64,000 bases of DNA from Bacillus gobiensis (GTDB lineage Bacteria; Bacillota; Bacilli; Bacillales; Bacillaceae), in contig NZ_CP012600.1 of NCBI RefSeq assembly GCF_001278705.1, positions 2,542,190-2,606,189 of the forward strand, given 5' to 3'. Positions 1 through 64,000 of this stretch are shown here, in pieces (position 1 is the stretch's first letter; each line of letters begins with the position of its first letter). The translations under genes and the position numbers were made by a program. The notes beneath the pieces are model-generated. The model was not told the origin of the DNA. It worked only from the letters and a program-made list of their open reading frames with translations, and did not search any database.

Positions 1-540
1 CCCGTACTCAATTCCATTATGAACCATTTTCAAAAAATGCCCGCTGCCGCTTTCCCCGGCATATAAGTATCCGTTTTCAACACAAATATCGCGAAAAACC
101 GGCTCTACAGTCATAAAGGCTTCTTTATTCCCGCCAATCATTGTACAAACACCGTTTCTGGCTCCATCTGTTCCGCCGCTCGTTCCTACATCAAGAAAAT
201 AAATGCCTTGGTTCAACAGCTCCTCCGCTCTATGTACAGATTGTTTATAATGGGAATTCCCTCCGTCAATAACTATATCCCCTTCACTTAATAACGGTTT
301 GAGTTCAGAAATCACATTGTCGGTAATTGCTCCTGCTGGAACCATAAGCCAAATCACTCTTGGAGTTGACAGACTTTCAACCAATTCAGAAATGGTTGCA
401 GCTCCTCCTGCACCCTTCCTCGAGAGATCTTCTACCGCCTCCTGATTGATATCGTATACAACAACTTCATGGCTGTGATCTAATAGGTTTAAAGAAAGAT
501 TAAACCCCATCTTCCCTAATCCAACTACTCCAATATTCAT
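1..540 (-). CDS. gnd: 6-phosphogluconate dehydrogenase, decarboxylating (short GntZ/YqeC type), 3' part cut by window edge
   Basis: The first 180 codons of an NAD(P)-dependent 6-phosphogluconate dehydrogenase are visible, starting at ATG 540 and running off the left edge. The N-terminus is a Rossmann fold with GLGKMG. DGGNSHYK is the substrate-binding signature, DVGTSGG and CTMIGG follow, and the catalytic segment ends in KMVHNGIEYG with the essential Lys and His. The spacing fits the short (about 300 residue) GntZ/YqeC type rather than the 470-residue Gnd; that assignment is from memory of the families. The enzyme converts 6-phosphogluconate to ribulose 5-phosphate. It is divergent from an RpiR-type regulator and lies near gntP, so a role in gluconate use is likely. 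Confidence 0.9.
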   Translation of the reverse strand, partial: MNIGVVGLGKMGFNLSLNLLDHSHEVVVYDINQEAVEDLSRKGAGGAATISELVESLSTPRVIWLMVPAGAITDNVISELKPLLSEGDIVIDGGNSHYKQSVHRAEELLNQGIYFLDVGTSGGTDGARNGVCTMIGGNKEAFMTVEPVFRDICVENGYLYAGESGSGHFLKMVHNGIEYG

Positions 541-556
541 AATGATCCTCCCACCT

Positions 557-570
557 GAAATTTTTTTTCA
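557..570. promoter_or_regulatory. candidate RpiR-family operator, copy 1
   Basis: The 14-mer GAAATTTTTTTTCA lies just downstream of the predicted gnd -10 box. The identical 14-mer recurs at 619-632, and 13 of its 14 bases recur inverted in the gntP promoter. Identity is seen directly; that the adjacent RpiR-type protein binds it is inference. Confidence 0.5.
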
Positions 571-580
571 TTCTCTCTTC

Positions 581-608
581 ATTATATAAAATTTAAAGTA
601 AATTGCAA
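581..608 (-). promoter_or_regulatory. gnd promoter
   Basis: On the minus strand TTGCAA (603-608) and TATAAT (581-586) are 16 bp apart. The -35 overlaps the cre site at 603-618. Confidence 0.55.
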
Positions 609-618
609 TCGTTTTCAA
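603..618. promoter_or_regulatory. cre site (CcpA box) between gnd and rpiR genes
   Basis: TTGCAATCGTTTTCAA fits the consensus WTGNAANCGNWNNCAW at every position. It covers the -35 of the gnd promoter, so glucose repression by CcpA is expected. Confidence 0.75.
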
Positions 619-632
619 GAAATTTTTTTTCA
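619..632. promoter_or_regulatory. candidate RpiR-family operator, copy 2
   Basis: Second exact copy of GAAATTTTTTTTCA. It sits at the -35 position of the regulator's own promoter (extended -10 TGCTATACT at 645-653), which suggests autoregulation. Confidence 0.5.
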
Positions 633-687
633 CAAGAGGAATTATGCTATACTTTCTTAAAAGAAAATAAAGAGGGGATCAACGATT

Positions 688-1533
688 ATGGCACAGAACT
701 GCTTATCAAAAATTCGGTCATATCATGTGAAATTTAGTGAAAAAGAAAAAAAAATTGCCGATTATATATTGAAAAATCCAGAAAATATTATTCATAACAC
801 CATTAATGAAGTAGCAGAAGATCTCGGAGTCGCCGATGCAACCGTCTTCCGCTTTTGCAAACGATTAGGTTTTAAAGGCTACCAGGCTATGAAAATCGCA
901 CTTGCTTCTGAAATTATGACACCTATGCAGCAAATCCATGAAGAAATCACAGAACAGGATGATGAAAAACATATTGCCGAAAAAATTTTCAGATCCAACA
1001 TACGAACGTTGGAACATACATTGCAAATCCTCGACAAGGATAGCCTAAAAAAAGCTGTTGATCTAATTCTTGCCGCAAACCGAGTAAATTTTTACGGAAC
1101 AGGCGGCTCAGCTGTGATCGCGATGGACGGATATCATAAGTTTGTCAGAACGGGCATCGCAACCTTTGCTTTTATCGATTCCCATTTCCAATTGATGTCC
1201 GCCTCTCAATTGACACCAAACGATGTGGCAGTGGTTATCTCCCATTCGGGAACGAATCGAGATACGATCAATATTTTGAAAGTTGCAAAAGAAAACGGCG
1301 CCAAAGTAATCGGAATTACAAGTTTTCCGAAATCTCCAATCGGACAAGATGCAGATGTCGCGCTTTTTACAAGCTCAGAAGAAACAGAGTACCGCTCCGA
1401 AGCACTAGCCTCCAGAATCGGGCAATTAAGCTTGATCGACGCTTTATACGTCAATGTTATGGTTTTAAACAAAGCAGAGGCAAATCATACGTTAGAGAAA
1501 GTAAGAAACGCGATTTCCAATACACGCATATAG
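688..1533 (+). CDS. MurR/RpiR family transcriptional regulator of the gluconate genes
   Basis: A 281-residue protein with an N-terminal RpiR helix-turn-helix (about residues 1-77, with ATVFRFCKRLGFKGYQAMK) and a C-terminal SIS sugar-phosphate binding domain (about 125-255, with FYGTGGSA and VISHSGTNRDT). Its length is usual for the family. ATG 688 has AGAGGGG 10 bases upstream. It stands between a 6-phosphogluconate dehydrogenase and gntP and is flanked by the repeated A/T-rich operator. The likely effector is a phosphosugar such as 6-phosphogluconate; that is inference. In B. subtilis a GntR-type repressor does this job, so the regulator class differs here. An extended -10 at 645-653 gives it its own promoter. 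Confidence 0.85.
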   Translation: MAQNCLSKIRSYHVKFSEKEKKIADYILKNPENIIHNTINEVAEDLGVADATVFRFCKRLGFKGYQAMKIALASEIMTPMQQIHEEITEQDDEKHIAEKIFRSNIRTLEHTLQILDKDSLKKAVDLILAANRVNFYGTGGSAVIAMDGYHKFVRTGIATFAFIDSHFQLMSASQLTPNDVAVVISHSGTNRDTINILKVAKENGAKVIGITSFPKSPIGQDADVALFTSSEETEYRSEALASRIGQLSLIDALYVNVMVLNKAEANHTLEKVRNAISNTRI

Positions 1534-1536
1534 ATA

Positions 1537-1570
1537 AAAGGTGAACCTTCCAATAGAAAGTTCACCTTTT
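1537..1570. terminator. bidirectional terminator between regulator and gntP
   Basis: Arms AAAGGTGAA (1537-1545) and TTCACCTTT (1561-1569) are followed by T-rich sequence on both strands. It separates two convergent genes. Confidence 0.8.
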
Positions 1571-1579
1571 CTGACTTCT

Positions 1580-2929
1580 TTAAACAAAGACGTCGAGGAT
1601 TAAAATAAATACGAGTGAAGCAACTGCGATAATCGTCTCTAAAACAGTCCAAGTCTGTAACGTTTCTTTTACCGACATTCCAAAGTATTCTTTAATCATC
1701 CAGAATCCGGAATCGTTTACATGAGAAAGGATCAGGGAACCTGCACCTGTTGCCAAAACAAGCAGTTCAAGATTGGCATCAGGAACAAGTGCAGCGATCG
1801 GCGCAACAATCCCCGCAGCTGTCATCATCGAAACAGTTGCTGATCCAGTAGCAACGCGAATCATTGCCGCAATTCCCCAGCCTAAGATGATCGGAGAAAT
1901 ATTGGATTCAGTCGCAAGCTCGGCAATGTATTCGCCGATGCCGGAATCAAGCAGCACTCTGTTAAATGCTCCGCCTGCACCGATAACCAATAGAATAGTA
2001 GCGGTCGGAGCTAAACAGTCATTGGTAAATTTCAAGATCGTTTCCCTGTTTAACCCACGGAAAAAACCAAGGCTAAAGAATGAGTAAACGGTTGCAATTA
2101 ATAATGCAACAACTGGGTCGCCTAAAAATTTCAATACTTGAAACAATCCGCTATCTTTTGAAAGGGCTAAATCAGCAATTGAGGAAGCTAGCATTAAAAA
2201 TACTGGAACCATTACCGTAAATACAGTGTTAATAAAACCAGGAAGCTCCTTTGCTTCTTTATGCTCGGCAAGCTGATCGCCAATTTCTTTCGGTGTTGTT
2301 TTATGAATGCGCTTACCAATCCATTTACCATAAACAGGGCCAGCAAGAATAGCAGTAGGCAGCCCTACAATAATCGCGTAAAGAATCGTTAATCCGACAT
2401 CCGCCTTAAAGATTCCCACAGCAGCCATTGCGGCCGGGTGCGGCGGTACTAGACCATGGACAACGGATAAACCGGCTACTAGCGGAACACCGATCGTAAC
2501 AAGTGATACACCAGTTTGACGGGCAATTGTGAAAACCAAAGGGATTAACAAGACGAATCCTACTTGGAAAAACACCGGAATACCAACAATAAAGCCGACA
2601 AACATCATAGCCCAATGGACATTTTTTTCGCCAAAACGAGAAAGCAGCGTTTGTGCGATTCGCTCAGCGCCGCCTGACTCAGCCATCATCTTTCCAAGCA
2701 TCGTCCCGAGAGCCAAGACAATTGCCAGAAATCCTAATGTATTCCCCATACCGGTTTTTATCGAATCAATAATTCCGGGCACTTCTGGTGAAGGAGCCAC
2801 AAGCGGCATTCCTGTTGCAAGTCCGACACCAATAGCAGTAACGATAAGAGAGACAAACGGATTTAATTTTGCAACCGTTATCAATAACAAAAGTACAACA
2901 ATTGCAGCTAAAACGATCAGCAGTAACAT
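1580..2929 (-). CDS. gntP: gluconate:H+ symporter, GntP family
   Basis: A 449-residue, strongly hydrophobic permease with about 12 membrane segments over its whole length. Family features include an N-terminal segment rich in Leu/Val followed by KLNPFVSLI, then GKMMAESGGAERIA and the HGLVPPHPAA loop typical of GntP permeases. The C-terminal half has LGWGIAAMIRVATGSATVS and LSHVNDSGFW. It imports gluconate with protons across the cell membrane. ATG 2929 has AGGAGG at a good distance. The promoter, one cre site and two operator-like motifs lie just upstream. The gluconokinase that would act next is encoded near 62 kb, not here. Confidence 0.93.
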   Translation of the reverse strand: MLLLIVLAAIVVLLLLITVAKLNPFVSLIVTAIGVGLATGMPLVAPSPEVPGIIDSIKTGMGNTLGFLAIVLALGTMLGKMMAESGGAERIAQTLLSRFGEKNVHWAMMFVGFIVGIPVFFQVGFVLLIPLVFTIARQTGVSLVTIGVPLVAGLSVVHGLVPPHPAAMAAVGIFKADVGLTILYAIIVGLPTAILAGPVYGKWIGKRIHKTTPKEIGDQLAEHKEAKELPGFINTVFTVMVPVFLMLASSIADLALSKDSGLFQVLKFLGDPVVALLIATVYSFFSLGFFRGLNRETILKFTNDCLAPTATILLVIGAGGAFNRVLLDSGIGEYIAELATESNISPIILGWGIAAMIRVATGSATVSMMTAAGIVAPIAALVPDANLELLVLATGAGSLILSHVNDSGFWMIKEYFGMSVKETLQTWTVLETIIAVASLVFILILDVFV

Positions 2930-2968
2930 AAGAAATATCCTCCTAGTCTAGTTATCCAATGTCGTCAA

Positions 2969-2982
2969 TGAAAGCACTTTCA
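2969..2982. promoter_or_regulatory. cre site of gntP
   Basis: TGAAAGCACTTTCA is one base from the perfect palindrome TGAAAGCGCTTTCA. It begins about 12 bases downstream of the gntP -10 box, a place where bound CcpA would block transcription. Confidence 0.7.
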
Positions 2983-2993
2983 GTGATAAATAG

Positions 2994-3022
2994 ATTATAT
3001 GAAAAAAAATTTTTTAAATCAA
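2994..3022 (-). promoter_or_regulatory. gntP promoter
   Basis: On the minus strand TTGATT (3017-3022) and TATAAT (2994-2999) are 17 bp apart. The spacer contains the operator-like A8/T6 tract (3000-3016). Confidence 0.65.
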
Positions 3023-3046
3023 TAGATATTAAAAAAAATTTTTTAA
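3000..3046. promoter_or_regulatory. two A/T operator-like palindromes at the gntP promoter
   Basis: TGAAAAAAAATTT at 3000-3012 is, on the minus strand, 13 of the 14 bases of the motif at 557-570 and 619-632. A second palindromic tract (TTAAAAAAAATTTTTTAA, about 3029-3046) lies 14 bp further upstream. Such tracts could also simply be bent DNA. Confidence 0.4.
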
Positions 3047-3271
3047 TGTCGATACACCATTGATGAATTCTCAATAATTATCGTGATAAATTAATGATAA
3101 AATCGCTTAGCCAAAATTTGCAGGTAATCAGCAGCAGGGATAACAAACAAGTACTGTCCGACCACAAAAAATGACATAATAGGGCGCTCAGCTGTTAAGA
3201 CATTTGAGCTCATCTTCGCTACTTTTTATTATTGTAAAAATTTATTATATAAATCGCCGTTTACAAACAAA

Positions 3272-3310
3272 AAAGCATATCTGCCGTCATTTTAACCGGC
3301 GATATGCTTT
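3272..3310 (-). terminator. terminator of the BCCT transporter gene
   Basis: A near-perfect stem (AAAGCATATC with GATATGCTTT, extended by GCCG/CGGC) ends in TTTTTTG on the minus strand. The stretch 3050-3271 between it and the gntP control region shows nothing I can identify. Confidence 0.85.
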
Positions 3311-3318
3311 ACGATGCT

Positions 3319-4833
3319 TTATGATGATTTCTGTTTTTTCAGCTTGCCAATTCCAAATTCCTTCGCTTCCTTCTTAAGAGCTTTTAATAAGCTGAACGTC
3401 ATTAATGCCATAACAACCGAAAACGGAAGAGCTGCAATAATCATCATGTTTTGCAAGCCTTGCAAGCCACCTGAATAAAGAAGGACGAGTGCGATAGCAG
3501 TTAGCAATACACCCCAGATGACTTTAACGAAATTGGTTGGATTTTGAGATCCGTCTGTCGTCATCATTCCTAATACGAAGGTTCCTGAGTCAGCAGAAGT
3601 AATAAAGAACGTTCCGACCAGAATAATCGCAAGTATCGATAAAATCGCACTCATTGGGTAGTTCGCGAACACGCCAAAGAGAGATTGCTCTGTAGCCAGC
3701 TTCGAGATTGAAGCGACTCCGTCATGTTCAAGCAGCATTGCTGCACCGCCAAATGTAGAGAACCAGATAAACCCGATGACAGAAGGAACGAGTAGAACAT
3801 ACACAACAAATTCACGTATGGTGCGTCCTTTTGATACGCGGGCGATAAAGACTCCTACAAAAGGAGACCATGCAATCCACCATGCCCAATAAAAAATTGT
3901 CCAGCTGTTGATCCACGTACGATGCTCTTCATTAAGCGGGGCAATGCGGAAGCTCATGTTAATTAACTGCTGCATATACGACCCAATGGTATCTGTGAAT
4001 ATATTTAACGTAAACACTGTTGGACCGAATACAAACGTAATGATTAAAAGAAGAAATGCAAGGATCATGTTGACGTTGCTCAGAATTTTGATTCCTTTGC
4101 CTAAGCCCGTTAATGCTGAACCGACAAATAAAACAGTAACCACTAAAACGATAAGGAATTGACTCATAAGATTGGATGGGACTCCAAATAAATATGACAA
4201 TCCTCCGTTTATTTGCACGGCCCCAAATCCAAGTGTCGTTGCAACACCAATCACAGTAGCAAGAACAGCGATAATATCAATGACTTTACCGGCAATTCCA
4301 TCTGCGTACTTTCCAAGAATCGGCTTCAACGTGGCACTAATTAAGCTTTTTTCACCTTTTCTGAAGGTAAAGTACGCTAAAGATAGCGCGATGATTCCAT
4401 AGATCGCCCAAGCGTGAATTCCCCAGTGGAAGAAAGTAAACCTCATTGCATCTTGCATGGCTTGCTCTGTTCCCGTTTCTCCCGTTGGAGAACTAATCGC
4501 ATAGTGGCTGATCGGTTCGGCTGAACCATAGAATACCAAACCAATCCCCATTCCCGCACTAAAGAGCATCGCAAGCCAGGTTGGTCGTGAAAACTCAGGC
4601 TTGTCCTCCTGTTTCCCAAGTTTAATCCGGCCAATCGGACTCACTAATAAAAACAAACAAACGGCGACAAACACCGTAACAACAATTAAATAATACCAGC
4701 CAAATGAATTTGATATATACAATTGCATACTGGTGGTTATGCTTTCAAGGTCAGCAGGCATCACAATCCCAGCAAGAACAAGAAGCACCAGTATGGCTAC
4801 AGAAATGTAAAAAACTGTTGAAACATTTTTCAT
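3319..4833 (-). CDS. opuD: BCCT family glycine betaine transporter (OpuD-like)
   Basis: A 504-residue betaine/carnitine/choline transporter with about 12 membrane segments. The BCCT signature is clear: GMGIGLVFYGSAEPISHY in the third segment region and the Trp-rich segment WAWWIAWSPFVG that forms the substrate pocket, followed by RVSKGRTIREF. It imports compatible solutes with sodium as osmoprotectants. Length and sequence fit OpuD of B. subtilis (512 residues). It is transcribed alone with its own terminator. A GAAGGGAG ribosome site lies rather far (about 15 bases) from ATG 4833. The damaged OpuC operon at 16-17 kb would have had an overlapping role, so this may be the main betaine route in this strain. 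Confidence 0.9.
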   Translation of the reverse strand: MKNVSTVFYISVAILVLLVLAGIVMPADLESITTSMQLYISNSFGWYYLIVVTVFVAVCLFLLVSPIGRIKLGKQEDKPEFSRPTWLAMLFSAGMGIGLVFYGSAEPISHYAISSPTGETGTEQAMQDAMRFTFFHWGIHAWAIYGIIALSLAYFTFRKGEKSLISATLKPILGKYADGIAGKVIDIIAVLATVIGVATTLGFGAVQINGGLSYLFGVPSNLMSQFLIVLVVTVLFVGSALTGLGKGIKILSNVNMILAFLLLIITFVFGPTVFTLNIFTDTIGSYMQQLINMSFRIAPLNEEHRTWINSWTIFYWAWWIAWSPFVGVFIARVSKGRTIREFVVYVLLVPSVIGFIWFSTFGGAAMLLEHDGVASISKLATEQSLFGVFANYPMSAILSILAIILVGTFFITSADSGTFVLGMMTTDGSQNPTNFVKVIWGVLLTAIALVLLYSGGLQGLQNMMIIAALPFSVVMALMTFSLLKALKKEAKEFGIGKLKKQKSS

Positions 4834-5235
4834 AATTTAAATTAAAAACTCCCTTCATTGAAATATTCGCAGAGGGCTTTACTTCGGAGAACACTAAATA
4901 ATAAACACAACTTTTTTAATGAAGTATAGTAACTAACCCTTAAGATTGCGTTAATAAAATCCTTAACTAAATCATTGTCACTTAGTTAATATTCCTCATC
5001 TAAAAAGAGACAACCTAGAACTTTGTTACCAATCCGAGCCCTTAGTAGATTGTCCTTCTTTCGGTTATTCAGTCATACTGTTTGGCTGTTTGTTTTTTGT
5101 TTGCTTGTTTTTTCCTTATAAACTTGTTGCTCCAGTGCTTTCTTCAAGGTAAATAAAGGCGAACAGTTTCTGATTATACAATAAAAAATACTAAATTGTC
5201 TTTCCATATAGCACATTTTCAGGCTTTTTCTCAAA
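4834..5235. other. intergenic region upstream of opuD
   Basis: No gene is visible in 400 bases. It holds one perfect 8-bp inverted repeat, TTAACTAA (4963-4970) and TTAGTTAA (4982-4989), and a possible minus-strand -10 (TATACT) near 4923-4928. The repeat could be an osmoregulatory operator, but nothing proves it. Confidence 0.35.
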
Positions 5236-5538
5236 TTATTTTGCTCTTTTCATTTGGATATACAGCTCATCAAACTGATTCGCCAATTCGAAATCTAATA
5301 CGGTCAACCCTCTTGCCTGCCAGGATGTAAGCTTTAACGTAACGACTTTATAATCGATCGAAATAAAGGGATGATGATTGATTTTTTCAGATGTGTCAGC
5401 CACCCCTTGCACAAATTCAATTCCGTTTAAATATTCGAGAAATCTGTACTTTCTTACAATCCATTTTTCGTCAGTTAGCTTCCATTCTGCGACTTTTGTT
5501 AACTGTTCCTGGATTTCAGATTCATTTAGTTTTTTCAC
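5236..5538 (-). CDS. pterin-4a-carbinolamine dehydratase
   Basis: A 100-residue protein matching the PCD/DCoH family over its whole length. The active-site block [13 protein letters not shown] carries the two His residues, followed by [17 protein letters not shown] with the conserved Trp and Asp. The family dehydrates 4a-hydroxytetrahydrobiopterin to recycle pterin cofactor. No aromatic amino acid hydroxylase is visible nearby, so the substrate here is open; many bacterial homologues serve in pterin or molybdopterin metabolism. It is a single gene, and its ATG is 120 bases before the terminator of the following nitroreductase gene. Confidence 0.9.
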
Positions 5539-5614
5539 AATGTATCACTCCAAATTAATTACTTACAAATAGTGTATCAATTATTACGGAAAACAACTTT
5601 TTTTGAAAAACAAA

Positions 5615-5644
5615 AAACTGACAACCAAAATCGGCAGTCAGTTT
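5615..5644 (-). terminator. terminator of the nitroreductase gene
   Basis: Stem AAACTGAC/GTCAGTTT with a T-rich tail on the minus strand, directly after the nitroreductase stop. Confidence 0.8.
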
Positions 5645-5658
5645 GTTCAATAATGATG

Positions 5659-6405
5659 TTAATTTTTATTCATGTTCTTTTCTTTTACGTACTGTGAAAA
5701 GAATTCAACAGGTGTTTTCATTTTGAACATTTCAATATTTTTACTTGACCAAGTGCCTATACGATTATTTTCGGTGCGGGTCTGATAATATTCATTCATC
5801 CGCTGATCATATTCTTCAATTAATTGATGTAGCGAATCAGTCTTATAAGCATTTTCAAAATAAACGGATGTCATTGGCAGACGCGGCTTTATTTCCGGCT
5901 GTTGATCAGGGACCCCAATTGCAAGACCAAATAACGGGATGACGTATGGAGGCAATTGAAGAATTTTATCAAGTTTGGGTAACTCTTTTACTATCCCTCC
6001 GATAATAACGCCTCCCAATCCCATGGATTCTGCAGCTAACAGTGCATTCTGTGCAGCGAGAGATGTGTCCTGCACGGAAATTTGGTAAAAAAGTGTACTC
6101 TCTAACATTTCTTCCATTTCCTTTTTATCTTCTGCAGACGCCAATACTGTTAATCTGTAGAGATCAGCGCAAAAAATAAAAAAATGCCCATTTTTTTCTA
6201 CGTACTCTGATTCAGTTATCTTGCCCAATTCTTTTTTTATAGCAGGATCAGTAATTCCTATTATTGAGTATGATTGCATAAAACTTGAAGATGGTGCCAT
6301 TTGTGCTGCTTGAATAATTGTTTCAATTTGCTGCTTTGTTACTTCATCTTCTTTAAATTTTCGAATCGACCGATGCTCCATCATTTTCTTAATTACCGGA
6401 TTCAA
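5659..6405 (-). CDS. nitroreductase family oxidoreductase (NfsA/FRP type)
   Basis: A flavin-dependent NAD(P)H oxidoreductase. The N-terminal MMEHRSIRKFKEDEV is the FMN-contacting signature of the NfsA/FRP group, QAAQMAPSSSFMQSYS follows, and GLGGVIIGGIV near the middle is the second FMN loop. I place the start at TTG 6405, which has AAGGAG 11 bases upstream and gives 248 residues, the usual size. The ATG at 6462 would add 19 residues, has no ribosome site, and would put coding sequence across an operator palindrome. It is divergent from a MarR-type regulator with twin palindromes between them, so induction by electrophiles or quinones is likely (inference). Confidence 0.85.
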   Translation of the reverse strand: MNPVIKKMMEHRSIRKFKEDEVTKQQIETIIQAAQMAPSSSFMQSYSIIGITDPAIKKELGKITESEYVEKNGHFFIFCADLYRLTVLASAEDKKEMEEMLESTLFYQISVQDTSLAAQNALLAAESMGLGGVIIGGIVKELPKLDKILQLPPYVIPLFGLAIGVPDQQPEIKPRLPMTSVYFENAYKTDSLHQLIEEYDQRMNEYYQTRTENNRIGTWSSKNIEMFKMKTPVEFFSQYVKEKNMNKN

Positions 6406-6426
6406 TTGACTCTCATCTCCTTTTTG

Positions 6427-6439
6427 GTTTCCTGGAAAC
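6427..6439. promoter_or_regulatory. candidate MarR operator, palindrome 1
   Basis: GTTTCCTGGAAAC is a perfect 6-bp-arm palindrome in the region between the nitroreductase and its divergent regulator. It lies close upstream of the nitroreductase TTG start. Confidence 0.65.
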
Positions 6440-6466
6440 AATTTTGGATTCCTTATTGTCAAAAAT

Positions 6467-6479
6467 GTTTCCAGGAAAC
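6467..6479. promoter_or_regulatory. candidate MarR operator, palindrome 2
   Basis: GTTTCCAGGAAAC differs from the first palindrome only at the central base and is centred exactly 40 bp away. It ends just before the -35 region of the regulator gene, whose -10 (TATAAT) is at 6504-6509. Confidence 0.65.
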
Positions 6480-6544
6480 TTTATTCATTCATTGAATTCT
6501 TGGTATAATGAAACAATCAATCATGACTGGTTGGAGGATGAAAG

Positions 6545-7063
6545 ATGAGACGCTCGATAAGCAGGAATTCACTCGAAGAAAATACATTAGAACAAATTAA
6601 AAATGAAATAGAGACTTCACTCCTGGCAATCATGCTTCGTGAATCAAAAGAGGGTGAAGAAAAACAGTGGTTAATCGAACACTGTACGAATGAAGGTTTA
6701 GTTAAGGTAATACAACAGATGACTGTACTCATGCTGCATATTCTGGACGTCATTGGTGAATGTGAGCCCATAAACGGCATTTCAATTTCGAAAAAATTTG
6801 GGACTCCTAAAGGAACTGTGTCTAAGATTACCTGTAAGCTCGTTCAATTAGAATTGATTTACGCTAATTATCTTGAAAATAATAAAAAAGAGATTCTTTA
6901 TTGTACAACCTCTCTCGGGAAAGAGCTTTTTCAGCTGCACCGAGAATTGCATAAACAGATTGACGATAATTTCAAAAATTTCCTAAAAAAATATGATAAA
7001 AATGAACTGGAAACAGTAACTAACTTTCTTAAAAACATTGCTCAAACATCGTTTATGAAGTGA
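6545..7063 (+). CDS. MarR family transcriptional regulator
   Basis: A 172-residue winged-helix protein. The central part (about residues 60-125) has the MarR fold: a helix with VIGECEPINGISISKKFG, the recognition helix TPKGTVSKITCKLVQLELI, and a wing with KEILYCTTSLGKELF. An N-terminal extension of about 40 residues and a long C-terminal helix form the dimer interface. ATG 6545 has GGAGG 7 bases upstream. An out-of-frame ATG at 6538 is too close to the ribosome site. It is divergent from the nitroreductase gene, and two GTTTCCWGGAAAC palindromes lie between them. Repression of both genes by this protein is the natural reading. Confidence 0.85.
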   Translation: MRRSISRNSLEENTLEQIKNEIETSLLAIMLRESKEGEEKQWLIEHCTNEGLVKVIQQMTVLMLHILDVIGECEPINGISISKKFGTPKGTVSKITCKLVQLELIYANYLENNKKEILYCTTSLGKELFQLHRELHKQIDDNFKNFLKKYDKNELETVTNFLKNIAQTSFMK

Positions 7064-7095
7064 AGAAGCCTATTTATTATAGGTCTTCACAAATA

Positions 7096-7136
7096 AAAAA
7101 ACATGATTAACCTTCATCGGTTAATCATGTTTTTTT
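7096..7136. terminator. strong bidirectional terminator
   Basis: A 12-bp perfect stem (ACATGATTAACC with GGTTAATCATGT) is flanked by A7 and T7 runs. It serves the MarR gene and possibly ssrA from the other side. Confidence 0.85.
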
Positions 7137-7188
7137 ATATAAATATCGTTCGAATAATTGTTTCGTAATTATCCACCTAACATATGTA

Positions 7189-7553
7189 TGGTGGAGACGG
7201 TGGGAGTCGAACCCACGTCCAGAAACATCGATTACTTAAGCGTCTACGAGCGTAGTCAGCATATTCGCTTGTTCACTCATCCTCGTGCCTGCCGACAAGG
7301 CGCGGCGGTGAGCTAGTCTGTTGATCTCTTCTTACGCACCCAGACTAGTACGTAAGCGTAGCCTACTTGGATGTGCTCCTCACAGACACATAGGCAATGT
7401 CAGGAAGAGCTCGCTGCGTTTATTAGGCAGCTAGTGCTACGTTTTGGTTAAAACTTTTAGTTTTGCCAGTTATATTTATATGCGTGTTAACGAGATCGCC
7501 TCTCGGCTCGCAACCTAAGCTCGATCCATCCCTGTCGAATCCGTAACGTCCCC
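7189..7553 (-). ncRNA. ssrA: transfer-messenger RNA (tmRNA)
   Basis: The minus strand begins with GGGGACGTTACGGATTCGAC and ends with the tRNA-like T arm GTGGGTTCGACTCCCACC and an encoded CCA at 7189-7191. The tag reading frame occupies 7423-7467 and encodes GKTKSFNQNVALAA after the alanine supplied by the RNA. It rescues stalled ribosomes with SmpB, which is encoded just upstream. In B. subtilis the tag has Asn at the fifth position (counting the alanine), where this strain has Lys. The total length of 365 bases is usual. Confidence 0.97.
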
Positions 7554-7601
7554 ATGATAAGGGAATACGGGAAAAGAAAGATCTTACCCTGCTATGTGTA
7601 T

Positions 7602-7630
7602 AGTATAACAAAATAACTAGTGGGTTTCAA
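7602..7630 (-). promoter_or_regulatory. ssrA promoter
   Basis: On the minus strand TTGAAA (7625-7630) and TATACT (7602-7607) are separated by 17 bp, about 48 bp ahead of the mature 5' end. tmRNA therefore has a promoter of its own in addition to any readthrough from smpB. Confidence 0.75.
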
Positions 7631-7672
7631 ATGGTAACGAGTGTAAATAAAATCATACTTTTAGAACGTAGC

Positions 7673-8143
7673 TTAGAACCCTTTTTGCCGTTCCCGAAAC
7701 GCTCGGTCAATTTCTCTTTTGGCCGCTTTTTGCTTTAAATCCTCTCGTTTATCATATTTTTTCTTTCCTTTTCCAAGTCCGAGAAGAACCTTTACAAAGC
7801 CATTTTTCAAGTAAAGCTTAAGTGGTACAAGCGTATAGCCCTGTTCTTTCGTCAAACCGATCAGCTTATTAATTTCTTTGCGGTGCAATAACAGCTTCCT
7901 TGTTCTGAGCGGATCATGGTTATGGATATTTCCTTGCTCATACGGGCTGATGTGCATGTTGTGAAGAAATACTTCGCCCTGATCAATTTTGGCAAAACCA
8001 TCCTTTAAATTTACCCGACCGGCACGTATTGATTTAATTTCTGTTCCTTTCAGAACAATTCCGGTTTCATATGTTTCTTCTATAAAATAGTCGTGATTTG
8101 CTTTTCTGTTTTGGGAAATTACTTTCCCTTCTCCCTTTGGCAT
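7673..8143 (-). CDS. smpB: SsrA-binding protein SmpB
   Basis: A 156-residue protein matching SmpB end to end. It has the beta-barrel core ([27 protein letters not shown]), the central [22 protein letters not shown], the [21 protein letters not shown] strand and the basic C-terminal tail [20 protein letters not shown], which enters the mRNA channel of the stalled ribosome. It binds tmRNA and brings it to the ribosome. A GGAGG site precedes ATG 8143. The gene sits between rnr and ssrA, the usual Bacillus order, so these three quality-control functions are linked. RNase R also degrades the mRNAs released by trans-translation. Confidence 0.97.
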
Positions 8144-8228
8144 CCAAAAAACCTCCTAATGCAATACCCGTTAACAATAGTCTTATTTTAGCAAAGATAT
8201 GTTTGTCCTACAATTTCCAAGGTAAAGA

Positions 8229-8256
8229 AACCAGAGCCCGCTTTAAGGCTCTGGTT
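8229..8256 (-). terminator. stem-loop after rnr
   Basis: Perfect 10-bp stem AACCAGAGCC/GGCTCTGGTT overlapping the rnr stop codon. The T run after it is short (TTTCTTT), so it may terminate only partly and let smpB be read through. Confidence 0.65.
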
Positions 8257-10561
8257 ACCTTTTCTTTTTTTTCCTTTTTTGTTTCGGGGCATTTTCAAAG
8301 AATTTCTTCTTTTTTTTCTTTTTCGGACGTGTAAACCACTCGCTTTCTTTTCCTCCGTTTGCCGGCTTCTTCGTCTCCTTCTTTTCTTTCCGTTTTTTGA
8401 ATTCAAAGGTTGTCGGTCGGCGCTTGCCCTTCATTCCTACGATCTCGAAATCAATATTTCTTTCTTCCTTATTCACTCCTACGACTTTGACTGTAATTTC
8501 ATCACCGATTCTGTACACATTTCCTGTTCGTTCGCCGATCATCGCAAAATGCGCTTCATCAAAACGGTAATAATCATCAGTCATAAAGCTGACATGAACT
8601 AATCCTTCGATCGTATTTGGCAGTTCAACAAACATTCCGAAATTCGTAACCGAGCTAATCATCCCATCAAATTCTTCGCCGACCTTATCAAGCATATATT
8701 CCGCTTTTTTCAAGTCATCCGTTTCGCGCTCAGCATCTACGGCGTGCCTTTCCATCGTTGATGAGTGATCGGCAATTTCCGGCAGAAGATTATCCCATTT
8801 TTCTCTGGTTGCTTCGTCCACTTTTCCATTAATTAAATACGTACGGATAAGGCGGTGTACAATTAAGTCCGGATACCTCCTGATCGGAGAAGTGAAATGG
8901 GTGTAAAATTCGGTCGCTAATCCGAAATGGCCGAGGCTCTCCGGATCATACTTTGCCTGCTTCATCGATCTTAGCATAACAGTAGAGATCACAGTTTCTT
9001 CCGGCCGGTCTCTCACAGTTTCCAACACACTTTGCAGCGACCGGGGGTGAATATTGGCTGCAGTGCCCTTTACGACATAACCAAATGTCGTAACAAATTC
9101 GAGAAACTTTTGCAGTTTTTCTGCATTGGGCTCTTCATGGATTCTGTAAATAAACGGCACGTTCATCCAGTGAAAATGCTCGGCTACAGTTTCGTTGGCG
9201 AGAAGCATAAATTCCTCAATCAGCTTTTCCGCAACTGAACGCTCTCTAATCACCACATCTAATGCCTTTCCCTCTTCGTCGACGAGTACCTTCGACTCTT
9301 TGAAATCAAAATCAACAGCACCACGTTCCATCCTTTTCGTTCGTAAGATTTCCGCCAGGTTCTCCATATCTTGAAACATTCCAACTAACGGCTCGTATTT
9401 CGCAATCAATTCTTCATCTTTGTCGACAAGAATTTTATTCACATCAGAATACGTCATTCGTTCCGTTGTTCTTATCACACTTTGAAATATTTCGTGCTGG
9501 ATCACTTTGCCGTTTCGATCAACAACCATTTCACAGGAAAGCGTCAAACGATCAACCTTTGGATTTAACGAGCAAATGCCATTGGATAAACGATGAGGTA
9601 TCATCGGAATAACCCGGTCCACAAGATAGACAGACGTTCCTCTCTCAAACGCTTCGCGGTCAATAGGGGAACCTTCCGTTACGTAATGGGTGACATCGGC
9701 GATATGAACGCCCAGCTTATAATTTCCATCTTTTAATTTCGTGACAGTGACGGCATCATCCAAATCCTTCGCATCGGCACCGTCAATCGTAACGATCGTT
9801 TGGTCCCGCAGGTCTCTTCTATGCTCCAAATCTTTTTCTTTGATTTTATCTGGAGTCTTTGTGGCTTGTGCCATTGCTTCGTCAGGAAATTCACCCGGAA
9901 GACCGTGCTTATGAATAATACTGATAATATCAATTCCGGGATCGTTTTTATGACCGAGTATTTCTGCGATCTCTCCCTCCGCACTTTTCCGTCCTTCTGG
10001 ATAGCTTGTCAGATTGACAACAACCTTGTGTCCTTCTGACGCTCCATTTTTCCCGTGCTGCGGAATGAAGATATCCGCTGTGATTTTTTTATCATCAGGG
10101 ATGACAAAGCCAAAGCTTTTTGATTCCGTATACGTTCCGACCACTTGCTTCGTGTTTCTTTCCAGAATACGAATGACTGTGCCTTCTTTTTTACTGCCAG
10201 TTGCGTGGTTATTAATTCTAACCATGACAGTGTCGCTGTTCATAGCGGTACTTAAATCAGCAGCAGAAATAAAAATATCATCCATTCCGGTTTCTTCAGG
10301 AATCAGAAAAGCAAATCCTTTCGGATGGCTCGAGATTTTCCCTTTCACCAAATTCATTTTTTCCGGCAATCCATACCGGTCGCTCCTTGTCCTTACTACA
10401 CGGCCTTCGTTTTCGAGCTGGACAAGAGCCTTAACGAGTTCCTTGAAATCATCGCTGTCAGTGATATTTAATAGTTCTTCTATCTCTTGTACTGTCAGCG
10501 GTTTGTATGCTTCTTCCTTCATAAATGCAAGCACTCTATCGATAAATTCTTGTTTTTCCAA
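8255..10561 (-). CDS. rnr: ribonuclease R
   Basis: A 3'-5' exoribonuclease that degrades structured RNA. Domains in order: an N-terminal helix-turn-helix-like region (about 1-70), two cold-shock OB domains (about 75-220), the RNB catalytic domain (about 255-580, with the metal site [12 protein letters not shown] and [13 protein letters not shown]), an S1 domain (about 630-710) and a very Lys-rich tail ([16 protein letters not shown]). I place the start at TTG 10561, which has AAGGAGG 8 bases before it and yields 768 residues. The longer reading from 10597 lacks a ribosome site. It follows the carboxylesterase gene closely and precedes smpB, as in B. subtilis. Confidence 0.96.
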
Positions 10562-10590
10562 ACGGTTGAACCTCCTTGTTGTGACAGCGG

Positions 10591-11334
10591 CTACCAATCA
10601 AGGCCTTCAAGGAATTGATAAACATCCTGGTGTACCTTATCCCTTTCTTTATCCAATGTAATGACATGGCCTGATTCTTCGTACCACTTCAATTTCTTAT
10701 CATCAGTTTCTACTTCATCATAAATAATATTTGCACTATCCGTATTAATCATGTGATCATGGCGCGCCTGAATGACAAAGGTTGGAGAATAGATCATGTC
10801 AATATTCTTTCTGACCTCTGCAATCAGTTCTTGTAAAGCTTTCAAGGTATTCATGGGGGTCTTTTTGAATTCCTTCATTTCTTCTTGAATGACGTCCGCG
10901 GATTTTCCTTCCATCGCTTTTTTATAGTTTTTCGCATATTCCAGAATCCCCTGATACATAACCTCTTCACTTTTTATGTACATCGGAGCGCACATTGGGA
11001 TAATTCCCTTTACGGGTACAGTGTAACCTAATTTTAAAGAAAAAACTCCTCCCAGGGACAACCCGCAAACTGCTATTTCATCGTACCCTTCTTCCTTTAA
11101 AAAATGATATCCTTCATCAACGTCTTTCCACCAATCTTCCGGCCCTGTATGTACAAGTTCTTCAGGCGGCACACCGTGTCCTTTATACTGGGGGGCATGG
11201 CATGTATATCCTCTTTCATTTAAATACCTGCCGAGCATTCTCACATCCGCAGTATTTCCAGTAAATCCATGCAATAGCAGCACAGCTTTTTTTCCGCCTT
11301 TAAATGTGAATGGTTTCGGTGTAACAATTTTCAT
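10591..11334 (-). CDS. est: carboxylesterase (Est30-like alpha/beta hydrolase)
   Basis: A 247-residue alpha/beta hydrolase like the Bacillus/Geobacillus Est30 enzyme. [16 protein letters not shown] gives the oxyanion-hole region, CGLSLGGV holds the nucleophile Ser, [12 protein letters not shown] carries the acidic residue, and [13 protein letters not shown] gives the catalytic His. The family hydrolyses short-chain esters in the cytoplasm; the natural substrate is unknown. ATG 11334 is chosen because AAAGGAG lies 9 bases before it; the upstream start at 11361 would add nine residues and lacks such a site. It stands between secG and rnr, the standard order in Bacillus. Confidence 0.93.
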
Positions 11335-11419
11335 ATTACTTAGCTCCTTTTTCTTTTCCATTACTATCTTTCCCAGGTTTAGGGGGTAAACAAACGTTAG
11401 TCCCGGTTAAATACGAAAA

Positions 11420-11446
11420 GGACCTGATCAAAGAATCAGGCCCCTT
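11420..11446 (-). terminator. terminator-like stem between secG and est
   Basis: Stem GGGCCTGAT/ATCAGGTCC (one G-U pair) followed by TTTTCG on the minus strand. It would reduce readthrough from secG into est and rnr. Confidence 0.7.
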
Positions 11447-11463
11447 TTTTAGCTCGCCGCCTG

Positions 11464-11700
11464 TTAAACTCCTAGGTAAGCAAGCGAAATGGTTAAGAGA
11501 AAAAATAATACAGACAAAATAATCGTTAAGCGATGCAAAATTAAATCTAAGCCTCTCGCTTTTTGTTTTCCAAACAGCTGCTCGGCACCCCCGGAAATTG
11601 CTCCGGACAGGCCTGCGCTTTTACCGGATTGAAGCAATACCACAAAAATGAGAGCAATACTTACAATAATGAGCAATGTAAGAACGATCGTGTGAAGCAT
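11464..11700 (-). CDS. secG: preprotein translocase subunit SecG
   Basis: A 78-residue membrane protein with two transmembrane helices (about residues 4-24 and 53-75). The conserved loop between them has [29 protein letters not shown]. It is an accessory part of the SecYEG channel and helps protein export with SecA. The length is usual, and a GGAGGTG site precedes ATG 11700. It is the first gene of the secG-est-rnr-smpB group, so the order matches other Bacillaceae. Nothing unusual is seen. Confidence 0.95.
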
Positions 11701-11787
11701 GGCACGTACACCTCCGTAAACAAACTAATTCCCATTGTTTTATTTTACATGATTGACAAAAGGATGTCACGATATGCTTTTGTCATT

Positions 11788-12900
11788 TTACAAAGAAAGA
11801 CGCTCTACGAGTTTTATAAAGAGCTGCAGACGTTCATCAAGTGAAGGAATTTCTAAATACTCCGAATCGCTGTGGGCATTTCCGCCAATCGGACCGAGAC
11901 CGTCCAGTGTGGCAACTCCCATAGAAGCAGTAAAAGAAGCATCCGATCCCCCGCCTGTATAGGTTTCTTTTAAATCAATATTCAATTCTTCTGCAATTTC
12001 TTTTGCAAGTTCATAAAGCGCTTTTGATTTTTCTGTTTTTACCATCGGCGGACGGTCAAGATGTCCGGTTAATTCTATGCGGGTTCCTTCAACATCCGGA
12101 GTTTCACAGACCTCTTCCATTTTCTGCTCCAACGGACGAAATTGTTCCATTGAAGAAACTCTAACATCCACGTGGCCTACAGCATGGGCAGATACTGTAT
12201 TGACCGTTGTTCCGCCTTCGATTACTCCTACATTGACCGACACGCCATTTTCATGGTCGTTTAACTGCTGAAGCTTAACAATTTTATGAGCCAGCTCTTC
12301 GATTGCGCTTTTCCCTTTTTCCGGCTCAATCCCCGAGTGTGCCGCTTCCCCTTCAATCGTAAGCGTGTATGTGCCGCTGCCTCTTCTTTCCGTTACGACA
12401 GAGCCGTCCTTTCTTGCTGGCTCCATAATTAAAGCATAGTTCTTGCCCTTCGCATGCTTTTCGATTAGTGCTCTCGAATGAACGGAGCCGATTTCTTCAT
12501 CACTGTTAAATACCAGTTCAACATTTCGAAGACATGCGTTGTTTGTTTCGGTTAAATACTTCATTGCATAAAACAACATCACATGGCTGGCTTTCATATC
12601 AATGACTCCCGGTCCGTACGCACGGTTTCCTTCTGTTTTATACGGCCTTTCTTTTGCAGTTCCTTCTGGAAATACCGTGTCCATATGGGCAATGATGATT
12701 ATTTTCGGATTCTCCGCCTCCGGATGCCGCAATATGAGGTGATTGCCGATTTCTTTTTCTTCGACGATTTCAGCATGAAAGCCTATGGATTGATACAGAC
12801 CTGCTAAAATTCCCCCGATCTTATCCACGCCTTTTTTATCATGGGAACCGCTGTCAATATTCACAAGCTTTTCGAGTAACGCCAATTTCTCATTCTTCAT
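11788..12900 (-). CDS. M20 family metallopeptidase (glutamate carboxypeptidase-like)
   Basis: A 370-residue zinc peptidase of the M20/CPG2 group. The metal site appears as AHMDTVFPEG (His and catalytic Asp), GPGVIDMKAS, NSDEEIGSVHSR (catalytic Glu pair) and a C-terminal GGNAHSDSEY. The dimerization insertion lies at about residues 180-290. There is no signal peptide, so it is cytoplasmic. Such enzymes remove C-terminal amino acids from peptides or folate-like substrates; the exact substrate cannot be told from sequence. ATG 12900 has GGAAGG upstream at a long distance. It stands alone between secG and the MMPL locus. Confidence 0.88.
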   Translation of the reverse strand: MKNEKLALLEKLVNIDSGSHDKKGVDKIGGILAGLYQSIGFHAEIVEEKEIGNHLILRHPEAENPKIIIIAHMDTVFPEGTAKERPYKTEGNRAYGPGVIDMKASHVMLFYAMKYLTETNNACLRNVELVFNSDEEIGSVHSRALIEKHAKGKNYALIMEPARKDGSVVTERRGSGTYTLTIEGEAAHSGIEPEKGKSAIEELAHKIVKLQQLNDHENGVSVNVGVIEGGTTVNTVSAHAVGHVDVRVSSMEQFRPLEQKMEEVCETPDVEGTRIELTGHLDRPPMVKTEKSKALYELAKEIAEELNIDLKETYTGGGSDASFTASMGVATLDGLGPIGGNAHSDSEYLEIPSLDERLQLFIKLVERLSL

Positions 12901-13043
12901 GGACTAGCAGCCTTCCTTCGATCTATTTATGAACTAAACGATTGGTTCTCTCAACCACCAAAACACGTAGGTGAGGGAAGTATTACTTTCTATCATATCC
13001 TACTTTTTGTTCACTTTTCCACATTCTTTTCTAAAAAATAAAA

Positions 13044-13079
13044 AAGACCGAACCTCAGCTGGCAGGTACGGTCTCTTTG
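13044..13079 (-). terminator. terminator after the MMPL locus
   Basis: Stem AAGACCGAACCT against AGGTACGGTCTCTT, with a TTTTTTATTTTTTAG tail on the minus strand. The bases from 12901 to 13043 contain nothing recognisable. Confidence 0.8.
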
Positions 13080-13143
13080 AAAAGAAAAGTTTTAAAAGTT
13101 AGGAAGCAGCCCGAGGCACCCATCCCTCCTGCTTTTATTTTCT

Positions 13144-15406
13144 CTAACGATCGATCACCTTTGGTTTAGTTGGGACTGAATCCGTTACAGGCTCACCTTC
13201 TGAAATTCCGTAACGCTCATAAAAACGGCGAAAAGCTTTTGGCGCCCACCAGTTTGCACTGCCTGCGAGCTTCATAAAAGCAGGAACGAGCACTCCTCTG
13301 ATTAATGTCGCGTCTACTAATACAGCCAATGTCATCCCGACTCCAAGCATTTTCAAAAAGACGACATCTCCAAATGCATAGGCTGCAAACGTAAAAGCAA
13401 GAATGGCAGCAGCAGCTGTCACAAGCGGCCCACTTCGTTGAATGCCGATGGCCACCGATTCGTCCAAATTGCCGGTACGGTCATATTCTTCTTTAATACG
13501 AGACAAAATAAACACTTCATAATCCATCGAAAGCCCGTAAGCAATACAAAACATAAGAATCGGGATGCTCGGTTCAATCGTGCCTGTCGAAGTAAAATTC
13601 AGCCACTCTGACAGATTGCCTTCTTGAAAAACCCAGACGAGCGCGCCAAACATAATAGCCAAACTCAAGACATTAAGCACTGTGGCTTTCAAGGGCAAAA
13701 GAAGGCTTCCGCTCATAAGGAAGAGAATAACGAACGTGATCAAGAATATAAGTACAGCAGCAATAGGCAGTCTTTCTAGCAATGCTTCACGGAAATCCGT
13801 CATGTCTGCAGGATATCCTCCTACCAGGACATCAAAAGGAGCAGAAAGCTCGCGAATATCTCCGATAAGTTTCGCCGCATCTGTTTCTAAATTTTGTGCA
13901 GATGGAACAACTGACAGCCAGGTTCCTTCTTCATCACCGCTGAATCGTTCATGATTTTCTCCGGGTTGTAAAATTTGTTGTCCGTCCACGAATGAACCTG
14001 CTAGTGAATCGACTTGCATGATGCCAGATGCTAAAGACAGTTCGGAAGCATAATTTTTGATCTCATCCAATTTTTCTTCAGGCGACTCAAGTGAAGGTAC
14101 AACGATCTGAATGGCATCTGTTTCTTCTGCAGGGAACCCGTTGCGTTTTTGCTCCTGTACGATCCGGCTTGATGCTTCTTCCGGCAATGTCCGATCATCC
14201 GGGAGACCAAACTGAAGACCCGCAATTGGAGAACCGAGAATGAGCAGGAGGGCCAGAGCAGCTCCACCTACTAAAAACGGCCGGCGTATTACAGCCTTCG
14301 CACTTCTGTACCATAACCCCTTGGACGTGACAGGAAAAGAATTAACCTGCCTGCCCCTTCGAACAGCATGGTGCCCCAAGACGGATAAGAAGGCTGGCAA
14401 AATCAATACCGCACCGACGATTCCCGATGCTACGATCAATACGCCGGTGTAAGCGAAGGATTGCAGAAACGGAAACGGAAAAACTAACAGTACTGCCGTC
14501 GATACCGCTACAGTTACTCCGCTAAAAATCACCGTACGACCAGCAGTTTCCACCGTTCGTACCACAGCGTCAAACGGATTCTTGCCACTCGCCAGCTCCT
14601 CTCGAAAACGGGATAAACAGGCTGTAATCAATTCCAAGTGCGAGACCCATAACAAGCGTCAGGTTCAGGGCAAAAGTTGAAACCTCTGTAAAGGCCACGA
14701 CCCCGCTAAGCCCCGCAAGCGTAGCTATCATGGCAAATAATCCGACTCCCAAGGTAAGGAGGGCCAGCCTTACTCTTCGGAACATAATCAAGAGCATGAA
14801 AAAGACAGCGGGAAAAATAATGAGCTCTGCCCTGACAAAGTCCTGTCTCGCAAATTCACCTACTTGCCGAAAAATTTCATCCTGCCCTCCGACCTCAACC
14901 TTGAGCAGGTCATCCTCTCTCGTAAATTTCGGCGATAACTCCGAAAGCTCCTGTCTAACCTCTGTTGCGCTTCCTTTCATGTGTGCAAGGATTAACGCCT
15001 GCCTGCCATCCTCGCTGCGAAGAGTTGAGGAACGATCACGAGTCCAATAAGAATCCGCATGAACGACCGTTTCCTCAGCCTCAAGCTCATTAGTTAGAGC
15101 CGTCCCCGCTTCATGTACTTCCCGACTGTCAATCGTGCCCGATTTAGCAGTAACAAGCAGAATCAAATTGGAGTTTCCAGTATCAAACGTGTTTGCCAGC
15201 ACTTGAGATGCCCGGTCAGATTCAGAGCCCGGCACTTCGAAGCGGCTTAGTGTCAATTGACCGACGGTACCGACTCCAAAAATGGCGGAGACAATAGTTA
15301 AGAGAATGGCTGCCGCGATCACAAACCATCTTGCATTAACAATAAACTGACCGATTTTTCCTAACGTCGTTTTGGGTGCCGCATTAGAATTCATTTTGTC
15401 TCTCAT
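13144..15406 (-). pseudogene. MMPL/RND family transporter (YdfJ-like), interrupted by a frameshift
   Basis: Two adjoining reading frames together make one MMPL transporter of about 750 residues. The first part (14570-15406, start ATG 15406 with AGGAGG) ends in MGLALGIDYSLFI and then reads into nonsense. The homology resumes in another frame with SRFREELASGKNPFDAVVRT near 14608-14620. In the family this segment reads about DYSLFIVSRFREE, so a valine and part of its neighbours are missing. That fits a deletion of five bases rather than one. The second frame has a repeat of the fold with SMDYEVFILSRIKEEYD. Such proteins export lipids or drugs. It is divergent from an Rrf2-type regulator. The protein is probably not made in full length. 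Confidence 0.85.
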
Positions 15407-15448
15407 CAAAGTTCCTCCTACAAATTTATAAATGAATTTTCTATATAT

Positions 15449-15477
15449 AAATTATATATATTTTATTAGTTTGTCAA
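15449..15477 (-). promoter_or_regulatory. promoter of the MMPL gene with A/T palindrome
   Basis: Minus-strand TTGACA (15472-15477) is followed at 15-17 bp by TATAAT/TAATTT. The -10 region lies inside an imperfect palindrome, TATATATAAATTATATATA, a plausible operator for the divergent Rrf2 protein. Confidence 0.5.
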
Positions 15478-15498
15478 CAAAAAAACATCTAACACCAA

Positions 15499-15527
15499 TT
15501 GACTTTTCTTTATATAATTGATATAAC
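15499..15527 (+). promoter_or_regulatory. promoter of the Rrf2 regulator gene
   Basis: TTGACT (15499-15504) and TATAAC (15522-15527) with 17 bp spacing. Confidence 0.6.
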
Positions 15528-15613
15528 GTATAAAGTGAAAGCGGAATTATTTTATTTCCGCGCAACAACAGAATTGAATGAGCTTAAAGACTAAAAAGAA
15601 TGTAGGTAATCAT

Positions 15614-16030
15614 ATGAGTTATTCACTTTCATTTTGGCAAGGAATTTCAATAATTGTCTATACAGCGGTTAAAGTTGAGCATGGCTACACGGATTTTGTT
15701 CCTACACGCCAGTTATCCGAATCATTGGATATTCCAATTCCGACTGCAGTAAAAATTCTGCAATCTTTGAATCGGACAGGTCTCACGGAAACGAGAGAAG
15801 GCGCGAAGGGCGGTATACGTCTGGCGAAAAAACCTGAAGAGATTACATTGCTTGACGTCTTTCACGCTATCGAGCATGACCGGCCGTTATTTCGGACAAA
15901 AATGCCTACCTCACTTACAAATGATTTTGCAACAATGGTCATCGAGAAAATGACCGCATCTTTACAGCAATCAGAACAGTCGATGAAGTCTAGTTTGAAT
16001 CAAGTAACCATTGCTGACCTTTTCCGATAG
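15614..16030 (+). CDS. Rrf2 family transcriptional regulator without cysteines
   Basis: A 138-residue Rrf2 protein if ATG 15614 is used. The winged helix has TDFVPTRQLSESLDIPIPTAVKILQSLNRTGL, and the wing has REGAKGGIRLAKKPEEITLLDVFHAIE. Iron-sulfur members of this family (NsrR, IscR) carry three Cys in the C-terminal half. This one has no Cys at all, so it cannot bind a cluster in that way. The start at 15614 begins MSYSLSFWQG as in related proteins and has a weak TAGGT site; ATG 15578 would add 12 residues without a ribosome site. It is divergent from the MMPL transporter gene and probably controls it. Confidence 0.83.
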   Translation: MSYSLSFWQGISIIVYTAVKVEHGYTDFVPTRQLSESLDIPIPTAVKILQSLNRTGLTETREGAKGGIRLAKKPEEITLLDVFHAIEHDRPLFRTKMPTSLTNDFATMVIEKMTASLQQSEQSMKSSLNQVTIADLFR

Positions 16031-16043
16031 TTTCAAGTATGTA

Positions 16044-16077
16044 AAGAAGCCTGCCCCGATCCGGGCAGGCTTCTTTT
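16044..16077. terminator. strong bidirectional terminator
   Basis: Long stem AAGAAGCCTGCCC/GGGCAGGCTTCTT with A/T-rich flanks. It separates the Rrf2 gene from the convergent opuCD. Confidence 0.85.
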
Positions 16078-16087
16078 TCAGCATGTA

Positions 16088-16750
16088 TTAAGATAATACC
16101 TTTTTCTTCGTTTTCACCGGTGACAATAATTTTTCTAACCATCCCATAATAATATCCGCTAGTATGGCCATTAGAGCCGTTGGGATTGCACCAGCTAATA
16201 TAACAGAAGCTCCATTTGTCGCATTTGTTCCGCGAACGATAATATCACCGAGACCTCCGGCACCGACAAATGTGCCAATCGCAGTTATTCCGATGGCAAT
16301 AACCAAAGCGGTTCGAATTCCTCCCATAATAACCGAAATTGCTAAAGGAAGCTCAACCATCCATAAGATTTGAGTCTTTGTCATTCCCATTGCTTTTCCT
16401 GATTCAAGAAGCGCGTTGTCGAGATTATTGATACCAGTCTGTGTATTTCGAATAATCGGCAACAAAGAATAAAGGAATAACGAGAAAACGACCGTATTTG
16501 TTCCCAGCCCCATGACAAGCATAAGAACGGCAAGCATAGCCAAGGCAGGGATTGTTTGGATAATATTCGTAAATGATATGACCCAAGCGGCAAGCCTCCC
16601 CCGCCTTGCAATAAAAATGCCTACAGGAATACCTATAATAGCTGCAAACAATACGCCATAGGCTGAGATTAAGAAATGCCGGTAAAACTCCCTCCAGACG
16701 TAAGAAAAGTTCTCTGAATAATAGCCGATCAAATCATAGATCACGTCCAC
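16088..16750 (-). CDS. opuCD: osmoprotectant ABC transporter permease (OpuCD/OpuBD type)
   Basis: A 220-residue permease with five to six membrane segments. The ABC permease loop is present as ESGKAMGMTKTQILWMVELPLAISVIMGG, and the C-terminal segment has TAIGTFVGAGGLGDIIVRG, both typical for OpuC/OpuB/ProW permeases. It starts at GTG 16750 with AGGAGG 10 bases upstream. In an intact OpuC system it works with the ATPase OpuCA, a second permease OpuCB and the binding protein OpuCC to import glycine betaine, carnitine or choline. Here opuCA and opuCB are absent and opuCC is only a fragment, so this protein is probably an orphan. Confidence 0.88.
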   Translation of the reverse strand: MDVIYDLIGYYSENFSYVWREFYRHFLISAYGVLFAAIIGIPVGIFIARRGRLAAWVISFTNIIQTIPALAMLAVLMLVMGLGTNTVVFSLFLYSLLPIIRNTQTGINNLDNALLESGKAMGMTKTQILWMVELPLAISVIMGGIRTALVIAIGITAIGTFVGAGGLGDIIVRGTNATNGASVILAGAIPTALMAILADIIMGWLEKLLSPVKTKKKVLS

Positions 16751-16766
16751 TTTGTGCGCACCTCCT

Positions 16767-17204
<438 letters not shown>

Positions 17205-17250
17205 TTAATTATGTTTCATTAAAGGTTGATTGGCTTAAAGGTGGATATAA

Positions 17251-17793
17251 ATGTTGGAAGAAAATGAAGAGTTTAAAATCAAAAAAATCGAGGATCAATT
17301 TATTGATAGATTTGCTGAAAATATTAACACGTACGGTATTTCACCGACAGTTGGCCGTGTCCTAGGGTTGATCTACATGAACAGAAAGCCGATGACTCTA
17401 AATGAGCTCTCAGAAGCTTCAGGAATGAGCAAAACACGAATGAGCCAGGTTGTCCGTAAAATGGTTAATTTAAATATCGCAGAAAAAGTGTTCGAAAAAG
17501 GTTTTCGTAAAGACTTATATAACGTAGAACAAGATTATTACCAAACCTTTATCGCTGTCTTTTCTACAAACTGGGGAAAGCTAGCCCACAAAAATAAAAT
17601 GACAGGAAAAAAACTGCAAAAAGAGCTTTCAGAAATACTATCGAGTGAAGACGAGTTAACTGAAGAGGCTGAAGTAAAAATTAATGAGCTTCTTGAAGAA
17701 ACCAGACTATTATTAAACTATATCAATTGGCTCGACAGACTCGTTGATTTTTTTGAAAGTGAAGAAATATTTAAGCACGTGCCTAAAACGTAG
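17251..17793 (+). CDS. opcR: GbsR/OpcR family regulator of osmolyte uptake
   Basis: A 180-residue winged-helix protein of the GbsR family. The N-terminal part has FAENINTYGISPTVGRVLGLIYMNRKPMT, the recognition helix region is ASGMSKTRMSQVVRKM, and a long acidic helical C-terminus follows. ATG 17251 has AAGGTGG 6 bases upstream. In B. subtilis opcR is divergent from opuCA-opuCD and represses it. Here it is divergent from the truncated opuCC-opuCD remnant, which shows that the deletion removed the operon's front but left the regulator. It may still act on other targets such as opuD; that is inference. Confidence 0.85.
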   Translation: MLEENEEFKIKKIEDQFIDRFAENINTYGISPTVGRVLGLIYMNRKPMTLNELSEASGMSKTRMSQVVRKMVNLNIAEKVFEKGFRKDLYNVEQDYYQTFIAVFSTNWGKLAHKNKMTGKKLQKELSEILSSEDELTEEAEVKINELLEETRLLLNYINWLDRLVDFFESEEIFKHVPKT

Positions 17794-17803
17794 GATTTCA
17801 GGT

Positions 17804-17834
17804 AGCTCCGTCTTTAATGCGGCGGGGGCTTTTT
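17804..17834 (+). terminator. terminator of the opcR-like gene
   Basis: G/C-rich imperfect stem (GCTCCGTC against GGCGGGGGC) followed by TTTTT. Confidence 0.6.
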
Positions 17835-17953
17835 GGTTCGGCTGCAGCTTCGATCTTGATATAAACGGATACAATCCGTTAGCTGTTTAACTTATCGGCG
17901 AAATTTACAATATATCGATTATTCGACAAATTCCTTGAAAAATCGACCACATA

Positions 17954-17989
17954 AAAAAGGAGCAACCCAGGGCCCTGAGTTACTCCTTT
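17954..17989 (-). terminator. terminator of the glycolysis operon
   Basis: A long stem (AAGGAGTAACTCAG with its complement, two G-U pairs, GGCC loop) followed by TTTTTT on the minus strand, 12 bases after the eno stop. Confidence 0.88.
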
Positions 17990-18000
17990 ATCAGAATTGC

Positions 18001-21630
<3,630 letters not shown>

Positions 21631-22815
21631 TTATTTATCGTTTAAAGCGACTACTCCAGGAAGCTCTTTGCCTTCCATAAATTCAAGAGATGCACCGCCG
21701 CCAGTTGACATGTGGCTCATTTGTTCAGCTAAGCCGAATTGTTCAACAGCAGCCGCGGAGTCTCCTCCCCCAATTATGGAATATGTATCTTTGGCTTCAG
21801 CAAGAGCTTCTGCAACAGCCTTAGTTCCTTTTTCGAATGTTTCAAGCTCAAACACGCCCATTGGACCGTTCCAAACGACTAATTTGCTGCTTTTAATAAC
21901 ATCCGCATAGGTTTTTGCTGTTTTTTCTCCGATATCAAGCCCTTCCCAATCACTTGGGATTTCACTGATCGGAACATTTTTCGTATTTGCATCATTTGAA
22001 AAATCATCAGCTATCAAAACATCTTCAGGCATGTAGAAGTTTACGCCTTTTTCTTTTGCACGTTCGATAAAAGACTTTGCAAGCTCAATTTTATCTTCTT
22101 CCAATAGGGATTTACCAATTTCATAGCCCTGTGCTTTGACGAAAGTATAAGCAAGACCGCCGCCAATAATTAAATTATCGACTTTGTCCATTAGGTGCTC
22201 AATAACACCGATTTTATCTTTCACTTTCGCACCGCCAACAATCGCAGTGAATGGGCGTTCAGGATTAGAAAGCGCTTTTCCGAGTACCTCAAGCTCTTTT
22301 TCCATCAGAAAACCGGCAACCGCAGGAAGATGCTCTGCAATACCAGCTGTTGAAGCATGCGCGCGATGTGCTGCACCAAAAGCATCGTTCACATAAACAT
22401 CTGCAAGCTCGGCAAATGCTTTAGAAAGCTCAGGATCATTTTTTTCTTCTCCCGGATAAAAACGGACGTTTTCCAATACAAGAATGTCTCCATTCTGTAA
22501 GGAATTGACTTCCGATTTCACCGCGTCGCCATATGCTTCATCCGCTTTTTTCACTTCTTTGCCAATGAGCTGCTCGAGTCGTTTCGCTGTTGGATTTAAA
22601 CGAAGCTCCTCAACAACCTGACCTTTTGGACGTCCCAAGTGGCTGGCAATTAATACTTTTGCTCCTTGCTCTGACAAGTATTTTATTGTCGGAAGAGCTG
22701 CTCGAATTCTAGTATCATCTGTTATTTCTCCATCTTTCAATGGCACGTTGAAGTCAACCCGCAAAAATACAACACGGCCGTTCACATCAATGTCTTTTAC
22801 TGATTGTTTGTTCAT
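21631..22815 (-). CDS. pgk: phosphoglycerate kinase
   Basis: A 394-residue kinase that makes ATP from 1,3-bisphosphoglycerate. The N-terminal [19 protein letters not shown] binds the substrate, SHLGRPKG follows, and the C-terminal nucleotide domain has [14 protein letters not shown] and [12 protein letters not shown]. The length is usual. AGGAGG lies upstream of ATG 22815 at about 13 bases. It follows gap after a stem-loop at 22878-22910 that could reduce transcription from gap into pgk, in line with the higher need for GapA known in Bacillus. Confidence 0.98.
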
Positions 22816-22877
22816 ACCCGTCCAGAACCTCCTTTTGTCCGATTGGTTTCCCTAGTACTTTCACTTCTTAGAAAGAA

Positions 22878-22910
22878 AACAAGGGAAAGGGATGTGTCCC
22901 CTTCCCTTGT
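22878..22910 (-). terminator. stem-loop between gap and pgk (partial terminator)
   Basis: Stem ACAAGGGAAGGG against CCCTTTCCCTTGT, then TTTTC on the minus strand. Since the genes downstream have no clear promoter of their own, it probably attenuates rather than ends transcription. Confidence 0.7.
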
Positions 22911-22955
22911 CCGTTTTCATTATAGCGTTTCTTATGGAAAGAACCAAGTCTTGTC

Positions 22956-23996
<1,041 letters not shown>

Positions 23997-24011
23997 TTAT
24001 ATTGAGGGATT

Positions 24012-25037
24012 CTAGGAATCCCTTAATAACTGTTTTGCGGCCCCTTCATCAGTGACCAATACCGCCGTGTTGCGGTTTTTTTTGAAATATGCTTCAATTG
24101 CCGCTGCTTTGGAAGCCCCTCCGGCCACAGCGATAATATCAGGAAATGAAGGAAGGTCATCGAGCTGAATGCCCACGGAGTGGACTCTGTTGACGACTTC
24201 GCCATCCTGATTGAAATAGTACCCAAAGGCTTCTGCAACTGCATGATTTTGTTCAATCATTTGCATATCCTCTACTGGCGTATTTCTGCGAATTGCCATC
24301 GTCTTAGCATCACCAATTCCATGAATAACCATCGTTGCCGCTTTAATTACGTTTAGCAGCTCTTTAATCGTTGGTTCTTCAATAATAGAATGGTAAGATT
24401 CTGCGCTAAGCTGGCCGGGAACATGCAACAACTTATAGTTCCCCAATGCTTTTTCCGCCATATCGGCACAAATCGTGTTGGCTTGGTTTTTCACATTTTC
24501 TCCAAGCCCGCCTCTTGCCGGTACAAATAAAAGTTTTCGGTTTTTCGGGTCAGGGCTGAGCATGTCTGCAACAGCTGCCATTGTCGTTCCACCCGTTACA
24601 GCGACGATATTTTCTCCTACCCAGCGGTCTTTCATACATGCCGCTGCAGCTCTCCCCATTTCTTTTTTCACCCATGGGGATTGATCACTGTTTCCGGATA
24701 CGATAATGACATTCTCTAGACTTAGCCTCTCCTTTAATTTCATTTCCAAACGGGTAAGTCCTGAAACATCTTTCATCGTTTCTTCAAGGATCGTAAGCAA
24801 GGACGACCCTTCCATCGTCAAAGACATTCCGCTCGGCTTAATATCAAGGAGATCCTGGTCTTTCAGGAATTGCACCTCTGCGCGGAGGACTCGTTCACTA
24901 ATTCCCAGGCTTTGTGCCAGGCTTCTGCGGCCAATCGGTTCAGTAAGCCTAATGTACTGCAGAATTTCATAACGTTTTTGCATGATTTGAAGAAGGTCAG
25001 GCAATAATTTTTTTTGAGCATGAATTAATTGATTCAT
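24012..25037 (-). CDS. cggR: central glycolytic genes repressor CggR
   Basis: A 341-residue SorC/DeoR-type repressor. The N-terminal domain has QIMQKRYEILQYIRLTEPIG and the helix-turn-helix RRSLAQSLGISERVLRAEV. The sugar-phosphate binding domain has VAVTGGTTMAAVADM, VPARGGLGENVKNQA and VHGIGDAKTMA. It represses the gap operon until fructose 1,6-bisphosphate binds. The start is ATG 25037 (MNQLIHAQKKLLPDLL), matching B. subtilis CggR, with AAGGAA upstream. It is the first gene of the operon and controls itself through the operator at 25070-25105. Confidence 0.97.
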   Translation of the reverse strand: MNQLIHAQKKLLPDLLQIMQKRYEILQYIRLTEPIGRRSLAQSLGISERVLRAEVQFLKDQDLLDIKPSGMSLTMEGSSLLTILEETMKDVSGLTRLEMKLKERLSLENVIIVSGNSDQSPWVKKEMGRAAAACMKDRWVGENIVAVTGGTTMAAVADMLSPDPKNRKLLFVPARGGLGENVKNQANTICADMAEKALGNYKLLHVPGQLSAESYHSIIEEPTIKELLNVIKAATMVIHGIGDAKTMAIRRNTPVEDMQMIEQNHAVAEAFGYYFNQDGEVVNRVHSVGIQLDDLPSFPDIIAVAGGASKAAAIEAYFKKNRNTAVLVTDEGAAKQLLRDS

Positions 25038-25069
25038 TTCTTGAACGTTCCTTTCCAAATTCCCTATTG

Positions 25070-25105
25070 GACATAAAATGTCCCAGTATGACTAAAAACG
25101 TCCCA
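25070..25105 (-). promoter_or_regulatory. CggR operator (two tandem half-operators)
   Basis: On the minus strand TGGGAC-N6-AGTC is followed after 4 bases by TGGGAC-N6-TGTC. This is the known GGGAC-N6-TGTC-N4-GGGAC-N6-TGTC pattern of CggR, with one base changed. It lies between the promoter and the cggR start. Confidence 0.88.
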
Positions 25106-25143
25106 CCTTTGCCAAAAAAAAATCTTTCCTTCTTTCAATATCT

Positions 25144-25172
25144 ATTCTAGCAGGAGTTTAAAAAAGATACAA
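25144..25172 (-). promoter_or_regulatory. cggR-gap operon promoter
   Basis: TTGTAT (25167-25172) and TAGAAT (25144-25149) on the minus strand, 17 bp apart, about 40 bp upstream of the CggR operator. Confidence 0.7.
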
Positions 25173-25292
25173 GGTTATTGACTGCTCAATTTCACTTGCA
25201 AAATGCCTGTTTAATTAAGAATATTCCCATTTTCATTATTTGTTAAACGAAAATTTACATTAACTTTAAAAACAGGTATTTGAAATTTCCTA

Positions 25293-26192
25293 TTATTTCT
25301 TACTTGTCATAAATACTTGCTCCAAAAGGGTTCCATTTGGAGTATAAACCTTTTTAAAGCCTGCTTCCTGTAAAATATCGACTAACGAATGATTCGATTC
25401 AGGCAGATTATATGTCATACGATGAATCGATTCGTTTGCCTGGAACACATAATTGATCATATATTTGAGAACTTCTTCTTTATTATGTATGTGTCTGTCA
25501 CATTCACACTGGTACAAGATTATCGATTGCAGATTCCCTTCGCCATTAAATACCCTTCTGTATAAAGCATATCCAAGCACATTTTCCGAAGAATCCTTGA
25601 CAACCAATGATTCTCCATCACGAATATGCTGCCACTGTGTTTGCCATGGAATGGAATCGTTGTAAAGCACAAGTTTGCCGATATCTTTCGGAAGACCATA
25701 TTCGATCGAATAAGCATTTTTGTTTGCATCCTGAAACAAATCCTCTTTTCTCCTCCCTTTCAGCTCAAGAAATAGCAAATGGTCGATTATCTTATACCCG
25801 TACTTTTCATATAATCTAATCGCTTTTTCATTGACACTGAATGCTTCAAGACTGGCAATCTCAACCCCTTCTCTTTCATAAACATCCATGGATTCCTTCA
25901 TTAATTTACTGGCAACTCCCGATTTTCTGTGAGAAGGCGCAACGCTTGTGCCGCCATTCCAAGCCCATTTCTTCCCGTTCATCGTCTTTATGCCATTTAG
26001 GATCAGGCCGACGGGCTCCTCTTCACAGTATGCGACAAACGAATAAGATGGTGAAAGATCTTCTTTTCCGAGACGATGGGTAAACTGGTCAACTGTCATT
26101 TGAGAAGAAGAAAAATAATCCTCGAATCCTTTGTTCCATGCGCTGACAGCATCCGAAAGAGGACATTCGCTTAGTAATTTTATGGTTATCAT
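25293..26192 (-). CDS. GNAT family N-acetyltransferase
   Basis: A 299-residue protein whose N-terminal half is a GNAT domain. The acetyl-CoA loop region is GGTSVAPSHRKSGVASKLMKES, followed by LEAFSVNEKAIRLYEKYGYK, the usual beta-alpha end of the fold. The C-terminal half (about residues 160-299) looks like a second, degenerate GNAT-like domain without an acetyl-CoA loop. The substrate is unknown. It stands alone upstream of cggR in the same direction, with no sign of an operon. The region 25173-25292 between them is A/T-rich and shows nothing else. Confidence 0.82.
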   Translation of the reverse strand: MITIKLLSECPLSDAVSAWNKGFEDYFSSSQMTVDQFTHRLGKEDLSPSYSFVAYCEEEPVGLILNGIKTMNGKKWAWNGGTSVAPSHRKSGVASKLMKESMDVYEREGVEIASLEAFSVNEKAIRLYEKYGYKIIDHLLFLELKGRRKEDLFQDANKNAYSIEYGLPKDIGKLVLYNDSIPWQTQWQHIRDGESLVVKDSSENVLGYALYRRVFNGEGNLQSIILYQCECDRHIHNKEEVLKYMINYVFQANESIHRMTYNLPESNHSLVDILQEAGFKKVYTPNGTLLEQVFMTSKK

Positions 26193-26325
26193 TGTTCATT
26201 AGTCTCCTTGTTTCTTTTTAAGCTCTAATTCTGCAAAAATCCTTTAATTCCTTTTTGAAAGAGTCAAATTACACTTGATCGAGGTATTTGACAACCGTCC
26301 TGTTTGAATTCATTTTTATAAACAA

Positions 26326-26352
26326 GAAAAAACCCTTAAAGTGGGTTTTTTA
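26326..26352 (-). terminator. terminator of the BY-kinase gene
   Basis: Stem AAAAACCC/TGGGTTTTT with TTTTTTC on the minus strand; it overlaps the stop codon region. Confidence 0.75.
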
Positions 26353-27042
26353 ATAAACATACAATTCATTTTTTCTCATTTTTTTATTGTTTAAAAGCGC
26401 GCCTAACAGCTTTCCTTTTGAAGCTTCCAACGCATCCTTCGCTTTTTTTGCATCTTCATTTTTCGTTTTGCTGCTTGCGATCACAAGAATGCTTCCATCG
26501 GTTTGGTTGGCCAGAATTTGCGCATCAGCAACGGCAAGAATGGGCGGTGAGTCGAAAATCACGAGACTGTACCGATCATACGCTTGAACCAGCAGGTCTT
26601 CCATCGCTCTCGAGGATAATAATTCCGCAGGGTTTGGAGGCGTAGGACCGCTTGTCAACAGGTCCAGATTCTCTACGGTGCTTGCTTGTACCGCATTTTC
26701 CAATGTACGTTGCCTCATTAATACGTTCGTTAACCCTATTGAATTATCCAATTGAAACAGGCCGTGGTTTGTTGGCTTTCTCAAGTCACCATCAATTAGC
26801 AGAACCTTTTTTTCCTGTTGGGCAAACACGACAGCGAGATTAGCAGCAATAAATGATTTTCCTTCACTAGAATGTGCTGAAGTAACCAATATGGAACGGA
26901 TATGATCCTCCATTGATGAAAATTCAATATTTGTCCGTATCGTTCTGAATTGCTCCACGATCGGAGATTTCGGCTGAAACATTGCAATAATCGAACGCGG
27001 ATTGTCTTTCGTCATTTTCTTCTTCAGTCTCAAGCCTTTCAC
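26350..27042 (-). CDS. CpsD/CapB family tyrosine-protein kinase (BY-kinase), orphan
   Basis: A 230-residue BY-kinase. Walker A is [16 protein letters not shown], Walker A' is [12 protein letters not shown], and Walker B is [28 protein letters not shown] matches the N-terminal segment of EpsB/YwqD kinases. The C-terminal Tyr cluster is short, only LYVY. Such kinases control polysaccharide synthesis and need a membrane modulator (Wzz-like), but no modulator or polysaccharide genes are visible here. GTG 27042 and TTG 27033 both fit the AGG-rich leader, so the start is uncertain. It is divergent from a SlrR-like regulator with SinR-type boxes in between, which suggests control by the biofilm switch. 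Confidence 0.87.
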
Positions 27043-27117
27043 CTCATATCAGATGATTTGTTGATTGGATTATAATTTATATTTTTTTTCGTGAAAAAGG
27101 GGAAAATAAGTTGTTTG

Positions 27118-27133
27118 GTTCTTTTTAAAGAAC
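27118..27133. promoter_or_regulatory. SinR-type inverted box
   Basis: GTTCTTT and AAAGAAC face each other across TT. GTTCTYT is the known SinR/SlrR recognition heptamer. The site lies upstream of the BY-kinase -10 (TATAAT on the minus strand, 27069-27074). Confidence 0.6.
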
Positions 27134-27188
27134 AAAAACATTCTTTTTCTTCTATTATCTATCATTCTCTTACAATTTTTAATTTTAT

Positions 27189-27212
27189 AAAGAACATTAA
27201 TTGCTTTATAAT
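27189..27212 (+). promoter_or_regulatory. SinR-type half box and -10 of the SlrR-like gene
   Basis: AAAGAAC (27189-27195) lies in the spacer just ahead of TATAAT (27207-27212). Its position would allow autorepression. Confidence 0.5.
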
Positions 27213-27248
27213 GAACAAAAAGGTTTGTCCTACAGAGGAGATTTGAAG

Positions 27249-27695
27249 ATGATAGGGAAAGTGATTCGAATCTATCGGAGAAGAAAAGGAATATCAATCA
27301 ATCATCTTGCGGAAATATCAGGAGTTTCTAAATCCTATTTAAGCAAGATTGAACGCGGGGTTCATGTCAATCCCTCTGTACAGTTCTTAAAAAAAATCAG
27401 CTCTACCCTGGAAGTAGAACTAAAAGAATTATTTGATGCAGAAACCATTCTTCACAAAAAAAATACAGAGGATGAAGAATGGAGATCCGAACTATTATCT
27501 GCAGTCAAATCAGGAATGGGAAAAGAAGAGCTCATTTCTTTCACCAATCAATTAAAAAACAAGCCCGAAAAACAAATACATACTTCCGCAAGATCGCTTA
27601 TCACTTCGAATCTGGATGAATGGAGAAAGCTAATGATAGAAGCGAGGGAAATTGGTCTTACCGTTGAAGAAGTGAGGCAATTTTTGAAACGGTGA
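27249..27695 (+). CDS. SinR/SlrR-like regulator with a SinI-like C-terminus
   Basis: A 148-residue XRE-family protein. Residues 1-65 are the DNA-binding domain (MIGKVIRIYRRRKGISINHLAE, then SGVSKSYLSKIERG), close to SinR. Residues 75-112 form a SinR-type helical hook (EEWRSELLSAVKSGMGKEEL). Residues 120-148 form a second hook resembling SinI (LDEWRKLMIEAREIGLTVEE). The two-hook plan is that of SlrR, which pairs with SinR. ATG 27249 is supported by GAGGAG 8 bases upstream; earlier in-frame codons lack a site. No separate sinI gene is nearby. It is divergent from the BY-kinase gene, with SinR-type boxes between. Confidence 0.85.
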   Translation: MIGKVIRIYRRRKGISINHLAEISGVSKSYLSKIERGVHVNPSVQFLKKISSTLEVELKELFDAETILHKKNTEDEEWRSELLSAVKSGMGKEELISFTNQLKNKPEKQIHTSARSLITSNLDEWRKLMIEAREIGLTVEEVRQFLKR

Positions 27696-27750
27696 CCTTT
27701 TTTCTGAGAAGGCTAGATAATCAAAATAAATATGGATTGAGAAAATGCTA

Positions 27751-27777
27751 AAAAGCCCTGCCTAGAACAGGACTTTT
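27751..27777. terminator. bidirectional terminator
   Basis: Stem AAAAGCCCTG/CAGGACTTTT between the SlrR-like gene and the convergent ybxH. Confidence 0.78.
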
Positions 27778-27788
27778 GACTAAATATG

Positions 27789-27980
27789 CTATATGTTATG
27801 TTTAAAACAATAATGGTTCACCAATTCTTCTATTTGATCATGGTCAGGAAAATCACTATTGAATTCAAATTGAATCTCCTCGACAAACTTTCCATGATGA
27901 TACACATGAATGGCTCCATTTTGTTTGATTACACTATACTCTGGTTCAAACGTATAGCCATTACGTTCAATGGCGCCCAT
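27789..27980 (-). CDS. ybxH: YbxH-like small protein (DUF5370)
   Basis: A 63-residue protein beginning MGAIERNGYTFEPEYSVIK with HVYHHGKFVEEIQFEF in the middle. It closely resembles YbxH of B. subtilis, which stands next to csgA there, as it does here. No enzyme motif, signal peptide or membrane segment is present. Its function is unknown; by neighbourhood, expression in the forespore is possible. A GGCGGG site precedes ATG 27980. It follows csgA by 18 bases and is probably in the same transcript. Confidence 0.75.
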   Translation of the reverse strand: MGAIERNGYTFEPEYSVIKQNGAIHVYHHGKFVEEIQFEFNSDFPDHDQIEELVNHYCFKHNI

Positions 27981-27998
27981 ACTTATTTCCCGCCTTTC

Positions 27999-28247
27999 TT
28001 AAAACAACAATTCATAAACCTCATTCAATTCCCGGCTTCGTTGATGGTCCTGTTCGTCTTGAGCGTATTTGATTTCTTTTCCCAGCACATGATCCAAAAA
28101 GTCCATCTCTTCATCGTTTAAATCCTTAACGAACTCCTCCTCATTCGAATAATGCTTCGCGAGCATCTTCTTATATATTTTCTGACAGACATCGCTATCC
28201 AAATAATTCGACATTGACTCCCTTAAATATCCTAAGGTCTTATCCAT
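27999..28247 (-). CDS. csgA: sigma-G-dependent spore protein CsgA
   Basis: An 82-residue acidic protein (MDKTLGYLRESMSNYLDSDV at the start, NDEEMDFLDHVLGKEIKYAQ in the middle) that matches CsgA of B. subtilis in length and sequence. That protein is made in the forespore under sigma-G. AAGGAGA lies before ATG 28247. It is followed by ybxH. I could not find a convincing sigma-G promoter upstream. Its presence shows that the organism belongs to the spore-forming Bacillaceae. The molecular role is not known. Confidence 0.82.
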   Translation of the reverse strand: MDKTLGYLRESMSNYLDSDVCQKIYKKMLAKHYSNEEEFVKDLNDEEMDFLDHVLGKEIKYAQDEQDHQRSRELNEVYELLF

Positions 28248-28635
28248 ATCTCAATCTCCTTTCTTCCATCTTTAGCTTGCAGAAAGAAAAGCATTCTATA
28301 CACAAAATTTTTATACACCCCTCCATCAGTTTATATATAAAAACTAGAAAAATTCTCTTATTAAGTGGAATTTTGATACTGGATCTATGTTAGAGTATTT
28401 TGTAAAAAAGTTTGATCATTTTCTTCTATTATTCAATTAATTACGGAACGATCATTCCTCTTCTTATTTTCCCCAATTTATAGTTTCTAATGTCCAATTA
28501 TTGTTTTGAAATTCCTATATATATCTATTAAACTTCTTTTATCCTCTTTTCCATTAACTCTTTAAATTCTCCATAATAAAAAAAGCCCCTTAAGACAGGT
28601 CGTCTTAAAGGACTATTCGGAAATAAATCAGCACA
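28248..28635. other. intergenic region between csgA and the MFS gene
   Basis: About 390 bases without a gene. It holds the MFS terminator at 28588-28611 and, at 28439-28458, a 20-base sequence that matches the TetR operator region (29865-29884) at 17 of 20 bases. Confidence 0.6.
28588..28611 (-). terminator. terminator of the MFS gene
   Basis: Stem CCTTAAGAC/GTCTTAAAGG followed on the minus strand by GGGGCTTTTTTT. Confidence 0.75.
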
Positions 28636-29838
28636 TCATTGTTTTCTGGGAAAGCCATAGCTCTTCGCACTCCACGCTATAATCAACGCAAGAAGCAACA
28701 GAATCACCAGCACTCCTGGAAAAGCCTGTACTCCAACAAGTTCTAACAAGATACCACCCGCAATGCCTCCACCAGCGATTGCTAGATTCCATACTGTGGT
28801 ATTAATAGGCATTACGATATCAACACCTTCTTCACCGCTTGCATCGGCAAGCGCCGTTTGCAACAGCGTAGCGGCACCGCCGAAGGTAAGTCCCCATAAA
28901 GCCACAGACGCATAAACGACTGATGCCGTCGTGGCGCCCGCCCATAGTGCTACGGAAACCAGCGCAAAGCCGAGCAGACTGAGCAATACAAGTATGCGTA
29001 GCTTACGGTCTATTAACAGGCCAACAATCCAGATGGAGACAAGTGCGGCTAAACCAAAGACCAGCAAGACAAGATCGACACGTTCTCCGAGTCCGGAAGG
29101 CTCGAGAAACGGCGCAATATACGTATATAAAATATTGTGTGCCAACATCCAGAATAGCACCACCATGAGAATCGGACGTATGCCGGGCAAAACAAACACC
29201 TGACCGACGGTCATTCTTTGACCTGCAGGCTGCCCAGGATAATCCGGCACCTTCCACAGCACCCATACAATTAAAACAAGAGTCAGAAGAGACATGAGTC
29301 CGAATACTCCGCGCCATCCGATCAGGTCACCGAGCAAGGTGCCGATCGGCACTCCGAATGTGAGAGCAATCGGCGTTCCTACCATTGCGACAGCCAAGGC
29401 ACGCCCTCTTAATGCATCCGGTACCATACGCCGTGCATAACCGGCAATCATCCCCCAAGCAGCACCGGCAGCTACACCGGCGAAAAATCGAGCGATTAGC
29501 GTCAAAGCATAGCTGCTTGACAGGGCGGTAATCGTGTTAAATATGAAAAATCCCGTAATGATGACAAGCAGAAGCGGACGTCGTCGCACCCCTCCGGTAA
29601 ACATGGCGAATGGAATTGCCGCTACAATTGAACCAATAGCATAAGAAGTTACGAGCTGACCAGCCATTCCATTTGTAATATTCAGTCCTTGCGAGATATA
29701 CGGTAGTAAACCGGCTGGAATGGTTTCTGTACAAATACAAATAAAACCTGTCATTGCAAGAGCCAGCAGTGCTAGCCAAGGAAGGCGTGCAGGGATGCTG
29801 GTTGATTTAACAGCACTGGTAGTTGAAAGTTGAGACAA
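28636..29838 (-). CDS. MFS transporter, DHA1 (drug/arabinose efflux) family
   Basis: A 400-residue permease with 12 predicted membrane segments. It has the DHA1 features ETIPAGLLPYISQGLNI in segment 1-2, RFFAGVAAGAAWGMIAGYARRM in segment 4, and the antiporter motif AMVGTPIALTFGVPIGTLLGD in segment 5. It resembles AraJ/YdhP-type exporters of sugars or drugs; the substrate cannot be told. TTG 29838 is the start, with AAGGGGG upstream. It is divergent from a TetR-type regulator, with an inverted repeat between them. The G+C content looks higher than that of the neighbours, and with the TetR gene it may be a transferred pair; that is inference from eye, not a calculation. Confidence 0.88.
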   Translation of the reverse strand: MSQLSTTSAVKSTSIPARLPWLALLALAMTGFICICTETIPAGLLPYISQGLNITNGMAGQLVTSYAIGSIVAAIPFAMFTGGVRRRPLLLVIITGFFIFNTITALSSSYALTLIARFFAGVAAGAAWGMIAGYARRMVPDALRGRALAVAMVGTPIALTFGVPIGTLLGDLIGWRGVFGLMSLLTLVLIVWVLWKVPDYPGQPAGQRMTVGQVFVLPGIRPILMVVLFWMLAHNILYTYIAPFLEPSGLGERVDLVLLVFGLAALVSIWIVGLLIDRKLRILVLLSLLGFALVSVALWAGATTASVVYASVALWGLTFGGAATLLQTALADASGEEGVDIVMPINTTVWNLAIAGGGIAGGILLELVGVQAFPGVLVILLLLALIIAWSAKSYGFPRKQ

Positions 29839-29857
29839 AATATTTCCCCCTTAACGT

Positions 29858-29882
29858 ATTAATCAATTATGGAACGATTAAT
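29858..29882. promoter_or_regulatory. candidate TetR operator
   Basis: ATTAATC (29858-29864) and GATTAAT (29876-29882) form an inverted repeat between the divergent MFS and TetR genes. The core ATGGAACGATTA is partly repeated at 28439-28458. Confidence 0.5.
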
Positions 29883-29963
29883 CCACATATTAAATCTAAA
29901 CGTATTCACTTGTCAAGAACTTTTGGATCGATTAGTATAAAATTAATAAAGGAGGTTATTCTT

Positions 29964-30566
29964 ATGCCACGAACGGGTCGCCCCCGCACATTTAATCGTG
30001 ACGAGGCTGTTGTTGCCGCGATGCTTCTGTTCTGGGAACATGGCTTTGAATCCACTTCACTTGCTCAGTTGCGCGATGCGATGGGAGGTATATCAGCCGC
30101 GAGTTTTTACGCGGCATTCGAATCCAAGGAAGCACTGTTCTGCGAAGCGATGGATAAATATATCTCAACTTATGGACAGGTTTCAGAAAGTTTCAGGGAT
30201 AAAAGCATATCACCAAAAGTGGCAATTGAACGGGGATTACGGAAATCGGCACGGATGCAGACAGAGAAATCCCATCCTCTAGGTTGTCTGTTGGTTTTGT
30301 CCGCTATAACTTGTTCTCCTGAGCAAAAACACATGCAAGATATGCTCTCTGAGGAACGAAAAAGGGTCCGCGGTTGGATAAAAGATTGTATAGAACGGGC
30401 CGTAGCAAATGGTGAGTTGCGCGATTCTACGGATATCCCCATGCTGGTTACCTTGTTTGAAACATTTCTTCGGGGTATTTCTACACAAGCCCGGGACGAT
30501 GTTCCATATGAGGCAATTGACGCAGCCATAACTCAACTGATGAGCGTATGGGATGCATTATCTTAG
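29964..30566 (+). CDS. TetR/AcrR family transcriptional regulator
   Basis: A 200-residue repressor. The N-terminal helix-turn-helix is FNRDEAVVAAMLLFWEHGFE, STSLAQLRDAMGGISAASFYAAF, then ESKEALFCEAMDKY, as in the AcrR group with a C-terminal TetR_C domain. The ligand-binding part has SHPLGCLLVLSAITC and FLRGISTQARD. ATG 29964 (MPRTGRPRTFNRDEA) is chosen because AGGAGG lies 8 bases upstream; the in-frame codon at 29823 lies inside the divergent MFS gene. It most likely represses the MFS exporter and itself. Confidence 0.88.
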   Translation: MPRTGRPRTFNRDEAVVAAMLLFWEHGFESTSLAQLRDAMGGISAASFYAAFESKEALFCEAMDKYISTYGQVSESFRDKSISPKVAIERGLRKSARMQTEKSHPLGCLLVLSAITCSPEQKHMQDMLSEERKRVRGWIKDCIERAVANGELRDSTDIPMLVTLFETFLRGISTQARDDVPYEAIDAAITQLMSVWDALS

Positions 30567-30625
30567 TGATGCGGCACCCGGCTCCGAGATTAACGTCGTT
30601 AGGATTTCTAATCATCGTTGTTAAA

Positions 30626-30665
30626 AAAGGTTCATGGCGAGTGAAGGGAACGTCATGAACCTTTT
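30626..30665 (+). terminator. terminator of the TetR gene
   Basis: Stem AAAGGTTCATG/CATGAACCTTT with a 17-base loop and TTTT at the end. Confidence 0.75.
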
Positions 30666-31032
30666 AATCATTGAAGAACAGGGAATACATAGGAAGGGAA
30701 TCAGTACATTCACTTGTCATTTTGTCATTAATTGGTGTACACTCTTGTTATCTAACAACAAAGTGAATAGTTAATGCCAGGTCATTTACTTCTTTGTTCT
30801 GTACCTATTAAAGATTTTCATAATACTAGACCAATCTATCTTGTCTCTCGTACGGAAAAGATAGGGAGAGCTCTTTTTAAAACACTTATGACCTAAAACA
30901 CACCTTTAGACAATATCTCTAAAAGGGTAAAATAGTGCAACTTTATTTCAAATCCACAATCTAACTCGTGTCCATACATCTATACTAACTCCATACAATC
31001 AATACAATTTCATAAAGATAAGGAGATTTTAT
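30666..31032. other. intergenic region before the acetyltransferase gene
   Basis: About 370 bases without a gene. A small palindrome TTGTTA-TC-TAACAA lies at 30745-30758; nothing else can be named. Confidence 0.4.
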
Positions 31033-31560
31033 ATGGTTGAAAAACAAATAAATCTGCGGTCTTTTGAAACGGAAGATATTAAGGAGCTCCATCGGTGGTC
31101 AAATGATCCAGCTTCAATCTTAATGGTCGGTCGAACTCCGCAAACTTTTGAGCAAGTTGAAAAGCATGTAGAGAAAAAAAGACAAAACGGAGATGTTTTG
31201 TTTGCTGTTGAAAATGAAGAAAATAAACTAATAGGATGGGTCTTTCTTCAAAATATTGAGCATGAGCATGGAAGAGCCGGCATTGGTATTCTTCTTGCCC
31301 CTGAAGCTCGAGGTCAAGGCTATGGTAAATATGTGATGGAGAAAGCGATTGATATTGGATTTAATCAATTTCGATTAAATAAAATCTATTTAACTACAAG
31401 AGGCATTAACAAACAGGCTATTTCACTTTACGAAAAGATCGGATTTGTTGTAGAGGGAAAGTTAAGAAAACATGCTTATGTAGATGGAAGTTACTATGAT
31501 ACATACTTTATGGGGATTTTACGATCTGAATGGGAACAAAGAAATAATGAAATTGATTAA
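31033..31560 (+). CDS. GNAT family N-acetyltransferase (RimJ/RimL type)
   Basis: A 175-residue acetyltransferase. LRSFETEDIKELHRWSNDP at the N-terminus is typical of the RimJ/RimL/SpeG group. The acetyl-CoA binding loop is LLAPEARGQGYGKYVMEKAI, and NKQAISLYEKIGFVVEGKLRKHAYVDG closes the fold. The substrate may be a ribosomal protein, a polyamine or an antibiotic, which the sequence does not decide. AAGGAGA precedes ATG 31033. It is a single gene with its own terminator, next to a tRNA gene on the other strand. Confidence 0.87.
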   Translation: MVEKQINLRSFETEDIKELHRWSNDPASILMVGRTPQTFEQVEKHVEKKRQNGDVLFAVENEENKLIGWVFLQNIEHEHGRAGIGILLAPEARGQGYGKYVMEKAIDIGFNQFRLNKIYLTTRGINKQAISLYEKIGFVVEGKLRKHAYVDGSYYDTYFMGILRSEWEQRNNEID

Positions 31561-31580
31561 ACACGAAAAAATCCATAAAA

Positions 31581-31616
31581 ATAGCAAGGGGTGCATATCG
31601 CTTAACCCCTTGCTAT
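31581..31616. terminator. bidirectional terminator
   Basis: Stem ATAGCAAGGGGT/ACCCCTTGCTAT (11 of 12 pairs) between the acetyltransferase gene and the convergent tRNA-Arg. Confidence 0.8.
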
Positions 31617-31631
31617 CATTGACTTTTAAGA

Positions 31632-31707
31632 CGCGCTCGGAGGGATTCGAACCCCCGGCAGACGTGGTACCGGAAACCACCGCTCTATCCAACTGAGCTA
31701 CGAGCGC
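31632..31707 (-). tRNA. tRNA-Arg (CCG)
   Basis: The minus strand folds as a tRNA: acceptor GCGCTCG/CGAGCGC, D arm GCTCAGTTGGATAGAGC, anticodon stem GTGGT/ACCAC with loop TTCCGGT (anticodon CCG, read codon CGG), and T arm GGGGGTTCGAATCCC. CCA is not encoded. Confidence 0.95.
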
Positions 31708-32079
31708 ATGAATAAAATGAAGCCTGCTTAATATACGAATTAAACCGTCAGCACATACGATTATACTTTATTATTTAGAGGATATCAACCATTACTTTTA
31801 GTTGTTCTTTTTAAAAAACTTTTATCACAATTTCCCGATAAGTAGTGAGTTTTGAAATACAAAAACATTTTCAGTGTTGAGCAAGCAATGTTACGATAAA
31901 GAGGAGATTGCTTCAGGTGGTTTGAAGCTTTTCAATATTGGGGAAAATGATACAGTAGTTTGGCATATTTCTAATTGGACAGAGCGTCAAAATAAAGGAC
32001 AGCATATTGTTTGACCTTTATTGACCAAAAATGTATGATTGAAATACATACTTACCCTATAAGGTGAAGGAGGAGCATT
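31708..32079. other. intergenic region upstream of clpP
   Basis: It contains the CtsR box at 32010-32026 and a 46-codon open frame from GTG 31874 to the stop at 32012-32014, reading VLSKQCYDKEEIASGG at the start and WHISNWTERQNKGQHIV at the end. That frame has no ribosome site, and its stop lies inside the CtsR box. It may be a gene remnant or chance. Confidence 0.4.
32010..32026 (-). promoter_or_regulatory. CtsR operator
   Basis: On the minus strand GGTCAAT-AAA-GGTCAAA, the tandem heptamer of the class III heat-shock repressor CtsR (GGTCAAA-NAN-GGTCAAA) with one change. Its TTGACC also gives a -35 for clpP. Confidence 0.85.
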
Positions 32080-32682
32080 ATGAATTTAATACCTACAGTT
32101 ATTGAACAAACAAATCGTGGGGAAAGAGCCTACGATATTTACTCAAGATTGTTGAAAGACCGTATCATTATGCTTGGATCAGGAATTGATGATAACGTGG
32201 CTAACTCCATTGTTTCTCAATTGTTGTTCTTAGAAGCAGAGGATCCGGACAAAGATATTTCCATTTACATTAACAGCCCTGGCGGTTCCATTACTTCCGG
32301 TATGGCAATCTATGATACAATGCAGCTTATCAAGCCGCAGGTTTCCACCATTTGTACCGGTATGGCTGCATCAATGGGTGCATTTTTGCTGGCAGCAGGT
32401 GAAAAAGGAAAACGCTTTGCCTTGCCAAACAGTGAAGTGATGATTCACCAGCCGCTAGGAGGCGCACAAGGTCAAGCCACTGATATCGATATTGCAGCAA
32501 AACGAATCTTGCTCCTTCGTGATAAATTAAACAAAATCTTAGCTGAACGGACTGGCCAGCCACTTGAAGTGATCGAGCGCGATACGGATCGTGACAACTT
32601 CAAATCTGCTGAGCAAGCGAAGGAATACGGTTTGATCGATCACGTTTTGACAAAAAGGGAATCTAACGACAATAACAAGTAA
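32080..32682 (+). CDS. clpP: ATP-dependent Clp protease proteolytic subunit
   Basis: A 200-residue serine protease subunit. The catalytic triad falls at the standard numbers: Ser98 in GMAASMGAF, His123 in MIHQPLGG and Asp172 in [31 protein letters not shown] is the usual N-terminus that forms the axial gate. Fourteen copies form the barrel that degrades proteins delivered by ClpC, ClpX or ClpE. AAGGAGGAG precedes ATG 32080. A CtsR box overlaps the promoter, so heat or protein stress should induce it. It also degrades tmRNA-tagged proteins, linking it to ssrA at 7 kb. Confidence 0.98.
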
Positions 32683-32688
32683 ACTTTT

Positions 32689-32716
32689 CCGCCGGGTGAA
32701 TCCGGCGGTTTTTTTT
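32689..32716 (+). terminator. clpP terminator
   Basis: Stem CCGCCGG(G)/(T)CCGGCGG with a short loop and T8. Confidence 0.9.
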
Positions 32717-33650
32717 ATTTTCTGTACCCCGGCCGGTGATTTAAAAGATTTTGGTAAGCAAAACCCTTCACTTCATCTTCTTTATAATGTTTGAGAAGTT
32801 CATTAATTAAATGTTGATAGCAAGAAGCGTCCTCTAAGCCTTCGACAAATGCTGAGATCCCATCGAAGTCCGAGCCAAAGCAAATTTGATCGACTCCGCC
32901 GAGACTGCAAAAATGGTCAATGTGTTTCATTACATCAGATATGTCTGCCTTTTCGTCTTCTTTAACGAAAGGCGGGTAATAAACGACACTAATGAAGCCA
33001 TTCTTTTCAAAAATGCTCTGTGCCTGTTGATCAGTAAGGTTTCTTTGGTGGTTACAAATTGTCTTTGAATTTGAATGGCTTGCAATTGGAAAGTCGGCAA
33101 TTTCCATCACATCCCAAAATGCTTTCTCGCATAGATGCGAAACATCAGTCAATACACTGTATTCATTATTTAATCGGACGACTTCCTTCCCAAGCTCAGT
33201 TAGTCCTGCTCCTCTCGGCTCATCAGCTCCATCTGCGCACAGATTGGCATGATTCCATGTTAATCCGACAGACCTTACCCCTAATTGGTAAAGGGTTCTT
33301 AATTTGGTAAGATCGTTGCCAAAAGCATCAGCTCCCTCTAAAGTGAGAACGGCTCCTATTTGATTGTCTTGCAGCCGGTCAATATCTGCCCAGCAATCGA
33401 TTTTTTTCATTGTCGGATTGTTCGCTAAAACCTCTGTATGAAAAAGATTGATCTGATCTAAAGCAACTTGGAATTTTTCATCCGATTTCACTTCAGGCTC
33501 CACGAAGACAGCAAAAAACTGTAACCAGACATTTCCTTCCTTTAACCTGCTGATATTTGTTTGAAGTTCCGGAGAATCAGAAAATCTTAGTGACCTATTT
33601 TGATATAATCGATATAAAACATCACAATGTGTGTCTGCTACTTTCAACAA
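32715..33650 (-). CDS. membrane dipeptidase family (M19) peptidase
   Basis: A 311-residue amidohydrolase of the renal dipeptidase family. Zinc ligands appear as VADTHCDVLY at the N-terminus, LTLEGADAFG in the middle, TDVSHLCEKAFWD, ASHSNSKTICNHQRNLTD and GSDFDGI near the end. Despite the family name there is no signal or membrane segment, so it is cytoplasmic. Members hydrolyse dipeptides, sometimes with D-residues, so it could serve cell wall peptide recycling. It ends directly at the clpP terminator (convergent). A GGAGCTGGTAATTG leader lies before the start at 33650. Confidence 0.88.
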   Translation of the reverse strand: MLKVADTHCDVLYRLYQNRSLRFSDSPELQTNISRLKEGNVWLQFFAVFVEPEVKSDEKFQVALDQINLFHTEVLANNPTMKKIDCWADIDRLQDNQIGAVLTLEGADAFGNDLTKLRTLYQLGVRSVGLTWNHANLCADGADEPRGAGLTELGKEVVRLNNEYSVLTDVSHLCEKAFWDVMEIADFPIASHSNSKTICNHQRNLTDQQAQSIFEKNGFISVVYYPPFVKEDEKADISDVMKHIDHFCSLGGVDQICFGSDFDGISAFVEGLEDASCYQHLINELLKHYKEDEVKGFAYQNLLNHRPGYRK

Positions 33651-33727
33651 TTACCAGCTCCTTTATTACCGTCTTGGCGGGAATCAGAGTATGACAAAAA
33701 ATAGTGAAAAAGGGCGCTGTTATCATT

Positions 33728-33790
33728 TTATCCGACCATTTTTAAAATTTATCCGACCTTCATTAAAATATATCCACCCATCATCAAGAA
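33728..33790. repeat. three 21-bp tandem repeats
   Basis: Units start at 33728, 33749 and 33770. The first two read TTATCCGACCWTYWTTAAAAT; the third is degenerate (ATATCCACCCATCATCAAG). They lie between the dipeptidase and LOG genes. Confidence 0.75.
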
Positions 33791-33820
33791 ATATGCTCCC
33801 AGCCCTCTTTCCCAAACAAA

Positions 33821-33839
33821 AAAAGGGCCCCTTTGGCCC
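33821..33839 (-). terminator. terminator of the LOG family gene
   Basis: Short stem GGGCC/GGCCC followed by TTTTTTTG on the minus strand. Confidence 0.7.
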
Positions 33840-33845
33840 CGCTGC

Positions 33846-34433
33846 TTAACCGATTTCCGTCCACTTCTTTTTCAAGTCCGGAAATGTGAAACTTTTCATT
33901 AATTGGACAAGCTCTTCTGGATAGGATGAAGAATGTATCAGCTTCAGATGAGATTCATTGGAAAATCCTTCTTGAATGCTGTATTTAACCATTTGCATCA
34001 TTGGCTCGAAGTATCCGTTAATATTGTAAAGCCCGATTGGTTTTTTATGTATGCCGATTTGCGCCCAGCATAACACCTCGAACAATTCCTCATAGGTTCC
34101 AAAGCCACCCGGCATCGCGATATAGCCGTCAGATAGCTCACTCATTTTTGCTTTGCGTTCATGCATGCCGTTTACCTCGATCAGCTCTGTCAGCTCGCGG
34201 TGGACCACTTCACCTGAGAACAGCCCTTTAGGCATAACCCCGATGACCTCTCCGCCATTTTCTAAGATGGTGTTCGCAATTTCACCCATCAAGCCGATTT
34301 TGGACCCTCCGTATACAAGTCTGTACCCATTCTCAGCCATGTATTTTCCGAGGTCTTTTGCCTTCGTACGATATTCTTCATTTACACCCGGGTTCGACCC
34401 TGCAAACACACATATTGTCTTCATTTTTGTCAT
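33846..34433 (-). CDS. LOG family protein (YvdD-like nucleotide 5'-monophosphate phosphoribohydrolase)
   Basis: A 195-residue Rossmann-fold protein of the LOG family. [13 protein letters not shown] starts the fold, [16 protein letters not shown] follows, and [20 protein letters not shown] is the family signature with the catalytic Glu and Arg region. Members cleave the N-glycosidic bond of cytokinin or purine monophosphates. It resembles YvdD of B. subtilis. The bacterial role outside plant-associated species is unclear. It stands between a dipeptidase and the glv operon in the same direction, with its own terminator. Four in-frame residues precede MKTICVFAG, so ATG 34421 is an alternative start. 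Confidence 0.88.
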
Positions 34434-34528
34434 CTCCGCTTATGTATATTGTCTTCAATAAAATACATTTTACTATATCTGAATGACAAAATGAAAGACC
34501 GTCCGGCTTTACCCGAGTGTATATTTTC

Positions 34529-36118
34529 CTATTTATAATCTAATTGTTGTTCGATTCGTTCTCTAACCTGCGGAACAGATAAGCCGATTATAATTTGCAG
34601 GGCGTTCCCGTTCCTGACGACTCCATGAGCGCCCAGGCTTCTGAATTCACTATCAGATTTTACTTTTGAATGATCGTTTACACTCACTCTGAGCCTTGTC
34701 GCACAGTTTGTGATCTCACTAATATTTTCCTTTCCGCCCAATGCTTCTATGCACAAAGCGGCTTGATCAGGAGCTTCCGCGCTTGCAGCGACTTCATTTT
34801 GTTTGCCGTTCTTTCTTTCTCGGTATTCCTGTTTGCTGTACATTTTCGTTTCTGCCTGATTGTCTGTTTCCCGTCCCGGAGTTGCCACATTCAGCTTTAC
34901 GATTAAGAAGCGGAAGATGAAGAAATAAATGGCTGTAAAGGATAATCCGATTGCAAACTGGTAAATGTATGTCAGCCCATGGCTGCCAAATAGCGGAATC
35001 CAATTCAGCGTCATAACTTCAATGAGTCCGCCACCCATATTTCCGACAACTCCTGCCATGTACATTAATGTCGACATGGATGCCGCCAGAAGTGCATGAA
35101 TGAGGAACAATAGCGGCGAAATAAAGAGAAATGTAAACTCAATCGGCTCCGTAATCCCAGCAATAACGGAAGTTAAAGTAATCGGAATCAAAAGACCGGC
35201 AACAATTTTTTTCTTTTCTTTTTTGGCCGTCACATAAATGGCTAAAGCAATTCCTGGAATCGCGAAGATCTTTGAATTTCCATGTAGAGCGAAGCCTCCT
35301 TCAGGAAAAAGCTCCTTCAGCGGCTGATTCGATGCAGAAAAATCGCCAAGGTGCTGCGCCCAATAAGTGACGATTCCACCTTCCACGACAGCCGGACCAA
35401 ATACAAAAGGCGTGTAAATAAAATGATGCAGACCAGTCGGAAGAAGAATCCGTTCCAAAAACGTATAGATCCAAACTCCCAAGGCTCCTGATCCCTTTAA
35501 GAACACCTGCATGGATGCAATGCCGTCCTGAACAATCGGCCAAACATAAGACATTACAATGGCTAAAGGAATCATGACAAAAAACGAAAGAATGACAACA
35601 TAAGAAGATCCTTGAAAAATACCGAGAAAATCCGGAAGCTTTTTATCAAAGTACCGGTTATGCAAATACACGACGATTGAAGAGATTAAGATCGCGCCAA
35701 ATATATTTGTATCAAGGGTTTTGATCCCGGCGATCTCAGCAAGACCGCTCGTTCCTCCAACTTCCTGGCTCATATCGACACCGAAAGAATCTCCCCAAAC
35801 CGTTAATATCGCACCGACAAAGTAGTTAAACGTCAAATAAGTGGTAAGCGCTTCCAAACAAGCTCTGGCTTGTGCCTTTTTCGCAAGCGCAATCGGGATC
35901 CCGATGGCAAACAGAAGTGGCATCTGCCTGAATATCGTCCAGCCCCCTTCTTCAATAACAAACCATGATTTCGACCAAAACGTGTCGGGGCTTGCTAACG
36001 TTCCCATGATTTGCTGATTTTTAAAAAGAGCGCATAATCCAACGACAATTCCTGCAAAAGCGAACAATAGGACAGGGACAAACATCGCGCTTCCAAATCG
36101 CTGAACTTTCTGCATCAT
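34529..36118 (-). CDS. glvC: PTS maltose/alpha-glucoside transporter subunit EIICB
   Basis: A 529-residue PTS permease. The EIIC domain (about 1-410) has ten or so membrane segments with GIPIALAKKAQARACLEALTT and LPTGLHHFIYTPF; the substrate motif region is GITEPIEFTFLFI. A linker leads to the EIIB domain (about 450-529), whose phosphorylated residue is Cys472 in ITNCATRLRV. It takes up maltose or another alpha-glucoside as its 6-phosphate. EIIA must be supplied from elsewhere, for example by the glucose PTS. It is the last gene of the glvA-glvR-glvC operon, the same order as in B. subtilis. Confidence 0.92.
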   Translation of the reverse strand: MMQKVQRFGSAMFVPVLLFAFAGIVVGLCALFKNQQIMGTLASPDTFWSKSWFVIEEGGWTIFRQMPLLFAIGIPIALAKKAQARACLEALTTYLTFNYFVGAILTVWGDSFGVDMSQEVGGTSGLAEIAGIKTLDTNIFGAILISSIVVYLHNRYFDKKLPDFLGIFQGSSYVVILSFFVMIPLAIVMSYVWPIVQDGIASMQVFLKGSGALGVWIYTFLERILLPTGLHHFIYTPFVFGPAVVEGGIVTYWAQHLGDFSASNQPLKELFPEGGFALHGNSKIFAIPGIALAIYVTAKKEKKKIVAGLLIPITLTSVIAGITEPIEFTFLFISPLLFLIHALLAASMSTLMYMAGVVGNMGGGLIEVMTLNWIPLFGSHGLTYIYQFAIGLSFTAIYFFIFRFLIVKLNVATPGRETDNQAETKMYSKQEYRERKNGKQNEVAASAEAPDQAALCIEALGGKENISEITNCATRLRVSVNDHSKVKSDSEFRSLGAHGVVRNGNALQIIIGLSVPQVRERIEQQLDYK

Positions 36119-36142
36119 CGTAATAACCCCATTTCTGATTAA

Positions 36143-36895
36143 TTATTTTTTCCCATGAACATAATCGACATAGTTTCTGAACAAAGCCTCTCCAACTAAA
36201 AAAAACGGAACAAAAGCAGTAAGCTCTCTATCATTCTCAACTTTAACGGTTTTACTCGTTGCATATAAATTGTACGGAGTTAATTGAGCAAGCAAATTAT
36301 TTTTTAAATTTGTAATCGATACAAACGGGATCCCTCTAATCGAAAGAAGTTTTGCTTGAGGGATTAGCTCCGGCGTTTCTCCAGATAGAGAAATAATAAT
36401 AAGTAAGTCTTCCGGCTTGAAATCAGGAAACATCGTATCAAATTCAATTTTATCTTGAATAATTGATAAGTATTTCCGCTCTGAAACAAAGGATCGTTGA
36501 AGCTCTTTCGCGCAATTCGTTTGAGCAGTTCCTGATCCGTAGACAAAAATTCGATCCGCATCTTTAATTAGACGGCAAATTCCTTCCATATCTGTATTTC
36601 GTAAAGCTTTGATATTGGATTCAATATCACTCATTAAACTTTCAAAATAGTGATTATGAACTTCGACAGGCTTGTCCTCCCATTTTAAAAAAATACGAAA
36701 TTCACTGTATCCGCTAAAATCCAGCTTCTGAGCCAAACGAAGAATCGATGACCTTGAAACATTGCACTTTTTTGCAAGTTCCGTAATGCTGTCTTGATAG
36801 CATTCCTTTTTATGGTTCAAAATGTATTTTAAAACATAGAAATCGTTTTCATTTAACTTGTTGTAGTGCTTATTAATAAGCTGTTCTAATTGCAC
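36143..36895 (-). CDS. glvR: MurR/RpiR family regulator GlvR
   Basis: A 250-residue RpiR-type protein. The helix-turn-helix region is DSITELAKKCNVSRSSILRLAQKLDFSGYSEFR, and the SIS domain has RIFVYGSGTAQTNCAKELQR and LLIIISLSGETPELIPQAKL. It lies between glvA and glvC, as in B. subtilis, where GlvR activates the operon. Its ligand is probably maltose 6-phosphate. The start at 36895 has AGGGGAGG upstream. It is the second RpiR-type regulator in this window, the first serving the gluconate genes; the two are only distantly alike. Confidence 0.9.
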   Translation of the reverse strand: MQLEQLINKHYNKLNENDFYVLKYILNHKKECYQDSITELAKKCNVSRSSILRLAQKLDFSGYSEFRIFLKWEDKPVEVHNHYFESLMSDIESNIKALRNTDMEGICRLIKDADRIFVYGSGTAQTNCAKELQRSFVSERKYLSIIQDKIEFDTMFPDFKPEDLLIIISLSGETPELIPQAKLLSIRGIPFVSITNLKNNLLAQLTPYNLYATSKTVKVENDRELTAFVPFFLVGEALFRNYVDYVHGKK

Positions 36896-36954
36896 TGCCT
36901 ATTCCCTCCCCTATAATTCTATTATACATAAGGGAGGGAATAAAACAGAAGTAG

Positions 36955-38307
<1,353 letters not shown>

Positions 38308-38350
38308 TTATTCCTCCTATTCCTGTTTTCAATTCTATTTATATCACCAC

Positions 38351-38366
38351 ATGAAATCGGTTACAA
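38351..38366 (-). promoter_or_regulatory. cre site of the glv operon
   Basis: TTGTAACCGATTTCAT on the minus strand matches WTGNAANCGNWNNCAW at every position. Confidence 0.8.
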
Positions 38367-38510
38367 CAATTCTACGGTGAGTAGGGAGTTTACTCATTGT
38401 CTGTTTTTTTTCCCACTGGACGGGAAATTTCCCAGCTCATCCTGGTCGTTGAAAAAATCGTTTATTGATGTATGATGGATAGTAAAACATAGCAAAAGGG
38501 TGTTGCAATC

Positions 38511-38837
38511 TTGCAAATAACAGACGCAGAAAAATGGATTCTCTCATTCTATAAACAGAGAGGCTGGACGAAGTACGGTCCTTTTATTCGGACTGGTTTT
38601 TTGATGGAAGAGGTTGGAGAAGTAGCAAGAGCCGTAAGAGCTTATGAGATTGGAAGAGACAGACCCGACGAAGTTGAACAGCCGAAGGAGAAATTAAAGC
38701 AGGAGCTGATTGAAGAAATGGGTGACGTGATCGGCAATATCACCCTTCTCGCAGATATCTATGGCGTTTCTCTGGAGGAAGTCATTGCGAGTCATAAGGA
38801 AAAGCTGACGAAACGATTTGCAGAGGATCTTGGGTAG
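38511..38837 (+). CDS. MazG-like nucleotide pyrophosphohydrolase (YvdC-like)
   Basis: A 108-residue all-helical protein of the MazG fold. The metal-binding pattern EEVGEVARAV (EExxE) and EEMGDVIGNI (ExxD) is intact, as in dimeric MazG-type pyrophosphohydrolases, which hydrolyse nucleoside triphosphates to monophosphates and may cleanse abnormal nucleotides. TTG 38511 is the start, with AAAGGGTG upstream. It resembles YvdC of B. subtilis, and a YvdD-like gene is a few kilobases away. It stands between the divergent glv operon and a 2-hydroxyacid dehydrogenase gene. Confidence 0.85.
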   Translation: MQITDAEKWILSFYKQRGWTKYGPFIRTGFLMEEVGEVARAVRAYEIGRDRPDEVEQPKEKLKQELIEEMGDVIGNITLLADIYGVSLEEVIASHKEKLTKRFAEDLG

Positions 38838-38910
38838 AGTTTAATGTAACGCATCCCGCTTTTTTTCAAATCCTTTCTTTTTTATAATAAAAGCAAAAAG
38901 GAGATTCTCT

Positions 38911-39885
38911 ATGAAACCATATGTTTACCTTACAAAAACTGTGCCAAAAGAGGTTCAAGAGCTGATTGAAGAAAGCTGCACATTGGGAATGTGGGAAGGA
39001 AAAGAACCGATCTCTAAAGAGGCTCTTTACGAAAATGTGAAAGAGGCTGAAGGCTTAATCACTTCAGGAATATCGATTAACAAAGAGCTTTTAGAGCATG
39101 CTCCCCGCCTGAAGGTCGTCAGCAATTACTCCGTCGGCTACGATAACTTCGATATTGATGAGATGGCAAAACGAAATATTATCGGCACTCATACTCCTTT
39201 TACACTTGACGATACAGTCGCTGATCTTGCTTTTGCGTTGATCCTTTCTTCAGCACGCCGCATCAGCGAGCTCGATCGATACATACGAAAAGGGAAGTGG
39301 CATGAAAAAGATGCAAAGGAAATCTTCGGATCGGATGTACATCATCAAACGCTGGGAATCATCGGTATGGGACGGATCGGCGAAGCGGTTGCCAAGCGTG
39401 CAAAGTTCGGGTTTGACATGGAGGTGATCTACCATAATCGAAATCGGAAGCCTGAAGCAGAAAAAACTTACGGGGTCTCTTATCAATCCCTCGATGACCT
39501 GCTCGCAAGCTCGGATTTTGTATTGATGATCACGCCGCTAACCGACGAAACCTATCATATGATCGGTAAAGAAGAATTTAAGAAAATGAAATCCACCGCA
39601 CATTTTATCAACGTTTCAAGAGGAAATACCGTAGATGAAGATGCCCTTATAGAAGCCCTGACAAACGGTACGATTGCTGGAGCCGGACTTGACGTCTTTC
39701 AAAAAGAGCCGATTAACGAGGATAATCCGCTCTTACAATTGGAAAACGTTACACTCGCCCCCCACATCGGATCTGCAACAGAAATCGTCAGGCTCAATAT
39801 GTTTAAGCAAGCCGCTAAAAATACGATTGAAGTCGTGCACGGAAGAAAAGCGCCAAATCCGGTGAAGGAATTGAAGGATATTTAA
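38911..39885 (+). CDS. D-2-hydroxyacid dehydrogenase (glyoxylate/2-ketogluconate reductase type)
   Basis: A 324-residue NAD(P)-dependent reductase. The coenzyme loop is [16 protein letters not shown], followed by [10 protein letters not shown], whose Arg suggests NADPH use. The catalytic Arg lies in [14 protein letters not shown], the Glu in [12 protein letters not shown], and the His in [13 protein letters not shown]. It resembles YvcT/GhrB-type enzymes that reduce glyoxylate, hydroxypyruvate or 2-ketogluconate. Given the gluconate genes elsewhere in the window, a role with 2-ketogluconate is possible but not shown. AAAGGAG lies before ATG 38911. Confidence 0.9.
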
Positions 39886-39949
39886 CTGTATCGGTGAAAT
39901 GCCATTTTGTTGTTAACTGCACATAAAACAGCTTATGCTTGTCATGACC

Positions 39950-39977
39950 ACAGCATCCGAATGGGTGCTGTTTTTTC
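39950..39977 (+). terminator. terminator of the hydroxyacid dehydrogenase gene
   Basis: Stem ACAGCATCC/GGGTGCTGT (one G-T pair) with TTTTTT. Confidence 0.8.
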
Positions 39978-40077
39978 TTAGTTAAGATTTTTATCTAAAA
40001 GCGCAATATCATACAAGAATAGGTTTTGATATTATGATATTTTTAAAATTGCCATTGACGATTAGGAGGATAGCTGG

Positions 40078-40908
40078 ATGTTAAATGAAGTTCGTACCAT
40101 TTATCTAGATTCTGATTTAGACATCGAGGCTTATCGATTTAAAGGAATCATGCAGAAGTTCCCTGCTCACTTTCATGAATATTATGTGATCGGTTTTATT
40201 GAAGAAGGGCAGCGCTTTTTAGCTTGCAAAGGCGAGGAATACATTATTAATCCGGGTGATTTATTATTGTTCAATCCGTATGATACTCACAGCTGTGCAC
40301 GAATAGACGGCAAAACGTTGGATTATCGCTGCATCAATGTTACGCCGGAGGTTATGAAAAAGGTGATGCTACAAATTAATGGTGAAGATAACCTTCCCAG
40401 CTTCAAACAAAACGTATTGTACCGCAGCGAACTTGTATCCAATTTGCGAGAGCTGCATGTAAAAATAACACAGGAAGATCACGAATTTAAGAAAGAAGAA
40501 TTGTTTTACCACTTATTGGAAGATCTTATTCAAACGTACTCTGACCTAGCAATTGTTCCGCAAGCTTCTGAAACCTCTCATGAGATAAAAACAGTGTGCG
40601 CCTATTTGGAGGAAAACTATACAAAAACGATTAAGTTGAATGATTTAAGTGCCCTAACTGGATGGAGCAAATATCATTTATTAAGATCGTTCACAAAACA
40701 AATGGGAATCTCTCCTTACAGCTATTTGGAAACAATTCGGGTCAATCATGCAAAAAAGATGTTGGAGCAAGGAAATAAGCCGATTGAAGTGGCGTTTTTA
40801 ACAGGATTTAGCGATCAAAGCCATTTGACAAAAAACTTTAAGAGCCTTGTTGGGTTAACACCAAAACAATATATGAGAATTTTCGAAAGTGAAGGAGGAA
40901 CCTCATGA
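40078..40908 (+). CDS. AraC family transcriptional regulator
   Basis: A 276-residue regulator. The N-terminal cupin domain (about 15-100) has FPAHFHEYYVIGFIEEGQR and INPGDLLLFNPYDTHSC. The C-terminal pair of helix-turn-helix motifs (about 175-270) has LNDLSALTGWSKYHLLRSF and IEVAFLTGFSDQSHLTKNF, ending in GLTPKQYMRI. This form activates amino acid exporter genes in many bacteria. AGGAGG precedes ATG 40078. Its stop overlaps the start of a DUF2000 gene by 4 bases, and a LysE-type exporter gene follows, so the three probably form one operon controlled by it. Confidence 0.9.
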   Translation: MLNEVRTIYLDSDLDIEAYRFKGIMQKFPAHFHEYYVIGFIEEGQRFLACKGEEYIINPGDLLLFNPYDTHSCARIDGKTLDYRCINVTPEVMKKVMLQINGEDNLPSFKQNVLYRSELVSNLRELHVKITQEDHEFKKEELFYHLLEDLIQTYSDLAIVPQASETSHEIKTVCAYLEENYTKTIKLNDLSALTGWSKYHLLRSFTKQMGISPYSYLETIRVNHAKKMLEQGNKPIEVAFLTGFSDQSHLTKNFKSLVGLTPKQYMRIFESEGGTS

Positions 40909-41328
40909 GTCCGCTTGAAACCAAATGCGTCATTGTGATTGATGAAATGTTGCCTTTAGGATTGAACGCCAACACAGCAGCCATCTTAGGTATATTACTT
41001 GAGAAATTAGCGCCCGAGTTGGTGGGCAGCAGCGTAGAAGACCTCTCGGGAATAAATCATTTGAGAATTGTAAAAACACCGGTTCCAATTTTAAAAGCCA
41101 CAAGCAGCCTTCTTCGCGAACTAAGGGATCAGACAATGTCAGAACCGTTCGCCGATCTGCTCGTCACTGATTTTTCAGATGCGGCGCAGGAGCTGTAAAA
41201 CGTATGAGGAGTATACAGCAAAACTACAGAATCAAGCAAAAACAGACTATCAACACTTCGGACTTGACATCTATGGAGAAAAGAAAAAAGTTAATCGTTT
41301 AACCGGAAGCTTTTCTCTGCTGAGGTAG
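40905..41328 (+). pseudogene. DUF2000 family gene with a one-base frameshift
   Basis: The first frame reads KCVIVIDEMLPLGLNANTAA through LLVTDFSDAAQ, as in DUF2000, then meets a stop at about residue 98. Removing one G in the run at 41189-41190 restores AQSCKTYEEYTAKLQNQ and a frame that continues to the stop at 41326-41328 for a protein of about 140 residues, the normal family size. The frameshift may be real or a base-calling error, as it is in a GG run. The function of DUF2000 is unknown; it is often found next to AraC regulators and LysE exporters, as here. It overlaps the AraC gene by 4 bases. Confidence 0.78.
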
Positions 41329-41369
41329 TGAAAGTTTTTATAGCAAGGTTAAAAAAGAGGAGGAGAAAG

Positions 41370-42002
41370 ATGGATAACTTACTTGCCTATATGCTAATTG
41401 CCCTTATGATGTCAATGCTGCCCGGCACAGATACGGTGATTATTTTAAAAAATACCCTTACCCACGGAGCTAAGGCCGGGCGTTATACAATACTAGGAAT
41501 GGTGACTGGTCTTACATTTTGGACGGTTATTGCCATTCTCGGTTTGTCCGTTGTCATTGCCCAATCCATATTTCTTTTCAATATAATCAAGTATTTAGGA
41601 GCCGCATACTTATTCTATCTCGGTGTTAGAGCATTATTTACGAAACGTACACTTTCACTAGATGCTGTTCATGCGGAAAGTCAGAGTTCGATTGACAAGC
41701 CATCGAACGCTCATTACAAAGAATCCTATTTTCAAGGTGTCATCAGTAATATTCTCAACCCTAAAACTGTTCTTGTCTACATCACCTTCATGCCTCAATT
41801 CATTGATCTTAATGGCAACACAAACCTGCAACTGATTGGATTAGGATTGATCCTTACTATTATTGCAGCAGGATGGTTTTTTATCTTGGTTTCTCTCTTA
41901 GATCATTGGAAAAAGTGGCTGAAAAAGGATTCATTTCAGAACGTCTTTCAAAAATGTACTGGAGCCATATTAATCGGATTTGGTGTAAAAACGGTCATAT
42001 AA
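41370..42002 (+). CDS. LysE/RhtB family amino acid exporter
   Basis: A 210-residue membrane protein with six hydrophobic segments. The LysE family signature is seen in MLPGTDTVIILKNTLTHGAKAG and in NILNPKTVLVYITFMPQFI. Such proteins export amino acids or homoserine lactone-like compounds. ATG 41370 is chosen because GAGGAGGAG lies directly upstream; the in-frame codon at 41328 would add 14 charged residues and overlaps the preceding stop. It follows the AraC and DUF2000 genes in the same direction, so it is the likely target of the AraC-type regulator. Confidence 0.88.
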   Translation: MDNLLAYMLIALMMSMLPGTDTVIILKNTLTHGAKAGRYTILGMVTGLTFWTVIAILGLSVVIAQSIFLFNIIKYLGAAYLFYLGVRALFTKRTLSLDAVHAESQSSIDKPSNAHYKESYFQGVISNILNPKTVLVYITFMPQFIDLNGNTNLQLIGLGLILTIIAAGWFFILVSLLDHWKKWLKKDSFQNVFQKCTGAILIGFGVKTVI

Positions 42003-42023
42003 ATCAGGGTGAAAAATCCTTTT

Positions 42024-43343
42024 TCACCCTGTCAAAACATCTTCGCTTGGATAACGGATTTTTTCTTGCTCAGGCTTTGCTAATGAAAAAGCAAAGGTTA
42101 GCGGTCCCAGCTTACCTAAGAACATGATGAACACAATGATGATCTTGCCGATATTTGATAGGTCGGCCGTAATCCCCATGGACAACCCTACCGTACCGAA
42201 TGCTGAAATCACTTCAAATAATAGTTTCAAAAATGGGATTGGCTCGGTAATGTTTAATAGCAATACAGCTAAGAAAATAAATAGAATGCTAATAGCCGAA
42301 ATCGAAAGCGAACGGAAAATGACCTCATCTTTAATAGATCTTCTGCCGACTGTTATTTGTTTTTTTCCTTGCAAAAAGGTTAATACGGATAAAACAATCA
42401 CTAAAAATGTAGTAAGTTTAATTCCGCCCCCGGTTGAGGCGCTTCCTGCCCCGACAAACATAAACAGCAGCATCAATGTTATCGTAGCTTCGTGTAAACT
42501 GCCAATATCCAAACTGTTAAACCCTGCTGTTCGAGTTGTCACCGCTTGAAAATAGGATCCCCAAAATTTATCGCCTAATGACATAGGGCCAAGCGTGTCA
42601 GGGTTATTGTATTCCATTGAGAAAACTATAACAGTGGCTATTACATTAAGCACCAGTGTACCTACAATCATTAGTTTCGAATGCAGACTTAATTTTTTAA
42701 AGCTTCGTTTATACCACACATCCACTAAAACAGTAAAGCCTATTCCGCCTAAAATGAACAGAGAAGAAATCACGAGGTTGACTAACGGATCTCCTACATA
42801 TCCCATTAAGTTGTCTGGCCATAAAGAAAATCCCGCATTGTTAAAAGCAGATATTGAGTGAAAAAAGCTATAATACATCCCTTTTCCCCAGCCATATTCC
42901 GGAACCCATCGGATAGCGAGCAGCAGCATGGCTATCAATTCTATAGATAATGAGAAGATAAATAAGTTTTTCACTAATTTAATAATCCCGCCGAGAGAGG
43001 TTTGATTAAGAGCCTGCTGGATAAGCAGCCGTTCTTTAAAACCAATTTTCTTTCCCAGCATGATAAAAATGAGAACTGCAAAAGACATGATCCCCAAGCC
43101 GCCGACTTGGATAAGCATGACTATAACCAGCTGGCCAAAGAGGGTATAAGCGGTACCTGTATCAACAACCGCGAGACCCGTGACTGTCATAGCTGACGTC
43201 GCAGTGAACAATGCATCGGTCCAGCTGACAGATTCGGTTGTTGCAAACGGTAGCTTTAATAAAATTGTACCTAGTATAATAAAAAACAAAAACACTAATA
43301 GCAGCAGCTGGGAGGGATTCAATCGAATGTATTTTATATTCAT
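42024..43343 (-). CDS. ktrB: potassium transporter KtrB (TrkH family)
   Basis: A 439-residue membrane protein with four M1-P-M2 repeats. The filter segments contain TSAMTVTGLAVVDTG, HSISAFNNAGFSL, QAVTTRTAGFNSLD and ISAFGTVGLSMG, each with the central Gly of K+ selectivity. It forms the dimeric potassium channel-like pore that is gated by the KtrA ring. Its start directly follows the ktrA stop, so the two are translated as one operon. The length is usual. High c-di-AMP would limit expression through the riboswitch upstream of ktrA. Confidence 0.93.
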   Translation of the reverse strand: MNIKYIRLNPSQLLLLVFLFFIILGTILLKLPFATTESVSWTDALFTATSAMTVTGLAVVDTGTAYTLFGQLVIVMLIQVGGLGIMSFAVLIFIMLGKKIGFKERLLIQQALNQTSLGGIIKLVKNLFIFSLSIELIAMLLLAIRWVPEYGWGKGMYYSFFHSISAFNNAGFSLWPDNLMGYVGDPLVNLVISSLFILGGIGFTVLVDVWYKRSFKKLSLHSKLMIVGTLVLNVIATVIVFSMEYNNPDTLGPMSLGDKFWGSYFQAVTTRTAGFNSLDIGSLHEATITLMLLFMFVGAGSASTGGGIKLTTFLVIVLSVLTFLQGKKQITVGRRSIKDEVIFRSLSISAISILFIFLAVLLLNITEPIPFLKLLFEVISAFGTVGLSMGITADLSNIGKIIIVFIMFLGKLGPLTFAFSLAKPEQEKIRYPSEDVLTG

Positions 43344-44000
43344 TTAAACTCCTTCTTTTTCAAATCGTTCAATGTCCTTATTGTTTCCTATGACAATTAA
43401 CACGTCGTCCTTATAAATAGCTTCTTCAGCAGAAGGAGAAACAATAAATTTCCCATCACGTTGAATTCCAACAATATTACATCCGTAATTGGCCCGTATG
43501 TTTAGATCTTCCAAGGAACGGTGATCAACCTTTTTTGTTGCTATAATTTCCACGATGCTGAAATCTTTAGATAGCTCAATAAAATCAATCATCTTATCGG
43601 TCACAATATGATGGGCTATTCTTTTAGCCACATCACGCTCCGGATGAATAACTCTGTCAACACCAATTTTCTCGAGAACTTTTGAATGGTTTTCATCCTG
43701 TGCTTTTGCCCAAACTTTAGTCACACCTATTTCTTTCAAGAGTAATGAAGTCAAGATGCTTGATTGCATATCATCTCCAAAGGAAACGAACGCAAGATCA
43801 ACATTTCGAACGCCCAGCTTTTGCAAAACCGTTTCATCGATTGCATTTGCACAAACTGCATGTGTGGCAAATTGCATATATTCACTGACTCTTGTCTCAT
43901 CTTTATCTACAGCTAATACTTCAATACCCATTTCATAAAACTCTTTAACAAGGGTTGATCCAAAGCGTCCTAAACCAAATACGGCGAATAATTTCTTCAT
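43344..44000 (-). CDS. ktrA: potassium transporter regulatory subunit KtrA (RCK domains)
   Basis: A 218-residue cytosolic subunit. The RCK_N (TrkA_N) domain begins KKLFAVFGLGRFGSTLVKEF and binds ATP/ADP and NAD(H). The C-terminal RCK_C domain (about 140-218, with RANYGCNIVGIQRDGKFIVSPSAE) is where KtrA-type proteins bind c-di-AMP. Eight copies form the ring that gates KtrB. The start is ATG 44000, with AAGGAAGGG upstream; an in-frame codon at 44021 lacks support. A c-di-AMP riboswitch precedes the gene, so the same signal likely controls both protein and mRNA. Confidence 0.93.
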   Translation of the reverse strand: MKKLFAVFGLGRFGSTLVKEFYEMGIEVLAVDKDETRVSEYMQFATHAVCANAIDETVLQKLGVRNVDLAFVSFGDDMQSSILTSLLLKEIGVTKVWAKAQDENHSKVLEKIGVDRVIHPERDVAKRIAHHIVTDKMIDFIELSKDFSIVEIIATKKVDHRSLEDLNIRANYGCNIVGIQRDGKFIVSPSAEEAIYKDDVLIVIGNNKDIERFEKEGV

Positions 44001-44070
44001 CTTAACCCTTCCTTGATTCATTTTCTATAGTTGTTTGTTAACAAACACAGAAGTATTACATTTTACAAAA

Positions 44071-44101
44071 AAAAGACCACAAAGGATTCCCCAGTGGTCG
44101 T
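44071..44101 (-). terminator. riboswitch expression-platform terminator before ktrA
   Basis: GACCAC/GTGGTC stem followed by TTTTTTTTG on the minus strand, between the c-di-AMP aptamer and ktrA. Confidence 0.85.
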
Positions 44102-44107
44102 TTTATT

Positions 44108-44275
44108 CTCCGATCACAAGTTCACATCCTCTCCTTAACGCTTACGAGGTTAGCTGTCGGGTTCGGGTACAGAAGTAACCCTGCCTTCATCATGAAGGAT
44201 TCACCCCTAGTAACAAAATGTTTGTTACAATTCTGGTTCCCCCGTTCCACACGGATTCAGCGATCAAGATGGTTG
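44108..44275 (-). ncRNA. c-di-AMP riboswitch (ydaO-yuaA type)
   Basis: The minus strand carries the conserved blocks of the ydaO/yuaA leader in order: GATCGCTGAATCCG, GGAACGGGGGAACCA, TAGGGGTGAATCC, GGCAGGG, TACCCGAACCCGACAGCTAACCTCGTAAGCG and AAGGAGAGG. In B. subtilis the same class controls ktrAB and stops transcription when c-di-AMP is high. The boundaries are approximate. Confidence 0.93.
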
Positions 44276-44330
44276 ATTCTGAAAATTATATTACTCCCAA
44301 AGTTTCGTATTGTAAAGTTATCCTATAACT

Positions 44331-45344
44331 TTATGAGCTAAACTTTTTCTCCGGTACTTGCTCATTCTCCTGGCGCTTTAGACGGCCCAATCGCTCGGTT
44401 TCTAAATCAATGTCTATCGCATAATGGGGGCGACGTTTCACTTCCGTAAAAATCGTGCCGATATATTCGCCAATAATGCCAATCCCCATTAAATTCAACC
44501 CGCCTAAAAACCAAATCGAAATCATTAAAGAGGTCCAGCCGACGTTTGTGTGCCCGAGAAGTTTTTGAATCAAAGCGTATATCCCTGCAGAAACGCTTAA
44601 AAAAAACAATAAAATTCCTAGCAATGTGATACTTCTGATCGGTGTCACACTAAATGATGTAATCCCTTTAAAGGCAAAGGACAGCATCTTTTTCAGAGGG
44701 TATTTAGTTTCTCCTGCCACACGCTCTTTTCGATCATACAATACCTTTGTCGATCGCAGGCCGATCATAGGGACAATTCCTCTCAAAAACAGATTGGCTT
44801 CACGATAGCGACCGAGCTCTTCAAGTGCACGCTTGCTCATTAAACGATAATCGGCATGATTATAAATTAACTGAATCCCAAGCTTATTCATTAGTGAATA
44901 ATAGCCTAAAGCAGTTGTCCGCTTAAAAAAAGTATCTGTTTGGCGGCTGCGGCGGACGCCGTAGACAATCTCGTACCCTTCTTTATATTTCTCGATAAAA
45001 TCACGAATAACAGACACGTCATCCTGAAGATCGGCATCTATTGAAATCACACAATCCGAGCTGCCTTTTGCTTTTTCCAGTCCGGCTAAAAGAGCTTTTT
45101 GGTGTCCTGCATTTTTCATTAATTTTATGCCGGTTACATAGCTGTTCTTTACACTTTCCATCACAATCAGTGACCACGTACGATCCTGGCTTCCATCATC
45201 GACAAACAAAATTTTACTTTCAGCTGAGATGAATTTATCATCCATTAAGCATTTCAATTCAGTACTTAGCTGGCGGCATGTTTGTATTATAGCTTCCTCT
45301 TCGTTGTAGCACGGAACTACGATAGTTACTATAGGCTGTTTCAT
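44331..45344 (-). CDS. family 2 glycosyltransferase with two C-terminal membrane helices (CsbB/GtrB type)
   Basis: A 337-residue membrane glycosyltransferase. The GT-A domain has IVVPCYNEEEAI, the metal and nucleotide motifs VDDGSQDRTW and ISIDADLQDDV, and GVRRSRQTDTFFKR. Two membrane segments follow near residues 230-300. Enzymes of this plan move a sugar from UDP-sugar to undecaprenyl phosphate for later decoration of wall polymers. The start is ATG 45344 (MKQPIVTIV), with GGAGGAGGG upstream; the frame to 45407 has no site. It lies upstream of the ktr riboswitch in the same direction but is probably a separate unit. Confidence 0.88.
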   Translation of the reverse strand: MKQPIVTIVVPCYNEEEAIIQTCRQLSTELKCLMDDKFISAESKILFVDDGSQDRTWSLIVMESVKNSYVTGIKLMKNAGHQKALLAGLEKAKGSSDCVISIDADLQDDVSVIRDFIEKYKEGYEIVYGVRRSRQTDTFFKRTTALGYYSLMNKLGIQLIYNHADYRLMSKRALEELGRYREANLFLRGIVPMIGLRSTKVLYDRKERVAGETKYPLKKMLSFAFKGITSFSVTPIRSITLLGILLFFLSVSAGIYALIQKLLGHTNVGWTSLMISIWFLGGLNLMGIGIIGEYIGTIFTEVKRRPHYAIDIDLETERLGRLKRQENEQVPEKKFSS

Positions 45345-45479
45345 TATGTACCCTCCTCCATTTTCGCTATTTTCGTTAAGAAAGCTTTTAGCAAAAAATG
45401 TATCCATATTGCCTCTGAGGTATTATTCCTTTTTTTAGAAAAGACATTCCTGAATTTATTAAAATGGTCCATTAAAAAA

Positions 45480-45504
45480 GCAGTGCCAGGTTTTCTAGCA
45501 CTGC
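45480..45504 (-). terminator. terminator of the small membrane protein gene
   Basis: Stem GCAGTGC/GCACTGC followed by TTTTTTAAT on the minus strand. Confidence 0.75.
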
Positions 45505-45523
45505 AAAAGTAATTACAATTCAT

Positions 45524-45793
45524 TTATTTTTTATTAGGTGTTAATTCGTTTGAAAACTCAGTTTTACTTGCCACAGGAACAGGTTTTCGCATTAAATTTT
45601 TATTTTGCATTAGATTCGAAAAGAAATTTTGAACAGGGCTCATCATATTACCCGAACGGCTGCCGCGTAAGCCAAAAAATACGGCACTGACTAATCCTAA
45701 CACAGACACCCACAGCATCATTCCATTGTTTCTTTTTCTGGAATTTCCTCTATTTAAAAGAGTATTGATCCATTGAAAATTATTCAACTTCAA
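45524..45793 (-). CDS. small membrane protein of unknown function
   Basis: An 89-residue protein with a basic N-terminal segment (LLNRGNSRKRNNG), one membrane helix (about residues 25-42, MMLWVSVLGLVSAVFFGL) and a polar C-terminal tail rich in Asn, Pro and Lys. I do not recognise the family. It follows the S-component gene by 112 bases in the same direction and has its own terminator. It could be the last gene of the cobalamin operon or independent. A GGAAGTGATTGAAG leader lies before ATG 45793, which supports translation. Confidence 0.6.
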   Translation of the reverse strand: MKLNNFQWINTLLNRGNSRKRNNGMMLWVSVLGLVSAVFFGLRGSRSGNMMSPVQNFFSNLMQNKNLMRKPVPVASKTEFSNELTPNKK

Positions 45794-45905
45794 TCACTTC
45801 CTTCATGATTTTGCGCTGTCGGTATTAATTTTTACAAAGATCTTCTTGATTATGTTGGTAGTTATTAGACCGCTCTTCCTTTTTTGTCGGATACAAAGGG
45901 AAGGA

Positions 45906-46598
45906 TCAAGACACTTTAAGCAAGCCATACTTCCGTTTGAATCGTTCCAAAATTTTCTTCCACTGCTTTCCCATAACGGCGATAAAAAAGACATTGGAAA
46001 GGGCATGGGCAAAATCAAAAGGAAAGCTTGCTGCATAAGCGGCAATCACAGATTCCAGATTCAGCTCACTCAAGAATCCGACCACAAACCAAAGATTCAT
46101 AATCCAGCCAAACAAAAATGCAGCAATGAAGCCAAAAATAAGCTGTCCCCATATTTTTTTCATCAATCGTGTATCTTTTAATAGTCCTGCTGTAAAACCA
46201 ACCATTCCCCATGCGAACATTTGCCATGGGGTCCAAGGGCCTTGCCCGAGAAAGAAATTCGATACGACGGCTGCTGTAGCGCCAACCATAAAGCCTGATT
46301 CTTTTCCAAAAACGATTGCCGTCATGATTATGACAAATGAAACGGGCTGCACGCCAGGTAAAGGTGTAAAGGGGATGCGACTTACTGCGGCAATGACAGC
46401 GAGCACGGCGAGCAAAACAATTTCCCGGGAAGTAAATGCCCGTTTTTCAAAACGAATATATAACGGAAGCATGACCGCTGCGAGCATTAGAAAGCTAAAC
46501 CACATATAGTGTCTGTCAGACATCCAAGTCATTCCTGCCAGCATCAAAACAAAAAATGAGACAGCCGCTACATTCGCAATGTTTGATCGTTTTGACAT
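45906..46598 (-). CDS. ECF transporter S component, predicted cobalamin-specific (CbrT-like)
   Basis: A 230-residue membrane protein with six segments. The middle has VIAAVSRIPFTPLPGVQPVSF and VFGKESGFMVGATAAVVSNFFLGQGPWTPWQM, typical of a group of ECF substrate-binding subunits predicted for cobalamin. The S component binds the vitamin in the membrane and tumbles to release it inside with the T and A parts. The start is ATG 46598 with GGGAGG at a rather long 13 bases; it overlaps the double-ATPase gene by 31 bases. The B12 assignment rests on the riboswitch at the head of the operon and the family resemblance; a direct test is lacking. Confidence 0.8.
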   Translation of the reverse strand: MSKRSNIANVAAVSFFVLMLAGMTWMSDRHYMWFSFLMLAAVMLPLYIRFEKRAFTSREIVLLAVLAVIAAVSRIPFTPLPGVQPVSFVIIMTAIVFGKESGFMVGATAAVVSNFFLGQGPWTPWQMFAWGMVGFTAGLLKDTRLMKKIWGQLIFGFIAAFLFGWIMNLWFVVGFLSELNLESVIAAYAASFPFDFAHALSNVFFIAVMGKQWKKILERFKRKYGLLKVS

Positions 46599-48223
46599 AA
46601 CATGTTCACGTCCTCCCACGTTAAAGCATAGGGTTGTTTTTTACGAACAAGTCTGTTCACGCCTGTCGTATAAAAATAATTACTTGAAAAAAATCCAGCA
46701 GGATCGTTTTCCGACACAATTTCACCATCAAACAGCATAGCACAACGATTCGCATACTTTGCAGCAAACTCGATATCATGCGTGGCAAGCATGATGGCAG
46801 CTCCTTCATGCTGAAGCTTTTGAAATAGGCAACCAAGCTGTTCCTTCTTTTCTGGATCGAGCCCCTTTGTCGGTTCATCTAGCAAAAGCAGTTCAGGCTG
46901 AGAAAGGAGAGCAAGAATGATGGCGAAAATCTGTTTTTCCCCTTCGCTTATATCCAATGGATGACGATGTTTGATATGGCCTAATTGAAAATCGTCCATT
47001 AGCTTATCAGCCAATGGCTTCGGGTTTAGTTCAGCGAACTGCCGGCATCGTTCATACAGCTCCAGTTCAACCTCATCATACGTAAAATGATAAGCAGGCT
47101 GCTGGCTGACGTAACCAATTTTCATATATCTTTTTTTCTGCGTCCATTTTTCAATCCGCTGATTTTGAAAAACAACCTTCCCTTTTCTAGGTTTATGTAA
47201 CCCCGCAAGAATAGTGAGAAGCGTCGACTTTCCCGACCCGTTCGCACCAACCAGAGCCATGCAGTCCCCTGAGTGAACGGCTATATCAAGTTGAGAGAGC
47301 ACCGTTTCGCTCGTCCTTTCATATCGAAAAGTGAGGCCTGTTCCTTTTATGAGTGGCTTTCCCTCATGATGCTGCTTTTTTTCAGTGGAACCATGAAGCG
47401 GCAAACGATCATTTATGTGTTTCATACCTTCTTTCACAGAAAAAGGAACAGTATTGCTTTCACTTTCCAGAAATAGCCTTGGAATATCTGGGATGTAGGA
47501 ACGATACGCTGCATCTTTCCATAAATCAACGATGACACTTCTGGGGGAATCGTTGTAAAGAATCGTTCCTTTTTCCATAAAGATAAGCCGTTCTGCCAAA
47601 GGAAGAAGCTCATCGAGACAATGCTCGACAACAACGATCGTCACGCCGAGCTCCTCATGAATTCGTTTCAATAACTCCAAAAATTCCTTTGCTGCCACTG
47701 GGTCTAACTGGGCTGTCGGTTCATCCAACAGCAAAAGCTTGGGCTGCAATGCGAGAACCGACGCTAAATTAACGAGCTGTTTTTGGCCGCCGGACAAGGT
47801 ATGTACCGACTGATGAAGCATATATTCAATCCCTAGAAAACGTACAAGCTCAGCAATTTTTTTCTTTATGTCTTCTGAAGGAAATCCGATGTTTTCAAGC
47901 GAAAAAGCAATTTCTTGAATCACTGTTTCCATCACGATCTGATTTTCCGGATTTTGAAAAACCATCCCGATTTCACGGGCAGAGGTCACTTTATCCAATT
48001 CATGAATCGCTATTCCTTGATAAAAAATGCTTCCCTCACGATCGCCAACAGGAAGCACCTCTTGTTTAAAATGCTTTAGAAGGGTTGATTTGCCGCAGCC
48101 GGACGGTCCGCTAACCACGACAAACTCGCCTTCTTCAAGACGTACGGAAACAGAACGCAATGCTTTTTCCGACTCATCCGGGTAAGTAAATGAAAGGTCT
48201 ATGATTTCTGCATGCGCCACCAA
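46568..48223 (-). CDS. ECF transporter double ATPase (fused EcfA-EcfA')
   Basis: A 551-residue protein with two complete ABC ATPase domains in one chain. Domain 1: Walker A GPSGCGKST, Q-loop VFQNPENQ, signature LSGGQKQL, Walker B LLLLDEPTAQLD. Domain 2: GANGSGKST, VSQQPAYH, ISEGEKQI, LLLLDEPTKGLD and a switch His in LATHDIEF. Group II ECF systems usually have two separate A genes or one homodimer, so the fusion fits a dedicated transporter. The start is TTG 48223 with GGGAG upstream; the frame continues to 48400 but there overlaps ecfT and has no family likeness. It overlaps the T gene by 25 bases. Confidence 0.9.
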   Translation of the reverse strand: MVAHAEIIDLSFTYPDESEKALRSVSVRLEEGEFVVVSGPSGCGKSTLLKHFKQEVLPVGDREGSIFYQGIAIHELDKVTSAREIGMVFQNPENQIVMETVIQEIAFSLENIGFPSEDIKKKIAELVRFLGIEYMLHQSVHTLSGGQKQLVNLASVLALQPKLLLLDEPTAQLDPVAAKEFLELLKRIHEELGVTIVVVEHCLDELLPLAERLIFMEKGTILYNDSPRSVIVDLWKDAAYRSYIPDIPRLFLESESNTVPFSVKEGMKHINDRLPLHGSTEKKQHHEGKPLIKGTGLTFRYERTSETVLSQLDIAVHSGDCMALVGANGSGKSTLLTILAGLHKPRKGKVVFQNQRIEKWTQKKRYMKIGYVSQQPAYHFTYDEVELELYERCRQFAELNPKPLADKLMDDFQLGHIKHRHPLDISEGEKQIFAIILALLSQPELLLLDEPTKGLDPEKKEQLGCLFQKLQHEGAAIMLATHDIEFAAKYANRCAMLFDGEIVSENDPAGFFSSNYFYTTGVNRLVRKKQPYALTWEDVNMLCQNDQTLRM

Positions 48224-49128
48224 ACTCGCTCCCTTCCTTCGATGAGAATTGGTAATGAAATAAGCAAAAGATATATGATTAGGATAAAGATTTCTACCCC
48301 ATTTATTCCGAGCGAGGCAACTGTCGGGTAAATAGAAAGAACGCCGTATCCATAAAAAGAGCCAATCAGGCAGGTTAATAATGCCAATCCAATCATGCAC
48401 ATAAGCAAACCATCCCTCATGGTAAAACGATATCGCTCGAAGGTTGTTCTTTTTGCTGCTCCAAATCCACGCGCCTGCATGCTGTCCGCTGTCTGCAATG
48501 CCTCTTCCAAAGAAAAAACGAGTAGCAGTGTAACAAGCTTCATCCCATTTTTCGCCCGAGTACGGAGAGACCCCCCGGCGACATCGACTCCTTTTGTTTT
48601 TTGCACCATTGTAATTTGCTTGAGACGCTGAAAAAACAAAGGCACAAAACGGATCGTAATCATCATAAGGATGGCTGCTTTTGGAGATATTCTCTGAAAC
48701 AGATAGAGAAATTTGTGGCTGGTCACAATGTGATGATAAGAAGCAAATGCAAATGCAATCGTCAAAAAAGACAGTCCTAACGTGTAACCATACGTGATGG
48801 CTTCAAGCGTAATCGGATTATTTCTTAAATAAAACAATATTGTCGCGCCTCTGTGAGATAATAATGGATTCGCTGCAGCAATTATAAACGCAAGAATAAG
48901 CGAGCCCGCAATTAATTTTTTTAGTGACCGATCAATCCCGTGCATTACATTCAGCAAAATAAGGAGAATTACGGAGCAAAGCAAAAAAGTCGGATGCAGC
49001 AAAACCATTGACAGGATAATGACCGAAACATAATAAACGAAAAGAACCAAAGGATGCATGGTCGAAAATTCCGATTCTGCTTTCCTTCGGCTCAAACGTC
49101 TTTCCCCATATTTTCGGAATAGAGCCAT
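48199..49128 (-). CDS. ECF transporter transmembrane (T) component
   Basis: A 309-residue EcfT/CbiQ family protein. The N-terminal part has STMHPLVLFVYYVSVIILSM and further helices; the coupling helices with the conserved Ala-Arg-Gly motif are visible in DSMQARGFGAAKRTTF and near PKAAILMMITIRFVPLFF. A long C-terminal hydrophobic part ends in a basic tail. It links the S component to the ATPase pair. It starts inside the lipoprotein gene (37-base overlap) and ends inside the ATPase gene, so translation is coupled along the operon. Because the operon has its own T, A and S, it is a dedicated (group I-like) transporter. Confidence 0.88.
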   Translation of the reverse strand: MALFRKYGERRLSRRKAESEFSTMHPLVLFVYYVSVIILSMVLLHPTFLLCSVILLILLNVMHGIDRSLKKLIAGSLILAFIIAAANPLLSHRGATILFYLRNNPITLEAITYGYTLGLSFLTIAFAFASYHHIVTSHKFLYLFQRISPKAAILMMITIRFVPLFFQRLKQITMVQKTKGVDVAGGSLRTRAKNGMKLVTLLLVFSLEEALQTADSMQARGFGAAKRTTFERYRFTMRDGLLMCMIGLALLTCLIGSFYGYGVLSIYPTVASLGINGVEIFILIIYLLLISLPILIEGRERVWWRMQKS

Positions 49129-49916
49129 TCGATCCTGTCACCCTTTTTTACGGCAAATTCGCCGGCACTTTTCGTTGCTTTTTTTCCATTCACTTTAAAT
49201 ACCCAGCCGCTCAGATCACCACGGTCAAACTCATATAAATTATTGATACCTTTTACGTAGAGGCCTGCTCCGGATCCGCTCGTTTCCAGCTGGATATGTT
49301 TTTCTTTTGTAATTTTAAACAAGACATCGTAAACCGTATCGCCATTTTTCAAGTCGACATTGGTTGCACCGAGAATACTTCCCATATCGTTGTCACCTTG
49401 AATCATAATTTGGGCCTGATCTATCTCTTTCTTTGGTGCTTGAGGTTTCGTTTCTGTTTTTTTATTTTCTTCAGCAGGCTTCGATGGCGTTGATTTTGCT
49501 TCTTCTTTTGGCGGAGAATCCGGTTTGCTAGTTTTATCTGATTTGTTTTCTTTTTGCTCGCTTGCCTTGCTTTCCTGCTTTTTCGTTTCACCTGAATTTT
49601 CATCCGGTGCTTTCTTCTGCTCCTGAGAATCATTAGTAGTTTTTTTGTTAGGTGCAGGATCATTTTTCTTTTCAGCTTGATCTGGCTGTTTTTGTTTCTC
49701 CGTTTTATTCTGTGTATCGTCATTGCCAGATGGCTTTGTCTTTTCGTCTTTGGGTTCGGATTCTACATGATCGGAGGATTTTTCCTCGGCTGCTTCAGAT
49801 TTATGAGATGCAATCGTTTGAGAGTTGGATGGTTGTTCATTTGATGACTGCCCGCACCCTGAAATGGCAAAAGCTGTTGCTAACAAAAGACCGACAACAA
49901 ATTTCCATCTCTGCAT
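49092..49916 (-). CDS. lipoprotein with C-terminal transcobalamin-like (DUF4430) domain
   Basis: A 274-residue lipoprotein. The signal peptide ends in a lipobox (AISGC, lipidated Cys21). Residues 22-165 form a very hydrophilic Lys/Glu/Pro/Ser stalk, long enough to span much of the wall. The last hundred residues form a DUF4430 beta domain: VDLKNGDTVYDVLFKI, GLYVKGINNLYEFDRGDLSGW, VFKVNG and GDRIEWLYSENMGKD. Pfam DUF4430 is related to the C-terminal cobalamin-contacting domain of transcobalamin and intrinsic factor. The domain also occurs once in the wall protein encoded upstream. It overlaps the T gene and is led by AAAGGAGA. A cobalamin-binding role is inferred from domain and operon. Confidence 0.87.
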   Translation of the reverse strand: MQRWKFVVGLLLATAFAISGCGQSSNEQPSNSQTIASHKSEAAEEKSSDHVESEPKDEKTKPSGNDDTQNKTEKQKQPDQAEKKNDPAPNKKTTNDSQEQKKAPDENSGETKKQESKASEQKENKSDKTSKPDSPPKEEAKSTPSKPAEENKKTETKPQAPKKEIDQAQIMIQGDNDMGSILGATNVDLKNGDTVYDVLFKITKEKHIQLETSGSGAGLYVKGINNLYEFDRGDLSGWVFKVNGKKATKSAGEFAVKKGDRIEWLYSENMGKDV

Positions 49917-49981
49917 TGAGTAATCTCCTTTCTCATAGCATACCGGATTAGACCCATATCGCCCAATCCGGTATGTACATA

Positions 49982-51751
49982 TTATACGTGTAATGTTTTT
50001 CTATAGATAATAAATCCAAGTAAAGCTAGCAGTAGTCCGGAACCAAACCAAACAACCAAATCCCAGCCATAAAGTGACGTATTCGGCAGCTTGTGTCCTT
50101 CGGTAGAATCCGCTGCTTTTTCTTTATTTTGCGAATCGTCAGCAGGTGCTTGAGATTTATTTTGATTATCGGCTGCCGGCTTCTGGCTGCTATCAGTTGG
50201 CTGCTGCTCCGGCTCTGGTTTCGGATCTTGTTCTGGTTTCGGATCTTGTTCTGGTTTCGGATCTTGTTCTGGTTTCGGAGTCTGCTCTTGATCCGAATCC
50301 TTATCAGGAGCAGGTGTTGGCTTAGTTTCTGACGGAGTTTGTTCCTTCGTCCAAACATAGATGCTTCCTTTGCCATCCTGCACGGATTGATACTGAATGA
50401 GCGAATTCAAAACCTGTTCAGTAGCCATATCATTTACTCCGTTTTCGGAATCTATCCATTTAAATCCGTTTCCTGTGCGATAGCTTAAAATGGCATCAAT
50501 CACATTGTTACCGTTTTTTGTGTACTTCTCGCTAGTTGGATCATCACCGGAAAGTACAATTCCGATTAATGCCTGTGCTGCGCTGATGCTGTTTTCCTGG
50601 CCGAGACTAGCATATCCACCTTTATCAGTTTGCGTGCTGCTTAAGAAATCTCCGGCTTTTGCAAGAGCCGTTTTCACTTTTTCATTTTTATCTTTGTATG
50701 GAGCAAGCGCCGTCATCGCCATTCCTGTCAGATCCGGCTCGCTTTGTGCATCAATGGTTGAAAGTGCCCATCCTCCATCATTATGCTGCTTATTTAAAAT
50801 ATTGTCGATGAACTTTTCCCGCGTCCATTTTGCGTTTTCTGGCAGTTGATAGGTTTTGCTGTCGATAGCAAGCAACCCATAAATGACTGTATTAATCGAA
50901 CCGATTCGATTCTTTTCATCTGTATAAAGCATGCGAATCAAATTCTTCCCGGCAAAATTCGTCGGATCTTGCTCGAGGGAAAGTACAGTAAAAATCGCTC
51001 GCTCAAGATCTGTGCCGAACAACCTTCCATTTTTATCTTTAGACGTTACGTATTCTGTCGTTTTTTCTATATGCTTTTTCTTAACCGAATCAGGAATCTT
51101 GTTGCCTGACCTGGCCACAGCAAATAGCTCCCAGTCACTCCATTCCTTCTTCTTTAAGATGTGGTCAACGGTTTGCTTGATCTCACCTGTGATTTGATAA
51201 GTAGGCGGCTGTTCTGTGTCCTCAGGAACTGAAGGGTCAGTTGGCTGTTCTACCGGATCTTCACCAGGATTAGAAGGATCTGGCTGGGCTTGTTCACATC
51301 CGCCAAGCGCTTTGATGCTTTCTTCAAGGGTTTTCTCCTTTAGATCCTCTCCCCAATTAAGGGAATAACGATAAGCAATGACATCTCCTTCTTTTACCTC
51401 GTACTGATTCGCTCCAACCGTTGGTGATTCACCGTTCGTTTCATAGAGCCAGCCGCTTTGTTCGCCGTGATCCAGTTCACGAAGTCCATCAATTCCGCTA
51501 ACATATTCAAAAGATCCAAATTTGGAAACCTCAACTTTATCTCCAAGCTCCTTAGAGAGTAGACTGTATGCTGTTTCCCCTTCAGAAATTTCAATCGATT
51601 TCGGACATACGATAATTCCTTTTTCTGAATCTCCAATTACGGCCAGTGTCGCTGTGTTTTCCTGTGCAAATGCTTGAGGTATGTATGTAAAAAATGATGT
51701 CGCTGCAACCAGGACAGCCAGCCATAAAGCAATTATTTTATTTATTTTCAT
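49982..51751 (-). CDS. LPXTG wall-anchored transcobalamin-like protein (DUF4430 plus alpha/alpha toroid)
   Basis: A 589-residue surface protein. Residues 1-29 are a signal peptide (cleavage after AFA). Residues 35-140 form a DUF4430 beta domain (ISEGETAYSLL, LRELDHGEQSGW, EGDVIAYRYSLNWGED). Residues about 190-475 have the prenyltransferase-like alpha/alpha repeats (NDGGWALS, DKGGYASLG, TGNGFKWI), the fold of the N-terminal domain of mammalian transcobalamin. A Pro/Glu/Lys-rich stalk with PKPEQD repeats follows, then the sortase signal LPNTS (555-559), a membrane helix and YRKTLHV. Two Cys (49, 152) could form a disulfide. The gene is first in an operon led by a cobalamin riboswitch. A role in catching B12 or its analogues outside the cell is inference. 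Confidence 0.87.
   Translation of the reverse strand: MKINKIIALWLAVLVAATSFFTYIPQAFAQENTATLAVIGDSEKGIIVCPKSIEISEGETAYSLLSKELGDKVEVSKFGSFEYVSGIDGLRELDHGEQSGWLYETNGESPTVGANQYEVKEGDVIAYRYSLNWGEDLKEKTLEESIKALGGCEQAQPDPSNPGEDPVEQPTDPSVPEDTEQPPTYQITGEIKQTVDHILKKKEWSDWELFAVARSGNKIPDSVKKKHIEKTTEYVTSKDKNGRLFGTDLERAIFTVLSLEQDPTNFAGKNLIRMLYTDEKNRIGSINTVIYGLLAIDSKTYQLPENAKWTREKFIDNILNKQHNDGGWALSTIDAQSEPDLTGMAMTALAPYKDKNEKVKTALAKAGDFLSSTQTDKGGYASLGQENSISAAQALIGIVLSGDDPTSEKYTKNGNNVIDAILSYRTGNGFKWIDSENGVNDMATEQVLNSLIQYQSVQDGKGSIYVWTKEQTPSETKPTPAPDKDSDQEQTPKPEQDPKPEQDPKPEQDPKPEPEQQPTDSSQKPAADNQNKSQAPADDSQNKEKAADSTEGHKLPNTSLYGWDLVVWFGSGLLLALLGFIIYRKTLHV
50213..50284. repeat. 18-bp tandem repeat coding for PKPEQD
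   Basis: Four units of TTCTGGTTTCGGATCTTG (18 bp, first and last slightly changed) inside the wall protein stalk. In-frame slippage here would change stalk length without breaking the protein. Confidence 0.9.
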
Positions 51752-51784
51752 TTACTTCTTCTCCCTAATTTTTCTATATAAAGT

Positions 51785-51962
51785 GAATCTTTAATCGGTG
51801 GGGGTTTCGACGCATAGGATATGCTAGTGGAGGCGTTGCAACAGGACGCCTGAGTAATTACCTTCGTACATTACATCCCCCACTGATTGTTAGATGAAGC
51901 CAACCCTAGCTTTTACGGGCAGTTAATCCCCCACCATTTCTTACTGCCCGTTAATGCGGGAT
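51785..51962. ncRNA. structured RNA-like element in the leader of the cobalamin operon
   Basis: Several nested complementary arms lie here: AATCGGTGGGGG (51793-51804) with CCCCCACTGATT (51877-51888); GCATA/TATGC (51812-51824); AGGCGT/ACGCCT (51831-51851); ACGGGCAGT (51915-51923) with ACTGCCCGT (51943-51951). There is no coding frame of note. It looks like an interspersed structured repeat or small RNA. I recall similar CCCCCACTGATTGTTAGATGAAG-type sequences in other Bacillus genomes but cannot name a family. Confidence 0.45.
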
Positions 51963-51969
51963 AACCACA

Positions 51970-51995
51970 AAAAAACACCCATAAAAAAGGGCGTG
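51970..51995 (-). terminator. terminator downstream of the cobalamin riboswitch
   Basis: CACGCCC pairs with GGGTG and is followed by TTTTTTTGT on the minus strand. It lies between the riboswitch and the first gene and would be the expression platform. Confidence 0.75.
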
Positions 51996-52029
51996 CTTTA
52001 TTGCAAACAGTGCTTACACTGATTCTATT

Positions 52030-52232
52030 GTCACTACACCTCCCTAACACCCGTAGGAAATTTGGCTTTCAATTGAAGGCAGGTCTCCTGACTTGTGAAT
52101 TAACAATGTCTAGCGCCTTCCCGTTTTTCACAGTGGCTCTTGCTAGATATCTCCTCACTTACAGTGGCGGGTCCGTGCTGGAATTTCACCAGTCTTCCCT
52201 TTTAAATACAATGCAAAACAATGCATACCTTC
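52030..52232 (-). ncRNA. cobalamin riboswitch
   Basis: The minus strand shows the conserved series GGGAAGACTGGTGAAATTCC, CACGGACCCGCCACTGTAAGTGAGG, the B12 box CAAGTCAGGAGACCTGCC and the downstream CTACGGGTGTTAGGG. It binds adenosylcobalamin-type ligands and reduces expression of genes behind it. The boundaries are approximate. Confidence 0.95.
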
Positions 52233-52357
52233 ACTCATATCATATTCAATTAATACAGACATCTTACCATTTTCCTATATGTATTGTCTATTTCTTCTGA
52301 AAAAAAGAAAGGGTGTGATAAAATGGTTGTATTCGTATCTAGAGTGGAGATGAACCT

Positions 52358-53584
52358 ATGAAAAAAGAGATAATCAATCGATTTACTACATATGTAAAAG
52401 TAGACACCCAGTCTAATGAAGATAATATTACTTGCCCGAGCACACCCGGCCAGCTGACACTAGGCAATATGCTCGTTAAAGAACTAAAATCTATTGGAAT
52501 GGAAGAGGTAACAATTGATGCAAACGGCTACGTGATGGCTACTTTACCGTCAAATACGGATAAGGATGTGCCTGTCATCGGATTTTTAGCCCACGTCGAT
52601 ACAGCGACTGACTTCACCGGTAAAAACGTCAATCCTCAAGTGATAGACAATTACGATGGCAATGATATCGTTTTAAACGAAAATGTTGTAATGACAAAAG
52701 AGCTGTTTCCGAATCTTCCTTCGTATAAAGGACACACGCTGATTACAACAGACGGAACCACTTTGCTTGGGGCTGACAACAAAGCCGGAATTGCTGAAAT
52801 TATGACGGCAATGGCCTACTTGATTGAGCATCCGGAAATCAAGCACGGAAAAATCAGAGTCGCCTTTACTCCAGATGAAGAAATAGGCAGAGGGCCGCAC
52901 AAGTTCGATGTAAAGAAATTTAATGCTTCCTACGCTTACACCGTTGATGGCGGTCCGCTTGGCGAATTGGAATACGAAAGCTTTAATGCTGCCTCAGCAA
53001 AGCTGTCCTTTAAAGGTAACAGCGTTCATCCCGGCACGGCAAAAAACAAAATGGTCAATTCGATGAAAATCGCCGTGGAATTTCAGGCAAAGCTCCCTCC
53101 TAAAGAGGCTCCTGAACATACGGAAGGTTACGAAGGCTTCTACCATTTAATCTCATTTCAAGGAACAGTTGAAGAAACAAAGCTTTCCTATATTATCCGA
53201 GATCACGATAAAGAACAATTTCTAGCGAGAAAAGCAAAGGTTCAGCAAATCACTGAGGAGCTAAAGCAAACATACGGTGAAGAAAGCGTTAGGCTGGAGC
53301 TAAACGATCAGTACTACAACATGAAGGATAAAATTGAACCCGTCAAGGAAATCGTTCATATTGCCTCCGATGCGATGAAGAAACTTGATATCGAACCAAA
53401 AGTTTCTCCGATCAGGGGAGGAACGGATGGATCCCAGTTATCATATATGGGGCTCCCAACTCCGAACATCTTTACCGGCGGAGAAAACTTTCACGGCAAA
53501 TTTGAATTTATTTCTGTAGAAAATATGATTAAAGCTGTCCAAGTCATCGTCGAGATCAGCCGTTTGTTTGAAGAAAGAGCTTAA
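52358..53584 (+). CDS. pepT: peptidase T (tripeptidase)
   Basis: A 408-residue M20B zinc aminopeptidase that removes the N-terminal residue from tripeptides in the cytoplasm. The metal site appears as [11 protein letters not shown] (His and Asp), [30 protein letters not shown] (catalytic Glu pair) and [14 protein letters not shown]; the C-terminal ligand lies in [25 protein letters not shown] belongs to the dimer domain. The length is usual. A GGAGATG site precedes ATG 52358. It is a single gene with its own terminator, divergent from the cobalamin operon. Confidence 0.96.
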
Positions 53585-53598
53585 CTCGTTTGAAAGCA

Positions 53599-53627
53599 AA
53601 GAGCCTAGCATGTGCAGGCTCTTTTTT
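53599..53627 (+). terminator. pepT terminator
   Basis: Stem AAAGAGCCT/AGGCTCTTT followed by TTTTTG. Confidence 0.88.
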
Positions 53628-53659
53628 TGTAGCCCGATACAGGTTAGATGACATTGAAT

Positions 53660-53888
53660 CGCTTCATCGGCGATTTATGGGAGAAATCAGGCGATCTTCT
53701 TCATGATTTCAGTGATTCTTCTTTTTCCGGTGATCTTTCTGATATTCCGGCAACCGAAATGATTTTCCGACAATTTTTCGATATTTCGGCGATCTTCCTC
53801 ATTTTCTGGCGATCCTTTTCATATTCTGGTGATCCTTCACTTATTCCGGCGATCTTCCTCTTATTCTGGCGACCCTTCATTCATCCAT
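53660..53888. repeat. degenerate 20-bp tandem repeat array
   Basis: About eleven units with the core TTCYGGCGATCYTTC. The GCGAT/GTGAT core recurs at 53670, 53691, 53712, 53730, 53750, 53770, 53789, 53809, 53829, 53849 and 53869, so the period is 18-21 bp and exactly 20 in the last part. An open frame through it has no ribosome site or family likeness. Confidence 0.8.
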
Positions 53889-54443
53889 AGGTTCTTCCAT
53901 AAATGAAAATGCACCAAATTATTGCATCTTAATCTTTCTGATTGTTCCCAAAATTTATAAAAATAGTTAATAAGAACTAAAGATGACGGATTTAATTCAA
54001 TTCAAAAAGAAATGCAAGCAAAGAACCTCTATTTCCCTTTCATACTGGGATATTTTCTTACAAAACCGTTCTCCTATTTCATTCAATTTTCGTCAAAAAG
54101 ACCCATTTTTTATTATGCCTTTCCATCTATGAAAAAGGTTGTCAACATTAATATAGTTCTGTATCATGTATTTTTTCTGTAAATAAAAACAGTTCGTTGT
54201 GTTCAAGGAAACTTGGTTCGACAAATTGAATTAACAGGTATTCGAGTAACCCTTCATTTTATTACTCGTAAAAGAATTCGTAAATTCTCTCTTGAAAGAC
54301 TTCCTAAAAAAAACGAAATTGTAATTCTTATATGAAATAGATGAAGTAATCTTCAATCAACGAATTTACGAAAAGGAAGGAGGAGAAAGTCGAAAAACCT
54401 GAAATAAAGCTTCACCAAAAAAAATTAAGCAGGAGGAATGAAA
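53889..54443. other. long leader region of the secreted protein gene
   Basis: No gene is visible in 550 bases. A possible promoter lies at 54139-54167 (TTGTCA, 17 bp, TATCAT), which would give a leader of about 270 bases. Within it CGTAAATTC (54279-54290 area) can pair with GAATTTACG (54361-54370 area). A second AAGGAAGGAGG near 54375 is not followed by a start codon. Confidence 0.45.
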
Positions 54444-55604
54444 GTGAAAAAGAAAAAATTAGCGATGTTGGCTGCTTCTCTCGGTTTAGCCGCTACCTTG
54501 GCATTTCCGAATACGAGTTATGCAAGAGACACTAATTATACAAATGGAGCTTCGTTCGGCTGGTCTCCTTATACATGGTCTGCCAGCGGGTTCAAATGGA
54601 ACAACGAGATTACCGGTTCATTTACAAATGTAAAATTCAGTAGCTCGGCTGCAAGTTCCCATAACTCTATGTACTATCTGACATTTGAGATCAACCATAC
54701 AAGGGATCACAACGGCCATACTGGCTGGTATTGGACGAACCTGCCGGACCCTGGATACGATCGTGATGACGACAACGGCAATGGCTGGTCAGAAGAAGCA
54801 GAAGCCTATATCGAAGCTGATGGATGGAAACAATCGATCAGTGCATACACCGGGTATGGATTTCAATCTTCTTGGTGGCTTTCAAGTTCCGGAAACTTTG
54901 ATTTTATTGTTCAAAGATCCTTATATAATCCTATCGCCGGAGAAATGGAAGCTTGGCACTACGATAAAATCACAAATAGAGGTTGGAGCGGGCTTTATTC
55001 CGCAAACAGTGTTAAGGAAAAAAGTCCGGTTGCATCAGCCCCATCTGCAAAAGAAGACGTCCTTTACTCGAATAATGGTTTGAAAATTGCGAAAGTCAAA
55101 GAAGCGGACAGTAAAACGGCAGATGTATACGTGCAGCCAAACGTAGCATCGAAAGCAGACTTCAGCAAGTATAAAAACCAGCAAAAAGAATTACTTAAAC
55201 AAATCGATAAGGAAAACATTGAAGTCGTGTTAACTTTCAACAAATCGTTATCTGTTAAAGAAGTTGAAAAGTTAATAAAGAAATACGATATTGCAGTAGA
55301 TTCCTATGAAATTAAATCTACTGACAAAAAAGGTGAATGGACAACAATTGGCGGAACTCCAGACAAAAAAGAACTATTTTCTAAAGCACAATATGATAAC
55401 GTTACCAAAGGTCGCGGCGTTAAATTTTCTGGCTTTACAAGTTTAGTTGGAACAGTAAATAAAGATCAGCTGGCCAACCTTGAAAAGGAAAAATCAGTTT
55501 TCTTCGCTGATGTATCAAAAGAGTATGCGAAATCACTCGTTAAAAACCAAGATGTCGATGTATTGGTTCCTGATTTCGCTTGGGAAGTCAATGATCTAAA
55601 ATAA
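54444..55604 (+). CDS. secreted protein of unknown function
   Basis: A 386-residue exported protein. The signal peptide has a KKKK start, a hydrophobic core (LAMLAASLGLAATLAF) and a cut near SYA-RDT. The mature N-terminal half (about 30-165) is rich in Trp, Tyr, Ser and Asn (SFGWSPYTWSASGFKWNN, WYWTNLPDPGYDRDDDNGNG), as in beta-sandwich domains; the DDDNGNG stretch may bind calcium. The C-terminal half is lysine-rich with alternating strands and helices (EVVLTFNKSLSVKEVEKLIKKY). I do not recognise a family. GTG 54444 is chosen because AGGAGG lies 7 bases before it; ATG 54438 is too near the site. It has its own terminator. Confidence 0.75.
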   Translation: MKKKKLAMLAASLGLAATLAFPNTSYARDTNYTNGASFGWSPYTWSASGFKWNNEITGSFTNVKFSSSAASSHNSMYYLTFEINHTRDHNGHTGWYWTNLPDPGYDRDDDNGNGWSEEAEAYIEADGWKQSISAYTGYGFQSSWWLSSSGNFDFIVQRSLYNPIAGEMEAWHYDKITNRGWSGLYSANSVKEKSPVASAPSAKEDVLYSNNGLKIAKVKEADSKTADVYVQPNVASKADFSKYKNQQKELLKQIDKENIEVVLTFNKSLSVKEVEKLIKKYDIAVDSYEIKSTDKKGEWTTIGGTPDKKELFSKAQYDNVTKGRGVKFSGFTSLVGTVNKDQLANLEKEKSVFFADVSKEYAKSLVKNQDVDVLVPDFAWEVNDLK

Positions 55605-55609
55605 GTTTT

Positions 55610-55792
55610 TCAGGAGCCCTTTCTTTTGAGAGAGGGCTTCTTTATTAAATGTAATATTGTTTTCCCGCCGTGAATGACCGGCCAAACCAGGAAAATAACG
55701 ATGCCGAATAATGCAGCTCCGAAACCAGTCGCAAAGTATAAATAGAGACAAACTACGAGCAAAGTATAATTTAAAAATAACCATTTTCTCAT
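55610..55792 (-). CDS. small membrane protein (60 residues)
   Basis: A 60-residue protein with two hydrophobic segments (about 5-22 and 24-42: LFLNYTLLVVCLYLYFATGF, then ALFGIVIFLVWPVI) and a basic tail (IKKPSLKRKGS). ATG 55792 has GGGGAGGGAG upstream. It follows the anti-sigma gene by 20 bases in the same direction, so it is probably the third gene of that operon. The function is unknown; small membrane proteins often accompany anti-sigma factors and can modulate them. A longer frame on the same strand (to 55820) has no family likeness and is less hydrophobic in a sensible way. Confidence 0.65.
   Translation of the reverse strand: MRKWLFLNYTLLVVCLYLYFATGFGAALFGIVIFLVWPVIHGGKTILHLIKKPSLKRKGS
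55614..55640. terminator. terminator between secreted protein gene and convergent small gene
   Basis: Stem AGCCCTTTCT/AGAGAGGGCT with TTCTTTATT after it on the plus strand. It overlaps the 3' end of the small membrane protein gene. Confidence 0.7.
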
Positions 55793-55812
55793 ATTTGATC
55801 TCCCTCCCCTTA

Positions 55813-56301
55813 TTAGACAATTAACCGGATCAGATCGTCAAAAAAGTAAATGACCAAAAGATCGACAAGCAACGACATCAATAACAATTTCATATTCTTT
55901 AAAAACCACGTAAACATTAATAATACAAAGGCGAGCGGGATATAAAATAAAACCAGGCTTGCACGAAGGCCTTCAAATTGAATCCCGTAAGGAACATCAG
56001 CAGAAAAGTGCTGGGAGAAATCAAACGCAATCAGCCCGAGGACAATGACTCGTATAAAGAACATGAGTAATGTATTCACTCGTTTAAATAAGAAAAGCTT
56101 CTTAAATCGCTTCATTGGGGCTTGATTATGATTCATTTCTTTTGGAGTGATTTCAATATTCCCTACAGACTCCAGCTGCTCTTTGCAGCTTTCACATTCC
56201 TCCGCATGTTTTTCAATGACCCGCTTTGCGTCTTCTTCCAATTCGTTATAAATCGGAATTAATTCCTGGCATAAAATATGAATATCTTCAAATCTAGCCA
56301 C
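55813..56301 (-). CDS. anti-sigma factor with zf-HC2 domain
   Basis: A 162-residue membrane protein. The N-terminal 45 residues form a ZAS/zf-HC2 motif: KHAEECESCKEQL gives the His-x3-Cys-x2-Cys zinc site, the hallmark of ECF anti-sigma factors. Three hydrophobic segments follow in the C-terminal half, so it sits in the cell membrane. It overlaps the stop of the sigma factor gene by 8 bases and would hold that sigma factor inactive. The external signal is unknown. Confidence 0.85.
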   Translation of the reverse strand: MARFEDIHILCQELIPIYNELEEDAKRVIEKHAEECESCKEQLESVGNIEITPKEMNHNQAPMKRFKKLFLFKRVNTLLMFFIRVIVLGLIAFDFSQHFSADVPYGIQFEGLRASLVLFYIPLAFVLLMFTWFLKNMKLLLMSLLVDLLVIYFFDDLIRLIV

Positions 56302-56809
56302 CTTTATTCACCTCATGATAGTATTTCAAAAAAAGCTTTCTCGCTCTGAATATTCGTGATTTTACGTTTACTAACGAAATATCGAGAAAGTCAGAAATTT
56401 CTTGATAGCTGTACCCGTGATAATCTCTTGCGATAATGACAAAGCTGTACTTGGAAGGCAGCTTTAAAAGAATTTCATTAATTTCACTGAATTCAACAAA
56501 TTGATTCGTTGAGTACTGATCGACCATCAAATTTTCAATTTCCTGGTCGTCTTTAAACAAGGAGGGTTTTTTCTTCCGAAAGTGATCAATCAGCCGATTC
56601 TTTGCGCTCCTTACTAAAAAACTTTTAAAATTATTGATAAGCAGGACTTTCTCAGGCTGCAGCAGCATTTTTGAAAATACCTCTTGAATGATATCCTCAG
56701 CCAATTGTTTATCCGATGTGAAGCTTAACAAAAAGTTTAGAAGATACTGATAGTGTTTATTGTAAATATCCTCTATCACTTCAAATGGGCTTTCCCTTTT
56801 CTTCATCAC
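56294..56809 (-). CDS. ECF-type RNA polymerase sigma factor
   Basis: A 171-residue sigma-70 family protein of the ECF group. Region 2 has NKHYQYLLNFLLSFTSDKQLAEDIIQEVFSKML and NRLIDHFRKKKPS; region 4 has LLKLPSKYSFVIIARDYHGYSYQEISDFLDIS followed by VNVKSRIFRARKLF, the -35 reading helix. A GTG at 56809 and the next ATG both suit the GGGAG site. Upstream lies a promoter of its own type (TGCAAC-N16-CGTC), so it probably activates itself. The operon also codes for its anti-sigma factor and a small membrane protein. Which of the Bacillus ECF groups it belongs to I cannot tell. Confidence 0.9.
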   Translation of the reverse strand: MMKKRESPFEVIEDIYNKHYQYLLNFLLSFTSDKQLAEDIIQEVFSKMLLQPEKVLLINNFKSFLVRSAKNRLIDHFRKKKPSLFKDDQEIENLMVDQYSTNQFVEFSEINEILLKLPSKYSFVIIARDYHGYSYQEISDFLDISLVNVKSRIFRARKLFLKYYHEVNKGG

Positions 56810-56843
56810 ATGTATCTCCCATCTATATGTGACTCATAGTAAA

Positions 56844-56869
56844 GACGATTTGATGATGTAAAAGTTGCA
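56844..56869 (-). promoter_or_regulatory. ECF-type promoter upstream of the sigma factor gene
   Basis: TGCAAC (56864-56869) and CGTC (56844-56847) on the minus strand with a 16-bp spacer, the pattern of Bacillus ECF promoters; T-rich bases follow the -35. Confidence 0.65.
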
Positions 56870-56971
56870 AAACCGAATAAATAAAATTATCGTCTTTGAA
56901 AGCGATTTACAAAAAATGAAACGTCCAAAGACATTGAGATGTACCATAACGCATTTTACTTCAGAACCTTT

Positions 56972-57367
56972 GCTGGCTCTTTTCCTCTTTTTTGTCCTTC
57001 AGAAACCACATGAAGGACTTTTCTCTGGCTCTTTTTCTCCTTTTTGTCCTTCATCACCTGCATGACGGACTTTTCTCTGGCTCTTTTTCTCCTTTTTGTC
57101 CTTCATTACCTGCATGACGGACTTTTCTCTGGCTTTTTTCCTCTTTTTTGTCCTTAATCACCTGCATGACGGACTTTTCTCTGGCTCTTTTTCTCCTTTT
57201 TGTCCTTCATCACCTGCATGACGGACTTTTCTCTGGCTTTTTTCCTCTTTTTTGTCCTTCATAGTCCCCTTGAAGGACTTTTCTCTGGCTCTTTTTCTCT
57301 TTTTTGTCCTTCATAGTCCCCTTGAAGGACTTTTCTCTGGCTCTTTTTCTCCTTTTTGTCCTTCATA
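56972..57367. repeat. 52-bp tandem hairpin repeats, eight copies
   Basis: GTCC of each unit begins at 56994, 57046, 57098, 57150, 57202, 57254, 57306 and 57358, an exact 52-bp period. Most units contain an inverted repeat, GTCCTTCA...TGAAGGAC or GTCCTTCAT...ATGACGGAC, separated by pyrimidine-rich CTGGCTCTTTTTCTCC. The array lies between the end of the yknZ-like gene and the sigma factor promoter. Confidence 0.93.
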
Positions 57368-57411
57368 ATAACCCCTACCCAATACAATTCCAAAATCACC
57401 CATAAAAAAGA

Positions 57412-57433
57412 AAGCACTGAATCTTCAGTGCTT
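57412..57433 (-). terminator. terminator of the yknWXYZ operon
   Basis: Stem AGCACTGA/TCAGTGCT followed by TTCTTTTTT on the minus strand. Confidence 0.85.
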
Positions 57434-57444
57434 CCCTTGCGTAA

Positions 57445-58638
57445 TTATTCGTATCGAAGTGAATCGATTGGATCCAAACGTGCTGCTTTATTGGCAGGAA
57501 GTATACCAAATATGACACCAATAACCATACTGAACAGAACCCCTCCGGCGACAACCTGCCAGGATATTAAGGACGGCCATCCTGCAAATAAGGATACAAG
57601 TGAGGCTCCTCCGTATCCCAGACCGATTCCAATAAGGCCTCCGAATAGTGTAAGGACGACAGATTCAATCAAAAATTGGGTCAAGATTTGTCCCCGTGTG
57701 GCGCCCATTGCTTTTCTGATTCCGATTTCTCTCGTTCTTTCTGTTACAGAGACGAGCATAATATTCATGACGCCGATTCCTCCGACTACTAATGAAATTC
57801 CCGCAATGGAGCCGATGATTGCGGTCATAATGGACGTAATTTGACCAATTCCCGCTGCAATCTCTTCCATATTAAAAACGGAGTATGAGTCTTCTGTGTC
57901 ATGAACATCATTCATCAGCTGAGCCGCACGATCTCCAACATCCTTTAACTCGTCCGTTGATGCTGCCTGAAGCGAAACACTGCTGTAATCATTCGTGCCA
58001 TATGCAGCACGCATCATAGGGAAAGGAACGTAAATTTCATTCATGCCAAATGCAAAAAGTCCGGTCGATTCCTCCAAAGTTCCGATAATTTCAACCGGCT
58101 GTCCGTTTGCCCACACAATTTCTCCGATTGGTGCTTTTCCTTTGAAAAGCTCTTCTGCCATCGTTTGCGAAATGATGCCGACCCGCTTTCCAGATAGAAA
58201 GTCTCCTTCGGAAAATTCCCGGCCTTCTGCAATGGCAAGAGAATTAACTTCGATGTATCCTTCATTAATGCCGGTAACATTTGCATCGATTTGTTCTTCC
58301 TTGAATTTGACAGACATGGATTCGCTGGATGACGTTACGATTTGTTCGACCCCATCAAGCTCCCTTAACCTGCGGATATCTTCATCGGTGAAACTGGCAT
58401 TCATATACGCATTCGGATCAGAAGCAAGCTCTTCTTCACTTGGCTGATACATTAACTCAACCGTATTGCCTGGTCCAGAAATTTGCTGTTTTAGCATTTG
58501 CTCGCCACCCTGTCCGATTGCCACGACGACGATAACTGAGCCAACTCCGATAATAATACCAAGCATCGTGAGAATGGAGCGCATTTTGTGAGCAAACAGC
58601 GAGCTTAAAGCCATTCTCAGGTTTTCCACTAAGCTCAT
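57445..58638 (-). CDS. yknZ: MacB-type ABC transporter permease YknZ
   Basis: A 397-residue permease with one N-terminal membrane helix (MRSILTMLGIIIGVGSVIVVVAI), a large outer domain (about 45-270) and three C-terminal helices. MNIMLVSVTERTREIGIRKAMGATRGQI is the FtsX/MacB signature. With YknX and YknY it forms a MacAB-like exporter; in B. subtilis YknWXYZ protects against the cannibalism toxin SDP. It is the last gene of the yknWXYZ operon and overlaps yknY by 4 bases. Confidence 0.92.
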   Translation of the reverse strand: MSLVENLRMALSSLFAHKMRSILTMLGIIIGVGSVIVVVAIGQGGEQMLKQQISGPGNTVELMYQPSEEELASDPNAYMNASFTDEDIRRLRELDGVEQIVTSSSESMSVKFKEEQIDANVTGINEGYIEVNSLAIAEGREFSEGDFLSGKRVGIISQTMAEELFKGKAPIGEIVWANGQPVEIIGTLEESTGLFAFGMNEIYVPFPMMRAAYGTNDYSSVSLQAASTDELKDVGDRAAQLMNDVHDTEDSYSVFNMEEIAAGIGQITSIMTAIIGSIAGISLVVGGIGVMNIMLVSVTERTREIGIRKAMGATRGQILTQFLIESVVLTLFGGLIGIGLGYGGASLVSLFAGWPSLISWQVVAGGVLFSMVIGVIFGILPANKAARLDPIDSLRYE

Positions 58639-59327
58639 GCCTTCACGCTCCTTTGCTCTTTGTCGCTGTCCACTATCTCCCCGTCCCGAACCGTAATGAT
58701 TCGATTTGTATAATCTGCGATTTCCTTCTCATGGGTAACGAGAATAATGGTCGTTCCCTCTTCGTTCAATGCGGTAAATTGCTCCATAATCGAAAAGCTC
58801 GTTTTTGTATCCAAGGCGCCGGTAGGCTCATCCGCCAAAATCAGCTTAGGCTCATTCACGATCGCTCTCGCAATAGCAACTCTTTGCTTTTGCCCCCCAG
58901 AAAGTTCATTGGGCATATGTTTCATTCGATCCTTCAGCCCTACTTTTTCAAGTGCGTTCTCAGCCCGCTCTTCTCGTTCTTTTTTCGAAATCCCCCCGTA
59001 TATCATCGGCAGCTCAACATTTTTTTTGGCGTTTAGTCTCGGCAAAAGCTGAAATTGCTGAAAGACAAATCCGATCGACTGATTTCTTACTTCAGCAAGC
59101 TGCTTATCATTATAAGCGGATATATCGTTGCCTTCCAATTTATAACTGCCCTTCGTCGGTCTGTCCAAGCAGCCGATAATATTCATAATGGTTGATTTCC
59201 CGGAACCAGATGGTCCCATTATCGCCGCGTATTCCCCTTTTTTAATAAGCATATTGATATCCTTTAAAATATCAATCGTTTCTTTTCCAATCGAATAGCT
59301 CTTTATTACTTGATTTAATTCGATCAT
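58635..59327 (-). CDS. yknY: ABC transporter ATPase YknY
   Basis: A 230-residue ATPase of the LolD/MacB group. Walker A is GPSGSGKST, the Q-loop [13 protein letters not shown], the signature [15 protein letters not shown], Walker [13 protein letters not shown], and the switch His lies in LVTHEKEIA. It drives the YknZ permease. It overlaps yknZ by 4 bases, and its ATG shares one base with the end of yknX, so translation is coupled. The length is usual. Confidence 0.95.
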
Positions 59328-60460
59328 CAGATGCTCACTTCCGTTCCGCTTTGCAAATCAGCGGCGGGGGATAATATGACTTGGTTGTCTGCGGACAGGC
59401 CTTCTATGATCTCAATGCTTTCATCAGCTGATTCTCCTACTTTTATATCTACTCGCTTCGCTTTTCCATCCTCAACAATGAACACATAGCTTTGGTCCCC
59501 ATCTTTCTTAATCGCTTCAGCCGGAAGGGTTGCCGCTTTCCGCTTATCTGTTTCAATTTCCATAATAAATTTAAATCCGGTTTTCGCATTTGGCAGTTTT
59601 CCATCAAATTTAACCTCAAGCGGATATTGGACAGCTTGCTCTCCGCCAGCTTGGGCACCTCCTTCATTACCTTGAGTGTTAGGAACGAGCCCCACTGCTG
59701 TGACTTTTCCTTTCCATTCCTGACCTTGGATGACGTCAGAGGTTAATTTGACTGGCTGCTCCTTTTTTACTTTCAACGTATCGTATTCTGACAGAACGCC
59801 TTCAACGATTAGATTCTTCGTATTTCCGATATGAATAATCGGCTCCTGAATTTCAGTTTTTTTGGAAGCCGCTTCTTTATCCACGGAGATGACTGTACCG
59901 TCTGCCTCGCTTTTCACTACAAGTGCATCCAGTTGCTTCTCTATCGTTTCTTTTTGGATCATATTTTGCCTAATTTCCAAATCAGCCAGCTTTTCATCCA
60001 TATCCAGCTGCTCTCTTTCGGGATCGATTTGACTTTTAGCTTCCTTTTCCCCCAGCTGTTTTGTTAAGTCCTTCTCTTTTTGCTCAAGATCTTCTCTTTT
60101 TTGCTCGAATTGATCAATCTGCAGCTCCTTCGATTCAATGGTTAACGCGTTTTGTTCCTTTTCGAGCTCAAGCTGCTCATTGGTGTAGCGAAGAAGCGGA
60201 GTCCCTTTTTTTACCGCATCGCCTTCTTTTACGAGGATTTGTTGAACTTCTCCTTTATCCGCCTCATAAAAAACATTTTGTTCTTGTGAGAAACCAAGAG
60301 TGCCGGGAACCATCACAGTTGAAGAAATCTCTTTTTCTTCCAGGGAAACCACTTGTACTTCGCGGCTTGTTCCGCTTGTCTGGACCGTTCTGAAAACATT
60401 TACTCCAATAAAAATAGCAATAATTACAACAATTCCGATACCTATCCATAGTTTTTTCAA
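59327..60460 (-). CDS. yknX: membrane fusion protein YknX (HlyD/MacA type)
   Basis: A 377-residue protein with one N-terminal membrane anchor (LWIGIGIVVIIAIFIGVNVF), then a lipoyl-like domain (VFYEADKGEVQQILVKEGDAVKKGTPLL), a coiled coil (about 100-180, with ELEKEQNALTIESKELQIDQ) and beta-barrel and proximal domains. It is the Gram-positive counterpart of MacA and links substrate to the YknYZ pump. The start is TTG 60460, with AAGGGAA upstream. It follows yknW by two bases. Confidence 0.92.
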   Translation of the reverse strand: MKKLWIGIGIVVIIAIFIGVNVFRTVQTSGTSREVQVVSLEEKEISSTVMVPGTLGFSQEQNVFYEADKGEVQQILVKEGDAVKKGTPLLRYTNEQLELEKEQNALTIESKELQIDQFEQKREDLEQKEKDLTKQLGEKEAKSQIDPEREQLDMDEKLADLEIRQNMIQKETIEKQLDALVVKSEADGTVISVDKEAASKKTEIQEPIIHIGNTKNLIVEGVLSEYDTLKVKKEQPVKLTSDVIQGQEWKGKVTAVGLVPNTQGNEGGAQAGGEQAVQYPLEVKFDGKLPNAKTGFKFIMEIETDKRKAATLPAEAIKKDGDQSYVFIVEDGKAKRVDIKVGESADESIEIIEGLSADNQVILSPAADLQSGTEVSI

Positions 60461-60462
60461 TT

Positions 60463-61152
60463 TTACACGTTCCCTTCAAATGATTGTGAAAACGAAGCAA
60501 ATACGCCTCCCAAAAAGGAGATTATAAGCATAATTGCAAAGATAATGATCGTAATTGTCCAAGAAGCTTTTTTCGATAGGCCCGCAACTTTTTGAAAGCC
60601 GATAGCCAAAAGAATATAGCTCCAAATACTGAAAACTTCAAATGGTGCGAGAATAGATGCCACCGGCTCCTCTGCAGGTATTATGCTTTTCAGAGAAGTT
60701 ACGGCCATTGTTGAATTAACATCGGTAAAAAATACAACCAATCCATGAATCACCATTCCGATGTTAGAAATAAATAAAGTAAACGAAGCCATAGAAAGCA
60801 TTTGTTTATATTTAACACTACTGCCTGCAATTTTGGCACATACCCATAAGATCAGAGCTCCAAGAAATATTGAGCCTAAAAAAGTAAAAATGATGCCGAT
60901 AATGCCGATAATCCAGGTTATCGTCTCAAAGGTCTTCTGATCACCAACCGTGCCGCCATATTTTTGCATTTCAGCAGCAAAATCCATCCCTGCCAGGGTT
61001 AGAACAGTCCCTGCCAACATCATGAGAAAAACAATAACCATCGGAATGGCAACAATCGGTTTTTCTCTTAATCTCTCAAACTGCTCCGTCGGATTAGTGA
61101 ATAATCCTAACAATGACGGTTTTTTTCCTGCTTCCATTTTCATTTCACTCAT
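60463..61152 (-). CDS. yknW: Yip1 family membrane protein YknW
   Basis: A 229-residue protein with five or six membrane segments in a Yip1-type domain. LGLFTNPTEQFERLREKPIVAIP is the typical N-terminal motif before the first helix. In B. subtilis YknW assists assembly of the YknXYZ complex that protects against SDP toxin. AGGAGGA lies before ATG 61152. It is the first gene of the operon, and a sigma-W promoter lies 39 bases upstream, so envelope stress should induce it. Confidence 0.9.
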   Translation of the reverse strand: MSEMKMEAGKKPSLLGLFTNPTEQFERLREKPIVAIPMVIVFLMMLAGTVLTLAGMDFAAEMQKYGGTVGDQKTFETITWIIGIIGIIFTFLGSIFLGALILWVCAKIAGSSVKYKQMLSMASFTLFISNIGMVIHGLVVFFTDVNSTMAVTSLKSIIPAEEPVASILAPFEVFSIWSYILLAIGFQKVAGLSKKASWTITIIIFAIMLIISFLGGVFASFSQSFEGNV

Positions 61153-61190
61153 ACCAAAATCCTCCTACTAAAAACGTTGTCTCTATTTTT

Positions 61191-61216
61191 TACGGATATA
61201 ACGAGAGAAGGTTTCA
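61191..61216 (-). promoter_or_regulatory. sigma-W promoter of yknWXYZ
   Basis: TGAAAC (61211-61216), 16 bp, CGTA (61191-61194) on the minus strand, a perfect match to the sigma-W consensus TGAAAC-N16-CGTA. Confidence 0.88.
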
Positions 61217-61290
61217 CTCTCTTTCCATTCTTAGTGTATCATTGGAAATTCGTTGAAAAGCTTAACATTTTCTTAAAATTGCGTAAAAAA

Positions 61291-61313
61291 GCCCCGCACA
61301 ACAAAAGCGGGGT
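61291..61313 (-). terminator. gntK terminator
   Basis: Stem CCCCGC/GCGGGG followed by CTTTTTTAC on the minus strand, just after the gntK stop. Confidence 0.85.
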
Positions 61314-61320
61314 CAAGCGT

Positions 61321-62856
61321 TTATTCTGTAAGCTGGCTTTTTTGAAAGTCGGCTATGCTTTGATAATCTTCTTCCAGCTTTCTGGAGAGCCTGATATAGA
61401 TAGGCAAAAGCTTTTGATAAACTTCTACGTGCTCTTTAATCGGCTCGTGGGTGTGAGTTGTACCGACCATCGTTTTTACGATATCTAACGATTCTGTTTT
61501 TCCAGTTGCATACATTCCTAGGACAACAGCACCTAAGCAAGAGCTTTCAAAACTTTCAGGGACGATGACATTCTGATCAAAAATATCAGCCAGCATCTGC
61601 CGCCATAAAGCTGATCTCGCAAAGCCGCCAGTCGCGTTGATCTCCTTTGGCGTCCCTGTAATTTCTTTTAGTGCAAGCAGCACGGTATACAAATTGTACA
61701 GCACACCTTCAAGCGCTGCCCGAATCAGATGTTCCTTTTTATGGTGGATTGCAAGACCGAAGAATGATCCTCGCGCGTCCGCATTCCACAGAGGCGCCCT
61801 TTCTCCTGCCAGGTACGGGTGAAAAATTAATCCATCAGATCCCGGCTTGATGGTTTCAGCGATTCTGCTTAATACTTCATAGGAGTCTAATCCGAGACGT
61901 TTAGCAGTTTCAACCTCTGAAGCGGAAAATTCATCGCGTATCCATCTGAAGATAATTCCTCCGTTATTGACCGGTCCCCCGATTACCCAATGCTTTTCCG
62001 TTAACGCATAACAAAAGATTCTTCCCTTCGGATCTGCGACAGGTTTATCCACGACCGTACGGATCGCTCCACTCGTGCCGATTGTCAAGCCGACAACTCC
62101 TTCTCCGATTGCGCCTACACCTAAATTGGATAAGACCCCGTCACTCGCTCCAATGATAAATGAAGTTGATTCTGAGAGCCCCATCTCTTGGGCAAATTCC
62201 GGAACAATTCCTTGGAGTGAAAACGTCGTAGGAACGATTTCTGACAGATGATCCGGTGTGATATGGGCAACCTCAAGTGCCTCTTTATCCCAATCAAGCT
62301 CTTCTAAATTCATTAAGCCGGTTGCCGAAGCAAGCGAATGGTCCACAACGTATCGGTTAAACAATTTGCTAAAAACATATTCCTTGATGCCGATAAATTT
62401 ATGTGTGCTGGCAAAAAGGTCTTGGTCTTCTTTATATATCCAGAGAATTTTACTAAGCGGCGACATCGGATGAATCGGGGTGCCAGTCCGCATGTAAATC
62501 TCATGGCCATTCAGGTTATTTTTGATTTCCTTTGCCCACTTCGTGCTGCGATTGTCAGCCCACGTAATGCACGGCGAGAGCGGCTTCCCTTTTTCATCAA
62601 TAGCTATCAAGCTATGCATGGCAGAACTGAAAGACACAAACAGGATTTGCTCCTGCATCAGCTTGTTTTTCGTCATTAGCTCTTTAATGACATCGAGAAC
62701 TGCCCGGAATATTTCCTCGGGGTCTTGTTCGGCAGCAGTAGGAACTTTAGTTATTAAAGGGTAACCAATGTTTGCTTTGTCGACCATATTCCCGTCTTCT
62801 GTGAAAAGAACGGCCTTTGTGCTAGTTGTTCCGATATCTACTCCAATCATATACTC
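61321..62856 (-). CDS. gntK: gluconokinase
   Basis: A 511-residue FGGY family sugar kinase. MPEYMIGVDIGTTSTKAVLF begins the ATP-binding fold, WADNRSTKWAKEI and MHSLIAIDEKGKPLSP follow, and GASDGVLSNLGVGAI, LTIGTSGAIR and HPYLAGERAPLWNADARG mark the FGGY signature regions. GGFARSALWRQMLADI is the C-terminal motif. It phosphorylates gluconate to 6-phosphogluconate. ATG 62856 is chosen because GGAGG precedes it. It is not in the same cluster as gntP and the 6-phosphogluconate dehydrogenase gene (1-3 kb), although these act together. Confidence 0.92.
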   Translation of the reverse strand, partial: EYMIGVDIGTTSTKAVLFTEDGNMVDKANIGYPLITKVPTAAEQDPEEIFRAVLDVIKELMTKNKLMQEQILFVSFSSAMHSLIAIDEKGKPLSPCITWADNRSTKWAKEIKNNLNGHEIYMRTGTPIHPMSPLSKILWIYKEDQDLFASTHKFIGIKEYVFSKLFNRYVVDHSLASATGLMNLEELDWDKEALEVAHITPDHLSEIVPTTFSLQGIVPEFAQEMGLSESTSFIIGASDGVLSNLGVGAIGEGVVGLTIGTSGAIRTVVDKPVADPKGRIFCYALTEKHWVIGGPVNNGGIIFRWIRDEFSASEVETAKRLGLDSYEVLSRIAETIKPGSDGLIFHPYLAGERAPLWNADARGSFFGLAIHHKKEHLIRAALEGVLYNLYTVLLALKEITGTPKEINATGGFARSALWRQMLADIFDQNVIVPESFESSCLGAVVLGMYATGKTESLDIVKTMVGTTHTHEPIKEHVEVYQKLLPIYIRLSRKLEEDYQSIADFQKSQLTE

Positions 62857-62931
62857 GGGCATAAAAAAACCTCCTTCGTCTTTTTCAAAATCCAATGCTT
62901 CGGCTAAGGCTTCCATTTGTTTCAATATCTA

Positions 62932-62945
62932 TTAAAGCGTTTACG
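62932..62945. promoter_or_regulatory. weak cre-like site upstream of gntK
   Basis: TTAAAGCGTTTACG keeps the AAAGCGTTTAC core but misses the conserved TG and CA ends by one base each. It lies 76 bases ahead of gntK. Confidence 0.35.
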
Positions 62946-63018
62946 TTTTTTTCGAGATTTTACCCCAATGCTTCCCTATCCTGCCTGGTTTGACAGGAAG
63001 GGATCCAATCTGATCTCC

Positions 63019-63276
63019 CTAGCTCTCATTCTGTACAAAATCGGACAATGCATCTAGGGCCTCTTGTTCATCTGTCCCATTTGTAATGAGTGTAATCATA
63101 GCGCCTGAGCCTACAGCCAGGCTCATTAGGCCCATGATGCTCTTTGCATTTACTTTTTTCCCATCCTTCTCCAAATAAATATCAGAAGTATAGCGGTTGG
63201 CTTCTTGGACAAACAATGCAGCTGGCCTTGCCTGCAAACCAGTTTTCAATTTTATTTCCATTTTACGCTCAAGCAT
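63019..63276 (-). CDS. crh: catabolite repression HPr-like protein Crh
   Basis: An 85-residue HPr-like protein. Residue 15 is Gln (KTGLQARPAALFV) where true HPr has the phosphorylated His, so it cannot act in sugar transport. Ser46 (NAKSIMGLMSL) is present and can be phosphorylated by HPr kinase, after which Crh serves as co-regulator of CcpA. This is the mark of Crh in Bacillus. AGGGGA precedes ATG 63276. It follows whiA, as in B. subtilis. The cre sites at the gluconate and glv genes in this window are its likely targets together with CcpA. Confidence 0.95.
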   Translation of the reverse strand: MLERKMEIKLKTGLQARPAALFVQEANRYTSDIYLEKDGKKVNAKSIMGLMSLAVGSGAMITLITNGTDEQEALDALSDFVQNES

Positions 63277-63301
63277 ATAATCCCCTCTTTTTCGTTTGTC
63301 T

Positions 63302-64000
63302 TTATTTAAATGAAATGGATTGGCCTTGCCTTAACTGCTCTGCAATTTCATCAAGCTTTCTCAGCCGATGGTTAATGCCTGATTTGCTGATTTTGCCGCT
63401 AGATACCATTTCCCCTAATTCCTTTAACGTAACTTCTTGATAATCGATACGGAGACGGGCAATTTCACTAAGCTTATCAGGCAGTGCATCCAATCCTATT
63501 TTTTCATTAATATATTTTATGTTTTCCACCTGCCTGAGTGATGCACCAATTGTCTTATTTAAATTGGCAGTTTCACAATTGACGAGGCGGTTGACCGAAT
63601 TCCTCATATCACGGACGATTCTAACATCCTCAAACCGGAGCAGAGAATTGTGAGCACCAATCACATTCAAAAACTCTGTGATTTTTTCAGCCTCCTTTAA
63701 GTACGTAATGTATCCTTTTTTTCTCTCTAATGTACGGCTGTTCAAATGAAAAAGATTCATTAAATCACAGAGAGAATCATTGTGCTCCTTATATAATGAA
63801 AAAATCTCCAAATGATAGGAAGAGGTTTCCGGGTTATTCACTGAACCTCCGGCGAGAAAAGCCCCCCTGATATAGGATCTTTTGCAGCAGCGCTTTTTTA
63901 CAAGCTCTTCAGAAATATTCCTTGCAAATATAAAATTCTCTCCAAGGATCTTTAAATCCTCTAAAATCGACTTCACATTTGCTGTGAGCCTGACGATATA
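63302..64000 (-). CDS. whiA: sporulation regulator-like protein WhiA, 5' part cut by window edge
   Basis: The C-terminal 232 residues of WhiA; the frame runs off the right edge. The LAGLIDADG-like domain shows [29 protein letters not shown] and [20 protein letters not shown]. The helix-turn-helix at the end has [35 protein letters not shown]. The full family length is about 316, so some 85 residues lie outside. In Bacillus it is a DNA-binding protein that influences cell division and chromosome segregation. It is followed by crh 26 bases later, as in the usual yvcIJK-whiA-crh operon. Confidence 0.95.

Follow-up and report, generated by a model that had tools for sequence, protein, structure and literature searches.

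A riboswitch-controlled operon of Bacillus gobiensis with a probable wall-to-membrane relay of corrinoids to a CbrT-type ECF transporter

Five genes on the minus strand of the window (the whole 64,000-nucleotide stretch of Bacillus gobiensis DNA that was analyzed) probably constitute a riboswitch-controlled corrinoid uptake system, with a relay running from the cell wall, via a membrane lipoprotein, to a CbrT-type S component. This arrangement bears on the question of how B12 is captured outside the membrane by Gram-positive bacteria that use ECF transporters. To our knowledge, the usual description of an ECF transporter has no separate binding protein, and the relay, if true, would be a systematic exception. 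The system comprises the following features.

52061 to 52247, minus strand: cobalamin riboswitch aptamer (RF00174, 115 bits, gathering score 31.5, E 4.1e-28)
51975 to 51994, minus strand: terminator-like hairpin with T run, likely the expression platform (consensus match only)
49982 to 51751, minus strand: wall protein, 589 aa, with signal peptide, DUF4430, toroid, repeat/linker and sorting signal
51365 to 51580, minus strand: DUF4430 of the wall protein, transcobalamin beta-type (PF14478, 55.6 bits, cut-off 23.8)
50348 to 51196, minus strand: alpha/alpha toroid of the wall protein (A4 profile; AlphaFold model; Foldseek and VIA toroid matches)
49985 to 50089, minus strand: sortase-type sorting signal, with LPNTS, hydrophobic stretch and basic tail (read from the sequence)
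49092 to 49916, minus strand: lipoprotein, 274 aa, with lipobox Cys21 (read from the sequence), hydrophilic stalk of about 165 residues and DUF4430
49116 to 49343, minus strand: DUF4430 of the lipoprotein (PF14478, 64.9 bits, cut-off 23.8; model pLDDT 94.6)
48199 to 49128, minus strand: ECF transmembrane component T (PF02361 CbiQ, 41.7 bits)
46568 to 48220, minus strand: ECF double ATPase, 550 aa, GTG start (two PF00005 stretches; TIGR04521 and TIGR04520 over cut-off)
45906 to 46619, minus strand: ECF S component, CbrT relative (PF12822, ECF_trnsprt, 42.7 bits)

The operon observation made in the sequence-only reading was confirmed: a cobalamin riboswitch leads genes for the wall protein, the lipoprotein, T, the ATPase and S, in that order. 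The class assigned to the riboswitch was correct, and its boundaries, earlier placed at 52030-52232, were corrected by 31 and 15 bases to 52061-52247. The hairpin (51994-51975) lies downstream of the aptamer. Overlaps join the lipoprotein and T genes, the T and ATPase genes, and the ATPase and S genes, and a gap of 65 bases separates the wall protein gene from the lipoprotein gene, with gene starts taken at the start codons as listed and later starts possible. The host genome contains two cobalamin riboswitches at E up to 0.001, one of which is that of the operon.

The co-occurrence that had been proposed as a check was found in related loci. From 145 relatives the top 80 were kept, giving 78 distinct wall-type loci. 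The full set was found again in 48 of these 78, with toroid, DUF4430, T and S in order and the ATPase outside the order check. Because the same set recurs in these loci, the operon represents more than a chance association. At least one feature was missing within reach in the other 30, some of which lie at contig ends, and four (L020, L061, L082 and L083) had neither a riboswitch match nor a nearby S. No riboswitch match was found in 5 of 40 short-form regions, and no cobalamin riboswitch was seen in three Lactobacillaceae plasmid versions. Riboswitch model R1 was built from 13 riboswitches; since 11 of them came from 7 loci later searched with R1, those 7 match by construction. Independent Rfam scans took in 7 of the 78 wall-type and 14 of the 40 short-form loci. 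The unit or its parts occurred in metagenome-assembled genomes of gut clostridia, in lactobacilli and in Bacillales. In relatives, toroid and DUF4430 were also split over two proteins, as in a Lactobacillaceae pair, and some single wall proteins carried several copies of both.

Across two genome samples, one of the order and one of the class, DUF4430 paired almost one to one with a CbrT-type S component. Toroid matches were confined to genomes with both a CbrT-type S and DUF4430 (38/38), and 55 of the 93 S-bearing genomes had no toroid match, counts that vary with the thresholds used. Thus, the wall protein is dispensable for transport as such. Both S and DUF4430 were missing from other genomes of the genus, five in the order sample and six in the class sample. 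Together, the evidence offers a function for DUF4430 that is open to direct test, and ties a family of bacterial uptake proteins to the beta domain of the human carriers of B12.

The transporter genes form a dedicated ECF module, as had been read from the sequence, with a PF02361 match in T, two PF00005 stretches in the ATPase and an S component homologous to CbrT. This homology (6fnp_A, E 2.9e-14 by sequence and 1.2e-25 by profile A5) supports its reading as a B12-type S component. The ECF part is already known. ECF-CbrT was predicted in 2009 and has been shown to transport cobalamin and cobinamide, and its S component itself binds substrate with high affinity (PMC5997447); CbrV, CbrU and CbrT are annotated in PMC6722938. 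Like CbrTUV (PMC5997447; labels in PMC6722938 and PMC6593275), the operon has its own T and ATPase, and the neighbors include a cobalamin riboswitch or, in one relative, nrdJ and an adenosyltransferase. Unlike CbrTUV, it includes two extracytoplasmic DUF4430/toroid proteins, and its S is long, with an N-terminal extension. A table in PMC9963975 contains the label 'Additional lipoprotein component of putative cobalamin ECF transporter', in a passage that does not mention DUF4430. According to the same paper, the gene of a DUF4430 protein with no assigned function adjoins rtpR in L. rhamnosus, and PMC4350170 places DUF4430 in vertebrate B12 binders; in the relevant passages, neither gives a bacterial B12 role for the domain. 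A nonexhaustive search of the open-licence literature, based on parts of the texts, found no account of proteins in bacteria that resemble transcobalamin or bind B12 at the cell surface.

The claim of a sortase-anchored protein with DUF4430 and a toroid was supported by the PF14478 match, the toroid model and profile, and the LPNTS signal. The DUF4430 occupies residues 58-129, N-terminal to the toroid. The toroid scored below the Pfam cut-offs (16.9 of 26.1 bits) and was clear in the model and in the 40-member profile; profile A4, of which the window sequence is itself a row, gave 332.9 bits. Because the model had a pTM of 0.66 and residues 129-157 had pLDDT below 50, the placement of DUF4430 relative to the toroid is uncertain. 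Two class D sortases of the host genome scored above the cut-off of the LPxTATN-specific model.

The proposal that the proteins contain the two folds of transcobalamin stood in part. DUF4430 was homologous to the beta domain of transcobalamin, haptocorrin and intrinsic factor when profile A6 was searched against the PDB, and single-domain Foldseek gave E 2.1e-3 at best, with none below 0.001. A full-length lipoprotein alignment (A7) had returned only stalk-like low-complexity and other unrelated PDB matches, and the domain-only A6 was used instead. The second domain is an alpha/alpha toroid in both systems; Foldseek aligned the AlphaFold model of the toroid with 3kq4, 8ixt and 7qbe over 303-323 columns (E 3.7e-4 to 4.7e-4), with terpene cyclases ranking above them. 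The likeness did not extend to toroid sequence or domain order. Terpene cyclases were the top matches of the 40-member toroid profile, and transcobalamin was absent from the best 60 of its 66 matches at E up to 10. The alpha-domain family PF01122 had no match listed for the window toroid at E up to 1, and was weak in 3 of 40 relatives (best 0.0053). Identity with the transcobalamin alpha domain by sequence was therefore rejected, the toroid being nearer those of terpene cyclases and prenyltransferases. A VIA search with the whole wall model listed no transcobalamin among 50 entries, which is not evidence of absence since one fold filled the list. Transcobalamin has its alpha domain first (PMC11107200), an order reversed in the wall protein. 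Also unlike that family, the bacterial proteins are predicted to be wall or membrane anchored, and their domains are split or multicopy in relatives.

The long hydrophilic stalk ascribed to the DUF4430 lipoprotein was likewise found, with a length of about 165 residues. Stalk length was counted in 117 DUF4430-only open reading frames (ORFs) with one C-terminal domain, less 7 in which no anchor segment could be detected. The count excluded own-genome loci as well as ORFs that carried a toroid or more than one DUF4430, and some loci contributed more than one ORF. Stalks of at least 100 residues were present in 74 of 77 ORFs with a toroid nearby and in none of 33 without. The three shorter ones beside a toroid were at L054, L014 and L081. 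Stalks accompanied by a toroid protein mostly spanned 120-220 residues and those without one about 40; the longest 'stalk' (639) is part of a larger protein. The pairing of long stalk and toroid was also seen in 4 genomes with a short S and no T match in the fetched region. This association supports a putative contact between wall protein and lipoprotein, and yields a simple structural prediction, namely that stalk length varies with the presence of a wall partner.

In the proposed relay, scarce cobalamin would let transcription through the terminator, and a class D sortase would fix the wall protein to peptidoglycan. There, the wall protein would hold the corrinoid between its beta-type DUF4430 and alpha-type toroid, in the fashion of transcobalamin. 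The lipoprotein DUF4430, on its flexible membrane-anchored stalk, would reach the wall protein, take the corrinoid and present it to the CbrT-type S, which would be powered by the T and double ATPase encoded alongside it. Ligand binding by both DUF4430 proteins, their anchoring and the order of transfer are inferred. More tentatively, with somewhat less than an even chance of being right, the system may be a split, tethered transcobalamin, in which the stalked beta domain docks onto the wall-held toroid, closes around cobalamin and carries it across the wall to S; DUF4430 would then be the general extracytoplasmic, corrinoid-binding partner of CbrT transporters, and the human beta domain a relative. 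Zebrafish beta-domain proteins were reportedly treated by Benoit in 2018. The beta part of transcobalamin binds cobalamin on its own (PMC5599065). Once separated, the two transcobalamin domains have a lower affinity than they have together (PMC5599065), so that the step from wall protein to lipoprotein may run uphill.

Alternatively, the two proteins may act in parallel, both binding corrinoid, with the wall protein as a surface reservoir or concentrator and the lipoprotein alone feeding S without direct hand-over. The S-bearing genomes without a toroid match, in which lipoprotein and S manage without a wall protein, are consistent with this account; however, the dependence of stalk length on a nearby toroid, including in the short-S genomes, argues against it, and we consider it unlikely. 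DUF4430 could also be a lid, stabilizer or docking part of S that carries no ligand. Such a role would fit both the near one-to-one pairing and the high substrate affinity of CbrT alone (PMC5997447), but DUF4430 is homologous to the transcobalamin domain with cobalamin-binding ability of its own (PMC5599065) and occurs with toroids in multiple copies on single wall proteins, which makes a purely structural role improbable.

The wall protein might instead be an adhesin, or bind a terpenoid, glycan or protein, and share the operon for niche reasons. The sequence affinity of the toroid to terpene cyclases points in this direction, as do the annotation of the L. plantarum toroid protein as 'fucose-binding lectin II' and a MucBP match in that of L. 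curvatus (28.8 bits, cut-off 23). Nevertheless, the class II cyclase motif DxDD was missing at the aligned place in all 40 toroids (one has it elsewhere), and activity as a terpene cyclase was rejected on this ground. Within the limits applied, neither Pfam nor NCBIfam gave a match behind the lectin label, and the toroid kept company exclusively with CbrT-type S and DUF4430. Another function for the wall protein is thus very improbable. A precursor or fragment, such as cobinamide or alpha-ribazole, is a rather unlikely cargo in place of cobalamin, although CbrT also carries cobinamide (PMC5997447). In L. plantarum MF1298 (L127), the CbrT-type S scored 237 bits with the window S profile, while the S adjoining cobS, which is CblT (PMC6722938), did not match that profile, the only one used, at E 0.01. 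The single PF02310 enzyme of the host, in a search for B12 enzymes by PF02310 only, also argues for cobalamin, since it is MetH. Cobinamide may be a second cargo beside cobalamin.

The sequence-only reading knew of no described Gram-positive relay of this type. A precedent in kind is the Isd/NEAT system, a Gram-positive wall-to-membrane relay for heme. Like Isd, the operon combines a wall-anchored binder, a membrane lipoprotein and an importer with a proposed hand-over across the wall; unlike Isd, it has unrelated domains, a corrinoid rather than heme as predicted ligand, and an ECF importer. Neither the wall protein nor the lipoprotein had a Pfam match to NEAT at E up to 0.01. BtuFCD, which is under riboswitch control in Bacillus subtilis, resembles the operon in B12 uptake with an extracytoplasmic binder; no BtuF-type (periplasmic-binding) domain was among the Pfam matches of the wall protein, lipoprotein, T and S. 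The eight strong FecCD permeases of the host form four adjacent pairs, none downstream of a cobalamin riboswitch. Host use of B12 would lie with MetH, and the second riboswitch would switch off MetE when B12 is plentiful.

On the minus strand of the window, from 52247 to 45906, gene calls and an Rfam search delimited an operon consisting of a riboswitch, a hairpin and five genes, whose domains and order were as claimed in the sequence-only reading.

From 52247, minus strand: cobalamin riboswitch at the head of the operon (RF00174, 115 bits)
Between riboswitch and gene 1: terminator-like hairpin (consensus match only)
49982-51751, minus strand: gene 1, wall protein, 589 aa; signal peptide, DUF4430 at residues 58-129, toroid, repeat stretch, sorting signal
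49092-49916, minus strand: gene 2, lipoprotein, 274 aa; lipobox cysteine at residue 21, hydrophilic stalk, DUF4430 at 192-267
45906-49128, minus strand: genes 3-5, ECF T, double ATPase and S (domain-profile matches)

Signal peptide, lipobox and sorting signal were assigned by inspection of the sequence. In the wall protein, the repeat stretch abounds in Lys, Pro, Glu and Asp, and the chain ends in LPNTS followed by hydrophobic and basic parts; over the searched region, the nearest named relative was from Bacillus gobiensis (96% identity).

The assignment of S as a B12-type component held, as it is homologous by sequence to CbrT: the window S matched chain A of 6fnp (ECF-CbrT) at E 2.9e-14, and a profile of 23 members brought this to 1.2e-25. 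CbrT is described as transporting cobalamin and cobinamide (PMC5997447), and a plasmid of L. plantarum MF1298 is reported to encode CbrV, CbrU and CbrT (PMC6722938). The S of that MF1298 cluster aligned with the window S at 45% identity across 85% of its length; the MF1298 S component beside cobS gave no match to the window S profile at E 0.01.

The arrangement recurred among relatives. A genome-collection scan yielded 78 distinct wall-protein loci, which were searched with HMMs that we built from the operon genes and with a model of the riboswitch. Same-strand matches within 8 kb were obtained for S in 65 of 78 loci, T in 65, the ATPase in 68 and a separate DUF4430 protein in 73. A same-strand riboswitch lay no more than 3 kb upstream in 55/78 and anywhere in the locus in 66/78; Rfam recognized a cobalamin riboswitch in all seven wall-type loci submitted. 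All features were present in 48 of the 78 loci (24 labels: 22 genera and two MAG labels), always in the order toroid protein, DUF4430 protein, T, S. Neither a riboswitch match nor a nearby S was found in four of the 78.

DUF4430 and S also paired across genome samples. In the order sample (n=249; S profile E ≤1e-10, DUF4430 E ≤1e-4, toroid E ≤1e-20), S was detected in 93 genomes and DUF4430 in the same 93 plus one, G053. The overlapping class sample (n=398) comprised 135 genomes with both, three with DUF4430 only, one with S only and 259 with neither. The two were separate in genomes G391, G476, G587, G053 and G532; four of these five discordant genomes belong to one genus (g129) with mostly weak S scores, possibly a threshold effect. 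Within the order sample, 34 genomes carried a long S (>225 bits) and 59 only a short S; toroid proteins occurred in 38/249 genomes, namely 34/34 with long S, 4/59 with short S and none of those without S. Toroid and S shared a contig in 37 of 38, with match starts 1.7-6.5 kb apart. The operon is patchy, since five other genomes of the window genus in the order sample, and six in the class sample, lacked both S and DUF4430.

Stalk length followed the toroid. Forty short-S regions from the 59 genomes were examined; the usual form was a riboswitch, a small DUF4430 lipoprotein and a small S, with no T match in regions of this form. Our riboswitch model matched 35/40, and Rfam found RF00174 or RF01482 in 11 of 14 submitted. 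Among 117 DUF4430-only ORFs considered, an anchor was detectable in 110. Stalks without a nearby toroid (n=33) had a median of 41 (range 21-74), none reaching 100; with a toroid but no T near (n=13), the median was 135 (12 at least 100), and with toroid and T (n=64) it was 164.5 (62 at least 100). The four short-S genomes with a toroid (L097, L100, L107, L108) had long DUF4430 ORFs, with the domain starting at residue 163-198. Thus, stalk length varies with the toroid and not with S type or ECF module. To reach a partner held in the wall, a membrane protein would require such a tether.

Split forms were also found, 24 of 94 toroid ORFs lacking a DUF4430 of their own by our HMM. On an L. curvatus plasmid, the LPXTG protein was toroid only (215 bits) and a stalked second protein carried DUF4430. 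MF1298 has a toroid protein that bears the annotation fucose-binding lectin II (WP_068807713.1, L127:9647-10699; own HMM 83 bits; neither Pfam nor NCBIfam matched at the limits applied) and adjoins a stalked DUF4430 protein. Plasmid pLp900-2 had the order nrdJ, adenosyltransferase, small DUF4430 protein, S; the order given for L. delbrueckii is nrdJ-cbrS-cbrT-pduO (PMC5997447), and we suspect that cbrS is the DUF4430 gene. Searches of these three Lactobacillaceae plasmid stretches yielded no cobalamin riboswitch.

The proposal that the wall protein unites the two transcobalamin folds survived as to fold, and not as to specific kinship of the toroid. The toroid was confidently modelled (whole protein pLDDT 86.4, pTM 0.66), and a Foldseek search with the model retrieved intrinsic factor and transcobalamin at ~4e-4, ranked below terpene cyclases. 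By profile search, its sequence fell within the broad terpene-cyclase/prenyltransferase toroid group; PF01122 matched weakly in 3/40 toroid members. Function as a terpene cyclase was rejected, as the DxDD motif was not retained at its aligned place in 40/40 toroids. The toroid thus resembles transcobalamin in its fold and in the company it keeps, rather than by demonstrated close descent. The window wall protein departs from the transcobalamin family in domain order, and its toroid gave no listed match to that family's alpha domain (PF01122, E up to 1); therefore, we class the operon set not with that family but as a CbrT-type ECF system, varied by accessory proteins that are transcobalamin-like. 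Six relatives (P0027, P0028, P0031, P0034, P0042, P0043) carry toroid, hydrophobic segments and then DUF4430 on one chain, read as the transcobalamin order with likely membrane segments in between.

Two sortases of the genome scored above threshold with the LPxTATN-specific model for class D, and 26 of 94 listed toroid ORFs had an LPxTAT signal near the C-terminus. Since LPNTSL is a variant of this signal, anchoring of the wall protein through it is likely but not certain. In several Paenibacillus and Cohnella relatives, the C-termini look like S-layer-homology repeats in place of a sorting signal; surface display may thus be conserved while the anchor is exchanged. Very large wall proteins (~1500-2065 aa) with multiple DUF4430 and/or toroid copies were seen at L016, L019, L020 and G151.

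Capture, tethered hand-over and ECF import is the most likely working mode of the operon. The wall protein would capture B12 at the surface, the vitamin would pass by tethered hand-over to the lipoprotein, and S, T and the double ATPase would import it. The control element, homologies and linkage are observed; we infer binding, anchoring, and transfer and its direction. A two-domain site is expected to hold B12 more tightly than a lone beta domain, so transfer from wall protein to lipoprotein poses an affinity problem. Either the wall-protein site would be weaker than that of transcobalamin, or, on the toroid, the lipoprotein DUF4430 would take the place of the beta domain that the wall protein itself carries.

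Two cobalamin riboswitches were found in the whole genome at E ≤0.001, the second preceding a MetE gene (TIGR01371, 1087 bits). Eight strong FecCD permeases formed four adjacent pairs, none led by either riboswitch. Thus, apart from this operon, no riboswitch-led candidate B12 importer was found in the genome; one that lacks a riboswitch may also exist. The B12-enzyme search, which covered PF02310, returned a single protein, MetH by domain content (Met_synt_B12, B12-binding, B12-binding_2); it scored 956 bits against the TIGR02082 cut-off of 1011 because the piece examined ends short at the N-terminus.

CbrTUV as a predicted cobalamin ECF transporter and transport by CbrT are already known; a table in PMC9963975 has the entry 'Additional lipoprotein component of putative cobalamin ECF transporter', and databases name some of these proteins (P0013, P0022) 'Transcobalamin-like'. 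Within the literature searched, the almost one-to-one correspondence between DUF4430 and CbrT-type S, the recurrent wall-lipoprotein-ECF operon, and the stalk rule and split forms are new.

Two further elements were observed in the window. A structured ~180 bp repeat (51785-51970) is situated downstream of the riboswitch terminator and ahead of the wall gene; it reached the gathering score of no Rfam family and, as query, matched 48 genomic sites at E ≤0.001 (counting itself, and with many short fragments among them), three copies being 87-88% identical over ~140-155 bp. A c-di-AMP riboswitch (44124-44272, 106.6 bits) lies upstream of two genes at 42024-44021 whose sequences suggest a regulator of TrkA/KtrC type and a potassium channel of the Ktr/Trk kind.
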